Of a DNA stretch of 64,000 nt, positions 1 to 64,000 are shown in pieces. The notes beneath the pieces are model-generated. The model made no database searches and had not been told where the DNA came from. It saw nothing but the letters and a program-made list of their open reading frames with translations. The stretch spans positions 248,001 to 312,000 of the forward strand of contig NZ_FOSG01000001.1 of NCBI RefSeq assembly GCF_900114215.1. The letters run 5' to 3'. The translations under genes and the position numbers were made by a program. Origin of the DNA: Streptomyces mangrovi. GTDB lineage: Bacteria > Actinomycetota > Actinomycetes > Streptomycetales > Streptomycetaceae. Within the stretch, counting starts at the first letter, position 1, and every line of letters starts with the position of its first letter.

Positions 1-262
1 GCGCCAGGGAGCCGTCGTCGCGGCGCACCACCAGGCCCTGCTGCGGCTCGCCGCCGACGCGGTCCGGCTGGACGCGGCCGAGGTAGAGCAGGTCCTCGCC
101 GCCGGGGGTGCGCACCCGCAGCCGGCCGCCGTCGCCGATGACGACGTCGCCGCCGCTGATGCGGTTCATCGGCGGGCTGCTGTTGGCGCTGCCCATCAGG
201 TCCCGCACCTGCCGCTCCAGCTCGCGCAGCCGGTCCAGCAGGTCGGTGGGGATGATCGCCAC
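1..262 (-). CDS. Phage tail-associated protein, N-terminal part (runs off the left edge)
   Basis: Reading leftwards from a GTG at 262, the visible 87 codons begin V-A-I-I-P-T-D-L-L-D-R-L-R-E-L-E and open with a short amphipathic helix, followed by a segment rich in GGD, GDGG and RTPGGEDL turns. This pattern is common in phage tail-fibre or baseplate proteins downstream of the Gp37-like protein. The start lies 3 bases after the stop of the preceding tail gene, so it belongs to the same operon. The C-terminal part is outside the window, so whether it carries a receptor-binding or enzymatic domain cannot be seen. The tail assignment rests mostly on position. Confidence 0.6.
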   Translation of the reverse strand, partial: MAIIPTDLLDRLRELERQVRDLMGSANSSPPMNRISGGDVVIGDGGRLRVRTPGGEDLLYLGRVQPDRVGGEPQQGLVVRRDDGSLA

Positions 263-265
263 CTG

Positions 266-1366
266 TCAGGCTCCTTCCAGGTAGAGGGTCGCGGTCTCGG
301 CCCTGGTGCGCTGCGGCGGGGTGACGGCCAGCCCGACGATCCGGTACCGGTCGTCGGCCCCCTCCGGGTGCCACAGGTCCCGGATGCGCAGCCGCAGCCG
401 GGCGCCCAGCAGGGCGGGGGAGATCCGGCCGTCCATCAGCACGGTGATCTGCGGGATGGTCTCCGGGCGTCGGTGCCGGGCCAGTTCGGCACGGGCCAGG
501 GAGTCCAGCACGGCCTGGTCGCGTACGGAGGTGTGGTCGGAGCTGGACTCCAGCCGCGGCCAGCCGCCCGCGATGTCGTCGGCGTCCACCCGCCGCGCGG
601 CCAGCGGCACCGACTCCTGGGACTGGTCGGAGTTGGCCGACTCCCCTCTGGCGACCCATACGTTGGCCTGCACGGTGGCGTCCGAGGGCAGGCTGTAGGT
701 GAGCACCGCGCCGGGGTGGTCCAGCACGATGTCGGCGTGCCCGGTGTGGATCCGGGGGTGGCCGAGCTGGAGCCGTTTGACGCGGCGGCCCTGTGCGTCG
801 CGGTGGCAGTGCACGCGCCACTCGAAGCCGTCGTCCAGCCTGGCCAGCTTGTCGATCAGCTCCCGCACCCGGGCCAGGTCGGTGTAGGCGTGGGCGAAGT
901 CCCGCCGCACCCCGGACACTTCACTCCCGTACCGCAGGCCGATGTCGCCGCCCGGTTGCGCCTGTACGTGGTCGATGAGCGCGCGGACGATGTCGAACTG
1001 GTCGGTGGCCGTGCCCACCACGTCGCCGGAGAGGATGCGGTGGTCGAGGTAGGAGTCGAAGGTGGCGGCCTGGAACTCGGCCTTCGTCCGGCCCTGTTCG
1101 TCGGACTGCGGGGTGCACGTCCACAGCACGCCGCCCCACCGCACGTCCCCGTCGCGCTCCAGCCAGACCGCGGTGCGGCCGGGCCGGAGCGCGGCGCGGG
1201 CCCGGCGGGCGAGCGCCTCGTCCGGCAGCGGGACGGTGGCGGTGAGCGAGCCGGGCTTGCCGATGTAGTCGTCGTACTTCGCCTCGGTCAGCGGCAGTAC
1301 GTCCACCACGCGGTCGGTGCGCAGGTCGCAGAAGACGGCGCGGTGGACGGCGGTGCGCCCGCTCAC
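266..1366 (-). CDS. Siphovirus Gp37-like minor tail protein
   Basis: A 366-residue protein resembling the siphovirus ReqiPepy6 Gp37-like family, found downstream of the distal tail protein in actinophages and taken to be a tail-tip or hub component. It is mostly beta, with motifs such as KPGSLTATVPLPDE, GVLWTCTPQSDEQG and a central GDDVVGTATDQFDIVRAL-type segment. I place the start at the GTG at 1366, which overlaps the stop of the upstream gene by four bases (GTGA), a translational-coupling arrangement. A much longer open frame continues upstream to about 2473, but that part is arginine- and proline-rich noise antisense in phase to the next gene. No lytic or peptidase motif was recognised. 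Confidence 0.75.
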   Translation of the reverse strand: MSGRTAVHRAVFCDLRTDRVVDVLPLTEAKYDDYIGKPGSLTATVPLPDEALARRARAALRPGRTAVWLERDGDVRWGGVLWTCTPQSDEQGRTKAEFQAATFDSYLDHRILSGDVVGTATDQFDIVRALIDHVQAQPGGDIGLRYGSEVSGVRRDFAHAYTDLARVRELIDKLARLDDGFEWRVHCHRDAQGRRVKRLQLGHPRIHTGHADIVLDHPGAVLTYSLPSDATVQANVWVARGESANSDQSQESVPLAARRVDADDIAGGWPRLESSSDHTSVRDQAVLDSLARAELARHRRPETIPQITVLMDGRISPALLGARLRLRIRDLWHPEGADDRYRIVGLAVTPPQRTRAETATLYLEGA

Positions 1367-2490
1367 TCGGCCGGCTCCGCGGACTCGTAGACGAGCGTTC
1401 CGGCGATCTGGGTGCCGGCCGACCAGTCCCACGGGGTGACCGCGTCCACCAGACCGCTGTGGGCGGCCACGGTGCCGTCGAGGTCGCCGGAGGAGACCTC
1501 CATCTCCAGGTGGTCGGCGGTGGTCAGGCGTATCCGGGCGATGCGCCGGGCCCGGGTGCCGTCCTGGAGTCCGGCGAAGCCGGTCGCCTGGCTGGCTCCG
1601 GCCGCCCGGACGGGCAGCGAGAAGCGCCAGTTGTCGCCCGTCCCCCCGGTGCCGAAGACGGTGGTGGAGCCGAAGTAGACGTTGAAGGAGGCGTGCACCA
1701 GGGTGCCGGTGTGCACATAGCGGCACTCGACGGCGGCGTTGCCGAACGAGGGGGTGCCGGCGCCGGTGCTGGTGGTCCAGCGCGGTGTCCACTCCCGCCA
1801 CCTGGGGGTGGGCGGGTAGGGCTGCCAGGCGGTGCCGTCCCAGCGCTGGAGGCCGCCGGCCCCGACGTCCCGGTACTGGCCGGGGTAGCTGCCGGGGATG
1901 TCCCTGGGCCAGTCCTCGGGCACGATGCCGCCGACGGCGACGGTGGCGCGGCGCAGGTCGCCGACGGCCGAGTTCCAGTCGATGCCGCCGGTGCCCTCCG
2001 AGGCGCCCGCGGGCACCAGGACTGTGGCCAGGGCGAGTGCGGCGCGCGGGGTGGCGGGGGCCTGTGGGGTGGCGGCCGGGGCGCCCTGGACGATCTCCAC
2101 GGCCGCCTCGGTGCGGCCGGAGGAGGTGTCCTGGGTCTCGTCGTACACCCGCAGCACCACCAGGTCGATCCGGGGGTTGTCGGGGTCGCCGTCGGCGAAG
2201 GTGACCGGGGTGTACTCGGTGAGGGCGACGGGGTAGGCGCCGGCGGACTTGTCGCCCTGGACGACGGCCCGGCCGGAGGCGACGGTGGCGGTCATGCCGG
2301 CGGACTGGCCGTAGACGTAGAGCCCGGACAGCGCCCACGCGCCGTCCGGGGAGCCGGGGATCACACCGTCGCGCGAGGCGAGCTGGCCGGCCGGGGTCAT
2401 GGTGCCGGTCGGGGTCAGGCGGGTGTCGGCGCGGGACTGGCCGGCGCCGTCCTCGGTGCGGTTGAGCAGCCATGCGGTGCGCACGGGCAT
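1363..2490 (-). CDS. Tail tip / baseplate-like structural protein
   Basis: A 375-residue protein starting ATG at 2490, with AGGAGG six bases upstream. The N-terminal half (about 40-130) resembles phage minor tail proteins with a conserved YVYGQSAGMTATVASGRAVV stretch and NPRIDLVVLRVYD, typical of a baseplate-like module near tail tips in actinophages. The middle carries a WPRDIPGSYPGQYRDVG.GLQRWDGTAW segment, like the short repeats that present a tip domain. The C-terminal about 150 residues look like a jelly-roll and could bind a surface ligand, but this is inference. It is coupled to the downstream Gp37-like gene by a 4-base overlap. Confidence 0.65.
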   Translation of the reverse strand: MPVRTAWLLNRTEDGAGQSRADTRLTPTGTMTPAGQLASRDGVIPGSPDGAWALSGLYVYGQSAGMTATVASGRAVVQGDKSAGAYPVALTEYTPVTFADGDPDNPRIDLVVLRVYDETQDTSSGRTEAAVEIVQGAPAATPQAPATPRAALALATVLVPAGASEGTGGIDWNSAVGDLRRATVAVGGIVPEDWPRDIPGSYPGQYRDVGAGGLQRWDGTAWQPYPPTPRWREWTPRWTTSTGAGTPSFGNAAVECRYVHTGTLVHASFNVYFGSTTVFGTGGTGDNWRFSLPVRAAGASQATGFAGLQDGTRARRIARIRLTTADHLEMEVSSGDLDGTVAAHSGLVDAVTPWDWSAGTQIAGTLVYESAEPAE

Positions 2491-2572
2491 GGGGTTCCTC
2501 CTGTGGGCCGTGTGGATCGTGGTGGGTTGATGTGGTGCGGGCGCGGGTGCGGGTGCGGCGGCGGGCCGCCGG

Positions 2573-3541
2573 TCACCAGTGGGCGTCGCGCCAGCGCACG
2601 GTGGCGGTGGCGCCGGGGTCGGGGACGGTGTCGTCGGAGCGGAAGGCCAGCGGGGTGGCCCCGGGCTCCAGCAGGAACAGCTGCTCGGGCGCCGAGCGTG
2701 CGGTGGCGGTGTACAGCCGGGAGGCGGTCCCGTTGAGGACGACCGTCCCCGCCTGGGTGTCCACGGTCAGCACCTCGCCGGCGGCAAGGGTGATGCCGTA
2801 GCTCAGCCGCAGCCCGTCCGTCAGCCGGGTCAGCGACGGGCGGTGCGCCGGGCCGCGGAACTCGATCACCGGGTGCGCGGCCGTCTCCCCCGAGTTGTGG
2901 GCGGTCACGGTGCCGGTGGAGCCGGTGGTGCCCCAGTCCAGCGGCCAGACCAGGCCGGCCTCCGCCCCGGTGCCGGGTCCGGGCTCGGGGGCGCCTGGGG
3001 CCGTCCACGCCAGTCCGCTCTCCGGCTGCGGCAGGCGCAGTACGGCGCGCTGCTCGCGGACGCCGAAGCGGCGCGGGTCGGTGGCCACCCACTGCAGTTC
3101 GGCCCTGGCCGCGCCCTGCACCACGTAGCCGCGGTCCTGGGGCACGACGCGGCGGCTGACGCGGGCGCGGCAGGCCAGCGTCTCGCCGTGCAGCCGTACC
3201 GCCAGCCACCGCTCGCCGCCGTCGGGGACGGTGGCGGCGCGGAAGCCGCGCATCGTGCCGCGCGCCTGCCCGGCGGTGTCCGGCAGCAGCCAGACGGTCG
3301 CCGAGACGGTGCGCGGTTTGGCCCAGCGTGCGCCGGGCCAGGCGCCGTGGCGGTCGGGCAGGGCGACATCGCCGGTCTCCAGGTCCGGCAGGTCGTCCCA
3401 GCCGGTGATGCCCTTGGCGTCGATCTGGTAGGGGGTGCCGGGGCCGAAAAGAGCCCCGGCCCACTGGATCTGCCCGTCGTGGGTGATCAGTGAGCCGGGG
3501 GGAGTGTCCTGGCCGTTGTGGAGTTGTCCGGTGTCGATCAC
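2573..3541 (-). CDS. Distal tail protein (Dit-like, siphovirus tail component)
   Basis: A 322-residue protein beginning at a GTG (3541). It has the two-part layout of siphovirus distal tail proteins: an N-terminal beta domain that would ring the end of the tail tube (GDVALPDRHGAWPGARWAKPR, then TMRGFRAAT) and a C-terminal galectin-like domain (GTVTAHNSGETAAHPVIEFRG, then LDTQAGTVVLNG-type strands). In siphophages this gene follows the tape measure and precedes the tip/hub proteins, exactly as here. It is 22 bases downstream of the second tape-measure-like gene. The 82-base gap to the next gene holds no obvious terminator. Confidence 0.78.
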   Translation of the reverse strand: MIDTGQLHNGQDTPPGSLITHDGQIQWAGALFGPGTPYQIDAKGITGWDDLPDLETGDVALPDRHGAWPGARWAKPRTVSATVWLLPDTAGQARGTMRGFRAATVPDGGERWLAVRLHGETLACRARVSRRVVPQDRGYVVQGAARAELQWVATDPRRFGVREQRAVLRLPQPESGLAWTAPGAPEPGPGTGAEAGLVWPLDWGTTGSTGTVTAHNSGETAAHPVIEFRGPAHRPSLTRLTDGLRLSYGITLAAGEVLTVDTQAGTVVLNGTASRLYTATARSAPEQLFLLEPGATPLAFRSDDTVPDPGATATVRWRDAHW

Positions 3542-3563
3542 GTTCGGTGTCCTCGCTTCCTGT

Positions 3564-4907
3564 TCACGGCGCCGCCCCCGTCCCCGCGATCGCCTCCGCG
3601 GCCGGCACCGCGGCGCCCGGCTGCGCGGGGTGGGCGGTGCGGGCGAGGAAGAGCAGGTCGTCGGCGACGCCCAGCGGCCCGCGTTCGGCGGGTTCGGTGT
3701 AGTGCTCGATCCGTCCGCCCCGCATCCGCGCGGAGGCGGTGTGGCGGGCGGCGCGGTCCATCAGCCGGCGCAGCGCGGGCAGCGGCAGTACGGCCTCGGC
3801 CTCGCCCGCCTCGGCCACGACCGCCGGCACTCCCCCGCGCCGGGGCAGGGCGACGCCGCCCGCGGCCAGTTGCGGGATCCTGGAGATGTTCACGCCGAAC
3901 TTCTTGCCGAGGACGCTGACACTGAGGCTGTTGAGGCCGTCGATCAGCCAGTTGGCGAAGGCGATCAGCCCGTTGATCGGCGCCTTGAGGACGTGCAGCA
4001 CCAACTGCATGCCCGACTCCAGGAACCCGGCGATCCCGCCCAGCACGCGGCGTGTCGCTCCGGCGACCCGGTCGAACATCCGGCGCGGCCCGGTGGTGAG
4101 CCAGTTCAGCGCCGAGCGGACGGCGCCCCTGATCCGGCCCATGGTGCGGCCGGCGATCGAGCGCAGCGCGCCGCCCGCCGAGGAGACGGTCCTGCGCAGG
4201 GTGCCCATGGGGTCGCGCACCATGCTCGCCAGCCACTTCACCACCGCGGTGACGACCGTGAGGTAGCCCCGTACGTAGCCGGTGGCGATCTTCACCACCG
4301 TCCGTACGGCGGGCTCGATCACCTTGGCGACCGTCCGCACGCCCTGCATGAGGGCCGCGCTGCCCTGCTGGACGATCCGCTGCCCGGCCTCGGACCGCGC
4401 GGCGGCGTCGACCAGGTAGAGGACCAGCGGGGCGACCAGGGAGAGCGCCAGCCCCCAGGGGTTGGCCTTCATCACGGTGTTGACCAGTTTCATCACCCCG
4501 GCGCCCAGGCGCAGTCCGACGCCGAACACGCCGCCGAGCCGGCCGAAGAGGCCGGCGCCCTTGGAGATGCCGCCGGAGAGCGTCGCCGCCCGGGCCGCGC
4601 CGCTTCTGATCCGCTTCAGCTCCCGGTTCGCGGCGGCCGCCTTGGGCCGGGCCGCGGTCAGTTGCGGGTGCGCGGCGCCCGCCCGGCGCCCCAGGCCCGC
4701 CAGTCCCTGGCCGGCGGCCCCGGCCGCGGGGAGCGTGCGCCGCAGTTCGGCCGCGGAGCGCTGGGCGGATCCGCGTACGGCCGCCGCCGCCCGCTGCGCG
4801 GCCCGCACCGCCCGGGTGTTGGCGGCCAGGCCTGCGCGGGCCTGACCCAGTGCTCCGCCGAAGCCGGTGAACGCGGGCCGGGCCGCGGTCAGTTGGTTCA
4901 GCGGCAC
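3564..4907 (-). CDS. Tape-measure-like protein, paralogue 2
   Basis: A 447-residue alanine/arginine-rich helical protein starting GTG at 4907 behind a GGAGGTGGAGG site. The N-terminal about 160 residues are predicted coiled coil, the middle alternates hydrophobic helices (ALSLVAPLVLYLVD, GLIAFANWLIDGLNSL), and the C-terminus has the signature GGVALPRRGGVPAVVAEAGE, then AEAVLPL, followed by RIEHYTEPAERGPLG. The neighbour at 4990-6204 shares this C-terminal signature, so the two are paralogues. Tape measures set tail length; at roughly 0.15 nm per residue this one would specify a tail of only about 65 nm. It may alternatively be a tape-measure-associated tip protein. Confidence 0.68.
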   Translation of the reverse strand: MPLNQLTAARPAFTGFGGALGQARAGLAANTRAVRAAQRAAAAVRGSAQRSAAELRRTLPAAGAAGQGLAGLGRRAGAAHPQLTAARPKAAAANRELKRIRSGAARAATLSGGISKGAGLFGRLGGVFGVGLRLGAGVMKLVNTVMKANPWGLALSLVAPLVLYLVDAAARSEAGQRIVQQGSAALMQGVRTVAKVIEPAVRTVVKIATGYVRGYLTVVTAVVKWLASMVRDPMGTLRRTVSSAGGALRSIAGRTMGRIRGAVRSALNWLTTGPRRMFDRVAGATRRVLGGIAGFLESGMQLVLHVLKAPINGLIAFANWLIDGLNSLSVSVLGKKFGVNISRIPQLAAGGVALPRRGGVPAVVAEAGEAEAVLPLPALRRLMDRAARHTASARMRGGRIEHYTEPAERGPLGVADDLLFLARTAHPAQPGAAVPAAEAIAGTGAAP

Positions 4908-4923
4908 GGCCCTCCACCTCCTT

Positions 4924-4957
4924 CCGTTCTCCCCGTTCTCCCCGTTCTCCCCGTTCC
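4924..4957. repeat. Short tandem repeat, 9-bp unit
   Basis: The unit ccgttctcc occurs three times in tandem (4924-4932, 4933-4941, 4942-4950), followed by a partial copy to 4957. It lies in the gap between the two tape-measure-like genes, just upstream of the ribosome binding site of the 3564-4907 gene. It is a slippage-prone sequence of unknown effect. Confidence 0.8.
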
Positions 4958-4989
4958 TTCCGTCCCCGGGTGTGGTGCGCGCCCGGCCC

Positions 4990-6204
4990 TCATCCGCGGG
5001 CCTTGGCCAGGAGCATCAGCGCGTCGGCGGTCCGCTGCGGGTCGCCGGTCTCGGCGGCGTAGTAGTGCTCGATGTGCAGCCGGCCGGCTCCGGTCGCCGC
5101 GGCTGCCGTGCCGTAGGGCCCGGGCGTGCCCCGGCCCGCCCGGGCGGCGGTCAGTCCCAGCAGCGACTCCAGCCTGGACAGCGGAAGTACGGCCTCGGCC
5201 TCGCCCGCCTCGGCGAGGATCGCGGGCACACCGCCGGAGCGGGGGGTGACGACACCGCCCTCGGCCAGTCTGGGGATGGTGGGCAGGCTGACGCCGAAGG
5301 TCTTGCCGCCGACCATCGGCACCCAGCCGGGGATCGACACCCTGATGCCGTTGATGCGCCGGATCGCCCGGTTGATGATGTCGATGACGCCGTTGACCGG
5401 CCCCCTGACACCGTTCTTGACCCTGCCGAAGGCCCGTGAGGCGATGCCGGAGAGCCGTCCCCAGATCTGGCTCATCCTGTCCCGCACGGCGCGGAAGGCT
5501 GCCGGGATCGTGGTCCTGATCCAGTTGACGACGGGCTGGACGACCCTCTTGATGCCGTTCATCACGGCGCCGATGGTGTTGCGGACGGCCCGGACGGCCG
5601 TGGTGATGACGGCCTTCCAGATGGCGAAGTAGGTCCTGACCACCTTCACGATGGCCTTGACCACCACCGACACGGCCGTCCTGATGCCGTTGAAGACCGA
5701 CTTGAAGATCCTGCCCAGGCTGCTCAGCAGCGGTCCGATGACCTTCATGGCCTTCTTGAGGACCTCGCCGACCACGGTGAAGACCTTCTTCATCACCCGC
5801 TGCATGGTCTTCGACTGGGTGGCCATCGCGACGATCTTCTCGATGACCGGTGTGAGCAGCGAGAGCAGCATCCCGAAGATGTTGCCCTTCATCTCCTTGT
5901 TGAGCTGCTTGAACCCGCCGGAGGCCTTCTTGGCCCCCTGCTGCATCCGCGTCATCTGCGGGCCGCTCTTGACGGCCTCGCGGCCCAGCTTGGAAACGGA
6001 GAGGGCGGCCTGGTCGGCCGCCCTCTTCATCGTCGTCAGTTCCTTGTTGGTGCGTCTCGCGCCGGTGGTGATCCGCGTGACGCTCCGGTCCGCGGCGGCC
6101 GCCTGCCGGCCCAGGCCGGTCGCGGCCCGTCCGGCCGTGTCCGAGGCCGATTTGAACTGCCGCAACGTGCCCGAGGCCCGTTGCAGCGCACTGCTGAGTG
6201 ACAT
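4990..6204 (-). CDS. Tape-measure-like protein, paralogue 1
   Basis: A 404-residue lysine/valine-rich helical protein starting ATG at 6204 with GGGAGGG seven bases upstream. The N-terminal about 110 residues are basic coiled coil, residues about 120-300 are a chain of amphipathic helices (FGMLLSLLTPVIEKIVAMA, then VVGEVLKKAMKVIGPLLSSL), and the C-terminus reads LAEGGVVTPRSGGVPAILAE, then AGEAEAVLPLSRLESL, a hallmark of actinophage tape measures. It follows the assembly-chaperone genes, as a tape measure should, although two small genes and an opposite-strand gene intervene. It is very short for a siphophage tape measure, which usually exceeds 600 residues. Confidence 0.75.
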   Translation of the reverse strand: MSLSSALQRASGTLRQFKSASDTAGRAATGLGRQAAAADRSVTRITTGARRTNKELTTMKRAADQAALSVSKLGREAVKSGPQMTRMQQGAKKASGGFKQLNKEMKGNIFGMLLSLLTPVIEKIVAMATQSKTMQRVMKKVFTVVGEVLKKAMKVIGPLLSSLGRIFKSVFNGIRTAVSVVVKAIVKVVRTYFAIWKAVITTAVRAVRNTIGAVMNGIKRVVQPVVNWIRTTIPAAFRAVRDRMSQIWGRLSGIASRAFGRVKNGVRGPVNGVIDIINRAIRRINGIRVSIPGWVPMVGGKTFGVSLPTIPRLAEGGVVTPRSGGVPAILAEAGEAEAVLPLSRLESLLGLTAARAGRGTPGPYGTAAAATGAGRLHIEHYYAAETGDPQRTADALMLLAKARG

Positions 6205-6234
6205 GGTCTACCCTCCCGGGCCCGCTCGCCGGCC

Positions 6235-6777
6235 CTAGCCCAGAGCGGCCCTCAACGACTCGATCTCCGTACGCAGGCGCGCGATGTCCCCCCGCGTGCG
6301 GCCCAGTCCCATGAATCCCCGGCTCGGCTCCTGCCGCGGTGCGCGTGCCTCGGACACCCGCTGACGCATGTTCCTCAGGTCGCTCGACGCCCGCTGGGCC
6401 TGCTCACGCGCGGAATCCGCCGTCCGGCGGACCGTCGCGACGCTCTGCTCGACCTCCGCCCTGGTGACCGGGGGCTCGTTTCCGAGCTGCGGCCACCTCC
6501 GGTTCATCTCGGCCTCGAAATTCTGGATGTAGTTCGGCTTCCAGACCTGCGCACCGGCGACCGTCAATCCGCTCTCGTCGAACTTCACCAGGTCATAGGC
6601 GAAGGTGCCGAACGAGATGTCTGTCTTGAGCGCCTGAAAACTGGCGTACAGCACCTGCACCGAGTCGTTGACGTCCTTGAAGTGCTCGGACCACCACTGC
6701 TGGAATCCCTCAAGGGCACTGGCCGTGTCCTCGGCGCCCGGCGCGATGTAAACGCTTTCTCCGTCGGCTTCCGCCAT
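6235..6777 (-). CDS. Coiled-coil protein of the tail module, unrecognised
   Basis: A 180-residue acidic protein whose ATG at 6777 follows a near-perfect GGAGGAG site. Residues 1-105 look globular (FQQWWSEHFKDVNDSVQVLY, then FGTFAYDLVKFDESGLTVAG). Residues about 110-150 form a heptad-like coiled coil (VATVRRTADSAREQAQRASS), and the last 25 form a second helix. It ends 30 bases before paralogue 1 of the tape measure and so is transcribed with it. I do not recognise the family; a WXG-like WW pair near residue 28 is noted but the spacing does not match WXG100 proteins. It could be a tape-measure partner or a cargo protein. Confidence 0.6.
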   Translation of the reverse strand: MAEADGESVYIAPGAEDTASALEGFQQWWSEHFKDVNDSVQVLYASFQALKTDISFGTFAYDLVKFDESGLTVAGAQVWKPNYIQNFEAEMNRRWPQLGNEPPVTRAEVEQSVATVRRTADSAREQAQRASSDLRNMRQRVSEARAPRQEPSRGFMGLGRTRGDIARLRTEIESLRAALG

Positions 6778-6919
6778 TTCTCCTCCTGTTCGATCAACCC
6801 GCTCCGAAAGGCCCGCGCCACAAACACCCCGCCATTCGCGGGAGCACGCCACAAAATCGTGATTCTCCTTTTCCGGGCGGGCGTTGACGGGGCGCCGGAC
6901 GGAAAAGTAATCTGACGGG

Positions 6920-7327
6920 ATGGAATTTCTGGGCCTGCTCCTCACGACCCTGAGCATCGCGATCGGCGCCCTGGGGGTCAGGCTCCTGCTTCCGCACCTG
7001 CGGAACGACAGGTTCGCCCGGGGGGATTCCGGCGTCCGCACCACGGGCGAGTGCGTCAACATGCGCTGGACCTCGGGCGGCTGGGTGTCCAGCATCATCG
7101 CCTACGAGGACGCCGACGGGGAGCGGCGGTTCGCGTCCACCGGCGCCCGTCCGACCGTCCCCGTGCAGCTGGGGGAGACCGCCGAGGTCTACTACGATCC
7201 GCGGGGCGAGGCCCAGGCGGTCGTGAACGGCGAGACGCCACCCAAGGGGTTCTACGCCTTCTGCATGGTGCCGATCGGCGTCAGCCTGGCCTTCGGCGCC
7301 ATCGGGCTCTACTACCTGCTGGTCTGA
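6920..7327 (+). CDS. DUF3592-type small membrane protein on the opposite strand
   Basis: A 135-residue protein with an N-terminal membrane helix (FLGLLLTTLSIAIGALGVRL), a small extracytoplasmic beta domain (TTGECVNMRWTSGGWVSSII, then GETAEVYYDPRGEAQAV) and a C-terminal helix (FCMVPIGVSLAFGAIGLYYL). This is the layout of DUF3592 proteins, whose function is unknown. It is the only rightward gene inside the leftward tail operon, sitting between the chaperone and tape-measure genes, so it is either a moron-like insertion or a gene with a separate role such as self-protection. The ATG at 6920 follows an AT-richer stretch but only a weak ribosome site. Confidence 0.72.
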   Translation: MEFLGLLLTTLSIAIGALGVRLLLPHLRNDRFARGDSGVRTTGECVNMRWTSGGWVSSIIAYEDADGERRFASTGARPTVPVQLGETAEVYYDPRGEAQAVVNGETPPKGFYAFCMVPIGVSLAFGAIGLYYLLV

Positions 7328-7372
7328 GACCGGGACGGGGAGGCGGCGCCCCGGCCCGGCCCCGGCACCCCC

Positions 7373-7594
7373 TCACCCGGCCCGCTCGCCCCCGGCGGCC
7401 TCCATCGCGTCCTGCCAGCCGGCGGCGTAGGCGCGGGCGTCGCGGGCGTCCAGCTCCGCGCGGACCGCGAGGAGCAGTTGCTCCGCGGCGGGCCCGTCCA
7501 GGCGCCGGAATATCCCGCCCAGCAGTCGCTGGAGCTCCCCGGCGGCCTCCGCCCGGGTCGTGTCCTGGCCGGTCTCGTAGCTCTCCGTCGCCAC
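7373..7594 (-). CDS. Small unrecognised protein in the tail operon
   Basis: A 73-residue, helix-rich, alanine-heavy protein. The frame is open up to 7702, but upstream codons look non-coding and GTG 7594, with GAGAGGG about 10 bases ahead, gives a sensible helical N-terminus (ATESYETGQDTTRAEAAGEL). The C-terminal half reads AEQLLLAVRAELDARDARAY, probably one long helix. It lies between the frameshifted chaperone gene and the coiled-coil protein. An AT-rich patch and a TTGCGC-type half-site upstream (7661-7667) might give it its own promoter. Function unknown. Confidence 0.5.
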   Translation of the reverse strand: MATESYETGQDTTRAEAAGELQRLLGGIFRRLDGPAAEQLLLAVRAELDARDARAYAAGWQDAMEAAGGERAG

Positions 7595-7808
7595 CCCTAT
7601 CACCCTCTCCGGCTTGTGGTGCCATATGACCTGCTTGGATGCGTACACGGGGGTCACGGGCGCGCAACGGAGGTGGGGGTGTTGCGTACCCAGCGTCATC
7701 ATACGGCCGCATGGAGCAAAAAATCGAACACAGTTTTGTTTTGGTACGGACCGGGGCCGGCCCCGCCGCCGGGAAGCGGACGCGGACGGCCCCGGTGGGC
7801 GGCCTCCG

Positions 7809-8557
7809 TCAGCCGAAGAAGCGGGCCAGCTCGCGCGCGGAGGGGCCCGAGGCGGGTGCGCGCTCCGGCTCGGTGCCGGGCGTGTCGCCCAACTCCCCCT
7901 CCTCCGGACCCTGTTCCTCCGGTTCCGGCCGCTCCGGCTCCTCCGGCCGCTGTCCGGGCCGGGGGACCGGCTCCGGGTACTCCGGCGGCTCGTCGTCCTC
8001 GTCGCGGTGGAGCGCGGCCGTCATCCAGTTCGCCGCCGCCAGATGGTCCACGGCGGCGGCCAGCAGATGCTCGGCCGCGCCCCACTGGGCCGCCTCCCCG
8101 TGGTCGGCGAGGTTGACCGCGCTGTCGCGCGGCAGATGGCGGATCAGGACGGCCAGGCGGCGGGAGGAGAGCCCGCCGCGGTACCAGTCCAAAAGATCGA
8201 CCCCGTAGTACCGGAGCAGGTCGGCTTCCAGTGCCTCGGCGTGTTCGTCGACGAACGCGTCGAGGCTCAGCCTTCCCCCAGGCCGAGCCCGGTGGCCTTC
8301 CCGTACGCCTCCAGGATCGCGGCCACGTCCTGCATGGAGACGTCGTGCCGGTCGAAGCGGTCGAACTGCTCCTCGCCCAGCAGCAGGCGCAGCAGGCCGT
8401 CGATGTCGTTGTCGTCCAGTTCGCGCAGGGCGCGGGCGGTACGGCGGCTGAGCTCGCCGGGCATCTCGAAGGTGTCGCCGTCGATGGTGAAGGTCCAGGC
8501 GCGGCCCAGGGCCTCCGTGCGCTGGGCGCGTGCGGCGTTGACGTCGAACGTGGTCAT
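7809..8557 (-). CDS. Tail assembly chaperone, long form made by -1 frameshift
   Basis: The second open frame (stop at 7809) runs without a stop back to the end of the first chaperone but has no credible start codon near its beginning. It is in the -1 frame relative to the upstream gene, and the overlap contains G-GGG-GAA just before the upstream stop. Slipping there would give 94 + 155 = 249 residues. The extension starts RLSLDAFVDEHAEALEADLL, continues through YRGGLSSRRLAVLIRHLP and ends in an acidic, proline-rich tail (DDEPPEYPEPVPRPGQRPEE). This matches the gpG/gpGT arrangement of siphophages, where the long form helps load the tape measure during tube assembly. Confidence 0.72.
8267..8557 (-). 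CDS. Tail assembly chaperone, short form (gpG-like)
   Basis: A 96-residue acidic protein starting ATG at 8557 with AAGGAG upstream. Residues FTIDGDTFEMPGELSRRTAR and LDDNDIDGLLRLLLGEEQFD resemble the small tail assembly chaperones encoded between the major tail protein and the tape measure in actinophages. It stops immediately after a G-rich slippery stretch that would let a minority of ribosomes continue into the next frame. It lies 121 bases downstream of the major tail gene in the same operon. The chaperone would coat the tape measure and recruit tube subunits. Confidence 0.75.
   Translation of the reverse strand: MTTFDVNAARAQRTEALGRAWTFTIDGDTFEMPGELSRRTARALRELDDNDIDGLLRLLLGEEQFDRFDRHDVSMQDVAAILEAYGKATGLGLGEG
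8273..8279 (-). other. Probable -1 programmed frameshift site
   Basis: On the coding strand the seven bases GGGGGAA (8279 down to 8273) precede the TGA of the short chaperone by three bases. Zero-frame codons are GGG-GAA-GGC-TGA, and a -1 slip gives GGG-GGA-AGG-CTG. The glycyl-tRNA re-pairs perfectly, and only the second codon would mismatch. The downstream frame is open for 155 more codons and lacks its own start. Confidence 0.65.
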
Positions 8558-8678
8558 GTCTGGTCGGCTCCTTGCCGGGGTGTCGGGGTGTCGGGATCGG
8601 GACGGAAGCGGAGGGCGCCGGGCCCGGGGGCCCGGCGCCGGTGCTGTGCTTGCCGTGCGGTTCCGCGTGCGGGACCGG

Positions 8679-9263
8679 TCAGGCCGGGGTGGTGCCGACG
8701 AAGTCGGGGTCCTTGACCAGCCAGGTGGCCAGCGGGGTGGCGGCGTCAACCGCCATCGCCGTGAAGGTGACGCCGAGCTTCAGCGAACCCTTGCGGTTCA
8801 TCTCGACCTCGTCGGTGTCGGTGACCTGACCGCGCGGCAGGACGAAGCGGTAGACGACCTCCTCGCCGTCGGTGAACTCCAGGCCCAGCGACCGCTCGTC
8901 CGGGATCGGGTCGGAGAGCACGTCGTACTGGTAGACGCCCGAGCCGGCCGCGGTCTCCCTGACCTCGCCGCCGCCGAAGTACAGCGGCAGGGTGTCCGGG
9001 TTGAACTGGAGCATGCTGAACTTCACCGTCATGTCCCGGTCCTCGTAGATGAAGCGGGCCGGGCCGACGGACTGCCAGGTGTCGACCTGGGAGGTCTTCT
9101 CCTTGCGGCCGAACTTCACGCCGTCGGAGCTGGTGTAGCCGACATCGGTCCAGCCGGTGCCCCACTCGGAGGCGGTGTCGGCCGGGGCGGCGGTGCCCAC
9201 CGGGGCGACGAGGATGCGGCCGTTGCCGGCCACGCGGATCTGGTTGGGGTTCATACCTGCCAT
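8679..9263 (-). CDS. Major tail tube protein
   Basis: A 194-residue protein starting ATG at 9263 behind GAGGAG. It shows the composition of siphovirus major tail proteins: an N-terminal arm (NPNQIRVAGNGRILVAPVGT), a TEWGTGWTDVGYTSSDGVKF-type strand, a central VGPARFIYEDRDMTVKFSML and a C-terminal EMNRKGSLKLGVTFTAMAVD. No contractile sheath protein is encoded nearby, which argues for a non-contractile tail. The position between the tail terminator and the assembly chaperones is canonical. An Ig-like C-terminal extension, frequent in phage tails, is absent. Confidence 0.8.
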   Translation of the reverse strand: MAGMNPNQIRVAGNGRILVAPVGTAAPADTASEWGTGWTDVGYTSSDGVKFGRKEKTSQVDTWQSVGPARFIYEDRDMTVKFSMLQFNPDTLPLYFGGGEVRETAAGSGVYQYDVLSDPIPDERSLGLEFTDGEEVVYRFVLPRGQVTDTDEVEMNRKGSLKLGVTFTAMAVDAATPLATWLVKDPDFVGTTPA

Positions 9264-9403
9264 GTGAGGCGACTCCTCGGTTCGGAGCGCGGATCGCGTC
9301 TTCCGCGCTCGTGCGAAGGGCCCCGCTCCGTGCGGGGCCCTGTGACGGGGTGGTGCGGTGTTGGTTCGGCGGTGTCGGCGCGGCGATGCCGGCGCGGCGG
9401 CCT

Positions 9404-9820
9404 TCAGCCGGTCTGGACCGGAGTGAGCGACAACCGCACCGTGGTCAGGTAGCGGTTGGCGTCGAGCCGGTTGTAGTCGGGCAGCCAGCGGACGCCGTCC
9501 GCCTCGACCACATCGGTGACCGTGGCCGTCCCGTGGGTGGTGCCGCGCAGTTGCAGCAGCGCGGCGCGCATGCCCAGCGAGTCGGTGTGGGCCGTGGTCT
9601 TGTCCGGCCCGTAGACCTCGAGCTCCACCAGGGGGTTGTCGAGGTGGAGGTCGTCGACCCACGCCCCGCCCACCCGGGAGACCAGCACCACGCGCTGGGT
9701 TCCGTCGAACCCGGCCGGCGGGACGTTGTCCACCGTCACTCCGGTGAGCTCCGGCCGGTCGCCGAGGAAGTCGACGATCAGACGCTCGACGTCCGGGAAC
9801 GCCAGCAGCGGATCAACCAC
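9404..9820 (-). CDS. Tail terminator / tail completion-like protein
   Basis: A 138-residue protein starting GTG at 9820 directly after AAGGAAGGAGGAGG, the strongest ribosome site in the operon. The fold signature (VVDPLLAFPDVERLIVDFLG, then VLVSRVGGAWVDDLHLDNPL, then VELEVYGPDKTTAH) fits the short alpha/beta tail terminator proteins of siphophages, which cap the tube before head joining. It is the first gene of the leftward operon: upstream there is only a promoter, an operator and the repressor gene. A capsid-joining partner is not present, so in this setting the protein would simply close the tube. Confidence 0.7.
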   Translation of the reverse strand: MVDPLLAFPDVERLIVDFLGDRPELTGVTVDNVPPAGFDGTQRVVLVSRVGGAWVDDLHLDNPLVELEVYGPDKTTAHTDSLGMRAALLQLRGTTHGTATVTDVVEADGVRWLPDYNRLDANRYLTTVRLSLTPVQTG

Positions 9821-9924
9821 ACGCCTCCTCCTTCCTTGAAGAGGGCGGGCGGGCCGCAGGAGCCCGCCCATGACGAACGGCGGGCCGCGCCCGGGATACG
9901 GGCACAGCTCCGCCGCTGCGTCCA

Positions 9925-9953
9925 AGTGTGAACCAGATCGTGCGAGCGCGCAA
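9925..9953 (-). promoter_or_regulatory. Promoter of the tail operon with operator
   Basis: Reading leftwards, TTGCGC (9953-9948) and CACACT (9930-9925) are separated by 17 bases, about 105 bases ahead of the tail terminator start. The -35 element is part of an 18-bp site (9936-9953) that matches the perfect operator at 10700-10717 in 14 of 18 positions. The -10 is weak, as expected for a promoter that needs induction. Confidence 0.5.
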
Positions 9954-10086
9954 CTAATAAGGCGTGGCGACTTTCCGGAGAGCCCGCGCCAAACCGTCCG
10001 GGAGCGGGCGCGAAGCGCGTAAGGGGGGTACCGCGACCGGCGGGCGGCGACCGTTGCCGACGGCCGTCATCGACCCGTACGGCAGT

Positions 10087-10123
10087 CCGGCCCGGCCCCG
10101 CGTGGAACGCGGGACCGGGCCGG
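10087..10123 (-). terminator. Terminator of the repressor gene
   Basis: A 16-bp stem with one mismatch (CCGGCCCGG.CCCGCG at 10087-10102 against 10108-10123) closes over a 5-base loop, 29 bases past the repressor stop. There is no U-tract, as is usual in Streptomyces. The rest of 9954-10151 shows no gene. Confidence 0.65.
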
Positions 10124-10151
10124 GGGAAGGAGGGATCGCGCGGCGACGCGG

Positions 10152-10595
10152 TCAGGCGCGGCGGCGCGCGGGAGGCTCCGCGGGGCCGCCCTCGGGCAGG
10201 AACTGGCTCGCCACCCTGACGAACATCTCCCGCTGCCCGGCCGGGATGCCCAGCAGTTCGGCGGCGCGCTCCAGGGTGAGCGGTTCCTCCGCCCCGCCGT
10301 CCGCGCGACCCCCGGCGGACGGCGGCAGCGGCAGTTCGTCGGGGGTGAGCTGACCGGAGCGGACGAGCATCTCCCGCACCGGGACCCTCAGCACCCGGGC
10401 GAGCCGCCGCATGGTCTCCAGATCGGGCATGCTGTGCCGCTGCAGCAGCCGGGTGATCGCCGCGCGGTGGACGCCGGCGGCGTCGGCGAGACGCGACTTG
10501 CCGCCACCCCGCGGGCTGTCGATGTCGTAACCCCGCTCCCGGATCAGCCCTTCGATCCAGGTCGCGAAAGCTTCCAGATCCTGCGCTGCGGCCAT
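10152..10595 (-). CDS. XRE-family repressor controlling the tail module
   Basis: A 147-residue protein with an N-terminal helix-turn-helix of the cro/C1 type (about 10-75: GKSRLADAAGVHRAAITRLL, then LETMRRLARVLRVPVREML) and a C-terminal helical segment (LTLERAAELLGIPAGQREMF) that is too small to be a LexA-type self-cleaving domain. The start is the ATG at 10595 with AAGGGGG before it. It faces a divergent operon across a 170-base region containing three copies of a palindromic site, and a fourth copy lies at the tail promoter, which suggests autoregulation and control of the tail genes. The trigger for derepression is not evident. Confidence 0.78.
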   Translation of the reverse strand: MAAAQDLEAFATWIEGLIRERGYDIDSPRGGGKSRLADAAGVHRAAITRLLQRHSMPDLETMRRLARVLRVPVREMLVRSGQLTPDELPLPPSAGGRADGGAEEPLTLERAAELLGIPAGQREMFVRVASQFLPEGGPAEPPARRRA

Positions 10596-10623
10596 GGCTC
10601 GCCCCCTTCGTGGACCCTCAGCA

Positions 10624-10718
10624 TAACGTGCTTTCGCGCACGGCATTACGTGCTATCGAGCGCGAAATGGGAGATCCGGCGAACCTCGGCGGATATTTGT
10701 TGCGTGCCAGCGCGCAAC
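10624..10718. promoter_or_regulatory. Divergent regulatory region with three repressor operators
   Basis: Three related sites: TAACGTGCTTTCGCGCAC (10624-10641), TTACGTGCTATCGAGCGC (10646-10663) and the best palindrome GTTGCGTGCCAGCGCGCAAC (10699-10718). The common half-site is T-T-G/A-CGTGC facing GCGCGCAA. The first two lie in the repressor leader, and the third lies between the -35 and -10 of the rightward promoter. Confidence 0.65.
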
Positions 10719-10725
10719 GTAGGAT
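10697..10725 (+). promoter_or_regulatory. Rightward promoter of the regulatory operon
   Basis: TTGTTG (10697-10702) and TAGGAT (10720-10725) are exactly 17 bases apart, a good match to the vegetative Streptomyces promoter. The spacer is filled by the best repressor palindrome, so binding would block the polymerase. Transcription would start about 38 bases before the 30-codon leader gene. Confidence 0.68.
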
Positions 10726-10770
10726 CGTGTACTCCCGCACCGACAGTGACACGCACCAAGGGAGTCGCCC

Positions 10771-10863
10771 ATGGCATCCGCCACCCGCACACCGGCGGGC
10801 CCCGGCCGCCGCGAGCCGTTACGGCACCGGCCGGCGCCGACCCGGAAGGAGAGGACCGCATGA
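10771..10863 (+). CDS. 30-codon leader gene with a TTA codon
   Basis: A small open frame starting ATG at 10771 behind AAGGGAGT and ending in the ATGA overlap with the next gene. The peptide is 30 residues, basic and proline-rich (MASATRTPAGPGRREPLRHR to start). Codon 17 is TTA (10819-10821), the rare bldA-read leucine codon. The strong Shine-Dalgarno and the 4-base overlap suggest that translation of this leader couples to the downstream zinc-ribbon gene. The peptide itself may have no function, and conservation is untested. Confidence 0.5.
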   Translation: MASATRTPAGPGRREPLRHRPAPTRKERTA

Positions 10864-11480
10864 GTGGCACCGTCCGTACCGAGACCGCCCGCCGGCTGGG
10901 CGCACTGCGCCGCCAGTTCCCCGAGCTCCTCGCCGAACTGGCGCCCGGCGGCCGCAGTCCGGCCGTACCCGGCCCGACCCCCGGCCCCGCCGGGGGCGCC
11001 CGGTCCACCGCCCCGCTGCGCCTGCACATCTCCGACGCCATCCGCGACATCACCGACGGCGTCACCGAACTGGAGGAGGCCGTGCACGACAGGCTCGGCC
11101 TCCCCCGCCCGCAGCGCGCACGGATCCCCCGGCGGATCGGGCGCCTGCTGGGCCTGCTCGACCGCATCGGCCGCGATGCGGTCCTCGCCGAGCACGTCCT
11201 GGACGAGGCCCGCAGGATGAGCCGCCGCTGCTCGCGGGCGCTGGGCGGCAGCGAGGCGATGACGGCCGTCGACGGGCGCTGCCCGTGGTGCGCCTCCGTC
11301 TCCCTGCGCGCCTTCCCCGAGCGCCGGGCCGTGCTGTGCATCAACCCCGGCTGCCGCTGCGACGACCCCGGGTGCGCCTGCCGCACCGACCCCGCCCACC
11401 GGCACTCCTGGCCGCGGCACGCGCTGCCGCACGAGCCGCCGGACGGACTGCCGGACGGACCGCGGGGCGGTGGCGCCTGA
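10860..11480 (+). CDS. Zinc-ribbon-like regulatory protein, unrecognised family
   Basis: A 206-residue protein starting ATG at 10860 with AAGGAGAGG upstream. Residues about 50-120 are helical (LRLHISDAIRDITDGVTELE), and about 140-175 holds a cysteine cluster (CPWCASVSLRAF, then LCINPGCRCDDPGCACR) likely to bind zinc. Similar proteins occur beside small HTH genes in actinophages and Streptomyces mobile regions, where they are presumed regulatory. It is coupled at both ends (ATGA with the leader gene, TGATG with the HTH gene), so the three are one operon divergent from the repressor. It may be the activator or anti-repressor of the tail module. Confidence 0.6.
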   Translation: MSGTVRTETARRLGALRRQFPELLAELAPGGRSPAVPGPTPGPAGGARSTAPLRLHISDAIRDITDGVTELEEAVHDRLGLPRPQRARIPRRIGRLLGLLDRIGRDAVLAEHVLDEARRMSRRCSRALGGSEAMTAVDGRCPWCASVSLRAFPERRAVLCINPGCRCDDPGCACRTDPAHRHSWPRHALPHEPPDGLPDGPRGGGA

Positions 11481-11653
11481 TGCTGGTCACCGCGGCGATG
11501 GCTGCCCGCGAGGTGTCGGTCACCCCGGCCACCATCCGCAAGTGGGTGCAGCTCGGCCGCCTCGCCCCGGCGGGGCGGCAGGGGCGCGCCCTGCTCTACC
11601 GGCTGGAGGACGTCTTCGCCGCCGAACGCTCCGCCCGCCGACCCGGCGGGTGA
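11480..11653 (+). CDS. Small MerR/excisionase-type HTH protein
   Basis: A 57-residue winged-helix protein (MLVTAAMAAREVSVTPATIR, then KWVQLGRLAPAG, then ALLYRLEDVFAAER) of the HTH_17 family, which includes excisionases and MerR-like DNA binders. It starts one base into the stop of the preceding gene (TGATG). No integrase or attachment site is present, so it is more likely a transcription regulator of the tail module than an excisionase. The 125 bases to the next gene contain nothing notable. Confidence 0.7.
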   Translation: MLVTAAMAAREVSVTPATIRKWVQLGRLAPAGRQGRALLYRLEDVFAAERSARRPGG

Positions 11654-11778
11654 CCCGCCGGCCTCCCCGGACACATTCCCGCCCGCCCCGGAGGCCGTGC
11701 CGGACGGCGCCGGACACCCCGGACGCCGTGACGAACGGGTGAGGCCGGGTTAGCGGGCGGTGAGCGGAGGTACTCGGA

Positions 11779-12243
11779 GTGCTGACCCATGAGGGGAGCG
11801 CGACGACGATGAGCACGATGCAGCGGATGGACGGACACAAGCACGGGCACGGCCCCGGTCAGGAGCACTCCGTCGGCGAACTGGTGGCGCGGGCCACCGC
11901 GCAGATGTCGCAGCTCATGAAGGAGGAGCTGCAGCTCGCCAAGATGGAGATGTCCGAGAAGGGCAAGCGGGCCGGGATGGGCGGCGGCATGCTCGGCGGC
12001 GCCGGGGTGGTCGCGCTGTACGCGGTGGGCGCCGGTGTGACGGCCGCGATCGCCGGTCTGTCCGTGGTGTGGCCGGTGTGGCTGTCCGCCCTGGTGATCA
12101 TGGCGGTGCTGTTCCTCGTCGCCGGGGTGCTGGCGGTCCTGGGACGGCAGCAGATGCGCAGGGCGACGCCCGCCAAGCCCGAGCGGGCGCTGCGGGGCGT
12201 GCACGACGACCTGGACGAGATCAGGGGAAGGGTACGACGATGA
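11779..12243 (+). CDS. Holin-X / DUF1469 family membrane protein
   Basis: A 154-residue protein with a His-rich N-terminus, an amphipathic segment (ATAQMSQLMKEELQLAKMEM) and two membrane helices (about 75-95 and 102-125), the layout of the actinobacterial 'phage holin family' (PF07332). These are conserved chromosomal genes in Streptomyces and not demonstrated holins. I choose the GTG at 11779 because GGAGG lies eight bases ahead; an alternative ATG at 11809 has a poorer site. It overlaps the DUF3618 gene by four bases. Although next to the tail module, it looks like a normal chromosomal neighbour. Confidence 0.78.
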   Translation: MLTHEGSATTMSTMQRMDGHKHGHGPGQEHSVGELVARATAQMSQLMKEELQLAKMEMSEKGKRAGMGGGMLGGAGVVALYAVGAGVTAAIAGLSVVWPVWLSALVIMAVLFLVAGVLAVLGRQQMRRATPAKPERALRGVHDDLDEIRGRVRR

Positions 12244-12626
12244 GCGTTTCGAGGGACACCAGGGAGGCGGAGGTCCCGGACACACCGGGCATTCCCGCCG
12301 ACCCGGACACCCCCGCCGAGCTGCGCGAGCGGATCGACCGCACGCGCCGGGAGCTGGGCGACACCATCGAGGAACTGGCGGCCAAGGCCGACGTCAGGGC
12401 CCTGGCGCAGCGCAAGGCGTCGGGCGCCGTACGGGCGGGCCGGCGCAACGCCGTGCCGCTGGCCGTGGCGGGCGGGGCCGTGCTCGCCCTGGCCGTGGCC
12501 GCCGCGGTGCTGCGGCGGCGGCAGGTGCTGCGGCGGCGGCAGGTGTCGCGGCAGCGGCACCCGCTGCGCCACGACCCGCGGACGCCGGCGTCAGTCCGCC
12601 GCCTTGTCGAGCGTATGGCCGCGTGA
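12240..12626 (+). CDS. DUF3618 membrane protein
   Basis: A 128-residue protein with the DUF3618 motif near residues 28-52 (TPAELRERIDRTRRELGDTI, then EELAAKADV) and one membrane helix at about 72-92. The family is regularly found after DUF1469 genes in actinobacteria and is thought to be envelope-associated; its function is unknown. The start overlaps the upstream stop (ATGA). The last 36 bases overlap the end of the convergent YihY gene, leaving no room for a terminator between them. Confidence 0.8.
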   Translation: MSVSRDTREAEVPDTPGIPADPDTPAELRERIDRTRRELGDTIEELAAKADVRALAQRKASGAVRAGRRNAVPLAVAGGAVLALAVAAAVLRRRQVLRRRQVSRQRHPLRHDPRTPASVRRLVERMAA

Positions 12627-13703
12627 GGCATCCGGTTCCGGGTCCGGGCGCGAGCCCGGGGCCCGGCCCCGGCCCGGCTCCTCCCGCTCCCGCTCCCGCT
12701 CCGGAGCGTTGCGGGCGGGCTCGTCTCCGCGCCGCTGCCGCCTGAGCCACTTGAGGCGCCGCAGCCGCAGCCGCAGCGAACGCGGCCACTTGGCGGTGTC
12801 GCGCGGCTCCACGTACGGCTCCTCCCCCTTCGGCAACCCGTCCGCGTACGCCCGCCGGCGGGCCAGTTCGGCGTCCAGCTCCAGGCCGAGCAGGATGGCC
12901 AGGTTCGACAGCCACAGCCAGACGAGGAAGACCACGGCGCCGGCGAGGGTGCCGTACGTCTTGTTGTACGAGCCGAAGTTCGCCGTGTAGACCGCGAAGC
13001 CGGCCGAGGCGGCCAGCCAGAGCAGCACGGCCAGCACGCTGCCCGGCGCCATGCGCAGACCCCGCAGCCGGGCGTTGGGGGCCGACCAGTACAGGATGCT
13101 GATCATCGCCGCGACCAGCAGCACCAGCACCGGCCACTTGGCGACCGACCACACCAGCAGCGCCTGGTCGCCCATGCCGACGGCCTTTCCGGCCTGCTCG
13201 GCCAGCCCGCCGGTGAAGACCACGATCACCGCGCTCACCGCGAGCAGCACCATCAGGGTCAGCGTCACACCGATCCGCAGCGGCGTGAGCTTCCACACCG
13301 GGCGGCCCTCGGGGATGTCGAGGACGCGGTTGGCCGCGCGGATGAACGCCGCGACATAGCCGGAGGAGGCCCACACCGCGCCCAGCAGGCTGAGGACCGC
13401 CACGAAGCCGCCGCCGCTGCCGCGCCGGATCTCCCCCACCGTGTCGCTCAGGATCTCGCGGGCCGGGCCGGGGGCGAGCCGCTGGAGGTTCTCCAGGATG
13501 TACTCCGTCGCCGTCTCGCCGAACGCGCCGAGCAGCGAGACGAGCAGCAGCAGGGCCGGGAAGATCGACAGCACGCCGTAGTACGTGAGGGTCGCCGCCC
13601 GGTCCGGGATCTCGTCGTCGAAAAACTCCTTGGCCATGCCCCGTGCGACGGCCCACCACGTCTTCGCCATGGCCCTACGGATTACCGCCGCGGGCCCGGA
13701 CAT
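12591..13703 (-). CDS. YihY/BrkB family inner-membrane protein
   Basis: A 370-residue protein with about six membrane helices in the YihY/BrkB fold. Its recognisable motifs are FFDDEIPDRAATLTYYGVLS near residue 28, ASSGYVAAFIRAANRVLDIP near 112 and FVLWLWLSNLAILLGLELDA-like residues near 258. After about residue 290 comes a charged cytoplasmic tail (arginine-, glutamate- and proline-rich). Family members are often misnamed ribonuclease BN; their function is uncertain, and transport or envelope roles have been proposed. The tail runs tail-to-tail over the last 36 bases of the DUF3618 gene. Confidence 0.82.
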   Translation of the reverse strand: MSGPAAVIRRAMAKTWWAVARGMAKEFFDDEIPDRAATLTYYGVLSIFPALLLLVSLLGAFGETATEYILENLQRLAPGPAREILSDTVGEIRRGSGGGFVAVLSLLGAVWASSGYVAAFIRAANRVLDIPEGRPVWKLTPLRIGVTLTLMVLLAVSAVIVVFTGGLAEQAGKAVGMGDQALLVWSVAKWPVLVLLVAAMISILYWSAPNARLRGLRMAPGSVLAVLLWLAASAGFAVYTANFGSYNKTYGTLAGAVVFLVWLWLSNLAILLGLELDAELARRRAYADGLPKGEEPYVEPRDTAKWPRSLRLRLRRLKWLRRQRRGDEPARNAPEREREREEPGRGRAPGSRPDPEPDASRGHTLDKAAD

Positions 13704-13750
13704 GTGCCGGCCGGGGGCACGGCTGGGTAACGGCGGGCCGACCGGACGCG

Positions 13751-13798
13751 CGCGGGGCGCGGTACGGACGGTGCCTTCCGTCCGTACCGCGCCCCGCG
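13751..13798 (-). terminator. Perfect 21-bp hairpin after the carboxypeptidase gene
   Basis: The arms 13751-13771 and 13778-13798 are perfectly complementary (21 bp) around the loop TGCCTT, 23 bases beyond the stop of the leftward carboxypeptidase gene and before the YihY start. No U-tract is present. Confidence 0.75.
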
Positions 13799-13820
13799 TA
13801 CGGGCCCCGCGGCCCGCGCG

Positions 13821-16130
13821 TCACAGGACGCGGGTCAGCCGCGTTCCCAGGTCCGGTTCGGCCAGCTCGCCCCGGACGGCGACCGGGACCTTCACCTGCC
13901 CCGGCCCGCTGCCGACGGTCAGGGTGCCGACGGTGTCGCCCGGGGCCGCCGTTCCCGGCACGCCCCTGCCGCCGTCGGTCAGGGCCAGCTCCACCTTCAG
14001 GCCGGACCAGCCGACCGCCGAGACGTCCTCGGTCGCGACCACCTGTGTACGGCCGCCGAGACCGTCGTCCACGTAGCCCACCACGTCACCCTTGGCGACG
14101 ATCTTCTCCGACTTCAGGACCTCCTGCGCGGAGACCAGCAGCTCGCGGCTCTCGGCGATCACCGTGTCGATGATCGGCGGCCTGTGCTGCCCCAGCATCG
14201 CGCCGACGATCAGCTGCGTGGTGCCGCCGACCTCCTTCTCGCCCGCGAACAGCAGGTTGCCGCCGGCCGCGGTGGTCGTACCGGTCTTGATGCCGACCGC
14301 GCCGTTGTACGGGACGAGCCCGTTCCAGTTGCGGTGGCCGACACCGTTGCGGTCCTCGTACGAGGGCTTCTTGACGATCTCCCGGAACGCCTCGTAGTCC
14401 ATGACCTTCTTGCCGAGTTTGACCTGGTCGGCGGCCGTGCTGACGGTGTCCTCGCGCAGCCCGCTGGCGTCGGTGTAGGTGGTGTTCTCCATCCCGAGCT
14501 CCTCGGCGGCGGCGTTCATCTTCTCCACGAACGCCTTCTCCGAGCCGCCGGAGTCCCAGCGGGCCAGCAGCCGGGCCACATTGTTGGCGGAAGCGATCAT
14601 CAGGGCGTGGAGGGCCTCGTTGAGGGTTATCTCCTCGCCCTCCTCCACCTCGACGGTCGACTCGCCCTGGGCGCTGAGCCCCGCGTCCTTCTCGGCCTGC
14701 GCGTCGACCGGGATCCTCGGGCCCTCCTCGCCCGCCTCGATCGGGTGGTCGCGCAGGATGACGTAGGCGGTCATCACCTTCGCCACACTGGCTATCGGCA
14801 CCGGCTTCTCCTCGCCGTACGAGCCGAGGGAACCGAGCCCCTCCACCTCCACGACGGCCTGGCCCTCGGGCGGCCATTCCAGGGCGGGCTCGTCGCCCTC
14901 GAAGGTGTGGGTGGCGGAGGCGGTGAGCACCAGCTCGGGGGCGGGCAGCGGCCGCATGAGCTGCGCGACCGCCAGAACGATCACCAGCAGCAGGACCAGC
15001 GGCGACCAGATCTTGATCCGCCGCAGGGCGACCCGCACCGGGGTCTCGGGCGGAGCGGGCTTGTTCGTCAGCTCGGCCAGCAGCTCCAGGGGCATGTGCG
15101 GCGGCAGGGGCTGCTGCCTCGTCCGCTCGGCCTCCGGCAGTTCGGGGCCCGGCGTGTGCGGCGGCTGCTCGGGCGACACGACGGCCGGGGGCACGCGGGG
15201 GGCGTCGGCGGACCTCAGCGGTACGAAGCGGCTCGTCCGCTCGGCGTCGCTCTCCGCCGGCTCCCCGGCCTTCACGGGGGCTCCGGCCTTCCCAGGGGCT
15301 CCGGTCTTCTCCGGCTTCCCCGTCCTCTCCGGCTCTCCCGGTTCCCCGGCCTTCCCCGGCCTCCCGGGGTCCGCGGTCTTCTCCGAGCGCTCCGGGCCCG
15401 GCTCCTCGGAGTCGCTTTCCGGGCGCACCCGGAACATCGCGGTGGGCTGGTCGACCGGCCGGTCGGCCCCGGCCTCCTCACCGCCCTCGTCGTCCCCGTC
15501 GTCCCCGACGTCTCTGTCGTCCCCGGTCTTCTCCTCGGTCCTGTTCCCGGCCCCGTCCTCGGGGTCCCCGGGGGCGCGGAACACCGCCGTCGCCTGATCC
15601 GGCCGGGCCTCGGCTCCGCCGTCCTCGGCGGGGTCGGTGCCGCCGTCCGCCTCCTCGGCATCGTCGGCGTCGGCGTCCTGGGAAGTCCCGCTTCCGCCGG
15701 TCTCCACTTCGGTGTCGGTGTCCTCACCGGCCTCGTCGGTCCTACCGGTCTCGGCCTTGTCCCCGAGAGCCCGGAACACCGCCGTCGCCTGGTCCACCGG
15801 CCCGGTCCCGGACTCCCCACCGGCGGGCTCGTCCTCACCGACGGCCTCCGGCTTCCCGGCCTCCTCCGGCTCCGGCCCCGATCCCTGTGCCTTTGCCTCC
15901 GCCGTGGCACCGCCCTCGGCGGAACCGGCCTCTCCCGCCTCTCCGGCCTCTCCCGCCGGGCCGTCGCCGTTCGGCGAGGGCTCCTCGCCACCGGCCCCGT
16001 CCTCGTCCCGGGGCGCCTCGTACAGCGCCACGCGGGGATCACGCGCCTGCCCGGGAACCGTTCCGGCCTCTCCGGTCGTCTCCCCCAACGAAGTCTGCCG
16101 TTCCGAACTGTCGGGGGACTTGCCCGCCAC
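13821..16130 (-). CDS. D-alanyl-D-alanine carboxypeptidase (S11) with a long repetitive cytoplasmic region
   Basis: A 769-residue protein. The N-terminal 360 residues are disordered and acidic, with near-repeats DQATAVFRALGD, DQATAVFRAPGD and DQPTAMFRVRPE. Then comes one membrane helix (WSPLVLLLVIVLAVAQLM) and an extracytoplasmic low-molecular-mass PBP domain with the three active-site motifs SVAKVMTAY (SxxK), SANN (SxN) and KTGTT (KTG). It would trim D-Ala from peptidoglycan stem peptides. The repeated T-A-V/M-F-R motifs could be Ser/Thr-kinase targets read by FHA domains, which is inference. Family members usually have about 400 residues, so the N-terminal region is the unusual part. It is divergent from the GPP34 gene. 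Confidence 0.88.
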   Translation of the reverse strand: MAGKSPDSSERQTSLGETTGEAGTVPGQARDPRVALYEAPRDEDGAGGEEPSPNGDGPAGEAGEAGEAGSAEGGATAEAKAQGSGPEPEEAGKPEAVGEDEPAGGESGTGPVDQATAVFRALGDKAETGRTDEAGEDTDTEVETGGSGTSQDADADDAEEADGGTDPAEDGGAEARPDQATAVFRAPGDPEDGAGNRTEEKTGDDRDVGDDGDDEGGEEAGADRPVDQPTAMFRVRPESDSEEPGPERSEKTADPGRPGKAGEPGEPERTGKPEKTGAPGKAGAPVKAGEPAESDAERTSRFVPLRSADAPRVPPAVVSPEQPPHTPGPELPEAERTRQQPLPPHMPLELLAELTNKPAPPETPVRVALRRIKIWSPLVLLLVIVLAVAQLMRPLPAPELVLTASATHTFEGDEPALEWPPEGQAVVEVEGLGSLGSYGEEKPVPIASVAKVMTAYVILRDHPIEAGEEGPRIPVDAQAEKDAGLSAQGESTVEVEEGEEITLNEALHALMIASANNVARLLARWDSGGSEKAFVEKMNAAAEELGMENTTYTDASGLREDTVSTAADQVKLGKKVMDYEAFREIVKKPSYEDRNGVGHRNWNGLVPYNGAVGIKTGTTTAAGGNLLFAGEKEVGGTTQLIVGAMLGQHRPPIIDTVIAESRELLVSAQEVLKSEKIVAKGDVVGYVDDGLGGRTQVVATEDVSAVGWSGLKVELALTDGGRGVPGTAAPGDTVGTLTVGSGPGQVKVPVAVRGELAEPDLGTRLTRVL

Positions 16131-16352
16131 CTATGCCTCCCGCTTGGTGTCGCCACTCGTCGTATCAGTAAACAGTGTCCTGAACGCCGGTCCTCCCCCG
16201 GCACTCCGGCCCCGTTTCGCGGCCGCGAGGGCCCGCTAAATTGCCAGACGGTAACGACATACCTATTGGTTCCATGACAAAGCGCCCAGGCGCTCTCGAC
16301 AGACCTCTGTGAGAGGGGTCACCCTGTCATGCATCCACGCGGGGAGGCATGG

Positions 16353-17114
16353 ATGGGCAGGAGCCGCAGAACAATTCCGGAGGAGCTTCTGCTGCTGGCC
16401 CTGGACCCGGCCACGGGTACCACGGCGCAGCCGCAGTCGCTCGACCTCGGCCTGGCCGGGGCCCAGCTCGTGGAGCTGGCTCTCGCAGGACGGATAGCCC
16501 CTGACGGGGATCGCATAGCCGTGGTGCTGCCACGGCCGACCGGAGATCCGACCCTGGACTCCGCGCTGGAGCTGCTGCGCAGACGCGGCAGCCCCGTCCG
16601 CGCGGTCCACTGGATCGGCGGGCCCAGACTCGGGCTGCGCCAAACCTATCTCACACACCTGGAGCGCTGCGGCATGGTCCATGCCGTATCCAGCCAGATG
16701 TGCGGGGTGTTGCCGACGACTCGCTACCAGGCGACGGACACGGCCGTGAGCCGGGAGATCAGGGCCCGGCTCGACAACGCGATCCGCACCGGCGTACCGC
16801 CGGACCCGCGGACCGCCGCACTCGCCGCGCTGGCCCATGCGGTCGGCCTCGGCAAGCACCTCTACCCCGGCAACGAGGGACGGTCATCCCGTTCCCGGCT
16901 GAGGGATCTGATCAGGCACGACCCGATGGGCGGCCTCGTCGCGCACGCCGTGATGGACGTGCAGAACGGCGTGGTCGCACAGCCCCGGCGCACCGCCCCC
17001 GGCAGGGGCGCGGGCGGGCCGGGAGGCGGACGGGCCGCGGCGCGGTCCGCCGCGCCGCAGCCGCTCGCCGGACAGGCGCGGCGGGGCGGGATGGCCCGAG
17101 CGGGCGCCCGCTGA
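16353..17114 (+). CDS. GPP34 (GOLPH3-like) family protein
   Basis: A 253-residue protein beginning MGRSRRTIPEELLLLALDPA, typical of the GPP34 family, whose eukaryotic members (GOLPH3/Vps74) bind phosphoinositides at the Golgi. The bacterial role is unknown. The motif LDLGLAGAQLVELALAGRIA near residue 28 matches the family. I use the ATG at 16353, preceded by GGGGAGG, and not the one at 16329. The last about 35 residues are low-complexity Gly/Ala/Arg. It is a single-gene unit ended by a strong hairpin. Confidence 0.85.
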   Translation: MGRSRRTIPEELLLLALDPATGTTAQPQSLDLGLAGAQLVELALAGRIAPDGDRIAVVLPRPTGDPTLDSALELLRRRGSPVRAVHWIGGPRLGLRQTYLTHLERCGMVHAVSSQMCGVLPTTRYQATDTAVSREIRARLDNAIRTGVPPDPRTAALAALAHAVGLGKHLYPGNEGRSSRSRLRDLIRHDPMGGLVAHAVMDVQNGVVAQPRRTAPGRGAGGPGGGRAAARSAAPQPLAGQARRGGMARAGAR

Positions 17115-17200
17115 CCCTGCCGCACCCCCACCGGCGGCACCCGGCGGGCACCCGGCGGATTTCCCGAACTCGGCCGAAATCCGATCCGTCGGCCGCGAAG

Positions 17201-17252
17201 CGCGGGGTGGCGGTCCGCACTCCGACCCCGGAGTGCGGACCGCCACCCCGCG
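17201..17252. terminator. Perfect 23-bp hairpin after the GPP34 gene
   Basis: Arms 17201-17223 and 17230-17252 pair perfectly around the loop GACCCC. It lies 86 bases after the GPP34 stop and about 105 bases before the next start. With no U-tract it is symmetric and could act in both directions. Confidence 0.78.
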
Positions 17253-17358
17253 CGTGCGTGTGCGCACCCTGTGTGGCGGTTTTCCAGCGCGGACGCGGCC
17301 ATTGGTGGCAATCTGCTCCAGGAGCGGTCTTATTGGCGTAAGCGGAGGTGTGCGCACC

Positions 17359-18219
17359 GTGGCATCCAGTGTCAATCCCACCGTAAGGCGGCGCCGGCTG
17401 GGTCAGGAGCTGCGCCGGCTCCGTGAGCAGAGGGGCATGACGGCCGAGGAGGTCGCCGACCGGCTGCTGGTGTCCCAGTCCAAGATCAGCCGGCTGGAGA
17501 ACGGACGCCGCAGCATCAGCCAGCGCGACGTCCGCGATCTGTGCGGCGTCTACGAGGTCGACGACCAGCGGATAGTCGACTCGCTGATGCAGATGGCCAA
17601 GGAGTCCAGGCAGCAGGGCTGGTGGCACGCGTTCGGCGACATCCCGTACAGCGTGTACATCGGGCTGGAGACGGACGCGGCGTCCCTGCGCGTGTACGAA
17701 CCGCAGGTCATGCCGGGGCTGCTGCAGACCCCTCGGTACGCGGAGGCCGTCGTCGCGGGCGCGCTGCCCGAGGCGTCGGCGGAGGACGTGGAGAAGCGGG
17801 TGCAGGTGCGGCTGCGCCGGCAGGAGCGCGTCCACGACCGGAAGAGCCCGCTGCGCCTGTGGGCGGTGATCGACGAGGCCGCGCTGCGCCGGACGGTCGG
17901 CGGGAAGCAGATCATGCGGGAACAGCTGGAGCATCTGCTCGAACTCTCCCGGCTGCCCCATGTGACGGTGCAGGTGCTGCCCTTCGCGATGGGCGCGCAC
18001 CCCGGGCTCAACGGCCAGTACGCGATCCTGGAGTTCCCGGACGCGGCCGACTCGACGGTGGTCTATCTGGAGGGCGTCACCAGCGACCTCTATCTGGAGA
18101 AGGCCGGCGACGTGCACAACTACAGCGTGATGTACGAGCACCTGCGGGCGCAGGCCCTCAACGTCGAGCAGACCCGGGAGTTCGTCGAGGGCATCGCCAA
18201 GGAGTACACCCGGGGCTGA
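17359..18219 (+). CDS. XRE regulator with DUF5753 ligand-like domain (Scr1/WhiJ type)
   Basis: A 286-residue protein: an N-terminal XRE helix-turn-helix (about 15-70; LREQRGMTAEEVADRLLVSQ, then SKISRLENGRRSISQRDVRD) and a C-terminal DUF5753 domain (YEPQVMPGLLQTPRYAEAVV, then LPHVTVQVLPFAMGAHPGLN). These regulators are paired in Streptomyces with small DUF397 proteins and affect development and antibiotic production; from memory the S. coelicolor pair in this position is Scr1/Scr2 (SCO4441/4442). The start is GTG 17359, with GGAGG ten bases ahead. The DUF397 partner follows 213 bases downstream. Confidence 0.85.
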   Translation: MASSVNPTVRRRRLGQELRRLREQRGMTAEEVADRLLVSQSKISRLENGRRSISQRDVRDLCGVYEVDDQRIVDSLMQMAKESRQQGWWHAFGDIPYSVYIGLETDAASLRVYEPQVMPGLLQTPRYAEAVVAGALPEASAEDVEKRVQVRLRRQERVHDRKSPLRLWAVIDEAALRRTVGGKQIMREQLEHLLELSRLPHVTVQVLPFAMGAHPGLNGQYAILEFPDAADSTVVYLEGVTSDLYLEKAGDVHNYSVMYEHLRAQALNVEQTREFVEGIAKEYTRG

Positions 18220-18432
18220 GGCCGGCGCACCGGTGACGCGGGGACTGCGCAGGGGTGGCACACGGGCGGCGCAGCAAGCTACACCTGGCGGCGCGTCGAT
18301 GTGAAGAGCTGTTTGGAATATGCCATCCGGTCGAGTGAACGGCGTTAAGAAAGGCCCCAGTTGGGGGGTACCGTCTGCCGCACGCCGGGCCCAACCGGCG
18401 ATTTTCACCGTCTGGGAGAAAACGGAGCAGAC

Positions 18433-18642
18433 ATGGCAATCCGACAGGGCATGACCGACAGGTGGACCAAGTCCAGCCACTCCGCCGGGAACGGGGCGTG
18501 CGTGGAGGTGCGGTCCCCCGAACAGCGGGCGGTCGCCGTGCGCGACTCCAAGGCCCCGCAGGGACCGTCGCTGGACTTCGTCCCCGGTTCGTGGACGGCG
18601 TTCGTGGGAGCCCTCGGCCAGGGTTCGCTCACCCGGCGCTGA
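18433..18642 (+). CDS. DUF397 protein, partner of the XRE regulator (Scr2 type)
   Basis: A 69-residue protein with the family signature WTKSSHSAGNGACVEVR, then VAVRDSKAPQGPSLDFVPGS. DUF397 proteins are encoded beside XRE-DUF5753 regulators and are proposed to act as their ligand or antagonist, sometimes described as toxin-antitoxin-like. The ATG at 18433 follows CGGAG. The 213-base gap from the regulator suggests a promoter of its own. Beyond the stop, 18655-18715 is rich in GCGC inverted repeats without one dominant stem. Confidence 0.88.
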   Translation: MAIRQGMTDRWTKSSHSAGNGACVEVRSPEQRAVAVRDSKAPQGPSLDFVPGSWTAFVGALGQGSLTRR

Positions 18643-18785
18643 CCGCTCCCGCACGCCGCGCGCCGCACCACGGCGGCGCGGTGCCTCGCGGTGCCGCGCG
18701 GCACCGCGGCCGAAGCCCTCTCGACTGGTTCGCCGTCCCGGCCGAGGGGGTTCGGTGTTTCCCGGGCGCCGCACCCGGGGCCCGG

Positions 18786-19910
18786 TCAGGCGCGCGGGTA
18801 ACGGGTCAGCCAGCCCGGTGAGCCGGCCGGAGTGGCCGGGCTGTGGAGGGCCGGCCCCTGGGTCATCTCCATGGCGAAGTCGTCGGCCAGTTCCAGCACG
18901 GTGGCGCGCCCTTCCAGCTCGGCGACCCAGTTCGGCGGCAGGGCGGTCTCCCCGTGCATCACGCCCAGCAGGTTGCCGCAGACCGAGCCGGTGGAGTCGG
19001 AGTCGCCGCCGTGGTTGACCGCCAGCAGCAGGCCGTGGCGTACGTCCTCGGCCACCAGCGCGCAGTACACGCCCATCGCCAGCGCCTCCTCCGCCGTCCA
19101 GCCCTCCCCCAGCGACTCCACGCGCTCCGCGGTCGGCAGGCCCTGGCGTACGGCGCCGAGCGCGTACTTGAGGGCGTCCGTGGTCTCCTCGTGGCCGGGG
19201 TGGGCCGCCAGATGGGCCAGGGCCCGCTGCACCGCGGCGTCCAGGCTCTCGCCCCGGGCGACGGCGTGGACGATGACGGCGAAGGCGCCCGCCGCCAGGT
19301 AGCCGGTGGGGTGGCCGTGGGTCTGGGCGGCGCACTCGGCGGCGAGCTGGAAGACGAGCTGCGGCTCCCAGCCGACGAGCAGGCCGAAGGGCGCGGAGCG
19401 CATGACGGTGCCGCAGCCCTTGGAGTCGGGGTTCTTCGGTGCCTCCAGTGTGCCCATCCGGCTGTCGGCCAGCCCGGTCAGGCAGGCGCGGCCGGGGGCG
19501 CGCTGCGAGTACAGCCACTCCTGGCGGGCCAGCCAGCCGTCCTCGGTGCGGCGCTCGTCGGGCCCCCAGTCGCGCTGGGTGGCGGCCCAGCGCAGGTAGG
19601 CGGCGTGCACGTCGGTCGGCGGGTGCCAGGCCCCGGTGTCGCGCCGGACGTGGGCGCGGATCAGGCCGTCGACGGTGAACAGGGTCATCTGCGTGTCGTC
19701 GGTGATGGCGCCGCGCCGCCCGTAGGCGGGCACGTAGTCCGTCACCCCCTGGGGGCCGTGGGCGGTCCGGATGGCGTCGAGCGAGTCGAACTCGACTCCC
19801 GCGCCGAGCGCGTCGCCGATCGCGCCGCCGAGCAGGCAGCCGCGTACCCGGCTGCGGAAGTCCTGCTGCTCGGTGCGGCCCCAGATGCCACCGCCAGGTG
19901 TCGCGGTCAC
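18786..19910 (-). CDS. ADP-ribosylglycohydrolase family protein
   Basis: A 374-residue protein with the DraG-family metal-binding motifs: GCLLGGAIGDALGAGVEFDS near residue 20, GAITDDTQMTLFTVDGLI near 55 and VNHGGDSDSTGSVCGNLLGV near 310. Two magnesium ions at these acidic residues would hydrolyse ADP-ribose from modified proteins or small molecules; the substrate is unknown. I use GTG 19910, with GGGAGGGG ahead. An open frame continues 70 codons further upstream but shows no coding signal. It is the last gene before fbiC and is transcribed the same way. Confidence 0.87.
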   Translation of the reverse strand: MTATPGGGIWGRTEQQDFRSRVRGCLLGGAIGDALGAGVEFDSLDAIRTAHGPQGVTDYVPAYGRRGAITDDTQMTLFTVDGLIRAHVRRDTGAWHPPTDVHAAYLRWAATQRDWGPDERRTEDGWLARQEWLYSQRAPGRACLTGLADSRMGTLEAPKNPDSKGCGTVMRSAPFGLLVGWEPQLVFQLAAECAAQTHGHPTGYLAAGAFAVIVHAVARGESLDAAVQRALAHLAAHPGHEETTDALKYALGAVRQGLPTAERVESLGEGWTAEEALAMGVYCALVAEDVRHGLLLAVNHGGDSDSTGSVCGNLLGVMHGETALPPNWVAELEGRATVLELADDFAMEMTQGPALHSPATPAGSPGWLTRYPRA

Positions 19911-20130
19911 CGTGCCGTCCCCTCCCGTTCGCCCCTCGGCTCTCGTCCGCTCCGGTCCGTTCCCGTGTCCTGTCCCCGTCGGTTTCGGACCGCACTTTAA
20001 TCGAGGGTGCGCGGACGGAGGCGGCCCGCAGGTGGACGGGGGCCGCAGATCCCGGGAAGACGGCCGGAAGTCGCCCCGCGCCCGCCCGTCCCGTCCCTTC
20101 CGCGAAGGCACCGGACGCACCCCGGCCCGC

Positions 20131-22725
20131 TCACTCCTCCAGTACCGGCAGCAGTTCCGGCAGGCGCCCGCCGGACGCCTCGGCGGCCCGTACGCGCTCG
20201 CCGGGGACCTCGCCGTAGGTGGTGGTGCGGGGGCGGGCCGGGCGTCCGGCGGCCTCGGCGATGGCGACCAGGTCCCGGACGGACTTGTAGGAGCCGTAGG
20301 AGGAGCCGGCCATCCGGGAGATGGTCTCCTCCATCAGCGTGCCGCCGAGGTCGTTGGCGCCCGAGCGGAGCATCTCGGCCGCGCCTTCGGCGCCCAGCTT
20401 GACCCAGCTGGTCTGGATGTTGGTGATGTGCGGGTGCAGCAGCAGACGGGCCATGGCCGTCACCGCCCGGTTGTCGCGCACCGTCGGCCCGGGGCGGGCG
20501 ATCCCGGCGAGGTAGACCGGGGCGTTGGTGTGGACGAACGGCAGCGTCACGAACTCGGTGAAGCCGCCGGTGCGCTGCTGGATCCGCGCCAGCAGCCGCA
20601 GATGGCCCAGCCAGTGCCGGGGCCGGTCCACGTGCCCGTACATCATCGTCGAGGACGAGGGCAGGCCCAGCTCGTGCGCGGTGGTGACCACCTCGACCCA
20701 GGTGGCGGCCGGCAGCTTGCCCTTGGTGAGGATCCAGCGCACCTCGTCGTCGAGGATCTCGGCGGCCGTGCCGGGGATGGAGCCGAGCCCGGCCTCCTTG
20801 GCCGCCGTCAGCCACTCCCGGACGGACATGCCGGTGCGGGTGGCGCCGTTGACGACCTCCATCGGGGAGAAGGCGTGCACATGGATGCCGGGCACGCGTT
20901 CCCTCACCGCCCGCGCGATGTCGAAGTAGGCGGTGCCGGGCAGGTCCGGGTGGATGCCGCCCTGCATGCAGACCTCTACCGCGCCGACCTCCCACGCCTG
21001 CGCCGCCCGGTCGGCGATCTGGTCCAGGGAGAGGGTGTAGGCGTCGGCGTCGGTGCGGCGCTGGGCGAAGGCGCAGAAACGGCAGCCGGTGTAGCAGACG
21101 TTGGTGAAGTTGACGTTGCGCGTGACGATGTAGGTCACCTCGTCGCCGACGGTGTCGCGGCGCACGTCGTCGGCGATGCGGCACACCGCGTCCAGGGCCG
21201 GCCCGTCGGCGTGGAGCAGCGCGAGGGCCTGGTCGTCGGTGAGGCGGGTGGGGTCGTCGGCGGCGGTGGCCAGGGCGGCGCGTACGTCGGCGTCGATCCG
21301 CTCCGGAGCCATGCCGGGCGCGGCGCTCTCGCGCAGCGCCTCCCAGTCGCCGTAGACCTCGTCGAAATCGGCGCGGCGGTCGGCGGTGCGGCCGGTGGTG
21401 TCGATGGTGCGGTGCAGATCGGTGCGGCCGGCGGCGGTGAACGCCTCGTCGGGCTCCTGCCAGGGGCGGCCGGTGACGGTGGCGTCCTCGCGGGCCAGGC
21501 CCGTGTCCGGGTCGGCCAGGGCGGTGACGTGGGGCAGCAGCCTCGGGTCGAGCCAGGGCTCGCCGCGCAGGACGAACTCCGGGTAGACGGTGAGGCGTTC
21601 GCGCAGCTCGAAGCCGGCGGCGCGGGTGTGCCCGGCGAGTTCGTCGATCTGGGGCCAGGGGCGCTCGGGGTTGACGTGGTCGGGGGTGAGCGGGGAGACG
21701 CCGCCCCAGTCGTCGATCCCGGCGCCGATCAGCATGGCGTACTCCCCGCCGACCAGGTTGGGCGGGGCCTGGATGCGGGCGGCGGGACCGAGGACGTGGC
21801 GGGCGACGGCCACGGCGGCGGCCAGCTCCTCCAGTTCGGCGTCGGGCATGCCGCCCATGGCGGTGCCGGGCTTGGCGCGGAAGTTCTGCACGATGACTTC
21901 CTGGACGCCCCGGTACGTCCGCTGGACGCGGCGGATCGCGAACAGCGACTCGGCACGCTCGGCGTACGTCTCGCCGATGCCGATGAGGATGCCTGTGGTG
22001 AAGGGGACCGACGAGCGACCCGCGTCCTGGAGCACCCGCAGCCGGACGGCCGGCTCCTTGTCGGGCGAGCCGTGGTGGGGGCCGCCGGGCTCGGACCACA
22101 GCCGGGTGGCGGTGGTCTCCAGCATCATGCCCATCGACGGGGCGACGGGCTTGAGGCGCTGGAAGTCCGTCCACGTCAGCACCCCGGGGTTGAGGTGCGG
22201 CAGCAGGCCGGTCTCCTCCAGCACCCGGATGGCCATGGCGCGCACATAGGCGAGGGTGTCGTCGTAGCCGTGCGCGTCCAGCCACTCGCGGGCCTCGGGC
22301 CAGCGGTCCTCGGGCCGGTCGCCGAGGGTGAACAGCGCCTCCTTGCAGCCCGTCGCCGCTCCCCGGCGGGCGATGTCCAGCACCTCGTCCGGAGAGAGGT
22401 AGGGGCCGTGGCCCTCGCGGCGCAGCTTCCCCGGCACGGTGACGAAGGTGCAGTAGTGGCAGCGGTCCCGGCACAGCCGGGTGAGCGGGATGAAGACCTT
22501 GCGCGAGTAGGTGATCACCCCGGGGCGTCCGGCCGCCGCCAGGCCCGCGTCCCGTACCCGGGCGGCCGAGGCCGTCAGATCGGCCAGGTCCTCCCCCCGC
22601 GCCTGGAGCAGCACGGCGGCCTCGGCCGCGTCCAGCGCGACCCCGTCCCGGGCCCGCCGCAGGGCGCGCCGCATGGCGTTGGCGGTGGGTGCGGTGGGGG
22701 CTGCCTGCCCGCTCGGCGAAGTCAT
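20131..22725 (-). CDS. fbiC: FO synthase, bifunctional CofGH
   Basis: An 864-residue radical-SAM enzyme that makes 7,8-didemethyl-8-hydroxy-5-deazariboflavin, the chromophore of coenzyme F420, from tyrosine and the flavin precursor 5-amino-6-ribitylamino-uracil. Two radical-SAM cluster motifs are visible: CRDRCHYC at residues 85-92 (CofG half) and CYTGCRFC near residue 545 (CofH half), both CxxxCxxC. Length and order match FbiC of actinobacteria. The start is ATG 22725. The 220 bases to the upstream end of the ADP-ribosylglycohydrolase hold no clear terminator. It is divergent from the Tat-exported metallohydrolase. Confidence 0.95.
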
Positions 22726-22916
22726 GGTGCGAGCATACGAGCGCCCCCGGCACCGGCCGGGAGGCGGGCGGGGGGTGTCCCTCACCTCTGCTTCCCGCCG
22801 CCGCGCCCGCCGTCACGCGGTGTCGGACGGGTTGTCCACAGGCTTTCTCCCGCCCGTCACCCATGCGTGGAAAAGTGACCGGCACCACATCGGAGGCGAC
22901 AGGGCGGGGGCTTTAT

Positions 22917-24449
22917 ATGGACCGGCGCGACGTACTGAGGCTGTCCGCCGCCGCGGGGGCGGCGAGCGCGCTCACGCTCCAGGGCGTGAGCTTCGCGCAC
23001 GCGCAGGAGCGCGCGGGGGAAGGCGGGGGCGGCGAGGAGAGCAGAACGGTACGCGGCCGTCTTCCCAACGGCGCACCGGACTTCGTCCATCTGCCCGTTC
23101 AGGTGCCGCGCGGGGTGCGGGAGCTCGCCGTCTCGTACTCCTACGACAAGCCTGCCGTGCCCTCCGGCACACCGGGCAACGCCCTGGACATCGGGATCTT
23201 CGACGAGCGCGGCACGGCCGCGGGCGGACGCGGTTTCCGGGGCTGGTCGGGCGGCTTCCGCACGGAGTTCGCCATCAGCGCCGAGCGTGCGACGCCCGGG
23301 TATCTGCCCGGCCCGGTGCGGCCGGGCACCTGGCACGTGGTGCTGGGCCCGTACACCGTCGCCCCGCAGGGCATGGAGTACGAGGTCACCGTCACGCTGC
23401 GGTACGGGGAGCAGGGCCGCACTCCCAGGCCCGGGTATCCGCCGGAGCGGGCCGGGGGGCGGGGGCGCGCCTGGTACCGGGGCGACTGCCATCTGCACAC
23501 CGTGCACTCCGACGGGCGGCGCACCCCGGCCGAGGTCGCGGCGGCGGCGCGGGCCGCCGGGCTGGACTTCATCGCCACCACCGAGCACAACACCACCTCC
23601 GGACACGGTGCCTGGGAGGGGCTGTGGGGGGAGGACCTGCTGATCCTGTGCGGCGAGGAGGTGACCACCCGCAACGGCCACTATCTGGCGCTCGGCGTCG
23701 ATCCGGGCACCTTCGTCGACTGGCGCTACCGGGCGCGCGACGACGCGTACGGGCGGTATGTGCGCAGGATCCACCAGGCGGGCGGGCTGGTCGTCCCGGC
23801 GCACCCCAACTGTCCCTTCGTGGGCTGCCAGTGGAAGTTCGGTTACGCGGAGGCGGACGCGGTGGAGGTGTGGAACGGGCCGTGGACGGCCGACGACGAG
23901 CCGGCCCTGGCCGCCTGGGACAACATGCTGGTGGAGTCCTGCCGCCGGGGAGGCGGGGACGGGCGCGGGCGGTGGGTGCCGGCGATGGGCAACAGCGACG
24001 CCCACCGCGAGCCGCAGGTCGTCGGCCTGCCGCAGACGGTCGTCCACGCCGGGGACCTGTCGCGCGCGGCCGTGCTGGAGGGCATCCGGGCGGGACGGAG
24101 CTGGCTGGCGGAGTCCTCAAGGATCGGTCTGGAGCTGTCGGCCGCGGGCCCGCGCGGCGAGCACGCCGGGATCGGGGAGCGGCTGCGCGTCGCGCCGGAC
24201 GCCGCGGTGGCGGTGCGGCTGGAGGTGTCGGGGGTGCCGGACGGCACGGTGCGGCTGCTGACCGACCAGGGCGAGATGCGCTCGGAGCGCCTGCCCGCCT
24301 CGGGCTCGGGCACGGTCGTCTGGCGCACCACCGCCTCGCTGGCCGCGTATGTGCGCGCCGAGGTGCGTCATCCGGGCCGGGGCGGCGGCGCGGGACTGCC
24401 GGGGCCGATGGCCGCGATGACCAATCCCCTCTGGCTGGAGTCGATTTGA
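22917..24449 (+). CDS. Tat-exported PHP-domain metallohydrolase (CehA/McbA type)
   Basis: A 510-residue protein with a twin-arginine signal (MDRRDVLRLSAAAGAASALT, cleavage after AHA near residue 29), a beta-rich N-terminal domain and a PHP catalytic domain from about 180: GDCHLHTVHSDGRRTP, then FIATTEHNTTSG, then PAHPNCPF and GNSDAHREPQ. The His/Asp residues in these motifs bind the metals. CehA/McbA family members hydrolyse phosphoesters or carbamates; the natural substrate is unknown. The start ATG 22917 is preceded by GGCGGGGG. It ends 207 bases before afsR. Confidence 0.85.
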   Translation: MDRRDVLRLSAAAGAASALTLQGVSFAHAQERAGEGGGGEESRTVRGRLPNGAPDFVHLPVQVPRGVRELAVSYSYDKPAVPSGTPGNALDIGIFDERGTAAGGRGFRGWSGGFRTEFAISAERATPGYLPGPVRPGTWHVVLGPYTVAPQGMEYEVTVTLRYGEQGRTPRPGYPPERAGGRGRAWYRGDCHLHTVHSDGRRTPAEVAAAARAAGLDFIATTEHNTTSGHGAWEGLWGEDLLILCGEEVTTRNGHYLALGVDPGTFVDWRYRARDDAYGRYVRRIHQAGGLVVPAHPNCPFVGCQWKFGYAEADAVEVWNGPWTADDEPALAAWDNMLVESCRRGGGDGRGRWVPAMGNSDAHREPQVVGLPQTVVHAGDLSRAAVLEGIRAGRSWLAESSRIGLELSAAGPRGEHAGIGERLRVAPDAAVAVRLEVSGVPDGTVRLLTDQGEMRSERLPASGSGTVVWRTTASLAAYVRAEVRHPGRGGGAGLPGPMAAMTNPLWLESI

Positions 24450-24656
24450 CGGTGGATTACACAGTTCTTCGTCAACTCGTATGACGGGCAAGGCTTTTGA
24501 CCGTGGTCGGACATCTCGTCATCTGTCATGGCATCGACTACCGCTTCTGTCGCGGGTTTGCGGTGACTGTGAGGAGAGGCGGGGGCGCGGCTGACGTACC
24601 GGCCCTTGACAAGGCACACTGTGCGCTGCGGGTCGTCACACTTCGCAGGGGGCACC

Positions 24657-27608
24657 ATGGACGGCGAGGGGCACACCGGGCGCGAACGACTGCGGCAGCC
24701 GGACAACGATCGTCACCGGCTGCGTTTCGCCGTGCTCGGGCCGGTGCGTGCCTGGCGGGACGGCGAGCCGGTCGGCGTCGGCTCGCCCCAGCAGCGCGCC
24801 CTGCTGGCCGCCCTGCTGCTGCGCGGCGGGCAGACGGCCACCGCGCAGGAGCTGGTGGACGCGCTGTGGGGCGAGAAGCCGCCGCAACGTGCCCTGGCGG
24901 CGCTGCGCACCTACGCCTCCCGGCTGCGCAAGGCGCTCGGCGCCGAGGCCCTGGTCAGCGAGTCCGGCGGCTACGCGATCGGGCTGGGGCCCGGCACCGA
25001 GCTCGACGCGGACACGGCCGCCGCCCACGCCCTGGAGGCGGAGAAGGCCGCCTCCGGCGGCGACCGCCACCGGGCGCGCGAGCTGTACGGCCTGGCACTG
25101 GCGCAGTGGGACGGCGAGCCCCTGGCCCACCTCCCCGGGCCGTACGCGGAGAACCAGCGGGCCCGGCTGGAGGAGTGGCGGCTGTCCCTGCTGGAGCACC
25201 GCCTCGGCCTCGACCTCCAGCTCGGCTCGCACGCCGAGGTGGTCAGCGAGCTGACCGCCCTGACCGCCGAGCACCCGCTGCGCGAGCGGCTGCGCGAGCT
25301 GCTGATGCTGGCGCTGTACCGCAGCGGACGCCAGGCCGAGGCCCTGGCCGTCTACGCCGACACCCGGCGGCTGCTCGCCGAGGAGCTGGGGGTGGACCCC
25401 CGCCCGGAGCTGGCCGAGCTCCAGCAGCGCATCCTCCGGGCCGACGAGGAGCTGGCGCGGCCCGTCGAGGAGTCCGCGCCGCCGGGCACGGCCACCTTCG
25501 TACGGCCCGCGCAACTGCCTGCGACCGTACCGGACTTCACCGGCCGCACCGCTTTCGTGTCGGAGCTGGGCGACCAGCTCGTCACCGCCGAGAGCCGCAT
25601 CATGGCCGTCTCGGCCGTCGCGGGCATCGGCGGGGTGGGCAAGACCACCCTGGCCGTACACGTCGCCCACGCCGCCCGCGACCGCTTCCCCGACGGCCAG
25701 CTCTACGCCGACCTCCAGGGCGCGGGCCCGGCCCCGGCGGAGCCGGAGGCGGTCCTGGGCGCGTTCCTGCGGGCCCTTGGCACCCCGGACTCCGCGATCC
25801 CCGACGGGGTGGAGGAGCGGGCCTCCCTCTACCGCTCGACGCTGGCCGGGCGCCGCATCCTGACCCTGCTGGACAACGCCCGCGACGCCGCCCAGGTGCG
25901 CCCCCTGCTGCCGGGCACCGAGGGCTGCGCGGCACTGATCACCAGCCGGGTAAGGATGGTGGACCTGGCCGGCGCGCACCTGGTGGACCTGGACGTCATG
26001 AGCCCCGAGGAGGCCATGACGCTGTTCACCAGGATCGTCGGCACCGACCGGGTGGGCGCCGAGCGCGAGGCCGCCATGGACACCGTCGCGGCCTGCGGCT
26101 TCCTGCCCCTGGCCATCCGCATCGCCGCCTCCCGCCTGGCCGCCCGCCGCACCTGGACGGTCTCCTTCCTGGCCCGTCGGCTCGCCGACGAACGCCGCCG
26201 GCTGGACGAGCTCCAGGCCGGCGACCAGGCCGTCAAGGCCACCTTCGAGCTGGGTTACAGCCAGCTGGAGGCGGAGCAGGCCCGCACCTTCCGCCTGCTG
26301 GGCCTGGCCGACGGCCCCGACATCTCCGTACAGGCCGCCGCCGCCATGCTGGACCGCACCCCGGAGGAGACCGAGGACCTGCTGGAGTGCCTGGTCGACA
26401 CCTCCCTCCTGGAATCCGCCGCTCCCGGCCGCTACCGCTACCACGACCTGGTGCGCCTCTACGCGCGCACCTGCGCGGAGCGCGACGAGGACCCCACCTC
26501 GGAGCGGTCCGCCGCGCGGTCCCGGCTGCTGGACTTCTACCTGGCCACCACCGCCCGGGTGTTCGCCCTGGCCCGCCCTGGCGACCGAGTCGTGGAGCAT
26601 TTGGCCGCCACCGAGCACCCCGGCCTGAAATTCGGCGATCACGCTGCCGCACTGGACTGGCTTTTCGCCGAGGCCGACTGCCTGCTGTCCTGCGTGGAGC
26701 AGTCGGCCGACGGCGACACGCTGCGCCGCGCGGCCGACCTGCTGCTCGTCGCCAAAGACCTTGCCGACTCCGGCATCCACTCACTGCGCTACGAACGGGC
26801 CGCCACCGCCGTGCACGAAGCCGCGCAGACCACTGGAGACGCCTGGGCCGAGGGCCGCGCCCGCATCATGCTCACCCATGTGTACACAGTGACCGGCCGT
26901 TTCCAGCAGGCCGACGAGAACGCAAGGCGTGCCATGGAGATCGCCCGGACCACGGGTGACCATGTGGTCAAGGGCTTCGCCCCCAACGATCTTGGCATCA
27001 TCGCCGTCTTCCGTAGCCGCCACGAAGAAGGCGAGGTCTACCTGAACCAGGCGATCGAGGCTTTCCAAGCCGACGGCAACGTCAACGGTGAAGCCAGCGC
27101 GCTGTGCAACCTGTCGCGGACTCATTTGGTGCTCGGCCGGACCGATAGCGCGATCCGGCTCGCCGAGCGCGGCGTGGCCATCTACGCGGAGCTGGGAATG
27201 ACCATGCGGCTGGCGAACGGCCGTTACGCCCTGGCCATGGCACTGACCGGTGCCGGACGCATCACGGAGGCGCTGGACCAGCTCAACCAGGCCCTCGCCC
27301 TGTTTCACGAGAGCCACCAGCCGATGTGGGAAGGCGCGACCCACCTGCGGATGGCCGAGGCCTACATGGCGGCGCGTCGTCCGGCGCAGGCGGCCACCCA
27401 TGCCGAACAGGCTCTCGCCCTGCGTGTGGTCGGTGGGGAGTGGCGGCGGGGGAACGTACTGACGGTTCTGGGCCGCGCACTGGACGCCCTGGGCCAAACC
27501 GACCGCGCCCGTGCGTGCTGGCAGGACGCCCTGGGCATCTTCGATTCCCTGGGCTCCCCCGAGGCCGCCGAGGTACGAAAGTTGCTGGCTCCCGCCGTTG
27601 CCGCATAG
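24657..27608 (+). CDS. afsR: AfsR, global activator of antibiotic production (SARP/NB-ARC/TPR)
   Basis: A 983-residue protein. Domains in order: OmpR-type winged helix (about 18-110), bacterial transcriptional activation domain (about 115-265), NB-ARC ATPase with the P-loop GIGGVGKTT at about 323-331 and a Walker B-like ILTLLDNARD, and C-terminal TPRs (about 700-975). This is the AfsR layout; length and the ending GSPEAAEVRKLLAPAVAA agree with the family. AfsR is phosphorylated by AfsK and other kinases, hydrolyses ATP and binds the afsS promoter. The start ATG 24657 has AGGGGG ahead. afsS follows 222 bases downstream on the same strand. Confidence 0.93.
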   Translation: MDGEGHTGRERLRQPDNDRHRLRFAVLGPVRAWRDGEPVGVGSPQQRALLAALLLRGGQTATAQELVDALWGEKPPQRALAALRTYASRLRKALGAEALVSESGGYAIGLGPGTELDADTAAAHALEAEKAASGGDRHRARELYGLALAQWDGEPLAHLPGPYAENQRARLEEWRLSLLEHRLGLDLQLGSHAEVVSELTALTAEHPLRERLRELLMLALYRSGRQAEALAVYADTRRLLAEELGVDPRPELAELQQRILRADEELARPVEESAPPGTATFVRPAQLPATVPDFTGRTAFVSELGDQLVTAESRIMAVSAVAGIGGVGKTTLAVHVAHAARDRFPDGQLYADLQGAGPAPAEPEAVLGAFLRALGTPDSAIPDGVEERASLYRSTLAGRRILTLLDNARDAAQVRPLLPGTEGCAALITSRVRMVDLAGAHLVDLDVMSPEEAMTLFTRIVGTDRVGAEREAAMDTVAACGFLPLAIRIAASRLAARRTWTVSFLARRLADERRRLDELQAGDQAVKATFELGYSQLEAEQARTFRLLGLADGPDISVQAAAAMLDRTPEETEDLLECLVDTSLLESAAPGRYRYHDLVRLYARTCAERDEDPTSERSAARSRLLDFYLATTARVFALARPGDRVVEHLAATEHPGLKFGDHAAALDWLFAEADCLLSCVEQSADGDTLRRAADLLLVAKDLADSGIHSLRYERAATAVHEAAQTTGDAWAEGRARIMLTHVYTVTGRFQQADENARRAMEIARTTGDHVVKGFAPNDLGIIAVFRSRHEEGEVYLNQAIEAFQADGNVNGEASALCNLSRTHLVLGRTDSAIRLAERGVAIYAELGMTMRLANGRYALAMALTGAGRITEALDQLNQALALFHESHQPMWEGATHLRMAEAYMAARRPAQAATHAEQALALRVVGGEWRRGNVLTVLGRALDALGQTDRARACWQDALGIFDSLGSPEAAEVRKLLAPAVAA

Positions 27609-27634
27609 CGGCTCGACGGCCGCCAGCAGCAGGC

Positions 27635-27656
27635 GTTCATCAGTTGTTTATCGCCA
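27635..27656 (+). promoter_or_regulatory. afsS operator: direct repeats resembling a PHO box / AfsR site
   Basis: Two adjacent 11-bp repeats, GTTCATCAGTT (27635-27645) and GTTTATCGCCA (27646-27656), match the GTTCAtC-type direct repeats that PhoP and AfsR compete for at afsS promoters. A -10-like TTATGC lies about 11 bases downstream. The remaining leader to 27830 carries a single GGAGG-containing stretch and no gene. Confidence 0.6.
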
Positions 27657-27830
27657 CCCGCCATGCTTATGCATGTCGATCCGCCGCGTCGGGGGGCAGG
27701 CGAGTCGACAGGCCCAACCCCCTCCCACGGAGGAGGCGTACGGCCTGAAGGGGTGCGTCCGGCGGCCCACGGGGGAGCCGCCGGACGTGCTCGGGACCTC
27801 CCCGCCATCAGATACAAGGAGTTGGTCCAC

Positions 27831-27986
27831 ATGAGCGAGACCACCAAGAAGATCGTGACCGGCGGCCCACAGCGTGACAACCACATGCCGTCTCCTGGCG
27901 AAGGTGGCTCGACGCCTCAGGAGCCTACGACCACCGAGACCGCCCCTTCCTCGGAGACTCAGGTCACCGAGGAGAACTCGCAGTAA
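27831..27986 (+). CDS. afsS: AfsS-like small activator
   Basis: A 51-residue threonine/glutamate-rich, disordered protein (MSETTKKIVTGGPQRDNHMP to start) with AAGGAG nine bases before the ATG. It sits directly after afsR and carries one DNHMP-type motif. AfsS proteins, as I recall them, contain several such repeats and stimulate antibiotic genes by an unclear mechanism. Assignment rests mainly on synteny, size and the motif. Here the protein is shorter than the 63 residues of S. coelicolor AfsS. A hairpin (28005-28063) ends the transcript. Confidence 0.75.
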   Translation: MSETTKKIVTGGPQRDNHMPSPGEGGSTPQEPTTTETAPSSETQVTEENSQ

Positions 27987-28004
27987 GCCACATCCCACGG
28001 GGGT

Positions 28005-28063
28005 ACATGGGACCGGCCCTGGCGGCGCAGAGGGGGAGTCGCCGCGGCCGGTCCCTGTCATGT
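28005..28063 (+). terminator. Terminator after afsS
   Basis: The arms GGGACCGGCC (28009-28018) and GGCCGGTCCC (28046-28055) pair perfectly. Outer bases ACATG/CATGT extend the stem and an inner GGCGGC/GCCGCC can also pair. It starts 19 bases after the afsS stop. Confidence 0.7.
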
Positions 28064-28181
28064 GCATCTAGGCGATTACCGGACAGTTGTGTGCGGAAGA
28101 ACAGAACCGCGCGCCCCAGGGGGTACTTTCGCCTCTGCAAACCATGCACCACCACTTCCCGGTTCTCACCAAGGAGTTGAC

Positions 28182-28310
28182 ATGACCCGCCTGACGAAAT
28201 TCCTGACCGCCTTGACAGCGGCGATAGCAATAGTGGGCGTCGGCTCGGCACCAGCCCTGGCTGAGAACCATCTGCCCGGCCCTCTCCCCTCCCAGCCGGC
28301 AGGGAACTGA
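28182..28310 (+). CDS. Very small secreted peptide between afsS and afsK
   Basis: A 42-residue precursor with AAGGAG six bases ahead of the ATG. Residues 1-27 form a textbook Sec signal (positive TRLTK, hydrophobic FLTALTAAIAIVGVG, then APALA), with predicted cleavage after Ala-27. This would release the 15-residue peptide ENHLPGPLPSQPAGN. I do not recognise the peptide. It stands alone between two terminators, so it is its own transcription unit. A signalling role for the AfsR/AfsK system is possible only by proximity. It is too small for most gene finders. Confidence 0.6.
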   Translation: MTRLTKFLTALTAAIAIVGVGSAPALAENHLPGPLPSQPAGN

Positions 28311-28341
28311 GGCGGACCCGGAAGGAGGCTTCCGGGCATCG

Positions 28342-28377
28342 GCCGGGGCGGGACCGCACCAGCGGTCCCGCCCCGGC
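28342..28377. terminator. Perfect 16-bp hairpin after the small peptide gene
   Basis: Arms 28342-28357 and 28362-28377 pair perfectly around the loop ACCA and are followed by TCGTT. A second small hairpin lies just upstream (28318-28335). It separates the small peptide gene from the convergent secreted-protein gene. Confidence 0.8.
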
Positions 28378-28517
28378 TCGTTGACGGCGCCTCACGCTCC
28401 GCTCTCACGTACAGGAGCGCCCTGTCCGGAATGCGCCGACGCATATGTCGTGCCCATGCCATCCCAAGGCCGGGGCACGACCTCCGCCGGGGCCCCGCTC
28501 CCGGGCCGGTCCGGGGT

Positions 28518-29024
28518 TCAGTCGAGCACGTAGACACTGCAGTCGTCCGCGGCCCCCACCATGCTCGGGTCCCGCGGCTTCACCTCGACGCGCTTGGTCT
28601 GATTCCTTCCCACGCTGACGCGCTGGGAAGAGGTGTCGATGGTGTCCCCGAAGTCGTCGACCAGATACACGCGGACGGTGTAGGTGCCGGCGTCGCCGTC
28701 GGAGAGCTCGACCACCGTCCCCTTCCTGCCCTTGGCGCACGAGATGATCTCGGCGTCCGGCTCGTCCTTGCGGGACGAGGAACCGGAGGACCCGGAGGAA
28801 CCGCTGCCGGCGGTCGTGCCCCGGTAGCCGCTGTAGCTCGACCGGCTGCTGGACTTGTCCTTGCCGCAGCCGCCGCCTCCGCCTCCTCCACTCTTGCTGC
28901 TGCTCCCCCGGCCGCCGCCGCCCTTGCCGCCGCCGCTGCGGGCCTGGCTGAAACCGGACAGGGCCAGCGTCACGACGGTGACGACGGCTATCAGCTTGAG
29001 GTGGCGCTTCACAGAGCGCTTCAT
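28518..29024 (-). CDS. Secreted Gly/Ser-rich protein of unknown function
   Basis: A 168-residue protein with a Sec signal (KRSVKRHLKLIAVVTVVTLA, cleavage near SQA-RS), a low-complexity Gly/Ser linker (about 30-85) and a small C-terminal beta domain (AEIISCAKGRKGTVVELSDG, then TYTVRVYLVDDFGDTIDTSS). Two cysteines in this domain (CAKG, DDCSVYV) could form a disulphide. It lies downstream of afsK, 186 bases after its stop, on the same strand. The family is not recognised. Confidence 0.7.
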   Translation of the reverse strand: MKRSVKRHLKLIAVVTVVTLALSGFSQARSGGGKGGGGRGSSSKSGGGGGGGCGKDKSSSRSSYSGYRGTTAGSGSSGSSGSSSRKDEPDAEIISCAKGRKGTVVELSDGDAGTYTVRVYLVDDFGDTIDTSSQRVSVGRNQTKRVEVKPRDPSMVGAADDCSVYVLD

Positions 29025-29210
29025 GGCGCGTTCTCCCCCGGTGGACGCTCGGTGCGCGTACGCACTCGCTGTTGACTGCCGGACTTTCTACCAGGGTTCA
29101 CGCGGGGAACGGCCAACGGGGTTCCCACGCATGGCGGTTCGCCGGAAACCGGAGCGGGCGGAGCGGCGCGGAACGCGGGAATGGGGAACGGGGGCGGGGG
29201 CGGGGGCGGG

Positions 29211-31727
29211 TCAGGCGCGGGCCTGGCCCGTCCCCTTGGCCGCGTCCAGCGCGTACACGCAGCGGTCCCGGCTGCACGCGAAGACCACGCCGCCCGCGAC
29301 CACCGGCGATCCGGTGATCTCGCCCTCCGTGGCGAGTTTCCAGCGCAGCTGGCCCCCGACGGCGTCCAGCGTGTACAGGCAGTGGTCCGCCGAGCCGAAG
29401 TGGACCCGGCCGTCCGCCGACACCGGGGCGCCGGTGATCTCGCCGCCCGTCGCGAAGCGCCAGCGGGGGGTGCCGCTGACCGCGTCCAGCGTGTAGAGCG
29501 CGCCGCCGCTGCCCAGGTGGACCAGCCCGTCGGCCACCACCGCCGGCTCGGCCGACTGGCGGGACTCGGTGGCGATCCGCCAGCGGTCGTGGCCGTTGGC
29601 GGCGTCCAGCGCGTACACCGTGCCCAGGTAGTCCGCCAGATAGACGCCGCCGCCCGCGATCGCCGCGCCCGGCGCGAAGGCCGGCGGGCACAGGAACGCG
29701 GCGGGCGCGTCGAAGCGCCACCGTTCCGCTCCGGTGGCCGCGTCCAGGGCGAAGACGCGCGAGCCGGCGCTGACGTACACCGCGCCGTCGTCGGCGGGCA
29801 GCAGCCGCACCGGGACGCCGCCGGTGGCCGAGGAGTCGCCGACCGGGTACGACCACTGCTCGGCGCCGGTGCGCGCCTCCAGGGCGTACAGCCGCCCGTC
29901 GCCCCAGACGTAGACCGAGCCGCCCCGTATCACCGGGCCGGCCTCGGCGGTCTCGAAGTCGGTCTGCGCGCCGGACAGCTCCCACAGCCGCTCGCCGCTC
30001 GCCGCGTCCCACGCCTGTACGCCGCCGCCGCGGGTGCCGGTGACGACCGTGCCGCGGTCGGCGCGCAGCGCGTACACCCAGCCGTCGGCCGCCAGCCGCC
30101 AGACGTCGGAGCCGTCGCGGGCGTTCAGGGCGTACAGGCTCGGGCCGTCGGAGGCGTGGACCCGGCCGTTGCTCACGGCCATCGACCACGCCACCTCGCG
30201 GGTCTTGAACTGCCGCCGTCCCGTCGCCACGTCCAGCGCGTGGACCTCGAAGGAGGTGACGTACAGCAGGCCGTCGGCGACGACCGGGGTGCCCCACACG
30301 TCGTTCGACATCCGGAAGCGCCACGGCCGCCAGCGCGGCGGCGCGGCGGTCTCGCCGCCGGTGGGAGCACCGGGAGCACCGGAAGGGCTGTGGGGGGACG
30401 CCTGGGAGGGGGTGCGCGGCGGGGGGTGGGCCACGGTGGCGCCGTGGGCGCCGGTGCCGTCCGCGCCGCCGCCGTCCGGCGCGCGCAGCACCCAGGACGT
30501 CGGGGCGCTCACCTCGGTGACGCGCGCCCGGGGCCGCCGGGGGCCGGGGCCGATGGGCAGCGGTGCGCCCGGCAGCAGTACGGAGCCGCCGTCCGCCGGG
30601 GAGTGCGGGGGCGGCGGGACCGGGGCGTGCGGGGGCGGCGGGACCGCAGGCGGCGCCGGGGGCGCGGCCACGGACGCGGCGGGCGTCCCCCCACCCCGCG
30701 GGTCGGCGGCCGGAGGCCGCCACTCGGTGCCGGGTCCGGCCGCCGGGGCCTGGGCCTGGGCGGATGCCTGGGCGGCCGCGTGCTCCGGCGCCCGGTGCCC
30801 GGGCCGGGACGCCGGCTTCACGGGCCGCGCCCGTCCGCCCCGGTGCCGCTCGATCAGCGCCACCGCGCCGGCCGGCAGCCAGGCGGAGGCCGTGCCGCTG
30901 TCGTCGCCGCCGGAGGAGAACAGATGCGGGGCGAGCTGCGCCTGGAGGTCGGCCGGGGTGGGCCGCTGGTCGGGCTCGGTGCGCATGCAGGACTCGATGA
31001 GCGGTCCGAGCTCGTCGGGCAGTCCCTCCAGGTCCGGGCCCTCGCGCAGCAGCATGAAGACGGTCTCGACGGGGTTCGCCCCGTGGAAGGGCGGGTGGCC
31101 GGTGGCGGCGAAGACCAGGGTGGAGCCGAGGGAGAAGACATCGCTGGCGCCCGTGACGCTGCGCGAGTCCCTCGCCTGCTCGGGTGACATGTAGGAGGGG
31201 GTGCCGACGGCGACGTTGGTCATCGTCAGCCGGGTGTTGGACACCCCGGAGGCGATACCGAAGTCGATCACCCGCGGCCCGTCCTCGACCACCAGCACGT
31301 TGGAGGGCTTCAGATCGCGGTGGACCAGGCCCGCCCCGTGGATGGACTGGAGCGCCTCGGCGACTCCGGCGGCCAGCCAGCGCACGGCCTGCGCCGGGAG
31401 CGGCCCGCACTCGTTGACTATCTCCTCCAGGGACGGCGCGGGCACGTACGCGGTCGCCAGCCACGGCACCGCGGCGCGCGGGTCGGCGTCCACGACGGCG
31501 GCGGTGTAGAAGCCGCTGACCGCGCGGGCCGCCTCCACCTCACGGGTGAAGCGGACGCGGAAGAGCTGGTCCTCGGCGAGCTCGGTGCGCACCGTCTTGA
31601 TCGCGACCCGGCGCCCGGAGGCCGAACGGGCGAGGTAGACCAGCCCCATGCCCCCGGCGCCCAGCCGTCCGAGCACCTCGAACGGGCCGATACGCCGCGG
31701 ATCGTGCTGCGTCAGCTGCTCCACCAC
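29211..31727 (-). CDS. afsK: AfsK, Ser/Thr protein kinase with PQQ-type beta-propeller
   Basis: An 838-residue protein. The kinase domain (1 to about 275) has the glycine loop GAGGMG (23-28), Lys-44 in VAIK, the catalytic HRDLKPSN with Asp-138 and DFG at 155-157. A Pro/Ala-rich linker (about 280-450) precedes a C-terminal propeller of repeats such as VYALDAATG and LYTLDAVSGTPRWRF (at least eight copies), which in AfsK binds a ligand such as S-adenosylmethionine. AfsK autophosphorylates and phosphorylates AfsR, and it also affects hyphal branching. The N-terminus MVEQLTQHDPRRIGPFEVLG is diagnostic. No membrane helix is seen, consistent with a loosely membrane-associated protein. Confidence 0.94.
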   Translation of the reverse strand: MVEQLTQHDPRRIGPFEVLGRLGAGGMGLVYLARSASGRRVAIKTVRTELAEDQLFRVRFTREVEAARAVSGFYTAAVVDADPRAAVPWLATAYVPAPSLEEIVNECGPLPAQAVRWLAAGVAEALQSIHGAGLVHRDLKPSNVLVVEDGPRVIDFGIASGVSNTRLTMTNVAVGTPSYMSPEQARDSRSVTGASDVFSLGSTLVFAATGHPPFHGANPVETVFMLLREGPDLEGLPDELGPLIESCMRTEPDQRPTPADLQAQLAPHLFSSGGDDSGTASAWLPAGAVALIERHRGGRARPVKPASRPGHRAPEHAAAQASAQAQAPAAGPGTEWRPPAADPRGGGTPAASVAAPPAPPAVPPPPHAPVPPPPHSPADGGSVLLPGAPLPIGPGPRRPRARVTEVSAPTSWVLRAPDGGGADGTGAHGATVAHPPPRTPSQASPHSPSGAPGAPTGGETAAPPRWRPWRFRMSNDVWGTPVVADGLLYVTSFEVHALDVATGRRQFKTREVAWSMAVSNGRVHASDGPSLYALNARDGSDVWRLAADGWVYALRADRGTVVTGTRGGGVQAWDAASGERLWELSGAQTDFETAEAGPVIRGGSVYVWGDGRLYALEARTGAEQWSYPVGDSSATGGVPVRLLPADDGAVYVSAGSRVFALDAATGAERWRFDAPAAFLCPPAFAPGAAIAGGGVYLADYLGTVYALDAANGHDRWRIATESRQSAEPAVVADGLVHLGSGGALYTLDAVSGTPRWRFATGGEITGAPVSADGRVHFGSADHCLYTLDAVGGQLRWKLATEGEITGSPVVAGGVVFACSRDRCVYALDAAKGTGQARA

Positions 31728-31917
31728 TTGCCTGCCACCTCCCCGTCGGGGTCGACGATCGCCGCCCCGCGCAGCCTTCCACCGCCGTACCGGTCCCGCG
31801 GTCCGACAGCGATTCTTCCTGGCGGAGCCCTCGGTTGCGAACCCGGGGGCGGTGAGTCGCCCTTTCCCCGGCCGGTGGGCTCCGGGACGGGTCCGGTCCG
31901 CGCCGCCGGGCCCGGCC

Positions 31918-32781
31918 TCAGAGCGCGGTGGAGGTGTCCAGGACCCCGAAGCGCGCGCCCTGGTTGTCGGCGAGGACGGCGTAGCGCCCGAAGGGTGTGT
32001 CCTGCGGGCCGTCGATCGTACGGCCTCCCAGGCGCACGGTCGTGCGGACGGCCGCGTCGCAGTCGGCGACCGCGAAGTGGACGAGGAAGTGGGCGGGCAT
32101 CTCCACCGGATACGTCTCGTCGATCATCGTACGGCTGCCGACGGCGTGCTCGTCGTCGGCGGGCTCCCCGCGTGGGGCCCAGACCATGATGTCGGCCGCC
32201 TCGCCCGTGCTCTCGTCACCGGCCGGATACATGACGTAGCCGAAGACCTCCCGGTAGAAGGCGTCCACCGGTTCCCTCTCCCGGGTGCACACCTCCGTCC
32301 ACACGTACGAGCCCGGTTCGCGCACCGTCTCGAAGCCCGCCAGTTCCTCCGGCTGCCACAGGCCGAAGACCGCGCCGTCCGGGTCGACGGCGGTGGCCGC
32401 CACCCCGTCCCGGCCGACCGCCTCGGGCTCGGTGACGAGCTGCCCGCCCGCGGCGCGGATGCGCCGGGCGGTCGCCGCGGCGTCGGGGGCGGCGAGGTAG
32501 ACCGTCCACACCGTCGGCAGCCGGCCGTCCGGCTTGCGGACGAGTGAGGCGACCCGCCTGCCGCCGAGCAGCGCGACCGTGCGGGGTCCCGGTCCGGACC
32601 GCTCGGGCTGTCCGGACCGCTCGGACCGTCCGGGCTGTCCGGGCCGCTCGGGGGGCGCCGGGTCGCCGAAGGTCCAGCCGAACAGCTCGCCGTAGAAGCG
32701 TTTGCCCGCCTCCAGGTCGGGGAGCATCGCGTCGGTCCAGCAGGGTGCGCCCTCGGCGAAGACGCCTTCGGCAGCGACCAT
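31918..32781 (-). CDS. VOC-family protein beside afsK (possible KbpA)
   Basis: A 287-residue two-domain glyoxalase/VOC protein. Each half contains a paired beta-alpha-beta module (GKRFYGELFGWTFGDP, then DAFYREVFGYVMYPAGDE), and the linker has a repeat PERPGQPGRSERSGQPERSG. Such proteins can be metal-dependent enzymes, but the metal ligands are not clearly conserved here. The gene ends 190 bases before afsK. In S. coelicolor a protein called KbpA, encoded next to afsK, binds and inhibits the kinase; I think this is its counterpart but cannot confirm it by alignment. The start is ATG 32781, with AAGGAG ahead. Confidence 0.7.
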   Translation of the reverse strand: MVAAEGVFAEGAPCWTDAMLPDLEAGKRFYGELFGWTFGDPAPPERPGQPGRSERSGQPERSGPGPRTVALLGGRRVASLVRKPDGRLPTVWTVYLAAPDAAATARRIRAAGGQLVTEPEAVGRDGVAATAVDPDGAVFGLWQPEELAGFETVREPGSYVWTEVCTREREPVDAFYREVFGYVMYPAGDESTGEAADIMVWAPRGEPADDEHAVGSRTMIDETYPVEMPAHFLVHFAVADCDAAVRTTVRLGGRTIDGPQDTPFGRYAVLADNQGARFGVLDTSTAL

Positions 32782-32854
32782 CTCCCACTCCTTCCGTGCG
32801 GCTGCGTCCCGACAGGCGAACGCTGCCCGCTTATCACCCCTCTTGCAGTAGACC

Positions 32855-32868
32855 ACCCCATTTGGGGT
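32855..32868. promoter_or_regulatory. Palindrome between the VOC gene and tetR
   Basis: ACCCCATTTGGGGT is a perfect 6-bp inverted repeat with a two-base centre, flanked by GACC (32851-32854) and GGTC (32870-32873). It lies in the 129-base divergent region, where a TetR operator would be expected. A TAAGCT -10-like element lies before the tetR start. Confidence 0.5.
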
Positions 32869-32910
32869 CGGTCGAATCGCGGGCCGATCATCCCTCGGTA
32901 AGCTGACGAC

Positions 32911-33558
32911 ATGACAGGACAAGTACGAACTGTTGACGGTCGGGTGGCCGGGCGCCGTGGCCAGGCGACGCGGCAGAAGCTGCTCACCTGCCTCGACGAA
33001 ATGCTCAGCTCGTCGCCCTACCGCGATGTCCGGGTGATCGACGTCGCCCGGCGCGCGGGCACCTCCCCCGCGACCTTCTACCAGTACTTCCCGGACGTGG
33101 AGGGCGCCGTCCTGGAGCTGGCCGACGAGATGGCCCGGGAGAGCTCCTCGCTGAGCGAGCTGGCCACCGACCGCACGTGGACGGGCAAGGCCGGGTGGCA
33201 GACGGCGGAGGAGGTGGTGGACGGCCTCCTCTCCTTCTGGCGGGAGAACGACGCAATCCTGCGGGTGGTGGACCTGGGCGCGGCCGAGGGGGACAAACGT
33301 TTCTCCAAGATCCGCGCGAAGGTCCTCGGCGGGATCACCGGCCCACTGGCCGACTCCATCGGAAAGCTCCAGTCCAAGGGCAAGGCGGACTCCGACATCA
33401 GTCCGGCGGCCGTCGCCGGCTCACTGGTGTCGATGCTCACCTCGGTAGCCGGTCAGCAGAAGGCCGCGCAGAGCTGGGGCGCCAAGAAGTCCGATCTGAA
33501 GCCGAACCTCGCCTATCTGCTCTACCTGGGCGTCACGGGCCGCAAGCCCAGCCGGTAG
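32911..33558 (+). CDS. TetR-family regulator
   Basis: A 215-residue protein with the N-terminal TetR helix-turn-helix (residues about 18-65; RQKLLTCLDEMLSSSPYRDV, then GTSPATFYQYFPDVEGAVLE) and a helical C-terminal ligand domain. From memory, its position beside afsK matches SCO4421 of S. coelicolor. It probably controls itself and the VOC gene through the palindrome in the divergent region. The start is ATG 32911; a weak ribosome site or leaderless start is possible. Confidence 0.86.
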   Translation: MTGQVRTVDGRVAGRRGQATRQKLLTCLDEMLSSSPYRDVRVIDVARRAGTSPATFYQYFPDVEGAVLELADEMARESSSLSELATDRTWTGKAGWQTAEEVVDGLLSFWRENDAILRVVDLGAAEGDKRFSKIRAKVLGGITGPLADSIGKLQSKGKADSDISPAAVAGSLVSMLTSVAGQQKAAQSWGAKKSDLKPNLAYLLYLGVTGRKPSR

Positions 33559-33667
33559 GGGTCCGGCCCCGCCCGGCCGCGGCCCTCTCCTGCCCGGCCC
33601 CGCGCCCGCGGCCGTCCCGCACCCGTTCCGCAGCCGTTCCGTACCCGTCCCGCTCCTGTCCGTGCCC

Positions 33668-33712
33668 GGCTCCCCGGGCGGCCGGCCCCTGTCACCGGCC
33701 GCCCGGGGAGCC
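33668..33712. terminator. Perfect 18-bp bidirectional hairpin between tetR and subtilase genes
   Basis: Arms 33668-33685 and 33695-33712 pair perfectly around a 9-base loop. It lies between the converging tetR (ends 33558) and subtilase (ends 33765) genes. The preceding 33570-33660 stretch is a run of imperfect CCCGT/CCGTTC repeats without coding signal. Confidence 0.8.
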
Positions 33713-33764
33713 TCTCCATGTCCGGCCGCCCCAGGGCCCGGAGGCCCGGGGGCGCCCGGGGGCG

Positions 33765-35084
33765 TCAGAAGCGGCTGTAGAGGAGCCGGTTCGGCGAGCC
33801 CTCCCCCGGCCCCGTCACCCGGCCGGGGCTGGAGGCGTCCAGCAGCGCCCGGGTCACCGCCGCGGGCGTGGCCTCCGGGTTCTTCGAGACATGGAGCGCC
33901 GCCGCGCCCGCCACGTGCGGCGCCGACATCGACGTACCGCTCATCGTCCGCTCCGCGGTCCGCGAGCCGATTCCGGCCGACGGGACGGAGGCGCCGGGCG
34001 CGAACACGTCCACGCAGTCGCCGTGGTTGGACCAGCTGGGCCTGGAGTCGTCCCGCGCCGTCGCGGCCACCGTGATCACGGACGGCTCGCGGGCGGGCGA
34101 CTGGGTGCACGCGTCGGTGGCCTTGTTGCCCGCCGAGACCACGACGGTGATCCCCGCCTCGACCATCTTCCGCACCGCGGCGTCCTTGGCCTCGCTCGCG
34201 GAGCCGCCGATGCTCACGTTGGCGACCGCGGGCCCGGTGGCGTTCTCCGCGACCCAGTCGTAGCCGGCCAGCACGCCCTCGGTGGTGCCCGAGTTCTGGC
34301 AGTTGAGCACCTTCACGGCGATCAGCTTCACGCTCTTGGCCACGCCGTGGGTCTCACCGCCCAGGATCCCCGCCACATGCGTGCCGTGCCCGTGGCAGTC
34401 GGAGGCCGTCCGGTTCCCGTCCACGAAGTTGTAGCCGTAGGAGGCGCGCCCGCCGAAGTCCTCGTGGGCGATGTTGATGCCGGAGTCCACGACGTAGGCG
34501 GTGACGTTCGGCGCCGTGGCGCCGTAGCCGTAGCTCGCGTCGAGCGGCAGGTCGCGCTGGTCGATGCGGTCCAGGCCCCAGCCCGGATCGGCCTGCAGCA
34601 GGGTGCCGCTCACATCCGGTCCCTTCGACGGGCCCGGCGCCTGCGGCAGGTCCGGCGCCTGCGGCAGGACGTCGCCGCGCTCGACCCGGTTGGCCTCGAC
34701 GTACGCCACCGAGGGGTCGGCTGCCAGGCGCCGCGCCTGCTTCTCGGTGGCCTTCAGCGAGAAGCCCTTGAGGGCCGAGGAGTAGGTGCGCTCCGCCTCA
34801 CCGCCGAAGGCGCCGGTCAGCCTCTCGGCCCGGTCCCGTACGCCTCCTGCCGTCCTCAGGCCGCGGGCCCGGTCACCGGTTTCCTTCAGCACCACGATGT
34901 ACTCGCCGTCCAGCGCGCCGGGGGCGCCCGCGCCCCGGACCTCTCCCAGGGGAGCGGGCTCCGGGCCGGGGGAGGCGGCCGAGGCCGCCGCGGCGGTGGT
35001 ACCCGTCAGGACGAGCGCCGCCAGGACGGCGCCGACGGCTATTCGGGGTCTTCTGGCCTTCTTCAAGGTGTGTTCTCTCTTCAC
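33765..35084 (-). CDS. Secreted subtilisin-type serine protease (S8)
   Basis: A 439-residue preproprotease: Sec signal (LKKARRPRIAVGAVLAALVL, cleavage near SAA-SP), an inhibitor I9-type propeptide (EYIVVLKETGDRARGLRTAG, then LKGFSLKATEKQARRLAADP) and a catalytic domain with the triad Asp-200 (YVVDSGIN), His-233 (GHGTHVAG) and Ser-387 (GTSMSAPHVAG). It resembles the extracellular S8 proteases Streptomyces uses for nutrient breakdown. Two proline-rich stretches lie between propeptide and catalytic domain. The gene is convergent with tetR. Confidence 0.92.
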   Translation of the reverse strand: MKREHTLKKARRPRIAVGAVLAALVLTGTTAAAASAASPGPEPAPLGEVRGAGAPGALDGEYIVVLKETGDRARGLRTAGGVRDRAERLTGAFGGEAERTYSSALKGFSLKATEKQARRLAADPSVAYVEANRVERGDVLPQAPDLPQAPGPSKGPDVSGTLLQADPGWGLDRIDQRDLPLDASYGYGATAPNVTAYVVDSGINIAHEDFGGRASYGYNFVDGNRTASDCHGHGTHVAGILGGETHGVAKSVKLIAVKVLNCQNSGTTEGVLAGYDWVAENATGPAVANVSIGGSASEAKDAAVRKMVEAGITVVVSAGNKATDACTQSPAREPSVITVAATARDDSRPSWSNHGDCVDVFAPGASVPSAGIGSRTAERTMSGTSMSAPHVAGAAALHVSKNPEATPAAVTRALLDASSPGRVTGPGEGSPNRLLYSRF

Positions 35085-35146
35085 TGGGGGGGTGCGTGTG
35101 CGGGGGGAGCGCTCACGGTTCTAGCCGATGGGGCGTCACCCGCGGG

Positions 35147-35182
35147 GCACCGGGGTGCCGTGGCACGGTGGTGCCCCGGTGC
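35147..35182 (-). terminator. Hairpin downstream of the LuxR-type regulator gene
   Basis: The arms GCACCGGGG (35147-35155) and CCCCGGTGC (35174-35182) pair perfectly, and the intervening bases can form a second small TGCC/GGCA stem. It lies about 55 bases beyond the regulator stop and ahead of the protease start. Confidence 0.6.
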
Positions 35183-35191
35183 GCTTCTGTG

Positions 35192-35226
35192 CCGGTCCGG
35201 CCGTGTGTGTACCGGTCCGGCCGTGT
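35192..35226. repeat. Short direct repeat
   Basis: CCGGTCCGGCCGTGT occurs at 35192-35206 and 35212-35226, a 20-base offset, next to the regulator stop. It has no obvious function. Confidence 0.75.
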
Positions 35227-35237
35227 ACCGCCGGGTC

Positions 35238-36299
35238 TCACAGCCAGCCCCGCCGCTGCGCCTGGAGGGCGAGCTGGAAGCGGCTGCCCGCGCCGGCCTG
35301 CGCCATCAGCAGCTCCATGCGGCGGAAGAAGGTTCGGCGGCTGACGCCCAGTTCGCGGATGATCTGGCTGTCGGGCACCCCCGCGACCAGCATCGCCAGG
35401 ATGCGGCGCTCGGCCGGACCGGGCCGGGCGCCGCCCGGCGCGGCGGCCCCGCTGTCGGGGTGGACGGGCAGCGCCCGGTCCCAGTACGCCTCGAACAGAG
35501 CCCGCAGCGCGGCGAGTAACGCGCTCGGCCGCACCACGAGCATGCTGCGGCTGACGTCCACGTCCGCGATGGACATCGAGACGAAGCCGACGCGGTCGTC
35601 CACCACCATCAGTTTCACCGGCAGTCCGGACACCACCCGGGCCTCCTCGCCCGCGTCCACGCACGGCTGGACGTTCTCGGTGAGGTAGCCGGGGCGGGCG
35701 AGCGACTCCCGGGTGTACACCACCCGGTAGCGCACCCCGCGGCGCAACTGCCCGACCTCCTCCTTGGCGCCGCGTTCGGTGTCCCAGAAGTACGGCGGCG
35801 AGTCGAACCGCAGCACCTCGCGCCGCGCTCCGCCCAGCGCCTCGCCCAGCACCCGCTCGATGTCGCCGCCGGTCACCTCCTCGGCGACCGAGCCGCCCAC
35901 GGCCGACGGCGTACGGCGGCGGTAGCGCTCGTAGGCGCGCGCGACCGCCAGGCGGGCCTCCTCCAGCCGCAGCGTCTCGCGCCGGGAGAGCAACTCCAGC
36001 GCGGACGCGGGCGGTACGGGTACCAGCCCGCCGACGGGGTCCCGCGCGCCGCCCCCGCCACGCTCGCCCCCGCCCTGCCCTTCGTCCCCGTCCCCCTCGC
36101 CGGCGGGCACCTCGGCCGCCAGGCCGAGCGCGAGCAGCGCGCGCCGCGCCCCGGGAGAGACCGGGGGCGCCGGGCGGTCCGTCAGCAGTGCCACGTACAG
36201 GTCGACGGCCCCGCCGTCCACGCCGAGCGCGGACAGATGGGTCGCCAGGGTGTCGGGGCACGGCTCCTGCACCGGTGCCCCGCCTCCGTCGCGCTTCAC
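35238..36299 (-). CDS. LuxR-type regulator with a TTA codon
   Basis: A 353-residue protein of the TrmB/LuxR-like family common in Streptomyces. It has an N-terminal helical domain, a central phospholipase-D-like sensor region (VLRFDSPPYFWDTERGAKEE, then VRYRVVYTRESLARPGYLTE) and a C-terminal GerE-type helix-turn-helix (AERRILAMLVAGVPDSQIIR, then ELGVSRRTFFRRMELLM). Codon TTA occurs at 35519-35517 in VRPSALLAAL, the only TTA found in a full-length gene here, so translation may depend on bldA. The start GTG 36299 has only a weak AAGGTG ahead. Its target genes are unknown. Confidence 0.8.
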   Translation of the reverse strand: MKRDGGGAPVQEPCPDTLATHLSALGVDGGAVDLYVALLTDRPAPPVSPGARRALLALGLAAEVPAGEGDGDEGQGGGERGGGGARDPVGGLVPVPPASALELLSRRETLRLEEARLAVARAYERYRRRTPSAVGGSVAEEVTGGDIERVLGEALGGARREVLRFDSPPYFWDTERGAKEEVGQLRRGVRYRVVYTRESLARPGYLTENVQPCVDAGEEARVVSGLPVKLMVVDDRVGFVSMSIADVDVSRSMLVVRPSALLAALRALFEAYWDRALPVHPDSGAAAPGGARPGPAERRILAMLVAGVPDSQIIRELGVSRRTFFRRMELLMAQAGAGSRFQLALQAQRRGWL

Positions 36300-36448
36300 G
36301 CTGCGGCACCTTAGTGCCGCTGTCCCGCAGGTGTCACCGGCCGTCCGCGCCCCGGTGTACAAAGTCTGCGTACGCCGCTCGCCGGCCGGCCCGCAACCCC
36401 GGCCGCCGGGCGGGGTGGTGCCCGCTTCCGTGGCGACGGTCACGGCCC

Positions 36449-36476
36449 GGCGCCCGGGAAGGTCCCCCCGGGCGCC
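36449..36476. other. Isolated hairpin in a 398-base gene-free stretch
   Basis: GGCGCCCGGG (36449-36458) pairs perfectly with 36467-36476 around an 8-base loop. It lies in the 36300-36697 region, between the divergent starts of the LuxR-type and GNAT genes. Nothing else was recognised in that stretch, so it may be a leader or attenuator element. Confidence 0.45.
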
Positions 36477-36697
36477 GCACGGCGCACGGAGGCAGGGCGG
36501 CGATCTCCGGGTATCCGGGCTCCAGGGCGCAGGTCCCACGTCCTGGGGTCCGGGCACACGGGGGCGAAGCGGTGAAGGGTGCGATCGGCGATGCCTCCCC
36601 GCATCGGGCCGGGGGCCGCCTCCCCGTCCCCCCACTCCCCCGTCCCCTCCGCACACCGCACTGATTGACGGGCGCTTCGCCGGAGCAGGATCGGTGT

Positions 36698-37240
36698 GTG
36701 ACGACGACGAGCGCGAGGGCGCGCGAAGAGCAGCTTGCGGTGGTGCGGCTGCCGGAGTACACCGGGGCCGACCGGGAGGAGGTCCGCGGGGGTGTCCCCG
36801 ACCCCTACCAGATCGAGGGGCTGGTCATGGCGTGGCGGCCCAAGCGGGAGCACTTCGGCATCCGGCGGGAGGGCCGCCTGGTCGCGCACGCGGGTCTGGT
36901 GACCGTGCCGGTGTCCGTCGCGGGCCGGCGCACCGAGGCGGTGGGCCTGGGCGGTGTGATCGTCGCCCCCGGACTGCGCGGGCAGGGCCTGGCCCGGGCG
37001 GTCGTCACCGCGGCGATGGACCACGCACGCGGTATGGGCCCCGACGCCGGCCTGCTGTTCTGCTGGCCGGAGCGGATGCCGGTCTACGAGGCCCTGGGCT
37101 GGCGGGAGCTGGAAGAGCACGTCCGCGTCGAGCAGCCCGACGGGCCGGTGACCATGCCGATGCGCACCATGTGGACGCCGCTGCGCGAGGGCGCCGGCTG
37201 GCCGCCCGGCCCGGTGCACCTGCTGTCGCTGCCGTTCTAG
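36698..37240 (+). CDS. GNAT-family N-acetyltransferase
   Basis: A 180-residue protein with the acetyl-CoA-binding motif region (LGGVIVAPGLRGQGLARAVV; the R/Q-x-x-G-x-G/A signature is VAPGLRGQGLA) near residue 95, followed by a helix and the typical C-terminal strand (MPVYEALGWRELEEHVRVEQ). The substrate is unknown, and the family includes antibiotic-modifying and protein-N-acetylating enzymes. The start is GTG 36698, with AGGA seven bases ahead. It is followed 118 bases later by the flavin monooxygenase. Confidence 0.82.
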   Translation: MTTTSARAREEQLAVVRLPEYTGADREEVRGGVPDPYQIEGLVMAWRPKREHFGIRREGRLVAHAGLVTVPVSVAGRRTEAVGLGGVIVAPGLRGQGLARAVVTAAMDHARGMGPDAGLLFCWPERMPVYEALGWRELEEHVRVEQPDGPVTMPMRTMWTPLREGAGWPPGPVHLLSLPF

Positions 37241-37358
37241 CCCGCTCTGGCCCGCGTCGGTCGAGGTTTCCCCGGCTCCGGCCCGGGAATCCGGGCCCGC
37301 GGTGTCGTCCCGGCGTTCGGAGGCCGGGCACGCGGGGGAGGAAGCGGGGCATAGACTC

Positions 37359-38513
37359 ATGGGCATGCACATGTCCGACGACAGCAGACCAGTGCACATC
37401 ATCGGGGGAGGACCCGGCGGTCTGGCCACCGCCGCCGCGCTGAAGGAGCGCGGCATACGGTCCGTCGTGCTGGAGAGGGCCGACTCCGTCGGGGCCTCCT
37501 GGCGCGGCCACTACGACCGGCTGCGACTGCACACCACGCGCCGCCGGTCCGCGCTGCCCGGCATGCCGATCCCGCGCTCCTACGGGCGCTGGGTGCGCCG
37601 GGACGACCTGGTGCGCTACCTGGAGGAGTACGCCCTCCACCACCGGCTGGAGATCGCCGCGGGCGTGGAGGTCACCCGCGTCGACCGGGTCGACGACGGC
37701 AGCTGGCTGCTGCGGGCCAACGGCGGCCGGGAGCTGGCCGCGCCGGTGGTCGTGGTGGCCACCGGGCACAACCACACCCCACGCGTGCCCGACTGGCCCG
37801 GGCGCGACTCGTTCAAGGGCGAGCTGCTGCACGCCCGCTCCTACCGCGACGCCCGGCCGTACGAGGGCCGGGACGTGCTGGTCGTCGGCACCGGCAACAC
37901 CGGCACCGAGATAGCCCTGGATCTGGCCGAGGGCGGCGCGGCACGGGTGCGGCTCGCGGTGCGCACCCCGCCCCACATCGTCCGCCGCTCCACCCTGGGC
38001 TGGCCGGCGCAGGCCACCGGCATAGCGGTGCGGCGGCTGCCGGTGCGCATGGTGGACTCCATGGCCCGGGGACTGGCGAAGGTCTCCCTGCCGGACCTGT
38101 CGCCGTACGGCCTGCCGCGCCCCGAGGCCGGGCTGTACACCCGGGTGCGGCAGGGCGCGATCCCCGTGCAGGACACGGGTTTCGTCAAGGCGGTGCGCCA
38201 GGGGCGGATAGAGCCGGTGGCGGCGGTGGAGTCCTTCGACGGATCCGAGATCACCCTCGCCGACGGCAGCGCGATCGCCCCGGACGCCGTCATAGCGGCC
38301 ACCGGCTACCGGCGCGGGCTGGAGGAGATGGTGGGCCACCTCGGCGTGCTGGACGAGCGCGGGCTGCCCCGCGCCCGCGGCCCCCGCACCCTGCCGACCG
38401 CCGCGGGCCTGTACTTCACCGGCTACACCAACCCCATCAGCGGCATGCTGCGCGAACTGGCCATCGACGCAAGGAAGATCGCCCGCGCCGTCGCCCGCAC
38501 GACGACCGAGTGA
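37359..38513 (+). CDS. Flavin-containing monooxygenase-like oxidoreductase
   Basis: A 384-residue FAD/NAD(P)-dependent enzyme. The FAD-binding GxGxxG is HIIGGGPGGLATAAALKERG near residue 13, the second (NADP) site is VLVVGTGNTGTEIALDLAEG near 172, and a FATGY-like motif occurs at VIAATGYRRGLEE near 312. It probably oxidises an amine or ketone. The ATG at 37359 and a second at 37365 are both possible; TAGACT at 37352-37357 suggests a leaderless message starting near 37365. The gene is translationally coupled to the NUDIX gene. Confidence 0.82.
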   Translation: MGMHMSDDSRPVHIIGGGPGGLATAAALKERGIRSVVLERADSVGASWRGHYDRLRLHTTRRRSALPGMPIPRSYGRWVRRDDLVRYLEEYALHHRLEIAAGVEVTRVDRVDDGSWLLRANGGRELAAPVVVVATGHNHTPRVPDWPGRDSFKGELLHARSYRDARPYEGRDVLVVGTGNTGTEIALDLAEGGAARVRLAVRTPPHIVRRSTLGWPAQATGIAVRRLPVRMVDSMARGLAKVSLPDLSPYGLPRPEAGLYTRVRQGAIPVQDTGFVKAVRQGRIEPVAAVESFDGSEITLADGSAIAPDAVIAATGYRRGLEEMVGHLGVLDERGLPRARGPRTLPTAAGLYFTGYTNPISGMLRELAIDARKIARAVARTTTE

Positions 38514-39052
38514 CGGGCCGGTCGGCGGACGGGCCGCCGGACCCTGTGCCGGTCTCTGTGCCGGGCCCTGCCCAGGGCCCGGTCGCGTGCCCGCCCGCCG
38601 CGCGGGTCGTCTGCCTGGACGCCGCCGACCGCGTCCTCCTGTTGGAATGGCGCGATCCGTACGACGGTTCGCGGCTCCGGGAGCCGCCCGGCGGCGGCAT
38701 CGAGCCCGGTGAGACGCCGCTGGGGGCGGCACGGCGCGAACTGGCCGAGGAGACCGGGCTGGACCCCGCCGCGGTCCTGGACCGGCCGGTGCCCGTCGAC
38801 CGCGACGTGCGGTGGAAGGGGCGGCGGTACCGCGGCACGGAACTGTTCTTCCCCGCCCGCTTCGACGGCGAGCGGCCGGCGGTGTCACGGGGCGGCCTGC
38901 TCCCCCACGAGCGGACCTCGCTGGAGGGTTACGCCTGGGTGTCGTGGCCGGACCTGGGCTCGCCGACCGGCCGGGTCGAGCCGCCGCGTCTGCTCTCCGT
39001 ACTGGCGGCCCTGCTGCCGGACGGCCCCTGGGGCGAGCGGTTCGCCCCCTGA
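38510..39052 (+). CDS. NUDIX hydrolase
   Basis: A 180-residue protein with the complete NUDIX box GGGIEPGETPLGAARRELAE, then ETGL near residue 62, matching Gx5Ex7REUxEExGU. It would hydrolyse a nucleoside diphosphate linked to another moiety; the substrate is not predictable. The GTG at 38510 overlaps the upstream stop by four bases (GTGA), giving an operon with the flavoprotein. The first about 30 residues are proline-rich and dispensable-looking. Confidence 0.85.
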   Translation: MTGRSADGPPDPVPVSVPGPAQGPVACPPAARVVCLDAADRVLLLEWRDPYDGSRLREPPGGGIEPGETPLGAARRELAEETGLDPAAVLDRPVPVDRDVRWKGRRYRGTELFFPARFDGERPAVSRGGLLPHERTSLEGYAWVSWPDLGSPTGRVEPPRLLSVLAALLPDGPWGERFAP

Positions 39053-39113
39053 CGGCCGCCGGGAAGGCGAGCGTCCCGCGGGCGGATCGCGACTGGCCCG
39101 CGGTGGCGCGGTG

Positions 39114-39635
39114 TCAGGTGCGGACGGGCTGGACGCGCGGCTCGTCGCAGGCCTCGCGCGGGGCGGTACGGGCCCCGGCCCTTCCGGTGTCCCCGGTGTC
39201 GCGTGCGTCGGCGCTCTCGGCCACCGCGCCGCTGCCGCGGTCCAGTTCGCACCAGATGCGCTTGCCCGCGCCCTCCTGGAGCCAGCCCCAGCGGTCGGCG
39301 AGTCCGACCACCAGCTCCAGACCGCGTCCGCCGGTGGCGTCGCCCTCGGCCCGCCGCCGCAGCGGCGGGCTGCTGCTGGTGTCGGCGACCTCGATCCGCA
39401 CGGTCCCCCCTCCCGTCACGATGCGCCCGGAGAAGAGCATGCGCAGCACCGCGGGGCGCCCGGTGTGGACGACGGCGTTGGTCACCAGTTCCGAGACCAG
39501 CAGCACCAGCGTCTCCACCAGGGACTCGTCCGGCTCCAGGCCGAAACCGGCCAGTCTCGACCGGGCCCATCCGCGGGCTCTGCCCACCTCCTTGGGATCG
39601 CTTCCGACCTCCAGCTGCACCTGAAGCATCTGCAC
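39114..39635 (-). CDS. HATPase anti-sigma regulatory protein (RsbW-like)
   Basis: A 173-residue histidine-kinase-like ATPase with the N box SELVTNAVVHTG near residue 50 and the G1/G2 motifs (VRIEVADTSS, then GGRGLELVVGLADRWGW). Such single-domain proteins bind and phosphorylate STAS antagonists or hold sigma factors. A STAS protein is encoded 833 bases away on the same strand. The C-terminal about 35 residues are disordered. The gene starts ATG 39635 and has a separate transcript. Confidence 0.85.
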   Translation of the reverse strand: MQMLQVQLEVGSDPKEVGRARGWARSRLAGFGLEPDESLVETLVLLVSELVTNAVVHTGRPAVLRMLFSGRIVTGGGTVRIEVADTSSSPPLRRRAEGDATGGRGLELVVGLADRWGWLQEGAGKRIWCELDRGSGAVAESADARDTGDTGRAGARTAPREACDEPRVQPVRT

Positions 39636-39703
39636 CCTTCACACCGTCCATGGCCCGGGTCCGCACGGCCCCACGCCGACGCGAGGCCACTGTCCGTTCC
39701 CCC

Positions 39704-39800
39704 GGTGTCGCACAGAGTGCTGGAACCGGCGCCGCGGCAACAAGAGCTTCGGGCATATTCCGGCGCAAAGGAGTAGTGACACCGCATACTGTGCGACACC
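39704..39800. promoter_or_regulatory. Widely spaced 12-bp inverted repeat in a divergent promoter region
   Basis: GGTGTCGCACAG (39704-39715) and CTGTGCGACACC (39789-39800) are exact inverse complements 73 bases apart. TACTGT (39787-39792) is a -10-like element at the right copy. The gene-free stretch 39636-39959 holds little else apart from a smaller CCCCGACCGGGG repeat. Confidence 0.5.
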
Positions 39801-39959
39801 CCGACCGGGGAGTCGAACATCCGAGCCCGGCGGGCGGAACGCGCTCCGGCGCGCGGCCGACCGCCGCGGTGCGCCACCGGACGCGCCGGCATGCGACCGG
39901 ACGCGCCCGTACTCGCCAACTCCCCTTCTCTCGCATGGTTTTCGTGATCGACTCAAGGC

Positions 39960-40478
39960 ATGGAAGCGATAGCGGCGCTCATCGCCGTCCTCGGCACCCT
40001 GCTGGGCTCGGGTATCACCTACGCGTTCCAGCGCCGGACGACCGCGTACGGCGAGGAGCTGGCGCGCCGGGAGCGGCTGCGGCAGGAGAGGATCGACGCG
40101 TACTGCCTGTACGCCGGAGCCCTGCACAACTACCGGCGGATGCTGGTGCACCGGTGGTTCGCGGAGCACGAGAGACCCGGCGAGGAGGACACGCCCTCCC
40201 TGCTGCGGGAGATCTACCGGCTGCGCTCGGAGGCCCACGAGTCGCTGTTCCGCGTGCAACTCCTCACTCGCTCACCGGAGTTGGAGGAGGTCGCGCGGTC
40301 CGCCCTGGAGACGGTGACCGCCCTGCACGGCAAGGAGCTGGACCGCCGGGGCCTGGACGCCCTCCGGACCTCCTCGAAACAGGCCATCGAGGGCTTCGTC
40401 ACGGCGGCGGCGCCCTATGTGGGCGAGCCCCCGGAGGCGGACGCCGCACCGGCGCGGCGGGGAGGGGTCAGGCGCTGA
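39960..40478 (+). CDS. Membrane-anchored helical protein of unknown function
   Basis: A 172-residue protein with an N-terminal membrane helix (IAALIAVLGTLLGSGITYAF), then a charged helical cytoplasmic domain (RRERLRQERIDAYCLYAGAL, then PELEEVARSALETVTALHGK). Such proteins are widespread in Streptomyces next to STAS/HATPase genes, and their function is unknown. The last 11 bases overlap the convergent STAS gene. The start is ATG 39960, with AAGGC immediately ahead, a weak site. Confidence 0.72.
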   Translation: MEAIAALIAVLGTLLGSGITYAFQRRTTAYGEELARRERLRQERIDAYCLYAGALHNYRRMLVHRWFAEHERPGEEDTPSLLREIYRLRSEAHESLFRVQLLTRSPELEEVARSALETVTALHGKELDRRGLDALRTSSKQAIEGFVTAAAPYVGEPPEADAAPARRGGVRR

Positions 40479-40842
40479 GCGGGCCGGCGGCGTCGTCCGC
40501 CGCCGCGTCGAGGTCCGGGTAGCAGTCGAAGAGCCGGCGCACCCCGAGCGCGGCGAGGACCCGGTTGACGTGGGAGCCGTCCACCGCGCCCTGGGCGGGG
40601 AGGATCAGCCGGAGGCGGCCGGCGCACGAGCGCATCAGCCGGCGCGAGGCTATGAGGACGCCGACGCCGCTGGAGTCGCAGAACAGCACCTGCGACAGGT
40701 CCAGCACGAGGCTGCGGCGGCCGTCGGCCACGGCGTCGTGCACATGCTGGCGGACCATGGGAGAGGTGACGAGATCCAGCTCACCCGACACCCGCAGCAC
40801 GGCCCACTCCCCCCGGTCCTCCCCGATCACCTTCAACGACAC
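40468..40842 (-). CDS. STAS-domain anti-anti-sigma factor
   Basis: A 124-residue STAS protein. The motif LVLDLSQVLFCDSSGVGVLI carries the serine (DSSG) that RsbW-type kinases phosphorylate; unphosphorylated STAS binds the kinase and releases the sigma factor. N-terminal EDRGEWAVLRVSGELDLVTS fits the fold. The likely partner is the HATPase at 39114-39635. The gene overlaps the convergent membrane protein by 11 bases. Confidence 0.87.
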   Translation of the reverse strand: MSLKVIGEDRGEWAVLRVSGELDLVTSPMVRQHVHDAVADGRRSLVLDLSQVLFCDSSGVGVLIASRRLMRSCAGRLRLILPAQGAVDGSHVNRVLAALGVRRLFDCYPDLDAAADDAAGPLSA

Positions 40843-41104
40843 GTGCTCGTAGTCCCTTCATCCGCCGACACCGACCGGAACGCTCCCTTCCCGCCCTGCC
40901 CTCCTCGCCGACCGCCCCTGCCGGACACCGTCACGACACCCGCAGACCCCGACCCTATGCCGAACCGGGTCTCCGCCTCTCCCAACTTCCGGTCACACCC
41001 GCGTAACACCCACCGGATCCGGACAGGATCGAACTGTCCCGATCAGCGCGAAGGCGCACAAAGTGACCGGTCGGCGACCATGTGCAACCGTGTGCGGGGG
41101 CACA

Positions 41105-41119
41105 CTCCCGTAAAGGGAG
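41105..41119 (+). other. Small stem-loop ahead of the sigma-factor gene
   Basis: CTCCC and GGGAG pair around GTAAA, about 58 bases before the sigma start. The gene-free stretch 40843-41176 shows no other clear element apart from an AT-richer patch (CCATTACATTC) that could be a -10 region. Confidence 0.4.
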
Positions 41120-41176
41120 GCGTCCTGCCGTCTTCTGCCATTACATTCGAGACGAGCGGCAGGCTGGGGGTGGAGG

Positions 41177-41740
41177 ATGCCGAACGAGAGGCCCGACGGG
41201 ACGGCCGGCACGACACGTCCTCACCAGGACCACGGAATACGGTGGCGGCTGGTGCGGGGCGAGCAGTCCGCGCTGGCCGAGCTGTACGACGGGCACGCGT
41301 CCGTGGTGCGCGGCCTCGCCCACCGCTTCCTGGACGACGAGGACGCCGCGGACCGCGTGGTGGCGGAGGTCTTCGCCGAGGTCTGGGCCACCCCCGGGGC
41401 GTACGAGCCCGAGCGCGGCTCGCTGCGCTCGTGGCTGACCGAACTCACCCGGCGGCGGGCGCTGCGGCACCTGGACGAGAGCTCCCTCGGCCCCCGGGCG
41501 CGGGCCCGGCTGGAGGAGCGGATCCGCGCCGCGTCCGCCGCCGCCCGCGCCGACCACATGGTCACCGCCATGCCCGGTTCGCTGCGGACGGTCCTGGAGC
41601 TGGCGTACGTGGGGCGCCGGGACTACCGCGAGGCCGCCGCCGAACTGGGCGTCAGCGAGGACGAGACGCGGCGGCGGCTGAGACTGGGGCTGCAACTGCT
41701 CTCCGCGGCCGCCCAGAACGGCTCGGAGAAGGCATCGTGA
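41177..41740 (+). CDS. ECF-type RNA polymerase sigma factor
   Basis: A 187-residue sigma-70 family protein of the ECF size. Region 2 is EQSALAELYDGHASVVRGLA, then HRFLDDEDAADRVVAEVFAE, then VWATPGAYEPERGSLRSWLT (the W/LTELTR end). Region 4 is RTVLELAYVGRRDYREAAAE, then LGVSEDETRRRLRLGL. It is coupled to a gene with a zinc-binding anti-sigma domain. An ATG at 41177 follows GGTGGAGG. Its promoters are not predicted here. Confidence 0.88.
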   Translation: MPNERPDGTAGTTRPHQDHGIRWRLVRGEQSALAELYDGHASVVRGLAHRFLDDEDAADRVVAEVFAEVWATPGAYEPERGSLRSWLTELTRRRALRHLDESSLGPRARARLEERIRAASAAARADHMVTAMPGSLRTVLELAYVGRRDYREAAAELGVSEDETRRRLRLGLQLLSAAAQNGSEKAS

Positions 41741-42903
41741 GTCCCGCCGGGGACCGGAAGGCCGGGCCGGAGGCCGGAGAGGCGGCCGGGCCGGAGGCCA
41801 CGGGGGACGGCGGCGCGTCCGACGAGGAGCACCTCGCCCTGAAGTCCCTGCTGGGCGTATGGGCCCTGGCGGTCTGCTCCCCCGAGGAGACCGCGGCCGT
41901 CGAGGCGCATCTGCCCCGGTGCGCGCCCTGCGCCGGGGAGGCGCGGCGGCTGCGGGACGCCGTGGGGCTGATGCACCGCGAGGAGAGCCTGGACCCCGAC
42001 CCGCTGCTGCGCTCGCGGGTGCTGGACGGGTGCCTGCGCCGGCGCCCGGCCCACACGCCGCTGCCGGAGTGGGTGGCGCCGTACGACGCGGAGACCGCGC
42101 GGCTCGACGCGCTGCTGCGCGACATGGGCGAGGCGGAGTGGAGCGCCCCGGTCCGGCTGCGCTGGGCGACCGGCGAGCGCACGCTGACGCTGTGCGGGGT
42201 GCTCGCCCACCTCGGTTCGGTGGACGGCCTGGTGGCCACCACCCTCGGGCTGGACGACCCCCTCGGCCCCGGCGCCCCGCGCACCGTGGGCGACCGCACG
42301 GAGACGGCGGTCGAGCGGTGCCGCGCGCACGGGCCGCCGTTCGTGCGCCACAAGTGGCGCACCCAGACCCGGAACATCGTGCGCACCGCGGCCCTGCGCG
42401 CCCATGAGGCCGGTCTCGCGGTGGACTTCACCGAGTTCCGGCGCCCGTTGCACGAGGCGCTGGCCGGGCGGGCGTTCGCGTGCTGGATCCACGCGGAGGA
42501 CATCGCCGCGGCGGTCGACTACCCGTACGGGCCGCCCGCGCCCGAACACCTGGCCCGGATGGTCGGTTTCGTCGCCCGGCGGCTCCCGGAGGCCGTCGCG
42601 GCGCGGCGCCGCGCCGGGCTGGCCGCCCCGCCGCGCCGGCTGACGGCGGCGGGCGCGCCGGGCCGCACCCTCCATCTGGAGATCGGGGGTCTGGGCGGCG
42701 GTGACTGGTACGTCCCCCTGGACTCTCCGGCCGCCCTCGCCTCCCCGGAGCACACGGTGGCCCGTCTCGCGCTGGAGGACGCGGAGTTCTGCCGGCTGGC
42801 CGCGGGTCACGTGCCGCCGCGTGAGGCGGCCGCGGGCCGGGAGGGCGACGACGAGGCCGTCCACGACGTCCTGTGGGCCGTGGCCTCGCTCTCGCGGATG
42901 TAG
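41737..42903 (+). CDS. Zinc-binding anti-sigma domain fused to an MDMPI-like domain
   Basis: A 388-residue protein. Residues about 25-95 form an anti-sigma domain with a ZAS-type motif HxxxCxxC (EAHLPRCAPC), preceded by EEHLALKSLLGVWALAVCSP. From about 105 a mycothiol-dependent maleylpyruvate isomerase-like helical bundle (MDMPI; LDALLRDMGEAEWSAPVRLR, then WIHAEDIAAAVDYPYG) follows. The GTG start overlaps the sigma stop (GTGA). The anti-sigma part probably holds the sigma factor until zinc or thiol status changes; the MDMPI domain suggests a mycothiol link. No membrane helix is visible. Confidence 0.78.
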   Translation: MSPAGDRKAGPEAGEAAGPEATGDGGASDEEHLALKSLLGVWALAVCSPEETAAVEAHLPRCAPCAGEARRLRDAVGLMHREESLDPDPLLRSRVLDGCLRRRPAHTPLPEWVAPYDAETARLDALLRDMGEAEWSAPVRLRWATGERTLTLCGVLAHLGSVDGLVATTLGLDDPLGPGAPRTVGDRTETAVERCRAHGPPFVRHKWRTQTRNIVRTAALRAHEAGLAVDFTEFRRPLHEALAGRAFACWIHAEDIAAAVDYPYGPPAPEHLARMVGFVARRLPEAVAARRRAGLAAPPRRLTAAGAPGRTLHLEIGGLGGGDWYVPLDSPAALASPEHTVARLALEDAEFCRLAAGHVPPREAAAGREGDDEAVHDVLWAVASLSRM

Positions 42904-42922
42904 CCCCGGGCCGGCGGGTCCG

Positions 42923-43807
42923 TCAGTCGAAGACGACCGTGCGGTGGCCGTTGAGCAGTACGCGGTGCTCGCTGTGCCACTTCACCGCGCGGGCCAGCGC
43001 CTGGCACTCCACGTCCCGGCCGGCCGCCACGAGCTGCTCGGGGGTGAGCTCGTGTCCGACGCGCTTCACCTCCTGCTCGATGATCGGGCCCTCGTCCAGC
43101 TCGGCGGTGACGTAGTGGGCCGTGGCGCCGATCAGCTTCACACCGCGCGCGTGGGCCTGGTGGTAGGGCTTGGCGCCCTTGAAGCTCGGCAGGAAGGAGT
43201 GGTGGATGTTGATGATGCGGCCCGACAGCTCCTTGCACAGATCGTCCGAGATCACCTGCATGTAGCGGGCCAGCACCACCAGCTCCACGCCCTCCTCGCG
43301 GACGATCTCCAGCAGCCGCGCCTCCGCCTGCGGCTTGGTCTCCCTGGTGACCGGGATGTGGTGGAAGGGGATGTTGTAGGAGGAGACCAGTTCCTCGAAG
43401 TCGGTGTGGTTGGAGGCCACGGCCACGATCTCGATCGGCAGCGCGCCGATGCGCGTGCGGAACAGCAGGTCGTTCAGGCAGTGCCCGAACCTGCTGACCA
43501 TGAGGACGACCCGCATCCGCTCGTCGGCGCGGTGGATCTGCCAGTCCATCTGGAAGGAGTCGCCCACCGCGGCGAAGCTCGCCCGCAGCTTCTCCACGGT
43601 CACCGGGGCCTCCGCGCTGAAGTGCACCCGCATGAAGAACAGCCCGGTGTCGTGGTCCCCGAACTGCCGGCTGTCCTCGATGTTGCAGCCGGTCATGAAC
43701 AGGTAGCTGGAGACGGCGTGCACGATGCCCTGTTTGTCCGGGCACGACAACGTCAGAACGTACTGCTCGGGCTTCTCGGACGCTGCGGTGGGCTGCGGCT
43801 GGCTCAT
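42923..43807 (-). CDS. purU: Formyltetrahydrofolate deformylase
   Basis: A 294-residue enzyme hydrolysing 10-formyl-THF to formate and THF. It has an N-terminal ACT domain (YVLTLSCPDKQGIVHAVSSY) and a formyltransferase domain with the catalytic SNHTDFE and HHSFLPSFKGAKPYHQAHAR motifs, followed by TAHYVTAELDEGPIIEQEV. The start MSQPQPTAASEKPE fits; an open frame extends upstream but is not coding. The first base after the start region is close to an 18-base GC palindrome (43886-43903) that may terminate the SCO4402-like transcript. Confidence 0.93.
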   Translation of the reverse strand: MSQPQPTAASEKPEQYVLTLSCPDKQGIVHAVSSYLFMTGCNIEDSRQFGDHDTGLFFMRVHFSAEAPVTVEKLRASFAAVGDSFQMDWQIHRADERMRVVLMVSRFGHCLNDLLFRTRIGALPIEIVAVASNHTDFEELVSSYNIPFHHIPVTRETKPQAEARLLEIVREEGVELVVLARYMQVISDDLCKELSGRIINIHHSFLPSFKGAKPYHQAHARGVKLIGATAHYVTAELDEGPIIEQEVKRVGHELTPEQLVAAGRDVECQALARAVKWHSEHRVLLNGHRTVVFD

Positions 43808-43910
43808 GTGCACAAGCGTGGCATATCCCGGCCGGACGCCGTGAACGGTCCCGCGGGTCGAGAACGCGGCCGGAACGGGACCGCGGCCCGGCCGCGGCCG
43901 GGCTTCCGGG

Positions 43911-44357
43911 TCAGGCGGTCCGCAGCATGGCCGCCAGCACGTCCAGCGAGTGGGGCGGCCGGTCCGGGTCCTCGCCGTCGTTGGCGCAGAGCAGGACATG
44001 GGCGTCGCGCGCCGCGTGGACGGCCTCCGGCCAGCCGGGGTGCTCCAGATAGGCCGCCACCGGGGCGTCCGCCCCGACCTGGTGCATGATCCGCAGGACG
44101 CGCAGTACCGCGACGTCGACGAGCGCGGCCTCCTGGGCGTCGCGGAAGACCGTGCCGATGTACTTGTCCGCGGACCAGTTGTCCAGCCAGGTGTCCTCGA
44201 CCAGGCGGTAGACGGCGTCCGTGACGTCGCCGTACCCGGGCAGGCCCGTCAGCCAGCACTCCCGCTGGAAGAGGGGGTCGGAGAGCATGTGCAGCGCCGA
44301 GCGCACGTTGCTGCGCCAGCGCCACCAGGGCATGTCTTTGGGCGGCATGCCGCCCAT
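43911..44357 (-). CDS. SCO4402-like conserved protein
   Basis: A 148-residue helical protein starting MGGMPPKDMPWWRWRSNVRS at ATG 44357. The WRWRSNVRSAL, VEDTWLDNWSADKYIG and LHPGW-type motifs are those of an uncharacterised Streptomyces family I recall as SCO4402. It may bind a small molecule or protein; no catalytic residues are evident. The frame is open to 44474, but the upstream part only encodes a GRE repeat from a 9-bp tandem repeat. It is read in the same direction as purU, about 100 bases upstream of it. Confidence 0.75.
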   Translation of the reverse strand: MGGMPPKDMPWWRWRSNVRSALHMLSDPLFQRECWLTGLPGYGDVTDAVYRLVEDTWLDNWSADKYIGTVFRDAQEAALVDVAVLRVLRIMHQVGADAPVAAYLEHPGWPEAVHAARDAHVLLCANDGEDPDRPPHSLDVLAAMLRTA

Positions 44358-44401
44358 GGTGCTCGAACGACCGCCACGGCGGGAAGACCTCTCCTGGCCC
44401 T

Positions 44402-44433
44402 CCCGGCCTTCCCGGCCTTCCCGGCCTTCCCGG
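44402..44433. repeat. Short tandem repeat, 9-bp unit
   Basis: The unit CCCGGCCTT occurs at 44402-44410, 44411-44419 and 44420-44428, then partially to 44433. It lies in the leader of the SCO4402-like gene. The same class of short repeat occurs at 4924-4957. Confidence 0.8.
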
Positions 44434-44598
44434 TCCTGCCGTCCCTGCTCGCTTTCACCCTGTTGTGCCCGCACGGTCGTCGATCGTACGTTCCGTGCCG
44501 GACGGATCCGCGCACCCCCCGCCTGTTCACTCCGTTGTCGCTCCTCGTTGGCTGTTCATCACTCGGCCGTTACAGCCGCGGCGGAATCGTTCGGGGTC

Positions 44599-45951
44599 AT
44601 GACCGCATGGCGTAGCAAACGTTCCGCTAGGACCATGGCCGCTCTCGCCGCCACAACGGGGGTCTGCGCTTCACTGCTCACCGGCTGCGGCATGCTGCCC
44701 GGTGACGCGAGGGCCGACGAGGGCGCCGTGACCGTGATGACTTGGGCTCCGGAGGGGACCGGGGCCACCAACATGCCGGGCATGCCGGCCATGGCACAGG
44801 CATATGCGCGCTGGGTGAACGCCACCGGGGGTGTGGGCGGGCGCACCCTCCGTGTTATCACCTGCAACGATCACAACAGCTCGGTGGGCGCCGCCCGGTG
44901 CGCCGACCGCGCCCGCACCGAGGAGGCCGTCGCGGTCGTCGGCTCGTACAGCCAGCACGGCCGTACCTTCATGACGGCCCTGGAGTCGGCCGGCATCCCC
45001 TACCTCGGCGGCTACGGCGTGACGGACGAGGAGTTCACCAGCCCGCTGTCGTACCCGGTCAACGGGGGCCAGGCCACTCTGCTGGCCGGGAGCGGCCACC
45101 AGCTCGCCGGCCACTGCGAGCGGGTCTCGCTCGTGCGCCCCGACACCGTCTCGGGCGACCAGCTCCCCAGACTGCTCAACGCCGGCCTGGCCACCGCCGG
45201 CGACCGGGGCCCGGCGGCCGACATCCGCGCCCCGGAGGACGCCTCCGCCTACACCGAGCACGCCAGGCGCGCCCTGGCCGGGGTGGGCCTGACGGAGGAC
45301 GGGACCGGGGGCGGGGTCCGGACCGCCGGCGGAGTGGAGGACGGACGGGACGGCGGACAGGCCGGAGGGGCGGGGGAAGCCTGCGTCACCGCCGTGCTCG
45401 GCGGCCGTACCGACACCTTCTTCGACTCCTTCCGGCGGCTGCGCGAGGGCGGCCCCGAGGTGCGGATCGCCTCGGTGCTCGGGAGCGTGCAGCAGTCGCT
45501 CGTGGACCGGACGGGCGGCCCGGACAGCCAGTGGGAGGGCGCCTACGCCACCGGCTGGTACCCGGTCTCCTCCGATTCCCGCTGGGCTCCGATGAGGAGC
45601 GTCATCCGCGAGCACGCCTTCGGCGACAACCGGATCGACGCCGCCGACCCCGGCGTCCAGACCACCTGGATCGCGTACACCGTGCTGCGGGCGGCGCTGG
45701 AGCACATCGAGGGGGCCGTCACCGCCAGGACCGTCCGGCGCGCCCTGGAGACCATGCCCCCGGTGGACACCGGGGACCTGACACCCCGGCTGAGCTGGCG
45801 CTACGACGACATGCTGGCCGTGCGCGACCACCCGCGACTGGTCAACGCGAAGGTGACCTTCCAGCAGGTCAGGGAGGGCACGCTGGCCCCGGCCCGCAAG
45901 GGTTTCGTCGACGTGCGCGACACCCTGGAGACCGTGCCGGGCGGCGGCTGA
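44599..45951 (+). CDS. ABC-transporter substrate-binding lipoprotein (branched-chain amino-acid type)
   Basis: A 450-residue periplasmic-binding protein type 1. The Sec/lipobox signal is LAATTGVCASLLTGC, giving lipidation at Cys-30 or so. The fold shows YARWVNATGGVGGRTLRVIT, then GSYSQHGRTFMTALESAGIP and YLGGYGVTDEEFTSP. No permease or ATPase genes are next to it, so it may work alone as a sensor. An internal glycine-rich insertion (GGGVRTAGGVEDGRDGGQAG) is species-specific. The start ATG 44599 has only a GGGG ribosome site. Confidence 0.82.
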   Translation: MTAWRSKRSARTMAALAATTGVCASLLTGCGMLPGDARADEGAVTVMTWAPEGTGATNMPGMPAMAQAYARWVNATGGVGGRTLRVITCNDHNSSVGAARCADRARTEEAVAVVGSYSQHGRTFMTALESAGIPYLGGYGVTDEEFTSPLSYPVNGGQATLLAGSGHQLAGHCERVSLVRPDTVSGDQLPRLLNAGLATAGDRGPAADIRAPEDASAYTEHARRALAGVGLTEDGTGGGVRTAGGVEDGRDGGQAGGAGEACVTAVLGGRTDTFFDSFRRLREGGPEVRIASVLGSVQQSLVDRTGGPDSQWEGAYATGWYPVSSDSRWAPMRSVIREHAFGDNRIDAADPGVQTTWIAYTVLRAALEHIEGAVTARTVRRALETMPPVDTGDLTPRLSWRYDDMLAVRDHPRLVNAKVTFQQVREGTLAPARKGFVDVRDTLETVPGGG

Positions 45952-46081
45952 GGCTCGTTTGCGGCACGGCTCCGGCCGGCCCGGGAGCCCGGCGCCGGAT
46001 GCCGGACACCGGGCGCCGGGGGCGGGAACGGCGGAAGAGGAACGGCGGGGGGAGGAACGGCGGCCGGGAGCGGTCCCGCGC

Positions 46082-47551
46082 TCAGAGCTGGCTGAACTGC
46101 CTCTCGGGCAGGCCGTACTGGCGGGCGGTCGGATTCCACAGTCCGGCCGCCTTCTTCTTGGCCGCCGTGGCGTCGCCGCTGGCCTTGTTGCCCTGGGCGG
46201 TCCGGTCGGTGACCCGGGCCTTCCCCTTCCTGCAGCCCTTCTTGCCCGCGACCTGGTCGGCCCACGCGGCGTAGTGGTCGTCCGCCGCGGCCGACGCCTT
46301 CCACGCCTCGGTGAGCGCGTCGGCCAGCTCCTGGTGCCTGGGCAGCCGGTCGATCTCGATCTCGTCCAGCCTGGTGACCAGGTCGTTGCGCTGCCGGGCG
46401 GCGTCGCGCAGATCGGTGGCGGCCTTGCCCAGGTTCTCGCACTTCTTGATGTTCTCGACCGACCGGATGACCGCGTTGCGGCTGTTGTTGCTGTCCGCGA
46501 GCAGCTTGTCCAGCTCCTTGGCCTGGGCCTCCACGGGGTCGGCCGAGGGGGACGGCGACTGCTCGGGCTCGGCGGGTGCCGACGACCGCGCCTGCGGCTG
46601 CGGCCGCTCCGCCGGCTCGTCCCCGCCGCTCAGCGCCGCGCCCGCGGCGAGCCCGGCGGTGATGAGACCCGCGACGACGAGCCCGGCGACGGCGGCACGC
46701 GGCAGGCCGCGCCGTCCGCCGGCGCCGCGTCCGCCGTCCCCGTGGCCCCCGCCGTATCCGCCGCGGTCGTCGTCGTAACCACCGTGGCCGCCGTGGCCGC
46801 CGTACGACGGCTGGGCGGGAGGCTGGGCAGCGCCCGGGTCGATGGGCGGGAGCTGCTGGGTGGCGTCGGCGGGCCGGCCCCCCGGCTGAGCGCCCGGCTG
46901 GGCACCGCCCCGGAACAGGCCGTCGAAGTCCGAGGGCGGGGTGGTGCGGTCACCGGGGACGCCGGGGCGTATCCCGTACGGGGCCCCGGCGGGCGGCGGG
47001 GGCACCGGGCGCGGGGAGGCGGGCACGCCTTCGGGCGGCAGCGGCCTGCGCAGCACCGTGGTGCTCTCGGCGTCGCGCTCCGGAGGCGTGCCGCCGGTGA
47101 CCGGGCGGAGGACCCGGGTGGCGTCGTCCATGTCGTCCGCCCCGCCGCCCCGGGCGCCCTGGACTCCCTGAGCGCCCGGCACCGCCTGCGGGGCTTGGGG
47201 GGCCTGCGGGGCCGGGTCGGACGGGGACATCGGGGGCAGGAGCTGCGTCTCGTCGGCGGCTCCGGGCACGGCGCCGGGCGCCGTGCCCGGAGCCGGGGGC
47301 TGCGGCGGAGGGCCGGGCGGCTGGTACCGCGGCGACGGGTGCTGCGGCTGGGGAGCCTGCTGGGCCGGGGGCGGGGTCGGCTGCTGCCCCTGCGGCCCGG
47401 ACGGGGCAGCCGGTCCCCACGGCTGTCCCCAGGGCTGCCCCGCCGGCGGGCTCGCCTGGGAGTCGCCGTGACCGGGAGTCCACCGGTCACCGTTCGACGG
47501 CAGGACAACACCCTCGCGCGCCTCGTCGCCCTGTCGGCTGTGCGTCGTCAC
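46082..47551 (-). CDS. Proline-rich single-pass membrane protein of unknown function
   Basis: A 489-residue protein. The N-terminal about 270 residues are disordered and Pro/Gln-rich with kinase-target-like motifs (DDATRVLRPVTGG, AESTTVLRRPLPP, DATQQLPPIDPG). One membrane helix (AVAGLVVAGLITAGLAAGAA) is at about 285-305. The outer part is a helical domain (EAQAKELDKLLADSNNSRNA, then DAARQRNDLVTRLDEIEIDR) with two cysteines (KKCENLG, KKGCRKG). The TRVLR-type motifs recur in other Streptomyces membrane proteins, including the carboxypeptidase in this window, and may bind FHA domains. Function unknown. Confidence 0.7.
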   Translation of the reverse strand: MTTHSRQGDEAREGVVLPSNGDRWTPGHGDSQASPPAGQPWGQPWGPAAPSGPQGQQPTPPPAQQAPQPQHPSPRYQPPGPPPQPPAPGTAPGAVPGAADETQLLPPMSPSDPAPQAPQAPQAVPGAQGVQGARGGGADDMDDATRVLRPVTGGTPPERDAESTTVLRRPLPPEGVPASPRPVPPPPAGAPYGIRPGVPGDRTTPPSDFDGLFRGGAQPGAQPGGRPADATQQLPPIDPGAAQPPAQPSYGGHGGHGGYDDDRGGYGGGHGDGGRGAGGRRGLPRAAVAGLVVAGLITAGLAAGAALSGGDEPAERPQPQARSSAPAEPEQSPSPSADPVEAQAKELDKLLADSNNSRNAVIRSVENIKKCENLGKAATDLRDAARQRNDLVTRLDEIEIDRLPRHQELADALTEAWKASAAADDHYAAWADQVAGKKGCRKGKARVTDRTAQGNKASGDATAAKKKAAGLWNPTARQYGLPERQFSQL

Positions 47552-47761
47552 CGGGACTCCTCGTTCGCCTGACTACCAAAACACGACTGCGAATGCGTCG
47601 GCTCACGCTACCCGGTCACTCACACGGTCGACCACGCCCCCGGAAGGGCTGCACATTCTCCCCACCATCGGCCGGGGCGAAACCTCACCGTCCCCCCTTC
47701 TGTCCTCCCTCCTCCGCACCCCCTTCCTCGCGCCCTGCCCCGCGCGCCCTGCCCGCTCCCG

Positions 47762-49147
47762 TCACGCCGCCGGTTCCAGCCGCTGGGCGAACTCCCTGAC
47801 CACGGGCTCCTGCCGGTGGGGCTCCAGTCGCGCCCGGAAGTCGTCCAGGTACTCCGAACCCCGCTGCGAGCGCAGGCCGTTCAGCAGTTCCACCGCCTGT
47901 GCGCCGGTGTGGCAGGCGTGCTCCAGCTCACGCTGCTGGAGCCGTGCGGCGGCGAGCAGCAGCAGATCGATCGCCCGCCGCCGCGTACGCCGCTCCGGAT
48001 GGCCCGTCAGGGCCTCCTCGGCGCGGCGCTGGGCGGGGGTGGGCTGGTTCAGGTCCCGGTGGCAGTGGGCGAGTTCGTCGGCCAGGTAGGCGGCGTCGAA
48101 GTGGCCGATCCACTCCGGGTCGTCGCCCGCGTCCGTCGCGGACTCCGCCCGGTCGAACGCCGCCAGCGCCCGCCCCGCGGCGAGCTGGCAGGTGCGGGCG
48201 TCGCCCATCAGCGCGTGGCCGCGCGCCTCGGCCGCGTGGAACATCGCCTGCGTCCGCGGGGTCACCCTGCCCCTCGTGCCCTCCTGGGCGGCCCTCGCGA
48301 GCTGGGCTATCTCCCGGGGGGTGCCCAGTGAGGCCGCGAGATGGCTCATGCCCGCGGCGAGCACATAGCCGCCGTAGGCGCGGTCGTCCGCGGCCTGGGC
48401 CATCCGCAGCGCCTGGATGTAGTACCGCTGGGCCAGACCGGGCTGCCCGGTGTCCACGGCCATGTAGCCGGCGAGTTCGGTCAGCCGGGCGACCGCGGCG
48501 AACAGTTCGCGCCCCACCGCCTCCGTGTAGGAGCCCGTCAGCAGCCCGGACACCACGCTGTTGAGGTAGTGGACGACCACCGGCCGCACATGGCCGCTGC
48601 CGTAGCGGTGGTCCAGCTCCGACAGCGCCGCGGTGGTGTCCCGTACGGCCGCGACGTCGGACGCCCCCACCCTCGGGCCGGTGCGGCGCTCCACCTCGGC
48701 GTCCGGGGCGGAGATGAGCCAGTCGCGACTGGGCTCGACCAGCGCGGAGAACGCCCCCGACCGTGCGGCGAGCAGATCGCGGCGCCCCACGTCGCTGCGC
48801 CACAGCTCGCTCGCCTGCTCGACGGCTCCGGAGACGGTGGGCGCGAACCTCAGGCCGATCCCGGCGGCCATGCTCCGGCCGCCCGCCATGCCGATCTCCT
48901 CGACCGTCACCGTCCGGCCGAGCTTGCGCCCCAGGGCCTCGGCGATGACCGCCGGCGCCCGGCCGCGCGGCTGCTGGCCGCGCAACCAGCGGGCGACGGA
49001 CGTCTTGTCGTAGCGCAGATCGATCCCCTGCTCCGCACCGCACATGTTGACGCGGCGGGCCAGTCCGGCGTTGGAACAGCCGGCTTCCTGGATGAGCGCC
49101 TGCAGCCGTTCGTTCGGCTGCCGTGCGACCAGCGGCCTCGCGGCCAT
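47762..49147 (-). CDS. NsdA-like TPR regulator
   Basis: A 461-residue protein. The N-terminal about 90 residues hold a helix-turn-helix-like segment (NERLQALIQEAGCSNAGLAR, then DKTSVARWLRGQQPRGRAPA), followed by helical repeats (ELFAAVARLTELAGYMAVDT, then LAQRYYIQALRMAQAADDRA). The layout resembles NsdA, a negative regulator of differentiation and antibiotic production in Streptomyces. The real nsdA of S. coelicolor lies elsewhere, so this is a paralogue. The gene starts ATG 49147; the 304-base divergent region to 49451 shows no clear element. Confidence 0.78.
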   Translation of the reverse strand: MAARPLVARQPNERLQALIQEAGCSNAGLARRVNMCGAEQGIDLRYDKTSVARWLRGQQPRGRAPAVIAEALGRKLGRTVTVEEIGMAGGRSMAAGIGLRFAPTVSGAVEQASELWRSDVGRRDLLAARSGAFSALVEPSRDWLISAPDAEVERRTGPRVGASDVAAVRDTTAALSELDHRYGSGHVRPVVVHYLNSVVSGLLTGSYTEAVGRELFAAVARLTELAGYMAVDTGQPGLAQRYYIQALRMAQAADDRAYGGYVLAAGMSHLAASLGTPREIAQLARAAQEGTRGRVTPRTQAMFHAAEARGHALMGDARTCQLAAGRALAAFDRAESATDAGDDPEWIGHFDAAYLADELAHCHRDLNQPTPAQRRAEEALTGHPERRTRRRAIDLLLLAAARLQQRELEHACHTGAQAVELLNGLRSQRGSEYLDDFRARLEPHRQEPVVREFAQRLEPAA

Positions 49148-49451
49148 ACGGTCCCCTCCCTCTGCGTGCTGCCTGTCCTGGCGGCGCAGTCCGTCCGACC
49201 GCGCCGTCTACTGCTGACTGCTGCTGAGTGCTCCCGCGAACACGCTGTCCGCTCCGAGTGCGCCGGGTGTCGACCGCACCGCCGGGCGCATATGCCAAGA
49301 TTTCCGGCGCCGCGCCGCACAGGGAACTACCCATCCAAGGCCGCCGGTTCATGCACGCGCCCCCGCCCGTGCACCTGTGCGCCCCGTGTGCCGGAACGGT
49401 GCGTCGGACGAATCGATCCCCAGGCCGTAACCCTTCGTCACGGAAAAAGTT

Positions 49452-50144
49452 GTGATCATCGTGGATGAGCCCATGAACATCACAACAGCGACAACCGCGC
49501 CCGCACCCGGTCCGGCGGGTCCGGCGGGTCCGATGGTCGAGCACGCGGTGCGCTACACGAGGGAGCGGCTGTGGGACGTGTTCCCCGGCGCGTGGCTCGA
49601 GACCGAGGGGGGCATACCGCGCTGCTCGTGCGGCACGGCGGACTGCGGGGCGCCCGGCGCGCACCCCACGCGTCCCGACTGGGCGGCGCAGGCCACCGGC
49701 GGGGCCACGGCCGTGCGCCGCATGTGGGCCGACCGGCCCGACGCGTCGGTGCTGCTGCCGACCGGCCGGGCCTTCGACGCGATCGAGGTGGCGGAGACGA
49801 CGGGCTGCCTGGCCCTGGCCCGGATGGAGCGCATGGGCCTGGCGGTCGGCCCGGTCACCGGCACCCCCGACGGACGGATGCTCTTCTTCGTCCGGCCCGG
49901 CGGCGCGGCCAAGGTGCCGGATCTGGTGCGGAGGCTGGGCTGGTCGCCGAGCGGCGTCGACCTGACCGCGCGGGGCGACGGCGACTGGGTGGCGGCCCCG
50001 CCGACCCGGGTGGGCACCCGCGGCGCGGTGCTGTGGGTACGGCAGCCGGGGGACGCCGGCCACCGGCTGCCCGAGGCCGAGGAGATCGTCCGGCCGCTGG
50101 CGTACGCCTGCGGCCGCGACGCCGCCGCGGCACGCGCGCGCTGA
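49452..50144 (+). CDS. Primase/polymerase-like (prim-pol N-terminal) protein
   Basis: A 230-residue protein related to the N-terminal domain of bifunctional DNA primase/polymerases: RERLWDVFPGAWLETEGGIP, then the CSCGTADCGAPGAHPTRPDW segment, then RMWADRPDASVLLPTGRAFD. The usual D-x-D metal motif after the TG is replaced by FDAIEVAETTG, so it may lack polymerase activity. Such small prim-pol proteins are common in Streptomyces chromosomes, with unknown roles. GTG 49452 is used; a later ATG at 49473 is possible. Confidence 0.7.
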   Translation: MIIVDEPMNITTATTAPAPGPAGPAGPMVEHAVRYTRERLWDVFPGAWLETEGGIPRCSCGTADCGAPGAHPTRPDWAAQATGGATAVRRMWADRPDASVLLPTGRAFDAIEVAETTGCLALARMERMGLAVGPVTGTPDGRMLFFVRPGGAAKVPDLVRRLGWSPSGVDLTARGDGDWVAAPPTRVGTRGAVLWVRQPGDAGHRLPEAEEIVRPLAYACGRDAAAARAR

Positions 50145-50188
50145 CCGCCCCGGGCCTGACCGGCGGTGGCCGGTCAGGCAGTGGCCGG

Positions 50189-51070
50189 TCAGGCCGGGAG
50201 CGCGCCCTGGAGGAAGGGTTCGACGGCCTGCCGCCACTGCTCCGGCTGGTCGTAGTGGACGAGGTGGCCCGCGTCGGCCACCTCGGCGTAGACGCCCTGG
50301 GGCAGCACCCGGACCATCTCCTGGGCCTCGGCGCGCCCGAGCTCGCCGTCGATGCCGCGGACCACCAGGGCCGGGCAGGGCACCAGGGCCAGCTCCTCCC
50401 AGTGCGCCTCGTACGCCCAGGTCTGGCGGATCATCAGCATCTGGCGGCGCGAGAACACCGGACGCCAGCCGTCCATCCGCTCGGCCATCACCTCGGCGAA
50501 GAACTCGCCGCGCGAGGGGTACGGGCGCTCCAGGAGCGGGTCCTCCTCGCCGAACCACCCGCGGACGTCCGCGAGCGTGGCGAAGGGCACCGGCCAGGTC
50601 CCGAGCCACTGCTCCCAGTCGCGCTGGGAGCGCTTGCCCAGCGCCGAGGCCCGCATGTCGCAGATCACCACGGCGTGGACCAGGTCGGGGCGCTGGGCGG
50701 CGAGCCGCCAGGCCGTCAGCGCGCCCATCCCGTGCCCGACGAGCGCCACGGGCGCCAGGCCGAGCTGCTCGATGACGGCCTCGGCGTCGGCGACGTACGC
50801 GTCGCGGCCGAACGGGCCGTCGGTCGGCTTGTCGCTGCGGCCGTGCCCACGCTGGTCCAGGCAGACGGCGCGGTAACGCCCGGAGAGCCAGCGGGCGGTG
50901 GAGGCCCAGTGCGAGCCGCGGCCCATCAGTCCGTGCAGCAGCAGCACACCCGGGGCCTGCCCGTCGCCTCCCGGCAGCGCGCCCTTGGGCGGGTCGGCGA
51001 ACTCCCAGGCCGCGAGCCGCAGACCGTCCGCTCCCCTGACGTTGATGCGTCGAACCATGCGTCCCGGCAC
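50189..51070 (-). CDS. Alpha/beta-hydrolase-fold protein with Gly in place of the nucleophile Ser
   Basis: A 293-residue protein with the alpha/beta-hydrolase motifs HGLMGRGSHWASTARWLSGR, DQRGHGRSDKP and, near the C-terminus, DAGHLVHYDQPEQW (catalytic His). The nucleophile elbow reads GHGMG (codons GGG CAC GGG ATG GGC, near 50732) in place of GHSMG, so the enzyme is probably inactive or uses another mechanism. The oxyanion region is normal. GTG 51070 is chosen because AGGAGG lies seven bases ahead; ATGs at 51076 and 51058 are alternatives. Confidence 0.82.
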   Translation of the reverse strand: MPGRMVRRINVRGADGLRLAAWEFADPPKGALPGGDGQAPGVLLLHGLMGRGSHWASTARWLSGRYRAVCLDQRGHGRSDKPTDGPFGRDAYVADAEAVIEQLGLAPVALVGHGMGALTAWRLAAQRPDLVHAVVICDMRASALGKRSQRDWEQWLGTWPVPFATLADVRGWFGEEDPLLERPYPSRGEFFAEVMAERMDGWRPVFSRRQMLMIRQTWAYEAHWEELALVPCPALVVRGIDGELGRAEAQEMVRVLPQGVYAEVADAGHLVHYDQPEQWRQAVEPFLQGALPA

Positions 51071-51175
51071 CCCCATCCCTCCTGTCCGCGTCGTCCGCCT
51101 GCCTCGTCCTCTGCCAGCCTCACGCTATCGAACTTTTATTCGGACACGCCCATCTGACGTGCAACACCCCTCTTT

Positions 51176-51188
51176 TGAGTGACACTCA
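51176..51188. promoter_or_regulatory. 13-bp palindrome upstream of the hydrolase gene
   Basis: TGAGTGACACTCA is a perfect inverted repeat centred on 51182, overlapping a second CACTC-AGC-GAGTG repeat to 51195. It lies about 106 bases before the hydrolase start and may be an operator. Apart from a terminator, the gene-free stretch 51071-51529 holds no other clear element. Confidence 0.45.
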
Positions 51189-51481
51189 GCGAGTGTCGTC
51201 CGGCCGGGCCGGGGGGAGACAGCTACCGGGAGGCGGGCCGCTCGGGGGCAGGGGCCCGCGGGGAGCGACCCTGGGAGTTCGGGGCTCAGGGTCGCACAGG
51301 GGGGCGGCGCAGCGGGGGGACACGGGGAGGCGGGGTCCCGGCGGCCGACGACGGCGCCGGGGCCCCGGTGCTGCGACAGCCCCATGGACGGCTCCCCTTC
51401 CGTCTTCCCGTACGCGTCACCGAAAGCGTGTCACGACACGGTCCCCGCCGCCCGCGTTCCGCGCAACCCCGGGCGGCCGGA

Positions 51482-51521
51482 GGGCCGGAGGGCCGCCGGT
51501 GCCCCGGCGGCCCTCCGGCCC
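51482..51521 (-). terminator. Terminator of dmdR1
   Basis: Arms 51482-51499 and 51504-51521 pair perfectly (18 bp) around the loop TGCC, starting 9 bases past the dmdR1 stop. Confidence 0.8.
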
Positions 51522-51529
51522 GCACACCC

Positions 51530-52225
51530 TCAGCGCCTGGCGACGAACACGTGCGTGGCGACCTCGGCGGTCAGCTCCGCAGCCTCGCCCCCGCTGCCGA
51601 TCTGCACCCCGCCGCCGACCCCGGACATCACGCTGACCACGGCGCCCGGCTGCACACCGGCCCGCCGCAGCGTGTACATCAACTGGGCGTCCGTCTGGAT
51701 CGGCTCGCCGATGCGGCGCACCACGACCGTCTTGCCGTCCGAGCCCGCGTCCAGGTCCGACAGGCTCACCATGTCGTCGCTCAGGAACGGCCCGGCCTCC
51801 GACGGCTCGCCCAGCTCCTCCAGGCCCGGGATCGGATTGCCGTAGGGGGACTCGGTGGGGTGCCGCAGCAGCTCCAGCACGCGACGCTCGACCGCCTCGC
51901 TCATCACGTGCTCCCAGCGGCACGCCTCCGCGTGCACCTGCTCCCACTCCAGGCCGATCACGTCGACCAGGAGGCACTCGGCCAGCCGGTGCTTGCGCAT
52001 CACGCGCGTGGCCAGCCGCCGGCCCTCCTCGGTCAGCTCCAGATGCCGGTCGCCGGCCACCCGGACCAGTCCGTCGCGCTCCATGCGGGCGACCGTCTGG
52101 CTCACCGTCGGGCCGCTCTGGTCGAGCCGCTCGGCGATACGGGCACGCATGGGGACCACGCCCTCTTCCTCAAGCTCCAGGATGGTACGGAGATACATCT
52201 CCGTGGTGTCGATGAGTCCGGACAT
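51530..52225 (-). CDS. dmdR1: Iron-dependent repressor DmdR1 (DtxR family)
   Basis: A 231-residue DtxR/IdeR-type regulator. The winged helix is at about 1-65 (MYLRTILELEEEGVVPMRAR, then IAERLDQSGPTVSQTVARME), the metal-binding/dimerisation domain at about 75-140 with His and Glu in MRKHRLAE and the Cys/Glu/His set in ACRWEHVM, and a C-terminal SH3-like domain (about 150-231). With iron it represses siderophore genes. The length matches S. coelicolor DmdR1. The start ATG 52225 has GAGGGG ahead. An antisense ORF (adm) is reported to overlap dmdR1 in S. coelicolor; see findings. Confidence 0.9.
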   Translation of the reverse strand: MSGLIDTTEMYLRTILELEEEGVVPMRARIAERLDQSGPTVSQTVARMERDGLVRVAGDRHLELTEEGRRLATRVMRKHRLAECLLVDVIGLEWEQVHAEACRWEHVMSEAVERRVLELLRHPTESPYGNPIPGLEELGEPSEAGPFLSDDMVSLSDLDAGSDGKTVVVRRIGEPIQTDAQLMYTLRRAGVQPGAVVSVMSGVGGGVQIGSGGEAAELTAEVATHVFVARR

Positions 52226-52382
52226 CGTGCCCCTCGTCAGCTCGTGCGGTGGCCCTGATAACCAATTCTGACGCATGGGGCCGACAACCGTTCCCGATCC
52301 GCCGGTGCCACCCGGAAGCCGCCCGCGCGCCGCCCGCACACCACCCGCGCGCCGCCCGGAAGCACCGCCGTATTGACAGCGC

Positions 52383-52398
52383 ACTGGTCCAGACCTCA
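52383..52398 (+). promoter_or_regulatory. DasR-like operator (dre) ahead of the SIS-domain gene
   Basis: ACTGGTCCAGACCTCA matches the GntR/DasR consensus ACTGGTCTAGACCACT at 13 of 16 positions. It lies just after a TTGACA (52373-52378), so binding would block the promoter. The SIS gene follows at 52512. Confidence 0.6.
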
Positions 52399-52511
52399 CC
52401 GTGATCGCGGCGTCACGGGATGTTCCGGGGCGCTTGCCGGAGCGTTCACCGGGGCATGCGGCCGGGCGCGCGCCGGGGCCGTACGGCGGCACACGACGGG
52501 AGGCCGGGGCG

Positions 52512-53321
52512 ATGGGCGGGGCGGCGGACGAGCCGACGGGCAGGGCGGCGAGCGGGACCGCGGACGAAGCGGCGGGCGGGACCGCCGAGCGGTTCCTCGA
52601 CGCGGCCGTCGGCCTGCTGGAGCGGGTCCGGAAGGAGGAGACCGGCAGCATCTCGGCGGCCGGGACGCTGATCGCCGACGCCTTCACCGGCGGCGGCCGC
52701 GTCTTCGCCTTCGGCGCGGGCCACTCTTCCCTGCCGGCCCAGGACGTGGTCTACCGGGCGGGCGGCCTCGCCGTGCTGAACCTCCTGCCCGTGCCCGGCG
52801 CGGTCGGCGTCGACGTCGTGCCCGCGACGCTGGGCAGCGCGCTGGAACGGGTGGAGGGGCTGGCCTCGGCCGTACTGGAGACCTCTCCGGCGCGGGCCGG
52901 CGACGTACTGGTGGTGATCTCCCTGTCGGGCCGCAACACGCTGCCGGTGGAGATGGCCTCCCGCGCCCGGGAGCTGGGCCTGAGGGTGATCGGCGTGACC
53001 TCGGTGGCGTACGCGGAGGCCACCTCGCCGCGCAACCCGTCGGGCACTTTCCTGAAGGACCACTGCGACGTCGTCGTCGACAGCAAGATCGCGGTGGGCG
53101 ACGCGGAGCTGACGGCACAGGGCGCCGGCGCCCCCTTCGCGCCCGCCTCGACGGTGGTGGCCGGCGCGATCATGCAGGCGGTCGTCGCCTCGGCCGTGGA
53201 GGCGCTGGCCGCCCGCGGCGTCACCCCGCCCCTGCTGCGCTCGGGGAACGTGGACGGGGGCCACGAGTGGAACGCCCGGGTGATGGCCGAGCACGCCGAC
53301 CGGATCTTCTACCTGCGCTGA
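52512..53321 (+). CDS. SIS-domain sugar-phosphate isomerase-like protein
   Basis: A 269-residue SIS (sugar isomerase) protein: GGRVFAFGAGHSSLPAQDVV near residue 55 and VLVVISLSGRNTLPVEMASR near 128 are the phosphosugar-binding motifs. The family (UPF0309) includes proteins handling phosphorylated amino sugars, which fits the DasR-like operator upstream. The start is ATG 52512, with GGGAGG eight bases ahead; the frame is open 37 codons further up but is low-complexity. No kinase domain is present. Confidence 0.82.
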   Translation: MGGAADEPTGRAASGTADEAAGGTAERFLDAAVGLLERVRKEETGSISAAGTLIADAFTGGGRVFAFGAGHSSLPAQDVVYRAGGLAVLNLLPVPGAVGVDVVPATLGSALERVEGLASAVLETSPARAGDVLVVISLSGRNTLPVEMASRARELGLRVIGVTSVAYAEATSPRNPSGTFLKDHCDVVVDSKIAVGDAELTAQGAGAPFAPASTVVAGAIMQAVVASAVEALAARGVTPPLLRSGNVDGGHEWNARVMAEHADRIFYLR

Positions 53322-53367
53322 CGGTCCCGCGTCCCGGCCCGGACTCAGTCCCGGCCCGGGCCCGGAC

Positions 53368-54789
53368 TCAGTCCCGGGACAGGGCCCGGGCGAGGTCGAC
53401 CGCGGCGGCGACGCTGTCCGCGACGCCCTCCGCGTAGACCGCGTCCGAGCGGTCGAAGGCGCGCCGGCTCGGCCCCCGCAGGAAGGTGAGCACACCCAGG
53501 GTGCGGCCGCGGCTGCGCAGGACCGCGCACAGGCCGTGCACCGTACCCTCCGGCCATTTGCGGGCCCGCGCCCACCCCTGCGCCGCCGCGCCGCCCACGC
53601 TGGTGCGCACCGGGCCGCAGCGCTCGTACGCCTGGAGCGCCGGGTGGTCGCTCGCGTAGGGGACCGGGACGCCCGTCGTCGACGTGCCCGGGGCCGGGGC
53701 TTCGGCGGTACGCACCAGCCGGACCGGGGAGCCGGGCGCCGCCAGGTCCAGCAGCGCGTGGTCGGCGAAGCCCGCCAGCGCGAAGTCCAGGTGGACGGCC
53801 ACCGCCTCCATCGGGTCCTCGCACTCGGCCGCGGCCCGCGCCGCCCGGTGGGCCTGGTTGCCCCGGAAGCGGAACCGGGCCGCCTCCTGCTCGGTCCGCC
53901 TGGCGTCCGTGACGTCCGTGAAGAACCACGCCACGCCCAGCGGCACCGGGGCCTCCTCCGCCATCGGCGAGACCAGCCGCAGGAAGCCGCTGCGCCAGCA
54001 GCGCCGCGCGTCCCCGGCCGGCCCGTCCTCCCGCTCCGCCCCCTGCTCGCCGGCCCCGGCGCGCAGCGTCACCCACAGCTCCGCCGGAGCGGGCGGCGGG
54101 CCCTCCGCCAGCACGTGCTGCAGGGCGCTCTCCAGCTCCTCCACGCCCTCCCCCACCAGCTCGCCCAGCGGCCGCCCCAGCATGGCGGTGCGGCCGACGC
54201 GCAGCGCCCGGGCGGCGTGGCGGTTGGCGACGGCCGGGCGCAGGTCGGCGTCGACCAGGACCACTCCCCACGAGGCGCCCTCGAACAGGGCCTCGCTCAG
54301 GGCGATCGACCGTTCCAGGTCGATCTGCGTGCGCACCTCGCCGAACGCGCAGTACACGCCGGTCGGCCGGCCGTCGGTGTCGCGCACCCCCGAGCACTGC
54401 ACCCGCACCAGCACCCGTCCGCCGTCCTTGCGCATCAGCGCGAACTCGTGGACCCGGCGCCCCGGCGCGGTCATCGCGTCCATCAGCCGCCCCTGGACGT
54501 CCTCGGCGTCGGCGGTGCGGACCGCCCATCCCGCCAGCCCCCGGCGGCCGACGGCCTCCTGCCTGGTCCAGCCCAGGATGCGCTCGGCCTCGCGGTTCCA
54601 GTGGGTGACGACGCCGTCGGCGTCGAAGGCGCACAGGGCGGCGTCCATGCCGTCCAGGAGAGCGGCGAGAAGGAGCTCGCCGTCGGAGTCGGCGAACCGC
54701 GGCGGGGCGGCTCCTCCCGCGGAACCGCCGCGGGTGTCGCCTCCGTCACCGGCACCGTGTTCGAAGTGGGTCTCGGACTGAGCCGTCAC
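53368..54789 (-). CDS. PAS/GAF sensor protein without an output domain
   Basis: A 473-residue sensory protein with two PAS domains (about 30-150 and 155-275: LDGMDAALCAFDADGVVTHW, then LFEGASWGVVLVDADLRPAV) and a GAF-like domain (about 300-470). Streptomyces PAS/GAF proteins usually end in a SpoIIE phosphatase or HATPase; neither is seen here, so output is by protein contact or the gene is truncated. GTG 54789 follows GGGGGTG. The PAS core keeps the WNREAERILGWT motif but shows no haem or flavin ligand. Confidence 0.78.
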   Translation of the reverse strand: MTAQSETHFEHGAGDGGDTRGGSAGGAAPPRFADSDGELLLAALLDGMDAALCAFDADGVVTHWNREAERILGWTRQEAVGRRGLAGWAVRTADAEDVQGRLMDAMTAPGRRVHEFALMRKDGGRVLVRVQCSGVRDTDGRPTGVYCAFGEVRTQIDLERSIALSEALFEGASWGVVLVDADLRPAVANRHAARALRVGRTAMLGRPLGELVGEGVEELESALQHVLAEGPPPAPAELWVTLRAGAGEQGAEREDGPAGDARRCWRSGFLRLVSPMAEEAPVPLGVAWFFTDVTDARRTEQEAARFRFRGNQAHRAARAAAECEDPMEAVAVHLDFALAGFADHALLDLAAPGSPVRLVRTAEAPAPGTSTTGVPVPYASDHPALQAYERCGPVRTSVGGAAAQGWARARKWPEGTVHGLCAVLRSRGRTLGVLTFLRGPSRRAFDRSDAVYAEGVADSVAAAVDLARALSRD

Positions 54790-54898
54790 CTGACACCCCC
54801 GGCTGGACGCTGCGCGCAACTGCACTCCCGATCATTGAACTCGAACGTGACGCAGCACACATGTGATTCACGCAAATCGTTGTGCCCTCGAAATTCGC

Positions 54899-54927
54899 TT
54901 GTACGTGCCCATACCGCCGCCTACCGT
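54899..54927 (+). promoter_or_regulatory. Promoter of the short-ORF transcript
   Basis: TTGTAC (54899-54904) and TACCGT (54922-54927) are exactly 17 bases apart, a good match to a vegetative promoter. Transcription would begin about 27 bases before a 12-codon ORF. Confidence 0.55.
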
Positions 54928-54960
54928 TTGGGGTACACGAGAAGGGAGGTGGTTCGGCAG

Positions 54961-54999
54961 ATGAGTTGCGACCGGACGCGTGAGGTGACTGCGGCCTAG
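54961..54999 (+). CDS. 12-codon ORF with a strong ribosome site
   Basis: The ATG at 54961 is preceded by AAGGGAGGTGG with optimal spacing and encodes MSCDRTREVTAA before TAG. The peptide contains a cysteine near the start and a run of charged residues. No gene follows on this strand for 1.27 kb (pdxH is antisense), so this is either a small RNA with a translated leader or a tiny gene. A possible three-way junction follows. Conservation across species is untested. Confidence 0.4.
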   Translation: MSCDRTREVTAA

Positions 55000-55054
55000 G
55001 GGCCGACGTCACAGCGTGATGCCGGCACCGCCGGCCAATCCCGAGCAGTCACCC

Positions 55055-55129
55055 GACCCGCGGGCTGTCGGTACGTCCGACCGACCCCCCTCGCGCCGCA
55101 CGGCGCGAACGGGGCCAGGCCCGCGGGTC
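55055..55129 (+). ncRNA. Candidate structured RNA with a three-way junction
   Basis: GACCCGCGGGC (55055-55065) pairs perfectly with 55119-55129. Inside lie two further stems: GTCGG/CCGAC (55067-55071, 55077-55081) and TCGCGCC/GGCGCGA (55091-55097, 55102-55108, loop GCAC). It follows the 12-codon ORF and could also act as the terminator of the antisense pdxH. Confidence 0.4.
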
Positions 55130-55171
55130 GTCTGCGTCTTCAGGGCCTTCGGGGTCTCCGCGGCCTTCGGG

Positions 55172-55900
55172 TCAGGGACTGAGACGTTCGACCGTCCAGA
55201 CCGCCGCCGCGCCGGAACCGCCCGGGCCGCCCGGACCGCCCGGATCCCGGCGGACGTAGCGCAGACGGTCGTGGAGGCGGTTCTCGCGGCCCTGCCAGAA
55301 CTCCACCGTCCGCGCCACCACCCGGTAGCCGCCCCAGTGCGGCGGGACCGGGACCCGTTCCGTCTCCGGGTAGCGCTCCGCGAGCTGCGCGTACGCGCGG
55401 TCCAGCTCCTCCCGGGAGGCCACCTGCGAGGACTGCTCGCTGGCCCACGCCCCGAGCTGCGAGCCGTGCGGACGGGTGCGGAAGTAGGCGGCCGTCTCGT
55501 CGCGGCCGGTGCGCTCCGCCCGGCCGGCGACGATCACCTGGCGGGCGACGGCGTGCCAGGGGAAGAGCAGCGAGACGTACGGGTTGGCGTCGATCTCACG
55601 GCCCTTGATCGAGTTGTAGTTGGTGTAGAAGACGAAGCCGCGCTCGTCGAACTGCTTGAGCAGCACCGTGCGCGAGCTGGGCCGCCCCCGCTCGTCGGCC
55701 GTCGAGACGACCATCGCGTTCGGTTCGTGGAGGCCGCCGGCCACCGCCTCCTCGAACCAGCGCAGGAACTGCCCGTACGGGTCGGGGGCGAGATCCTCCT
55801 CCTGGAGTCCTTCCGCCCGGTAGTGGGCCCGCATGGCGGCGGGGTCCAGGTGCGGACGGTGGGCGAGGGCTTCGCGGGCTGCGTCGTCGGCTTGGGGCAC
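55172..55900 (-). CDS. pdxH: Pyridoxamine 5'-phosphate oxidase
   Basis: A 242-residue FMN enzyme converting pyridoxine/pyridoxamine phosphate to pyridoxal phosphate. Conserved motifs are [20 protein letters not shown], then [20 protein letters not shown], then [20 protein letters not shown] (FMN site) and the C-terminal [16 protein letters not shown]. The GTG at 55900 gives a normal-length protein; an ATG at 55834 would be shorter (220 residues). The gene is divergent from citrate synthase; the 373-base region between their starts shows no clear operator. Confidence 0.93.
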
Positions 55901-56273
55901 GCGTTCATCTTGCAACACGTCCCCCGCGCGGCATCGGGCGGTGGCGGGCGAGTTTGCCCGTCCGCGGGAACGTGTACACCTGGAGACGGGGAAACGGGGA
56001 GTGTGCCGCATCTCACTCTTCCCCGCACCTGCCGAACCGGACAGAATCGCTGGCTGGACCACTGTGGCCTTCGCACAGCGCGGGTTATCGTGTCCGACCA
56101 GTCACTGCCCGGTCACCACCGGCAGCCCAACAGCAGCAGGGCAGGACCGGGTGCCGGCCCGGACCGCCGGCCCCACGCGGCGGCGGAACCGCGCAGGCAC
56201 GCCCGCAGAGAGCCGACCGGCCCCCTGGGGTGCCCGCCGTCCTCCTACCGAACCACATACGAGGAGCCGCCAG

Positions 56274-57374
56274 ATGTCCGACTTCGTACCCGGACTCGAG
56301 GGAGTCGTCGCGTTCGAGACGGAGATCGCCGAGCCCGACAAGGAGGGCGGCGCCCTCCGCTACCGGGGTGTGGATATCGAGGACCTGGTGGGCCACGTCT
56401 CCTTCGAGAACGTGTGGGGCCTGCTGGTGGACGGCGGCTTCACCCCCGGCCTGCCCCCGGCCGAGCCCTTCCCCATCCCGGTCCACTCGGGTGACATCCG
56501 GGTGGACGTGCAGTCCGCGCTGGCGATGCTCGCGCCCGTGTGGGGCCTGCGGCCGCTGCTGGACATCGACGAGAAGCAGGCCCGCGAGGACCTGGCGCGG
56601 GCCGCGGTGATGGCGCTGTCGTACGTCGCCCAGTCGGCGCGCGGCCAAGGCCTGCCGATGGTGCCGCAGCGGGAGATCGACAAGGCCGAGACCGTCGTGG
56701 AGCGCTTCATGCGCCGCTGGCGGGGCGAGCCCGACCCCAAGCACGTCGCGGCCGTGGACGCCTACTGGACGTCGGCCGCCGAGCACGGCATGAACGCCTC
56801 CACCTTCACCGCCCGCGTCATCGCCTCCACCGGCGCGGACGTGGCGGCGGCGCTGTCGGGGGCGGTGGGCGCGATGTCCGGCCCGCTGCACGGCGGCGCG
56901 CCCTCGCGTGTGCTGGGCATGATCGAGGAGATCGAGCGGACCGGGGACGCCCGGGCGTACGTGAAGGGCGCCCTGGACCGCGGCGAGCGCCTGATGGGCT
57001 TCGGCCACCGCGTCTACCGCGCCGAGGACCCGCGCGCCCGTGTGCTGCGCCGTACCGCCAGGGAGCTGGGCGCGCCGCGCTTCGAGGTCGCCGAGGCGCT
57101 GGAGAAGGCGGCTCTGGAGGAGCTGCACAACCGGCGTCCGGACCGGGTGCTGGCCACCAACGTGGAGTTCTGGGCGGCGATCGTGCTGGACTTCGCCGAG
57201 GTCCCGGCGCACATGTTCACCTCGATGTTCAGCTGCGCCCGCACCGCCGGCTGGTCGGCGCACATCCTGGAGCAGAAGCGCACCGGCCGTCTGGTGCGCC
57301 CCTCCGCGCGCTACGTGGGCCCGGGCCCGCGCAGCCTGCGGGAGATCGAGGGCTACACCGAGGTCGCCCGCTGA
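56274..57374 (+). CDS. Citrate synthase (second, shorter type)
   Basis: A 366-residue citrate synthase. Catalytic and binding residues are visible in SGPLHGGAPSRVLGMIEEIE (catalytic His), GFGHRVYRAEDPRARVL and the C-terminal ILEQKRTGRLVRPSARYVGP. It condenses acetyl-CoA with oxaloacetate. Streptomyces carries two citrate synthases; this smaller form beside pdxH is the one I recall as SCO4388, not the main citA. GAGGAG stands before ATG 56274. A strong hairpin ends the transcript. Confidence 0.9.
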   Translation: MSDFVPGLEGVVAFETEIAEPDKEGGALRYRGVDIEDLVGHVSFENVWGLLVDGGFTPGLPPAEPFPIPVHSGDIRVDVQSALAMLAPVWGLRPLLDIDEKQAREDLARAAVMALSYVAQSARGQGLPMVPQREIDKAETVVERFMRRWRGEPDPKHVAAVDAYWTSAAEHGMNASTFTARVIASTGADVAAALSGAVGAMSGPLHGGAPSRVLGMIEEIERTGDARAYVKGALDRGERLMGFGHRVYRAEDPRARVLRRTARELGAPRFEVAEALEKAALEELHNRRPDRVLATNVEFWAAIVLDFAEVPAHMFTSMFSCARTAGWSAHILEQKRTGRLVRPSARYVGPGPRSLREIEGYTEVAR

Positions 57375-57398
57375 GGCCCCCGTCCGTACGGACACCGC

Positions 57399-57439
57399 AC
57401 CGGCCCCGGAGCGACGCCCCCCGTCGCTCCGGGGCCGGT
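57399..57439 (+). terminator. Terminator of the citrate synthase gene
   Basis: Arms 57399-57416 and 57422-57439 pair perfectly (18 bp) around the loop CCCCC, 25 bases past the stop. Confidence 0.82.
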
Positions 57440-57518
57440 CCGCGTCCGGGCTCGTTCCCTCCCGCGTACGGAACCGCCCGCGGAGCCGTACGCGGAGCCG
57501 CCCCGCGGGAAAGCCGGA

Positions 57519-57552
57519 GGCCTCGCCCCGCCGGGAGCGGCGGGGCGAGGCC
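57519..57552 (-). terminator. Terminator of the S15-type peptidase gene
   Basis: GGCCTCGCCCCGCC (57519-57532) pairs perfectly with 57539-57552 around GGGAGC, 30 bases past the leftward gene's stop. Confidence 0.78.
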
Positions 57553-57582
57553 CCCGGGCACCGGACCCGGCCGGCGGGGCGC

Positions 57583-59154
57583 TCAGTCGCGCACGGGGAT
57601 CTCGGCGTACGAGGGGTCGCCCGCGGGCGAGGAGAAGGCGAGCTTCGCGCCGAACGGGTTGTGCTCGGCGTAGAGCGGGTCGACGGTGTCGATCACCAGG
57701 GCGAGCCGGTGCCCGGCCGGGACGTCGTAGGCGGTCGAGAACAGCTCCAGGTCCACGCCGAACGCCTCGCCCGGCACCTTGTCGTGGAAGCTGAACGGCG
57801 CGTGGGTGACCAGCCTGCCCACGCCCAGCGGTCCCACGTCGTAGAGGTGGGCGACGAAGGTGCCGCTGGACCGGTTGGAGGTCACCGTGGTGTGCAGCTT
57901 CACCGTGCCCCGGATCTGCCGGGCGGCGGCGTACCGCTCGGACTTCCAGACCGCGGAGTACCAGTCGGGCAGCAGCGGGACGGAGACCGTCGGCGGGAGG
58001 CCGGTGAGCTGGTCGAAGATGCTGGAGAGGAAGACCGTGCCGCCGTTCGCGCCGGAGTCGACGTTCGCCAGGACGCGGTCGGTGTCGTTCAGGGCGATCC
58101 GCTCGGTGCCCGAGGGCACGGACTTCCAGTCGGGGTAGCCCTCCTGGTCGCCCTGGCGGTCGGTGAGCCGGACGGGCCGCTCGCGGTCGACGCCGTTGTC
58201 CTCGCCCTTGAGGTGGTGGTCGAGCCAGCGCTCGGCGCTGTTCCACACGTCGTTGGGCAGGCCCAGCAGGCCGGGCATCTCGGGGGTGGCGTGGTCGCCG
58301 TGCCGGAACTCCAGGCGCTTGGGGCCGGTCAGCTTCTCGTAGAAGTCGGCGTACTGGTTGGGCGGGAAGATCGAGTCGCCCCAGGCGTTGCCCAGCATGA
58401 TCGCGGGGCCGTTGGCGTTGATCCGGTCGATGTGGGTGGCGGCGGAGCGCTTCCTCCCCCAGGCGATCATGTCGCCTTCCTTCTCCAGGTCGGAGGCGAG
58501 GAAGCCGGAGATGATCTCCTTGAACTCGTCACCGGGGCGGCCGGTGAGGTAGCCGGCGCCGGTGAGGAACGTGGCCGCCTGGGTGTGCTGGGTGCGGCCG
58601 CTGTAGATGGAGCCGACCAGGTCGGCCCAGCCGCTCATGGCGACCACGGCCTTGATCCGGTCGTCGTGGGCGGAGGCCAGCAGGCTGATGCCCGCGCCGT
58701 AGGAGATGCCGGCCATGCCGATCCGCTCGGGGTCGGCGGGGGTGTTGGCCAGCGCCCAGTCGATGGCCTTCGAGGCGTCGGCGACGTCGGGCGGGCCGGC
58801 GACCTCGATCTCGCCGCCGGACTGCCAGAAGCCGCGCGAGTTGTAGCTGAGCACCACGTAGCCGGAGTCGGCGAGCTTCTTCGCCTGGGCGAGGTACTCG
58901 ACCTGCGGCATGGACCAGCTGGTGGGGAGTACGACGAGCGGGTAGCGGCGCTCGCCGTCCGCGTCGCCGGGCACGACGACGTTGGCGGCCAGCGGCGTAC
59001 CGCCGTCACCGGGTATCTCGACGAAGCGGACGGTGGACGAGGCGGTCGTGCCGTGGGCGGCGGTGACCGGGCCGGCGACGGTCCCGGCCAGCACCGCGGC
59101 CGAGACGGCGGCGACGGCGGTGGACGTGCGCAGACGCCTGCGAGGGTGTCCCAT
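57583..59154 (-). CDS. Secreted CocE/NonD or X-Pro dipeptidyl peptidase-like (S15) hydrolase
   Basis: A 523-residue secreted protein: Sec signal (RLRTSTAVAAVSAAVLAGTV, cleavage after TAA). The alpha/beta-hydrolase domain has the nucleophile elbow GISYGAG near residue 147, DSGYVVLSYNSRGFWQSGGE near 100 and His in RHGDHATPEMPG. The C-terminal about 200 residues are the jelly-roll of the S15/CocE family. The substrate may be a peptide or ester. Two palindromes overlap the promoter (59236-59277). The gene stands alone. Confidence 0.86.
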   Translation of the reverse strand: MGHPRRRLRTSTAVAAVSAAVLAGTVAGPVTAAHGTTASSTVRFVEIPGDGGTPLAANVVVPGDADGERRYPLVVLPTSWSMPQVEYLAQAKKLADSGYVVLSYNSRGFWQSGGEIEVAGPPDVADASKAIDWALANTPADPERIGMAGISYGAGISLLASAHDDRIKAVVAMSGWADLVGSIYSGRTQHTQAATFLTGAGYLTGRPGDEFKEIISGFLASDLEKEGDMIAWGRKRSAATHIDRINANGPAIMLGNAWGDSIFPPNQYADFYEKLTGPKRLEFRHGDHATPEMPGLLGLPNDVWNSAERWLDHHLKGEDNGVDRERPVRLTDRQGDQEGYPDWKSVPSGTERIALNDTDRVLANVDSGANGGTVFLSSIFDQLTGLPPTVSVPLLPDWYSAVWKSERYAAARQIRGTVKLHTTVTSNRSSGTFVAHLYDVGPLGVGRLVTHAPFSFHDKVPGEAFGVDLELFSTAYDVPAGHRLALVIDTVDPLYAEHNPFGAKLAFSSPAGDPSYAEIPVRD

Positions 59155-59219
59155 GGGCCCTCTTCCTGAGTCGTGTCGCCGGCGTGGGGAGCCGGCGGGC
59201 GTGTGGGGAAGGTGACCTG

Positions 59220-59277
59220 AGACTAGGCGCGCGGCTTACCACTGGTAACCCACCGGTAAGTTACGCGTCCGTAACTT
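59220..59277 (-). promoter_or_regulatory. Promoter and operators of the S15-type gene
   Basis: Leftwards, TTACCA (59248-59243) and TAGTCT (59225-59220) are 17 bases apart. TTACC-ACT-GGTAA (59236-59248) overlaps the -35, and upstream AAGTTACG-CGTC-CGTAACTT (59258-59277) is a perfect 8-bp palindrome. This arrangement suggests control by a dimeric repressor. Confidence 0.6.
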
Positions 59278-59363
59278 TCGTCGTACCCCTCGTCGCACCA
59301 TCGGGCGAACGGCGACCGGTTCCGTCCGCCGCACGGGCGCCGCCGGGGAGAGGCCCCGCAGCC

Positions 59364-63571
<4,208 letters not shown>

Positions 63572-63604
63572 GCCGTACGCGGCCCGTACCCGCTCCGTAC
63601 GCAC

Positions 63605-63640
63605 CCGGCCGCCGGGACCCGTCGCGGTCCCGGCGGCCGG
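63605..63640 (+). terminator. Terminator of serC
   Basis: CCGGCCGCCGGGACC (63605-63619) pairs perfectly with 63626-63640 around CGTCGC, 34 bases past the stop. Confidence 0.8.
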
Positions 63641-63746
63641 CGGCGCCGTCTTTCACACCGTCCTCCGCATCGCTCCGGTCAGGAGACGGGGCGCAGGTGC
63701 GCCAGGTGCGGCGACCGGACGCCCCCCGGGGGGCGCAGAGCCCGGT

Positions 63747-63776
63747 CCGGCTCCCCCTGGCCGAAGGGGGAGCCGG
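63747..63776 (-). terminator. Hairpin ahead of the window end
   Basis: CCGGCTCCCCCT (63747-63758) pairs perfectly with 63765-63776 around GGCCGA, directly after the stop of the leftward partial gene. Confidence 0.7.
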
Positions 63777-63779
63777 GCT

Positions 63780-64000
63780 TCACGGTCTACGGCCCAGGTG
63801 TGGGAAGACGAACCCCCGGGCCGGGGGAACGTCCGACCACGGCAGTCCCTGACGGGCGCCGAGCCGCTCCCGGACCGCGGCTTTCGCCCGGGCGGTGATG
63901 TCCCTGCGGGGAGCGGCAGAGCGGTCGTAGACGGCCCACTCTCCGGTGGCCTCGGCCACCGGCGCGGCCACACCGGGGATACCGAGCCGCCGCACCGTCT
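63780..64000 (-). CDS. C-terminal part of an unrecognised protein (runs off the right edge)
   Basis: The last 73 codons of a leftward gene whose frame is open to the window edge; a GTG at 63995 could also be its start. The visible sequence (VRRLGIPGVAAPVAEATGEW, then ITARAKAAVRERLGARQGLP) has no motif I recognise. A hairpin directly after the stop supports it being a real gene end. Confidence 0.45.
   Translation of the reverse strand, partial: TVRRLGIPGVAAPVAEATGEWAVYDRSAAPRRDITARAKAAVRERLGARQGLPWSDVPPARGFVFPHLGRRP

Follow-up and report, generated by a model that had tools for sequence, protein, structure and literature searches.

The window, by which we mean the whole stretch of 64,000 nucleotides that was analysed, is part of a Streptomyces chromosome and contains a regulatory gene set between a divergent operon and an operon of phage tail genes. 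The repressor gene (10152-10595, minus strand) encodes a 147-aa helix-turn-helix (HTH) protein of the XRE/Cro-CI type, which matches Pfam HTH_3 (3e-9) and PHROG 3949, a family of transcriptional repressors (2e-16), and whose HTH is near-invariant among orthologues. In this protein Pfam recognises only the HTH and no S24 protease domain; a C-terminal S24 domain capable of self-cleavage, such as lambda CI has, is not a universal requirement for phage repressors. The repressor is 38-42% identical to the immunity repressors of phages ToastyFinz, Tubberson and SoJo. Its profile had no match among solved structures, and a peptide-pattern search of viral contigs gave no close relatives.

On the plus strand, the divergent operon begins with a 30-aa ORF (10771-10863) at the place where relatives carry a WhiB-like gene. 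The ORFs of these relatives (L197, L198, L083 and others) score above the Pfam Whib cut-off, alignment shows this region to be shortened in the window, L195 and L196, and the 30-aa ORF is likely a remnant of the WhiB-like gene. It is followed by p2 (10860-11480, plus strand), a conserved partner of 206 aa that contains cysteines (phrog_1467, 9e-10) and has a weak rubredoxin-like match below the cut-off (PF16919, 2e-4), and by p3 (11480-11653, plus strand), a MerR-like HTH protein of 57 aa (HTH_17, 3e-6; phrog_2474, 1e-13). Unrelated chromosomal genes lie to the right of p3.

The tail operon, on the minus strand, encodes a tail terminator (9404-9820; phrog_123, 5e-20), a major tail tube protein (8679-9263; PF25681, 6e-68), a tail assembly chaperone in two frames (8267-8557, phrog_10551, 7e-27; 7809-8192, phrog_5813, 4e-19), tape-measure-like proteins in two ORFs (3538-6204), and distal (Dit) and minor tail proteins (266-3541). 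The second chaperone frame is probably reached by frameshift. A GGGGGAA string (8260-8300, minus strand) immediately precedes the stop codon of the first chaperone ORF, and the second ORF has no good start; a programmed frameshift is likely here by analogy with phage tail chaperones. The operon runs on past the left window edge, just beyond which are found an Amidase_2 endolysin and two small conserved ORFs. Capsid (PF05065), terminase (PF03354) and portal (PF04860), the three head families covered, have no match in the genome. In one relative (L059), the tail and lysis genes are flanked on the left by ORFs that look by eye like defence or toxin genes, among them an AAA ATPase pair and a PIN-domain protein (3341-8627 and 11673-12101 of that locus).

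Predicted operators and promoters of the module

Candidate sites were scored with a weight matrix built from 21 divergent-promoter sites of relatives, the window's own site and all tail sites being excluded from its training. Over the 64-kb window, the site at 10699 ranks first (26.5), that at 9935 second (9.3) and that at 10649 fourth (4.1). The main operator (10699-10718, no strand assigned), GTTGCGTGCCAGCGCGCAAC, overlaps with its left arm the -35 of the divergent promoter (10700-10728, plus strand), which is composed of TTGCGT (10700-10705), a 17-bp spacer and GATCGT (10723-10728). It is the sole match at three or fewer mismatches in the window, where dinucleotide shuffles lead one to expect 0.03. 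The sequence-only reading had called this site perfect, which it is not: 8 of the 9 bases of its arms (GTTGCGTGC / GTTGCGCGC) pair. Genome-wide counts were obtained by pattern searches. The core palindrome TTGCGNGCNNGCNCGCAA is matched exactly only once in the 6.34-Mb genome, so that the 18-bp motif is not equally frequent genome-wide; with two mismatches allowed, its count is at the level of the reversed-pattern control (29 versus 30 in all). The half-operator CGNGCNNGCNCGCAAC has 10 matches in the genome, three of which stem from the 10699 and 9935 sites.

The promoter around the main operator had been read as TTGTTG-N17-TAGGAT. This string is present, but TAGGAT is lost in the nearest differing relatives (GTGTGAACGTG, ATGTGAAGGTGA, GTGTGATCGTGC) and absent from L197, L198 and L225, and we rejected it as a promoter. 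Among 61 divergent-promoter loci, in contrast, TTGCGN-N17-NANNNT is retained in 95%: NANNNT lies exactly 17 bp from the TTG of the left arm in 95% and hardly ever at other spacings, a geometry that is also supported by an alignment with close relatives. Of 37 tail promoters, 73% have NANNNT at 17 bp and 16% have it one base further. This fixed distance between arm and NANNNT indicates that the left arm of the operator is itself the -35 of both the divergent and the tail promoters.

The tail-promoter operator (9935-9954, minus strand), GTTGCGCGCTCGCACGATCT, is asymmetric, with a degenerate right arm; the relative of the palindrome at these positions is AGATCGTGCGAGCGCGCAAC. Its matrix score is far under that of the divergent site, and the next in the window (7.5) lies inside a distant gene. 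A fourth site had indeed been announced at the -35 of the tail promoter, and it is there, starting one base to the left of the position then given. The promoter itself (9925-9953, minus strand) consists of TTGCGC (9953-9948), a 17-bp spacer and CACACT (9930-9925), and its TCAC shows no variation across 29 aligned leaders. The 20-mer GTTGCGCGCTCGCACGATCT is identical at the tail promoter of the window, of S. griseus (L202) and of several others, and some loci (L049, L098, L265) have full palindromes there. The GCGCAAC/GTTGCGT half-sites proposed at 7661-7689 exist as strings, but their operator scores are low and they are not kept in L197 and L198, and we dropped them as operator half-sites.

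Two further relatives of the palindrome had been noted in the repressor leader; both are present, and conserved in related genomes. Leader operator 1 (10626-10642), ACGTGCTTTCGCGCACG, fills the spacer of the predicted repressor promoter, and leader operator 2 (10648-10664), ACGTGCTATCGAGCGCG, lies at and upstream of its -35; neither has an assigned strand, and the two form a direct repeat 22 bp apart. Both are weak by matrix in the window, the second being matched at 10649-10668. Leader operator 1 keeps its position in 21 of 30 loci, one of these matches being divergent, and also in six close relatives, while the conserved form of leader operator 2 in relatives is TTACGTGC. The predicted promoter (10620-10648, minus strand) comprises TAATGC (10648-10643), a 17-bp spacer and TATGCT (10625-10620), its TANNNT is kept in most aligned leaders, and we infer that it is the repressor's own. 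The family of palindromic sites is real at the repressor leader and at the divergent and tail promoters, and falls away at 7661-7689, as does the claim of a perfect site and of a TAGGAT promoter.

Conservation of repressor, leader and predicted operators

The first genome set comprised 199 Streptomyces genomes, the window's own included. The 198 others contain 33 further close repressor orthologues, nearly all of them 56-75% identical, with a clear gap before weaker matches. Divergent promoters were extracted from 29 of these 33 loci, and most have the palindrome at the same place. The exact core palindrome occurs in 19 of the 199 genomes, all 19 of which have a close repressor orthologue (Fisher p 1e-17); the reversed-pattern control occurs in four, none with such an orthologue. 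A second, named collection provided 80 loci, 64 of them not duplicates of the first set; L195 (S. barkulensis) and L196 (S. verrucosisporus), which are nearly the window's species, were counted as duplicates. In 61 of the 64 independent loci, one of which belongs to a Kitasatospora (L255), a palindrome scoring above 99.9% of background lies upstream of the repressor, and in 61 the upstream site is the best match of the entire locus. Which protein binds does not follow from linkage alone, since the repressor is usually accompanied by p2 and p3. Loci in which these partners separate are more telling: the palindrome is kept in L244, L254, L266, L274, L052 and L055, where the repressor is present and p2/p3 are undetectable, and it is missing in L103, where p2, p3 and tails are present and the repressor is not linked. 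More generally, no operator was found in L101-L105, five Streptomyces genomes with tail terminator and tube genes but without a linked repressor.

At the tail promoter, upstream of the terminator gene, a site above 99% of background was found in all 13 loci with repressor-side tails and in 24 of the 39 whose tails lie beyond p3, where about 1% would be expected. The matrix scan finds no tail operator in the other 15 of these p3-side loci; in loci of the diverged repressor clade, the tail operator tends to be missing and the tails lie beyond p3. Together with the association of core and repressor in both collections, these sites give strong comparative support to the earlier proposal that a single repressor would control the repressor gene itself as well as the divergent and tail operons. 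The operator core was also inspected in 80 stretches of viral contigs; none has the module, and they look like chance matches. The module is complete in one viral contig (L193), which was retrieved through the 20-mer of the tail leader.

This 20-mer, GCAGCGGCGGAGCTGTGCCC (9919-9900), is the box of a 5' leader hairpin of the tail operon (9878-9919, minus strand) whose 3' arm is CCCGCCG (9884-9878). The box is found in 25 of the 199 genomes, all 25 with the repressor; its occurrence in L194, inside a large ORF and with no module genes, was set aside as chance. An alignment of 29 relatives shows the hairpin to be GC-rich, conserved and located at the predicted transcript start. Pairing is possible in 94% of the alignment cells, against 33-69% when partners are slid by 1-3 columns, and three of five measures lie beyond every one of 500 shuffles, whereas the measures that count pairs or types were reached by 191 and 216 of them. 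At the pair 25-68, 16 of the 29 sequences have G-C and 11 have A-U, a change that follows clades, so that independent events are few. The tail leader (L041, L087, L090) has no gathering match in Rfam, and the hairpin is a new RNA candidate at a place where phages often put antitermination or attenuation control. As a separate observation, the repressor codons for LLQRQSMPDLE contain, in L039, L041, L054, L083 and others, GCAGCGGCAGAGCATG, which differs from the tail-leader box by at most two bases and lies on the same strand relative to the transcript; this likeness is probably a codon coincidence.

LexA-like boxes accompany the tail leader in 20 of 62 loci and the divergent promoter in 17 of 80, compared with 58 of 1405 background segments (4%). 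Boxes with one or two mismatches to TCGAACN4GTTCGA occur at the divergent promoters of L021 and L024-L032 and at the tail promoters of L083-L085, L100 and L041. In the window, no good box lies near the tail or divergent promoters; a candidate with three mismatches (7724-7739) precedes a small ORF (7373-7630, minus strand). Relatives have homologues of this ORF, which is possibly an antirepressor, beside the repressor or within the tail cluster, and a LexA-like box often precedes them.

Regulatory model and alternative explanations

We propose that the palindromic sites are operators through which the adjacent CI-like XRE repressor acts on its own, the divergent and the tail promoters of a tailocin-like module, a reading based on comparative sequence analysis to which we give a probability of about 0.86. 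The palindrome GTTGCGNGCNNGCNCGCAAC would be occupied by a repressor dimer, and its left arm would double as the -35 of the divergent and tail promoters (TTGCGN, with NANNNT 17 bp downstream), so that bound repressor would exclude RNA polymerase, and the two sites over the spacer and -35 of the repressor promoter would lead to autoregulation. Since symmetry is highest at the divergent site and the tail site is half-degenerate, the tail operon would probably be released first as the repressor falls. With a siphophage-type tail and an endolysin, and apparently headless, the controlled module resembles an F-type tailocin and may work like one. The sequences themselves show the sites, how they are conserved, their joint occurrence with the repressor, the geometry of the promoters and the gene content; binding, repression, order of release and particle function are the parts of this account that we infer. 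A wider reading, which we consider unlikely as a whole, would place the repressor as one level in a domesticated, genus-wide circuit with an input linked to LexA, the WhiB-like and rubredoxin-like proteins as redox or developmental sensor and an RNA gating the tail-lysis operon (by an attenuator or by put-like antitermination in the tail leader), from which non-contractile tail particles would be released under stress.

A chance origin of the motif in GC-rich DNA might be suggested by the abundance of GCGC-type words in Streptomyces DNA, where degenerate versions of the motif are common, but it deserves practically no credence: exact matches occur only in repressor-bearing genomes and within the module, position and promoter spacing are fixed, and the genus-wide count refutes it. 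It is very improbable, too, that the palindrome is an activator site or the target of p3, p2 or the WhiB-like protein, with the repressor simply linked. Indeed, most loci with the repressor also have p2 and p3, p3, being MerR-like, could itself bind DNA, and the sites flank promoters; however, the loci in which the partners separate show the palindrome following the repressor, the site persists in the window and in its two nearest relatives although the WhiB-like gene is gone there, and a position over the -35, or over the spacer at the repressor gene, suits repression.

The tail promoter could also lie outside this repressor, with LexA or the leader RNA driving or gating it and the 9935 site a decayed relic. 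The excess of LexA-like boxes near tail leader and divergent promoter and the degenerate right arm would fit, as would S. venezuelae, where the most strongly induced LexA targets include a prophage cluster that is bound by LexA, contains a phage tail fiber gene and may not be the present module (PMC9380542). Yet the asymmetric form is itself conserved as an identical 20-mer in S. griseus and others, tail-site scores exceed background in every repressor-side locus, other loci have full palindromes there and the window has no good LexA box near these promoters, which makes this explanation improbable. Rather more weight, within the range of the unlikely, goes to the view that the module is a decaying prophage remnant and not a functional tailocin-like particle: Streptomyces prophages are common and often defective (PMC10023795), the window has lost the WhiB-like gene and its tape-measure region is in two ORFs. 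Decay would not give what is observed, namely tail, leader, operators and repressor conserved in dozens of species with open frames. Control by the adjacent repressor is the reading that we retain.

Significance and comparison with known systems

This kind of system is known, but in the literature searched we found no description of this instance, of its genus-wide spread or of the leader RNA, and no match that combines phage tail-like genes, repressor and operator for Streptomyces. The type of switch is ordinary; what it would control is a little-studied and possibly weapon-like particle. The operator code, conserved across dozens of Streptomyces species and in a single Kitasatospora, opens the way to derepression by removing one gene of a laboratory strain, which makes it testable whether Streptomyces produces F-type tailocins and what triggers them.

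Control of many operators by one repressor is familiar from the phiC31 repressor and its conserved inverted repeats across a Streptomyces phage. The temperate Streptomyces phages ToastyFinz, Tubberson, SoJo, SV1 and Austintatious have a homologous XRE repressor (32-42% identity) and, as here, a divergent early gene opposite it with the regulatory region between them. Several of these repressors adjoin a serine integrase, opposite cro, and those of Tubberson and SV1 lie between a cro-like gene and the integrase. Their candidate operators, of the TTTCNNNNGAAAG type and clearest in Austintatious, are unlike those of the module, so that specificity is not transferable from them; moreover, they are complete phages, whereas the three head families covered gave no match for the module.

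Rhizoviticin of Allorhizobium vitis (PMC10811719), the Listeria monocin (PMC7076858) and the F-pyocins combine a non-contractile tail with lysis genes and no heads, much like our apparently headless module. The rhizoviticin locus is thought to be held off by a CI-like repressor (PMC10811719), for which a LexA/S24 domain was proposed that the present repressor does not have; an SOS link is another trait of such systems. The divergent WhiB-like/p2/p3 operon and the structured leader are features of the module that the F-type tailocin literature, in the parts available, does not mention. Finally, the Streptomyces contractile injection systems (PMC10066040, PMC10020575, PMC10286715) are likewise conserved chromosomal phage-tail-like clusters, but they are contractile, whereas the module has a siphophage-type tube (PF25681) associated with Dit and an endolysin.
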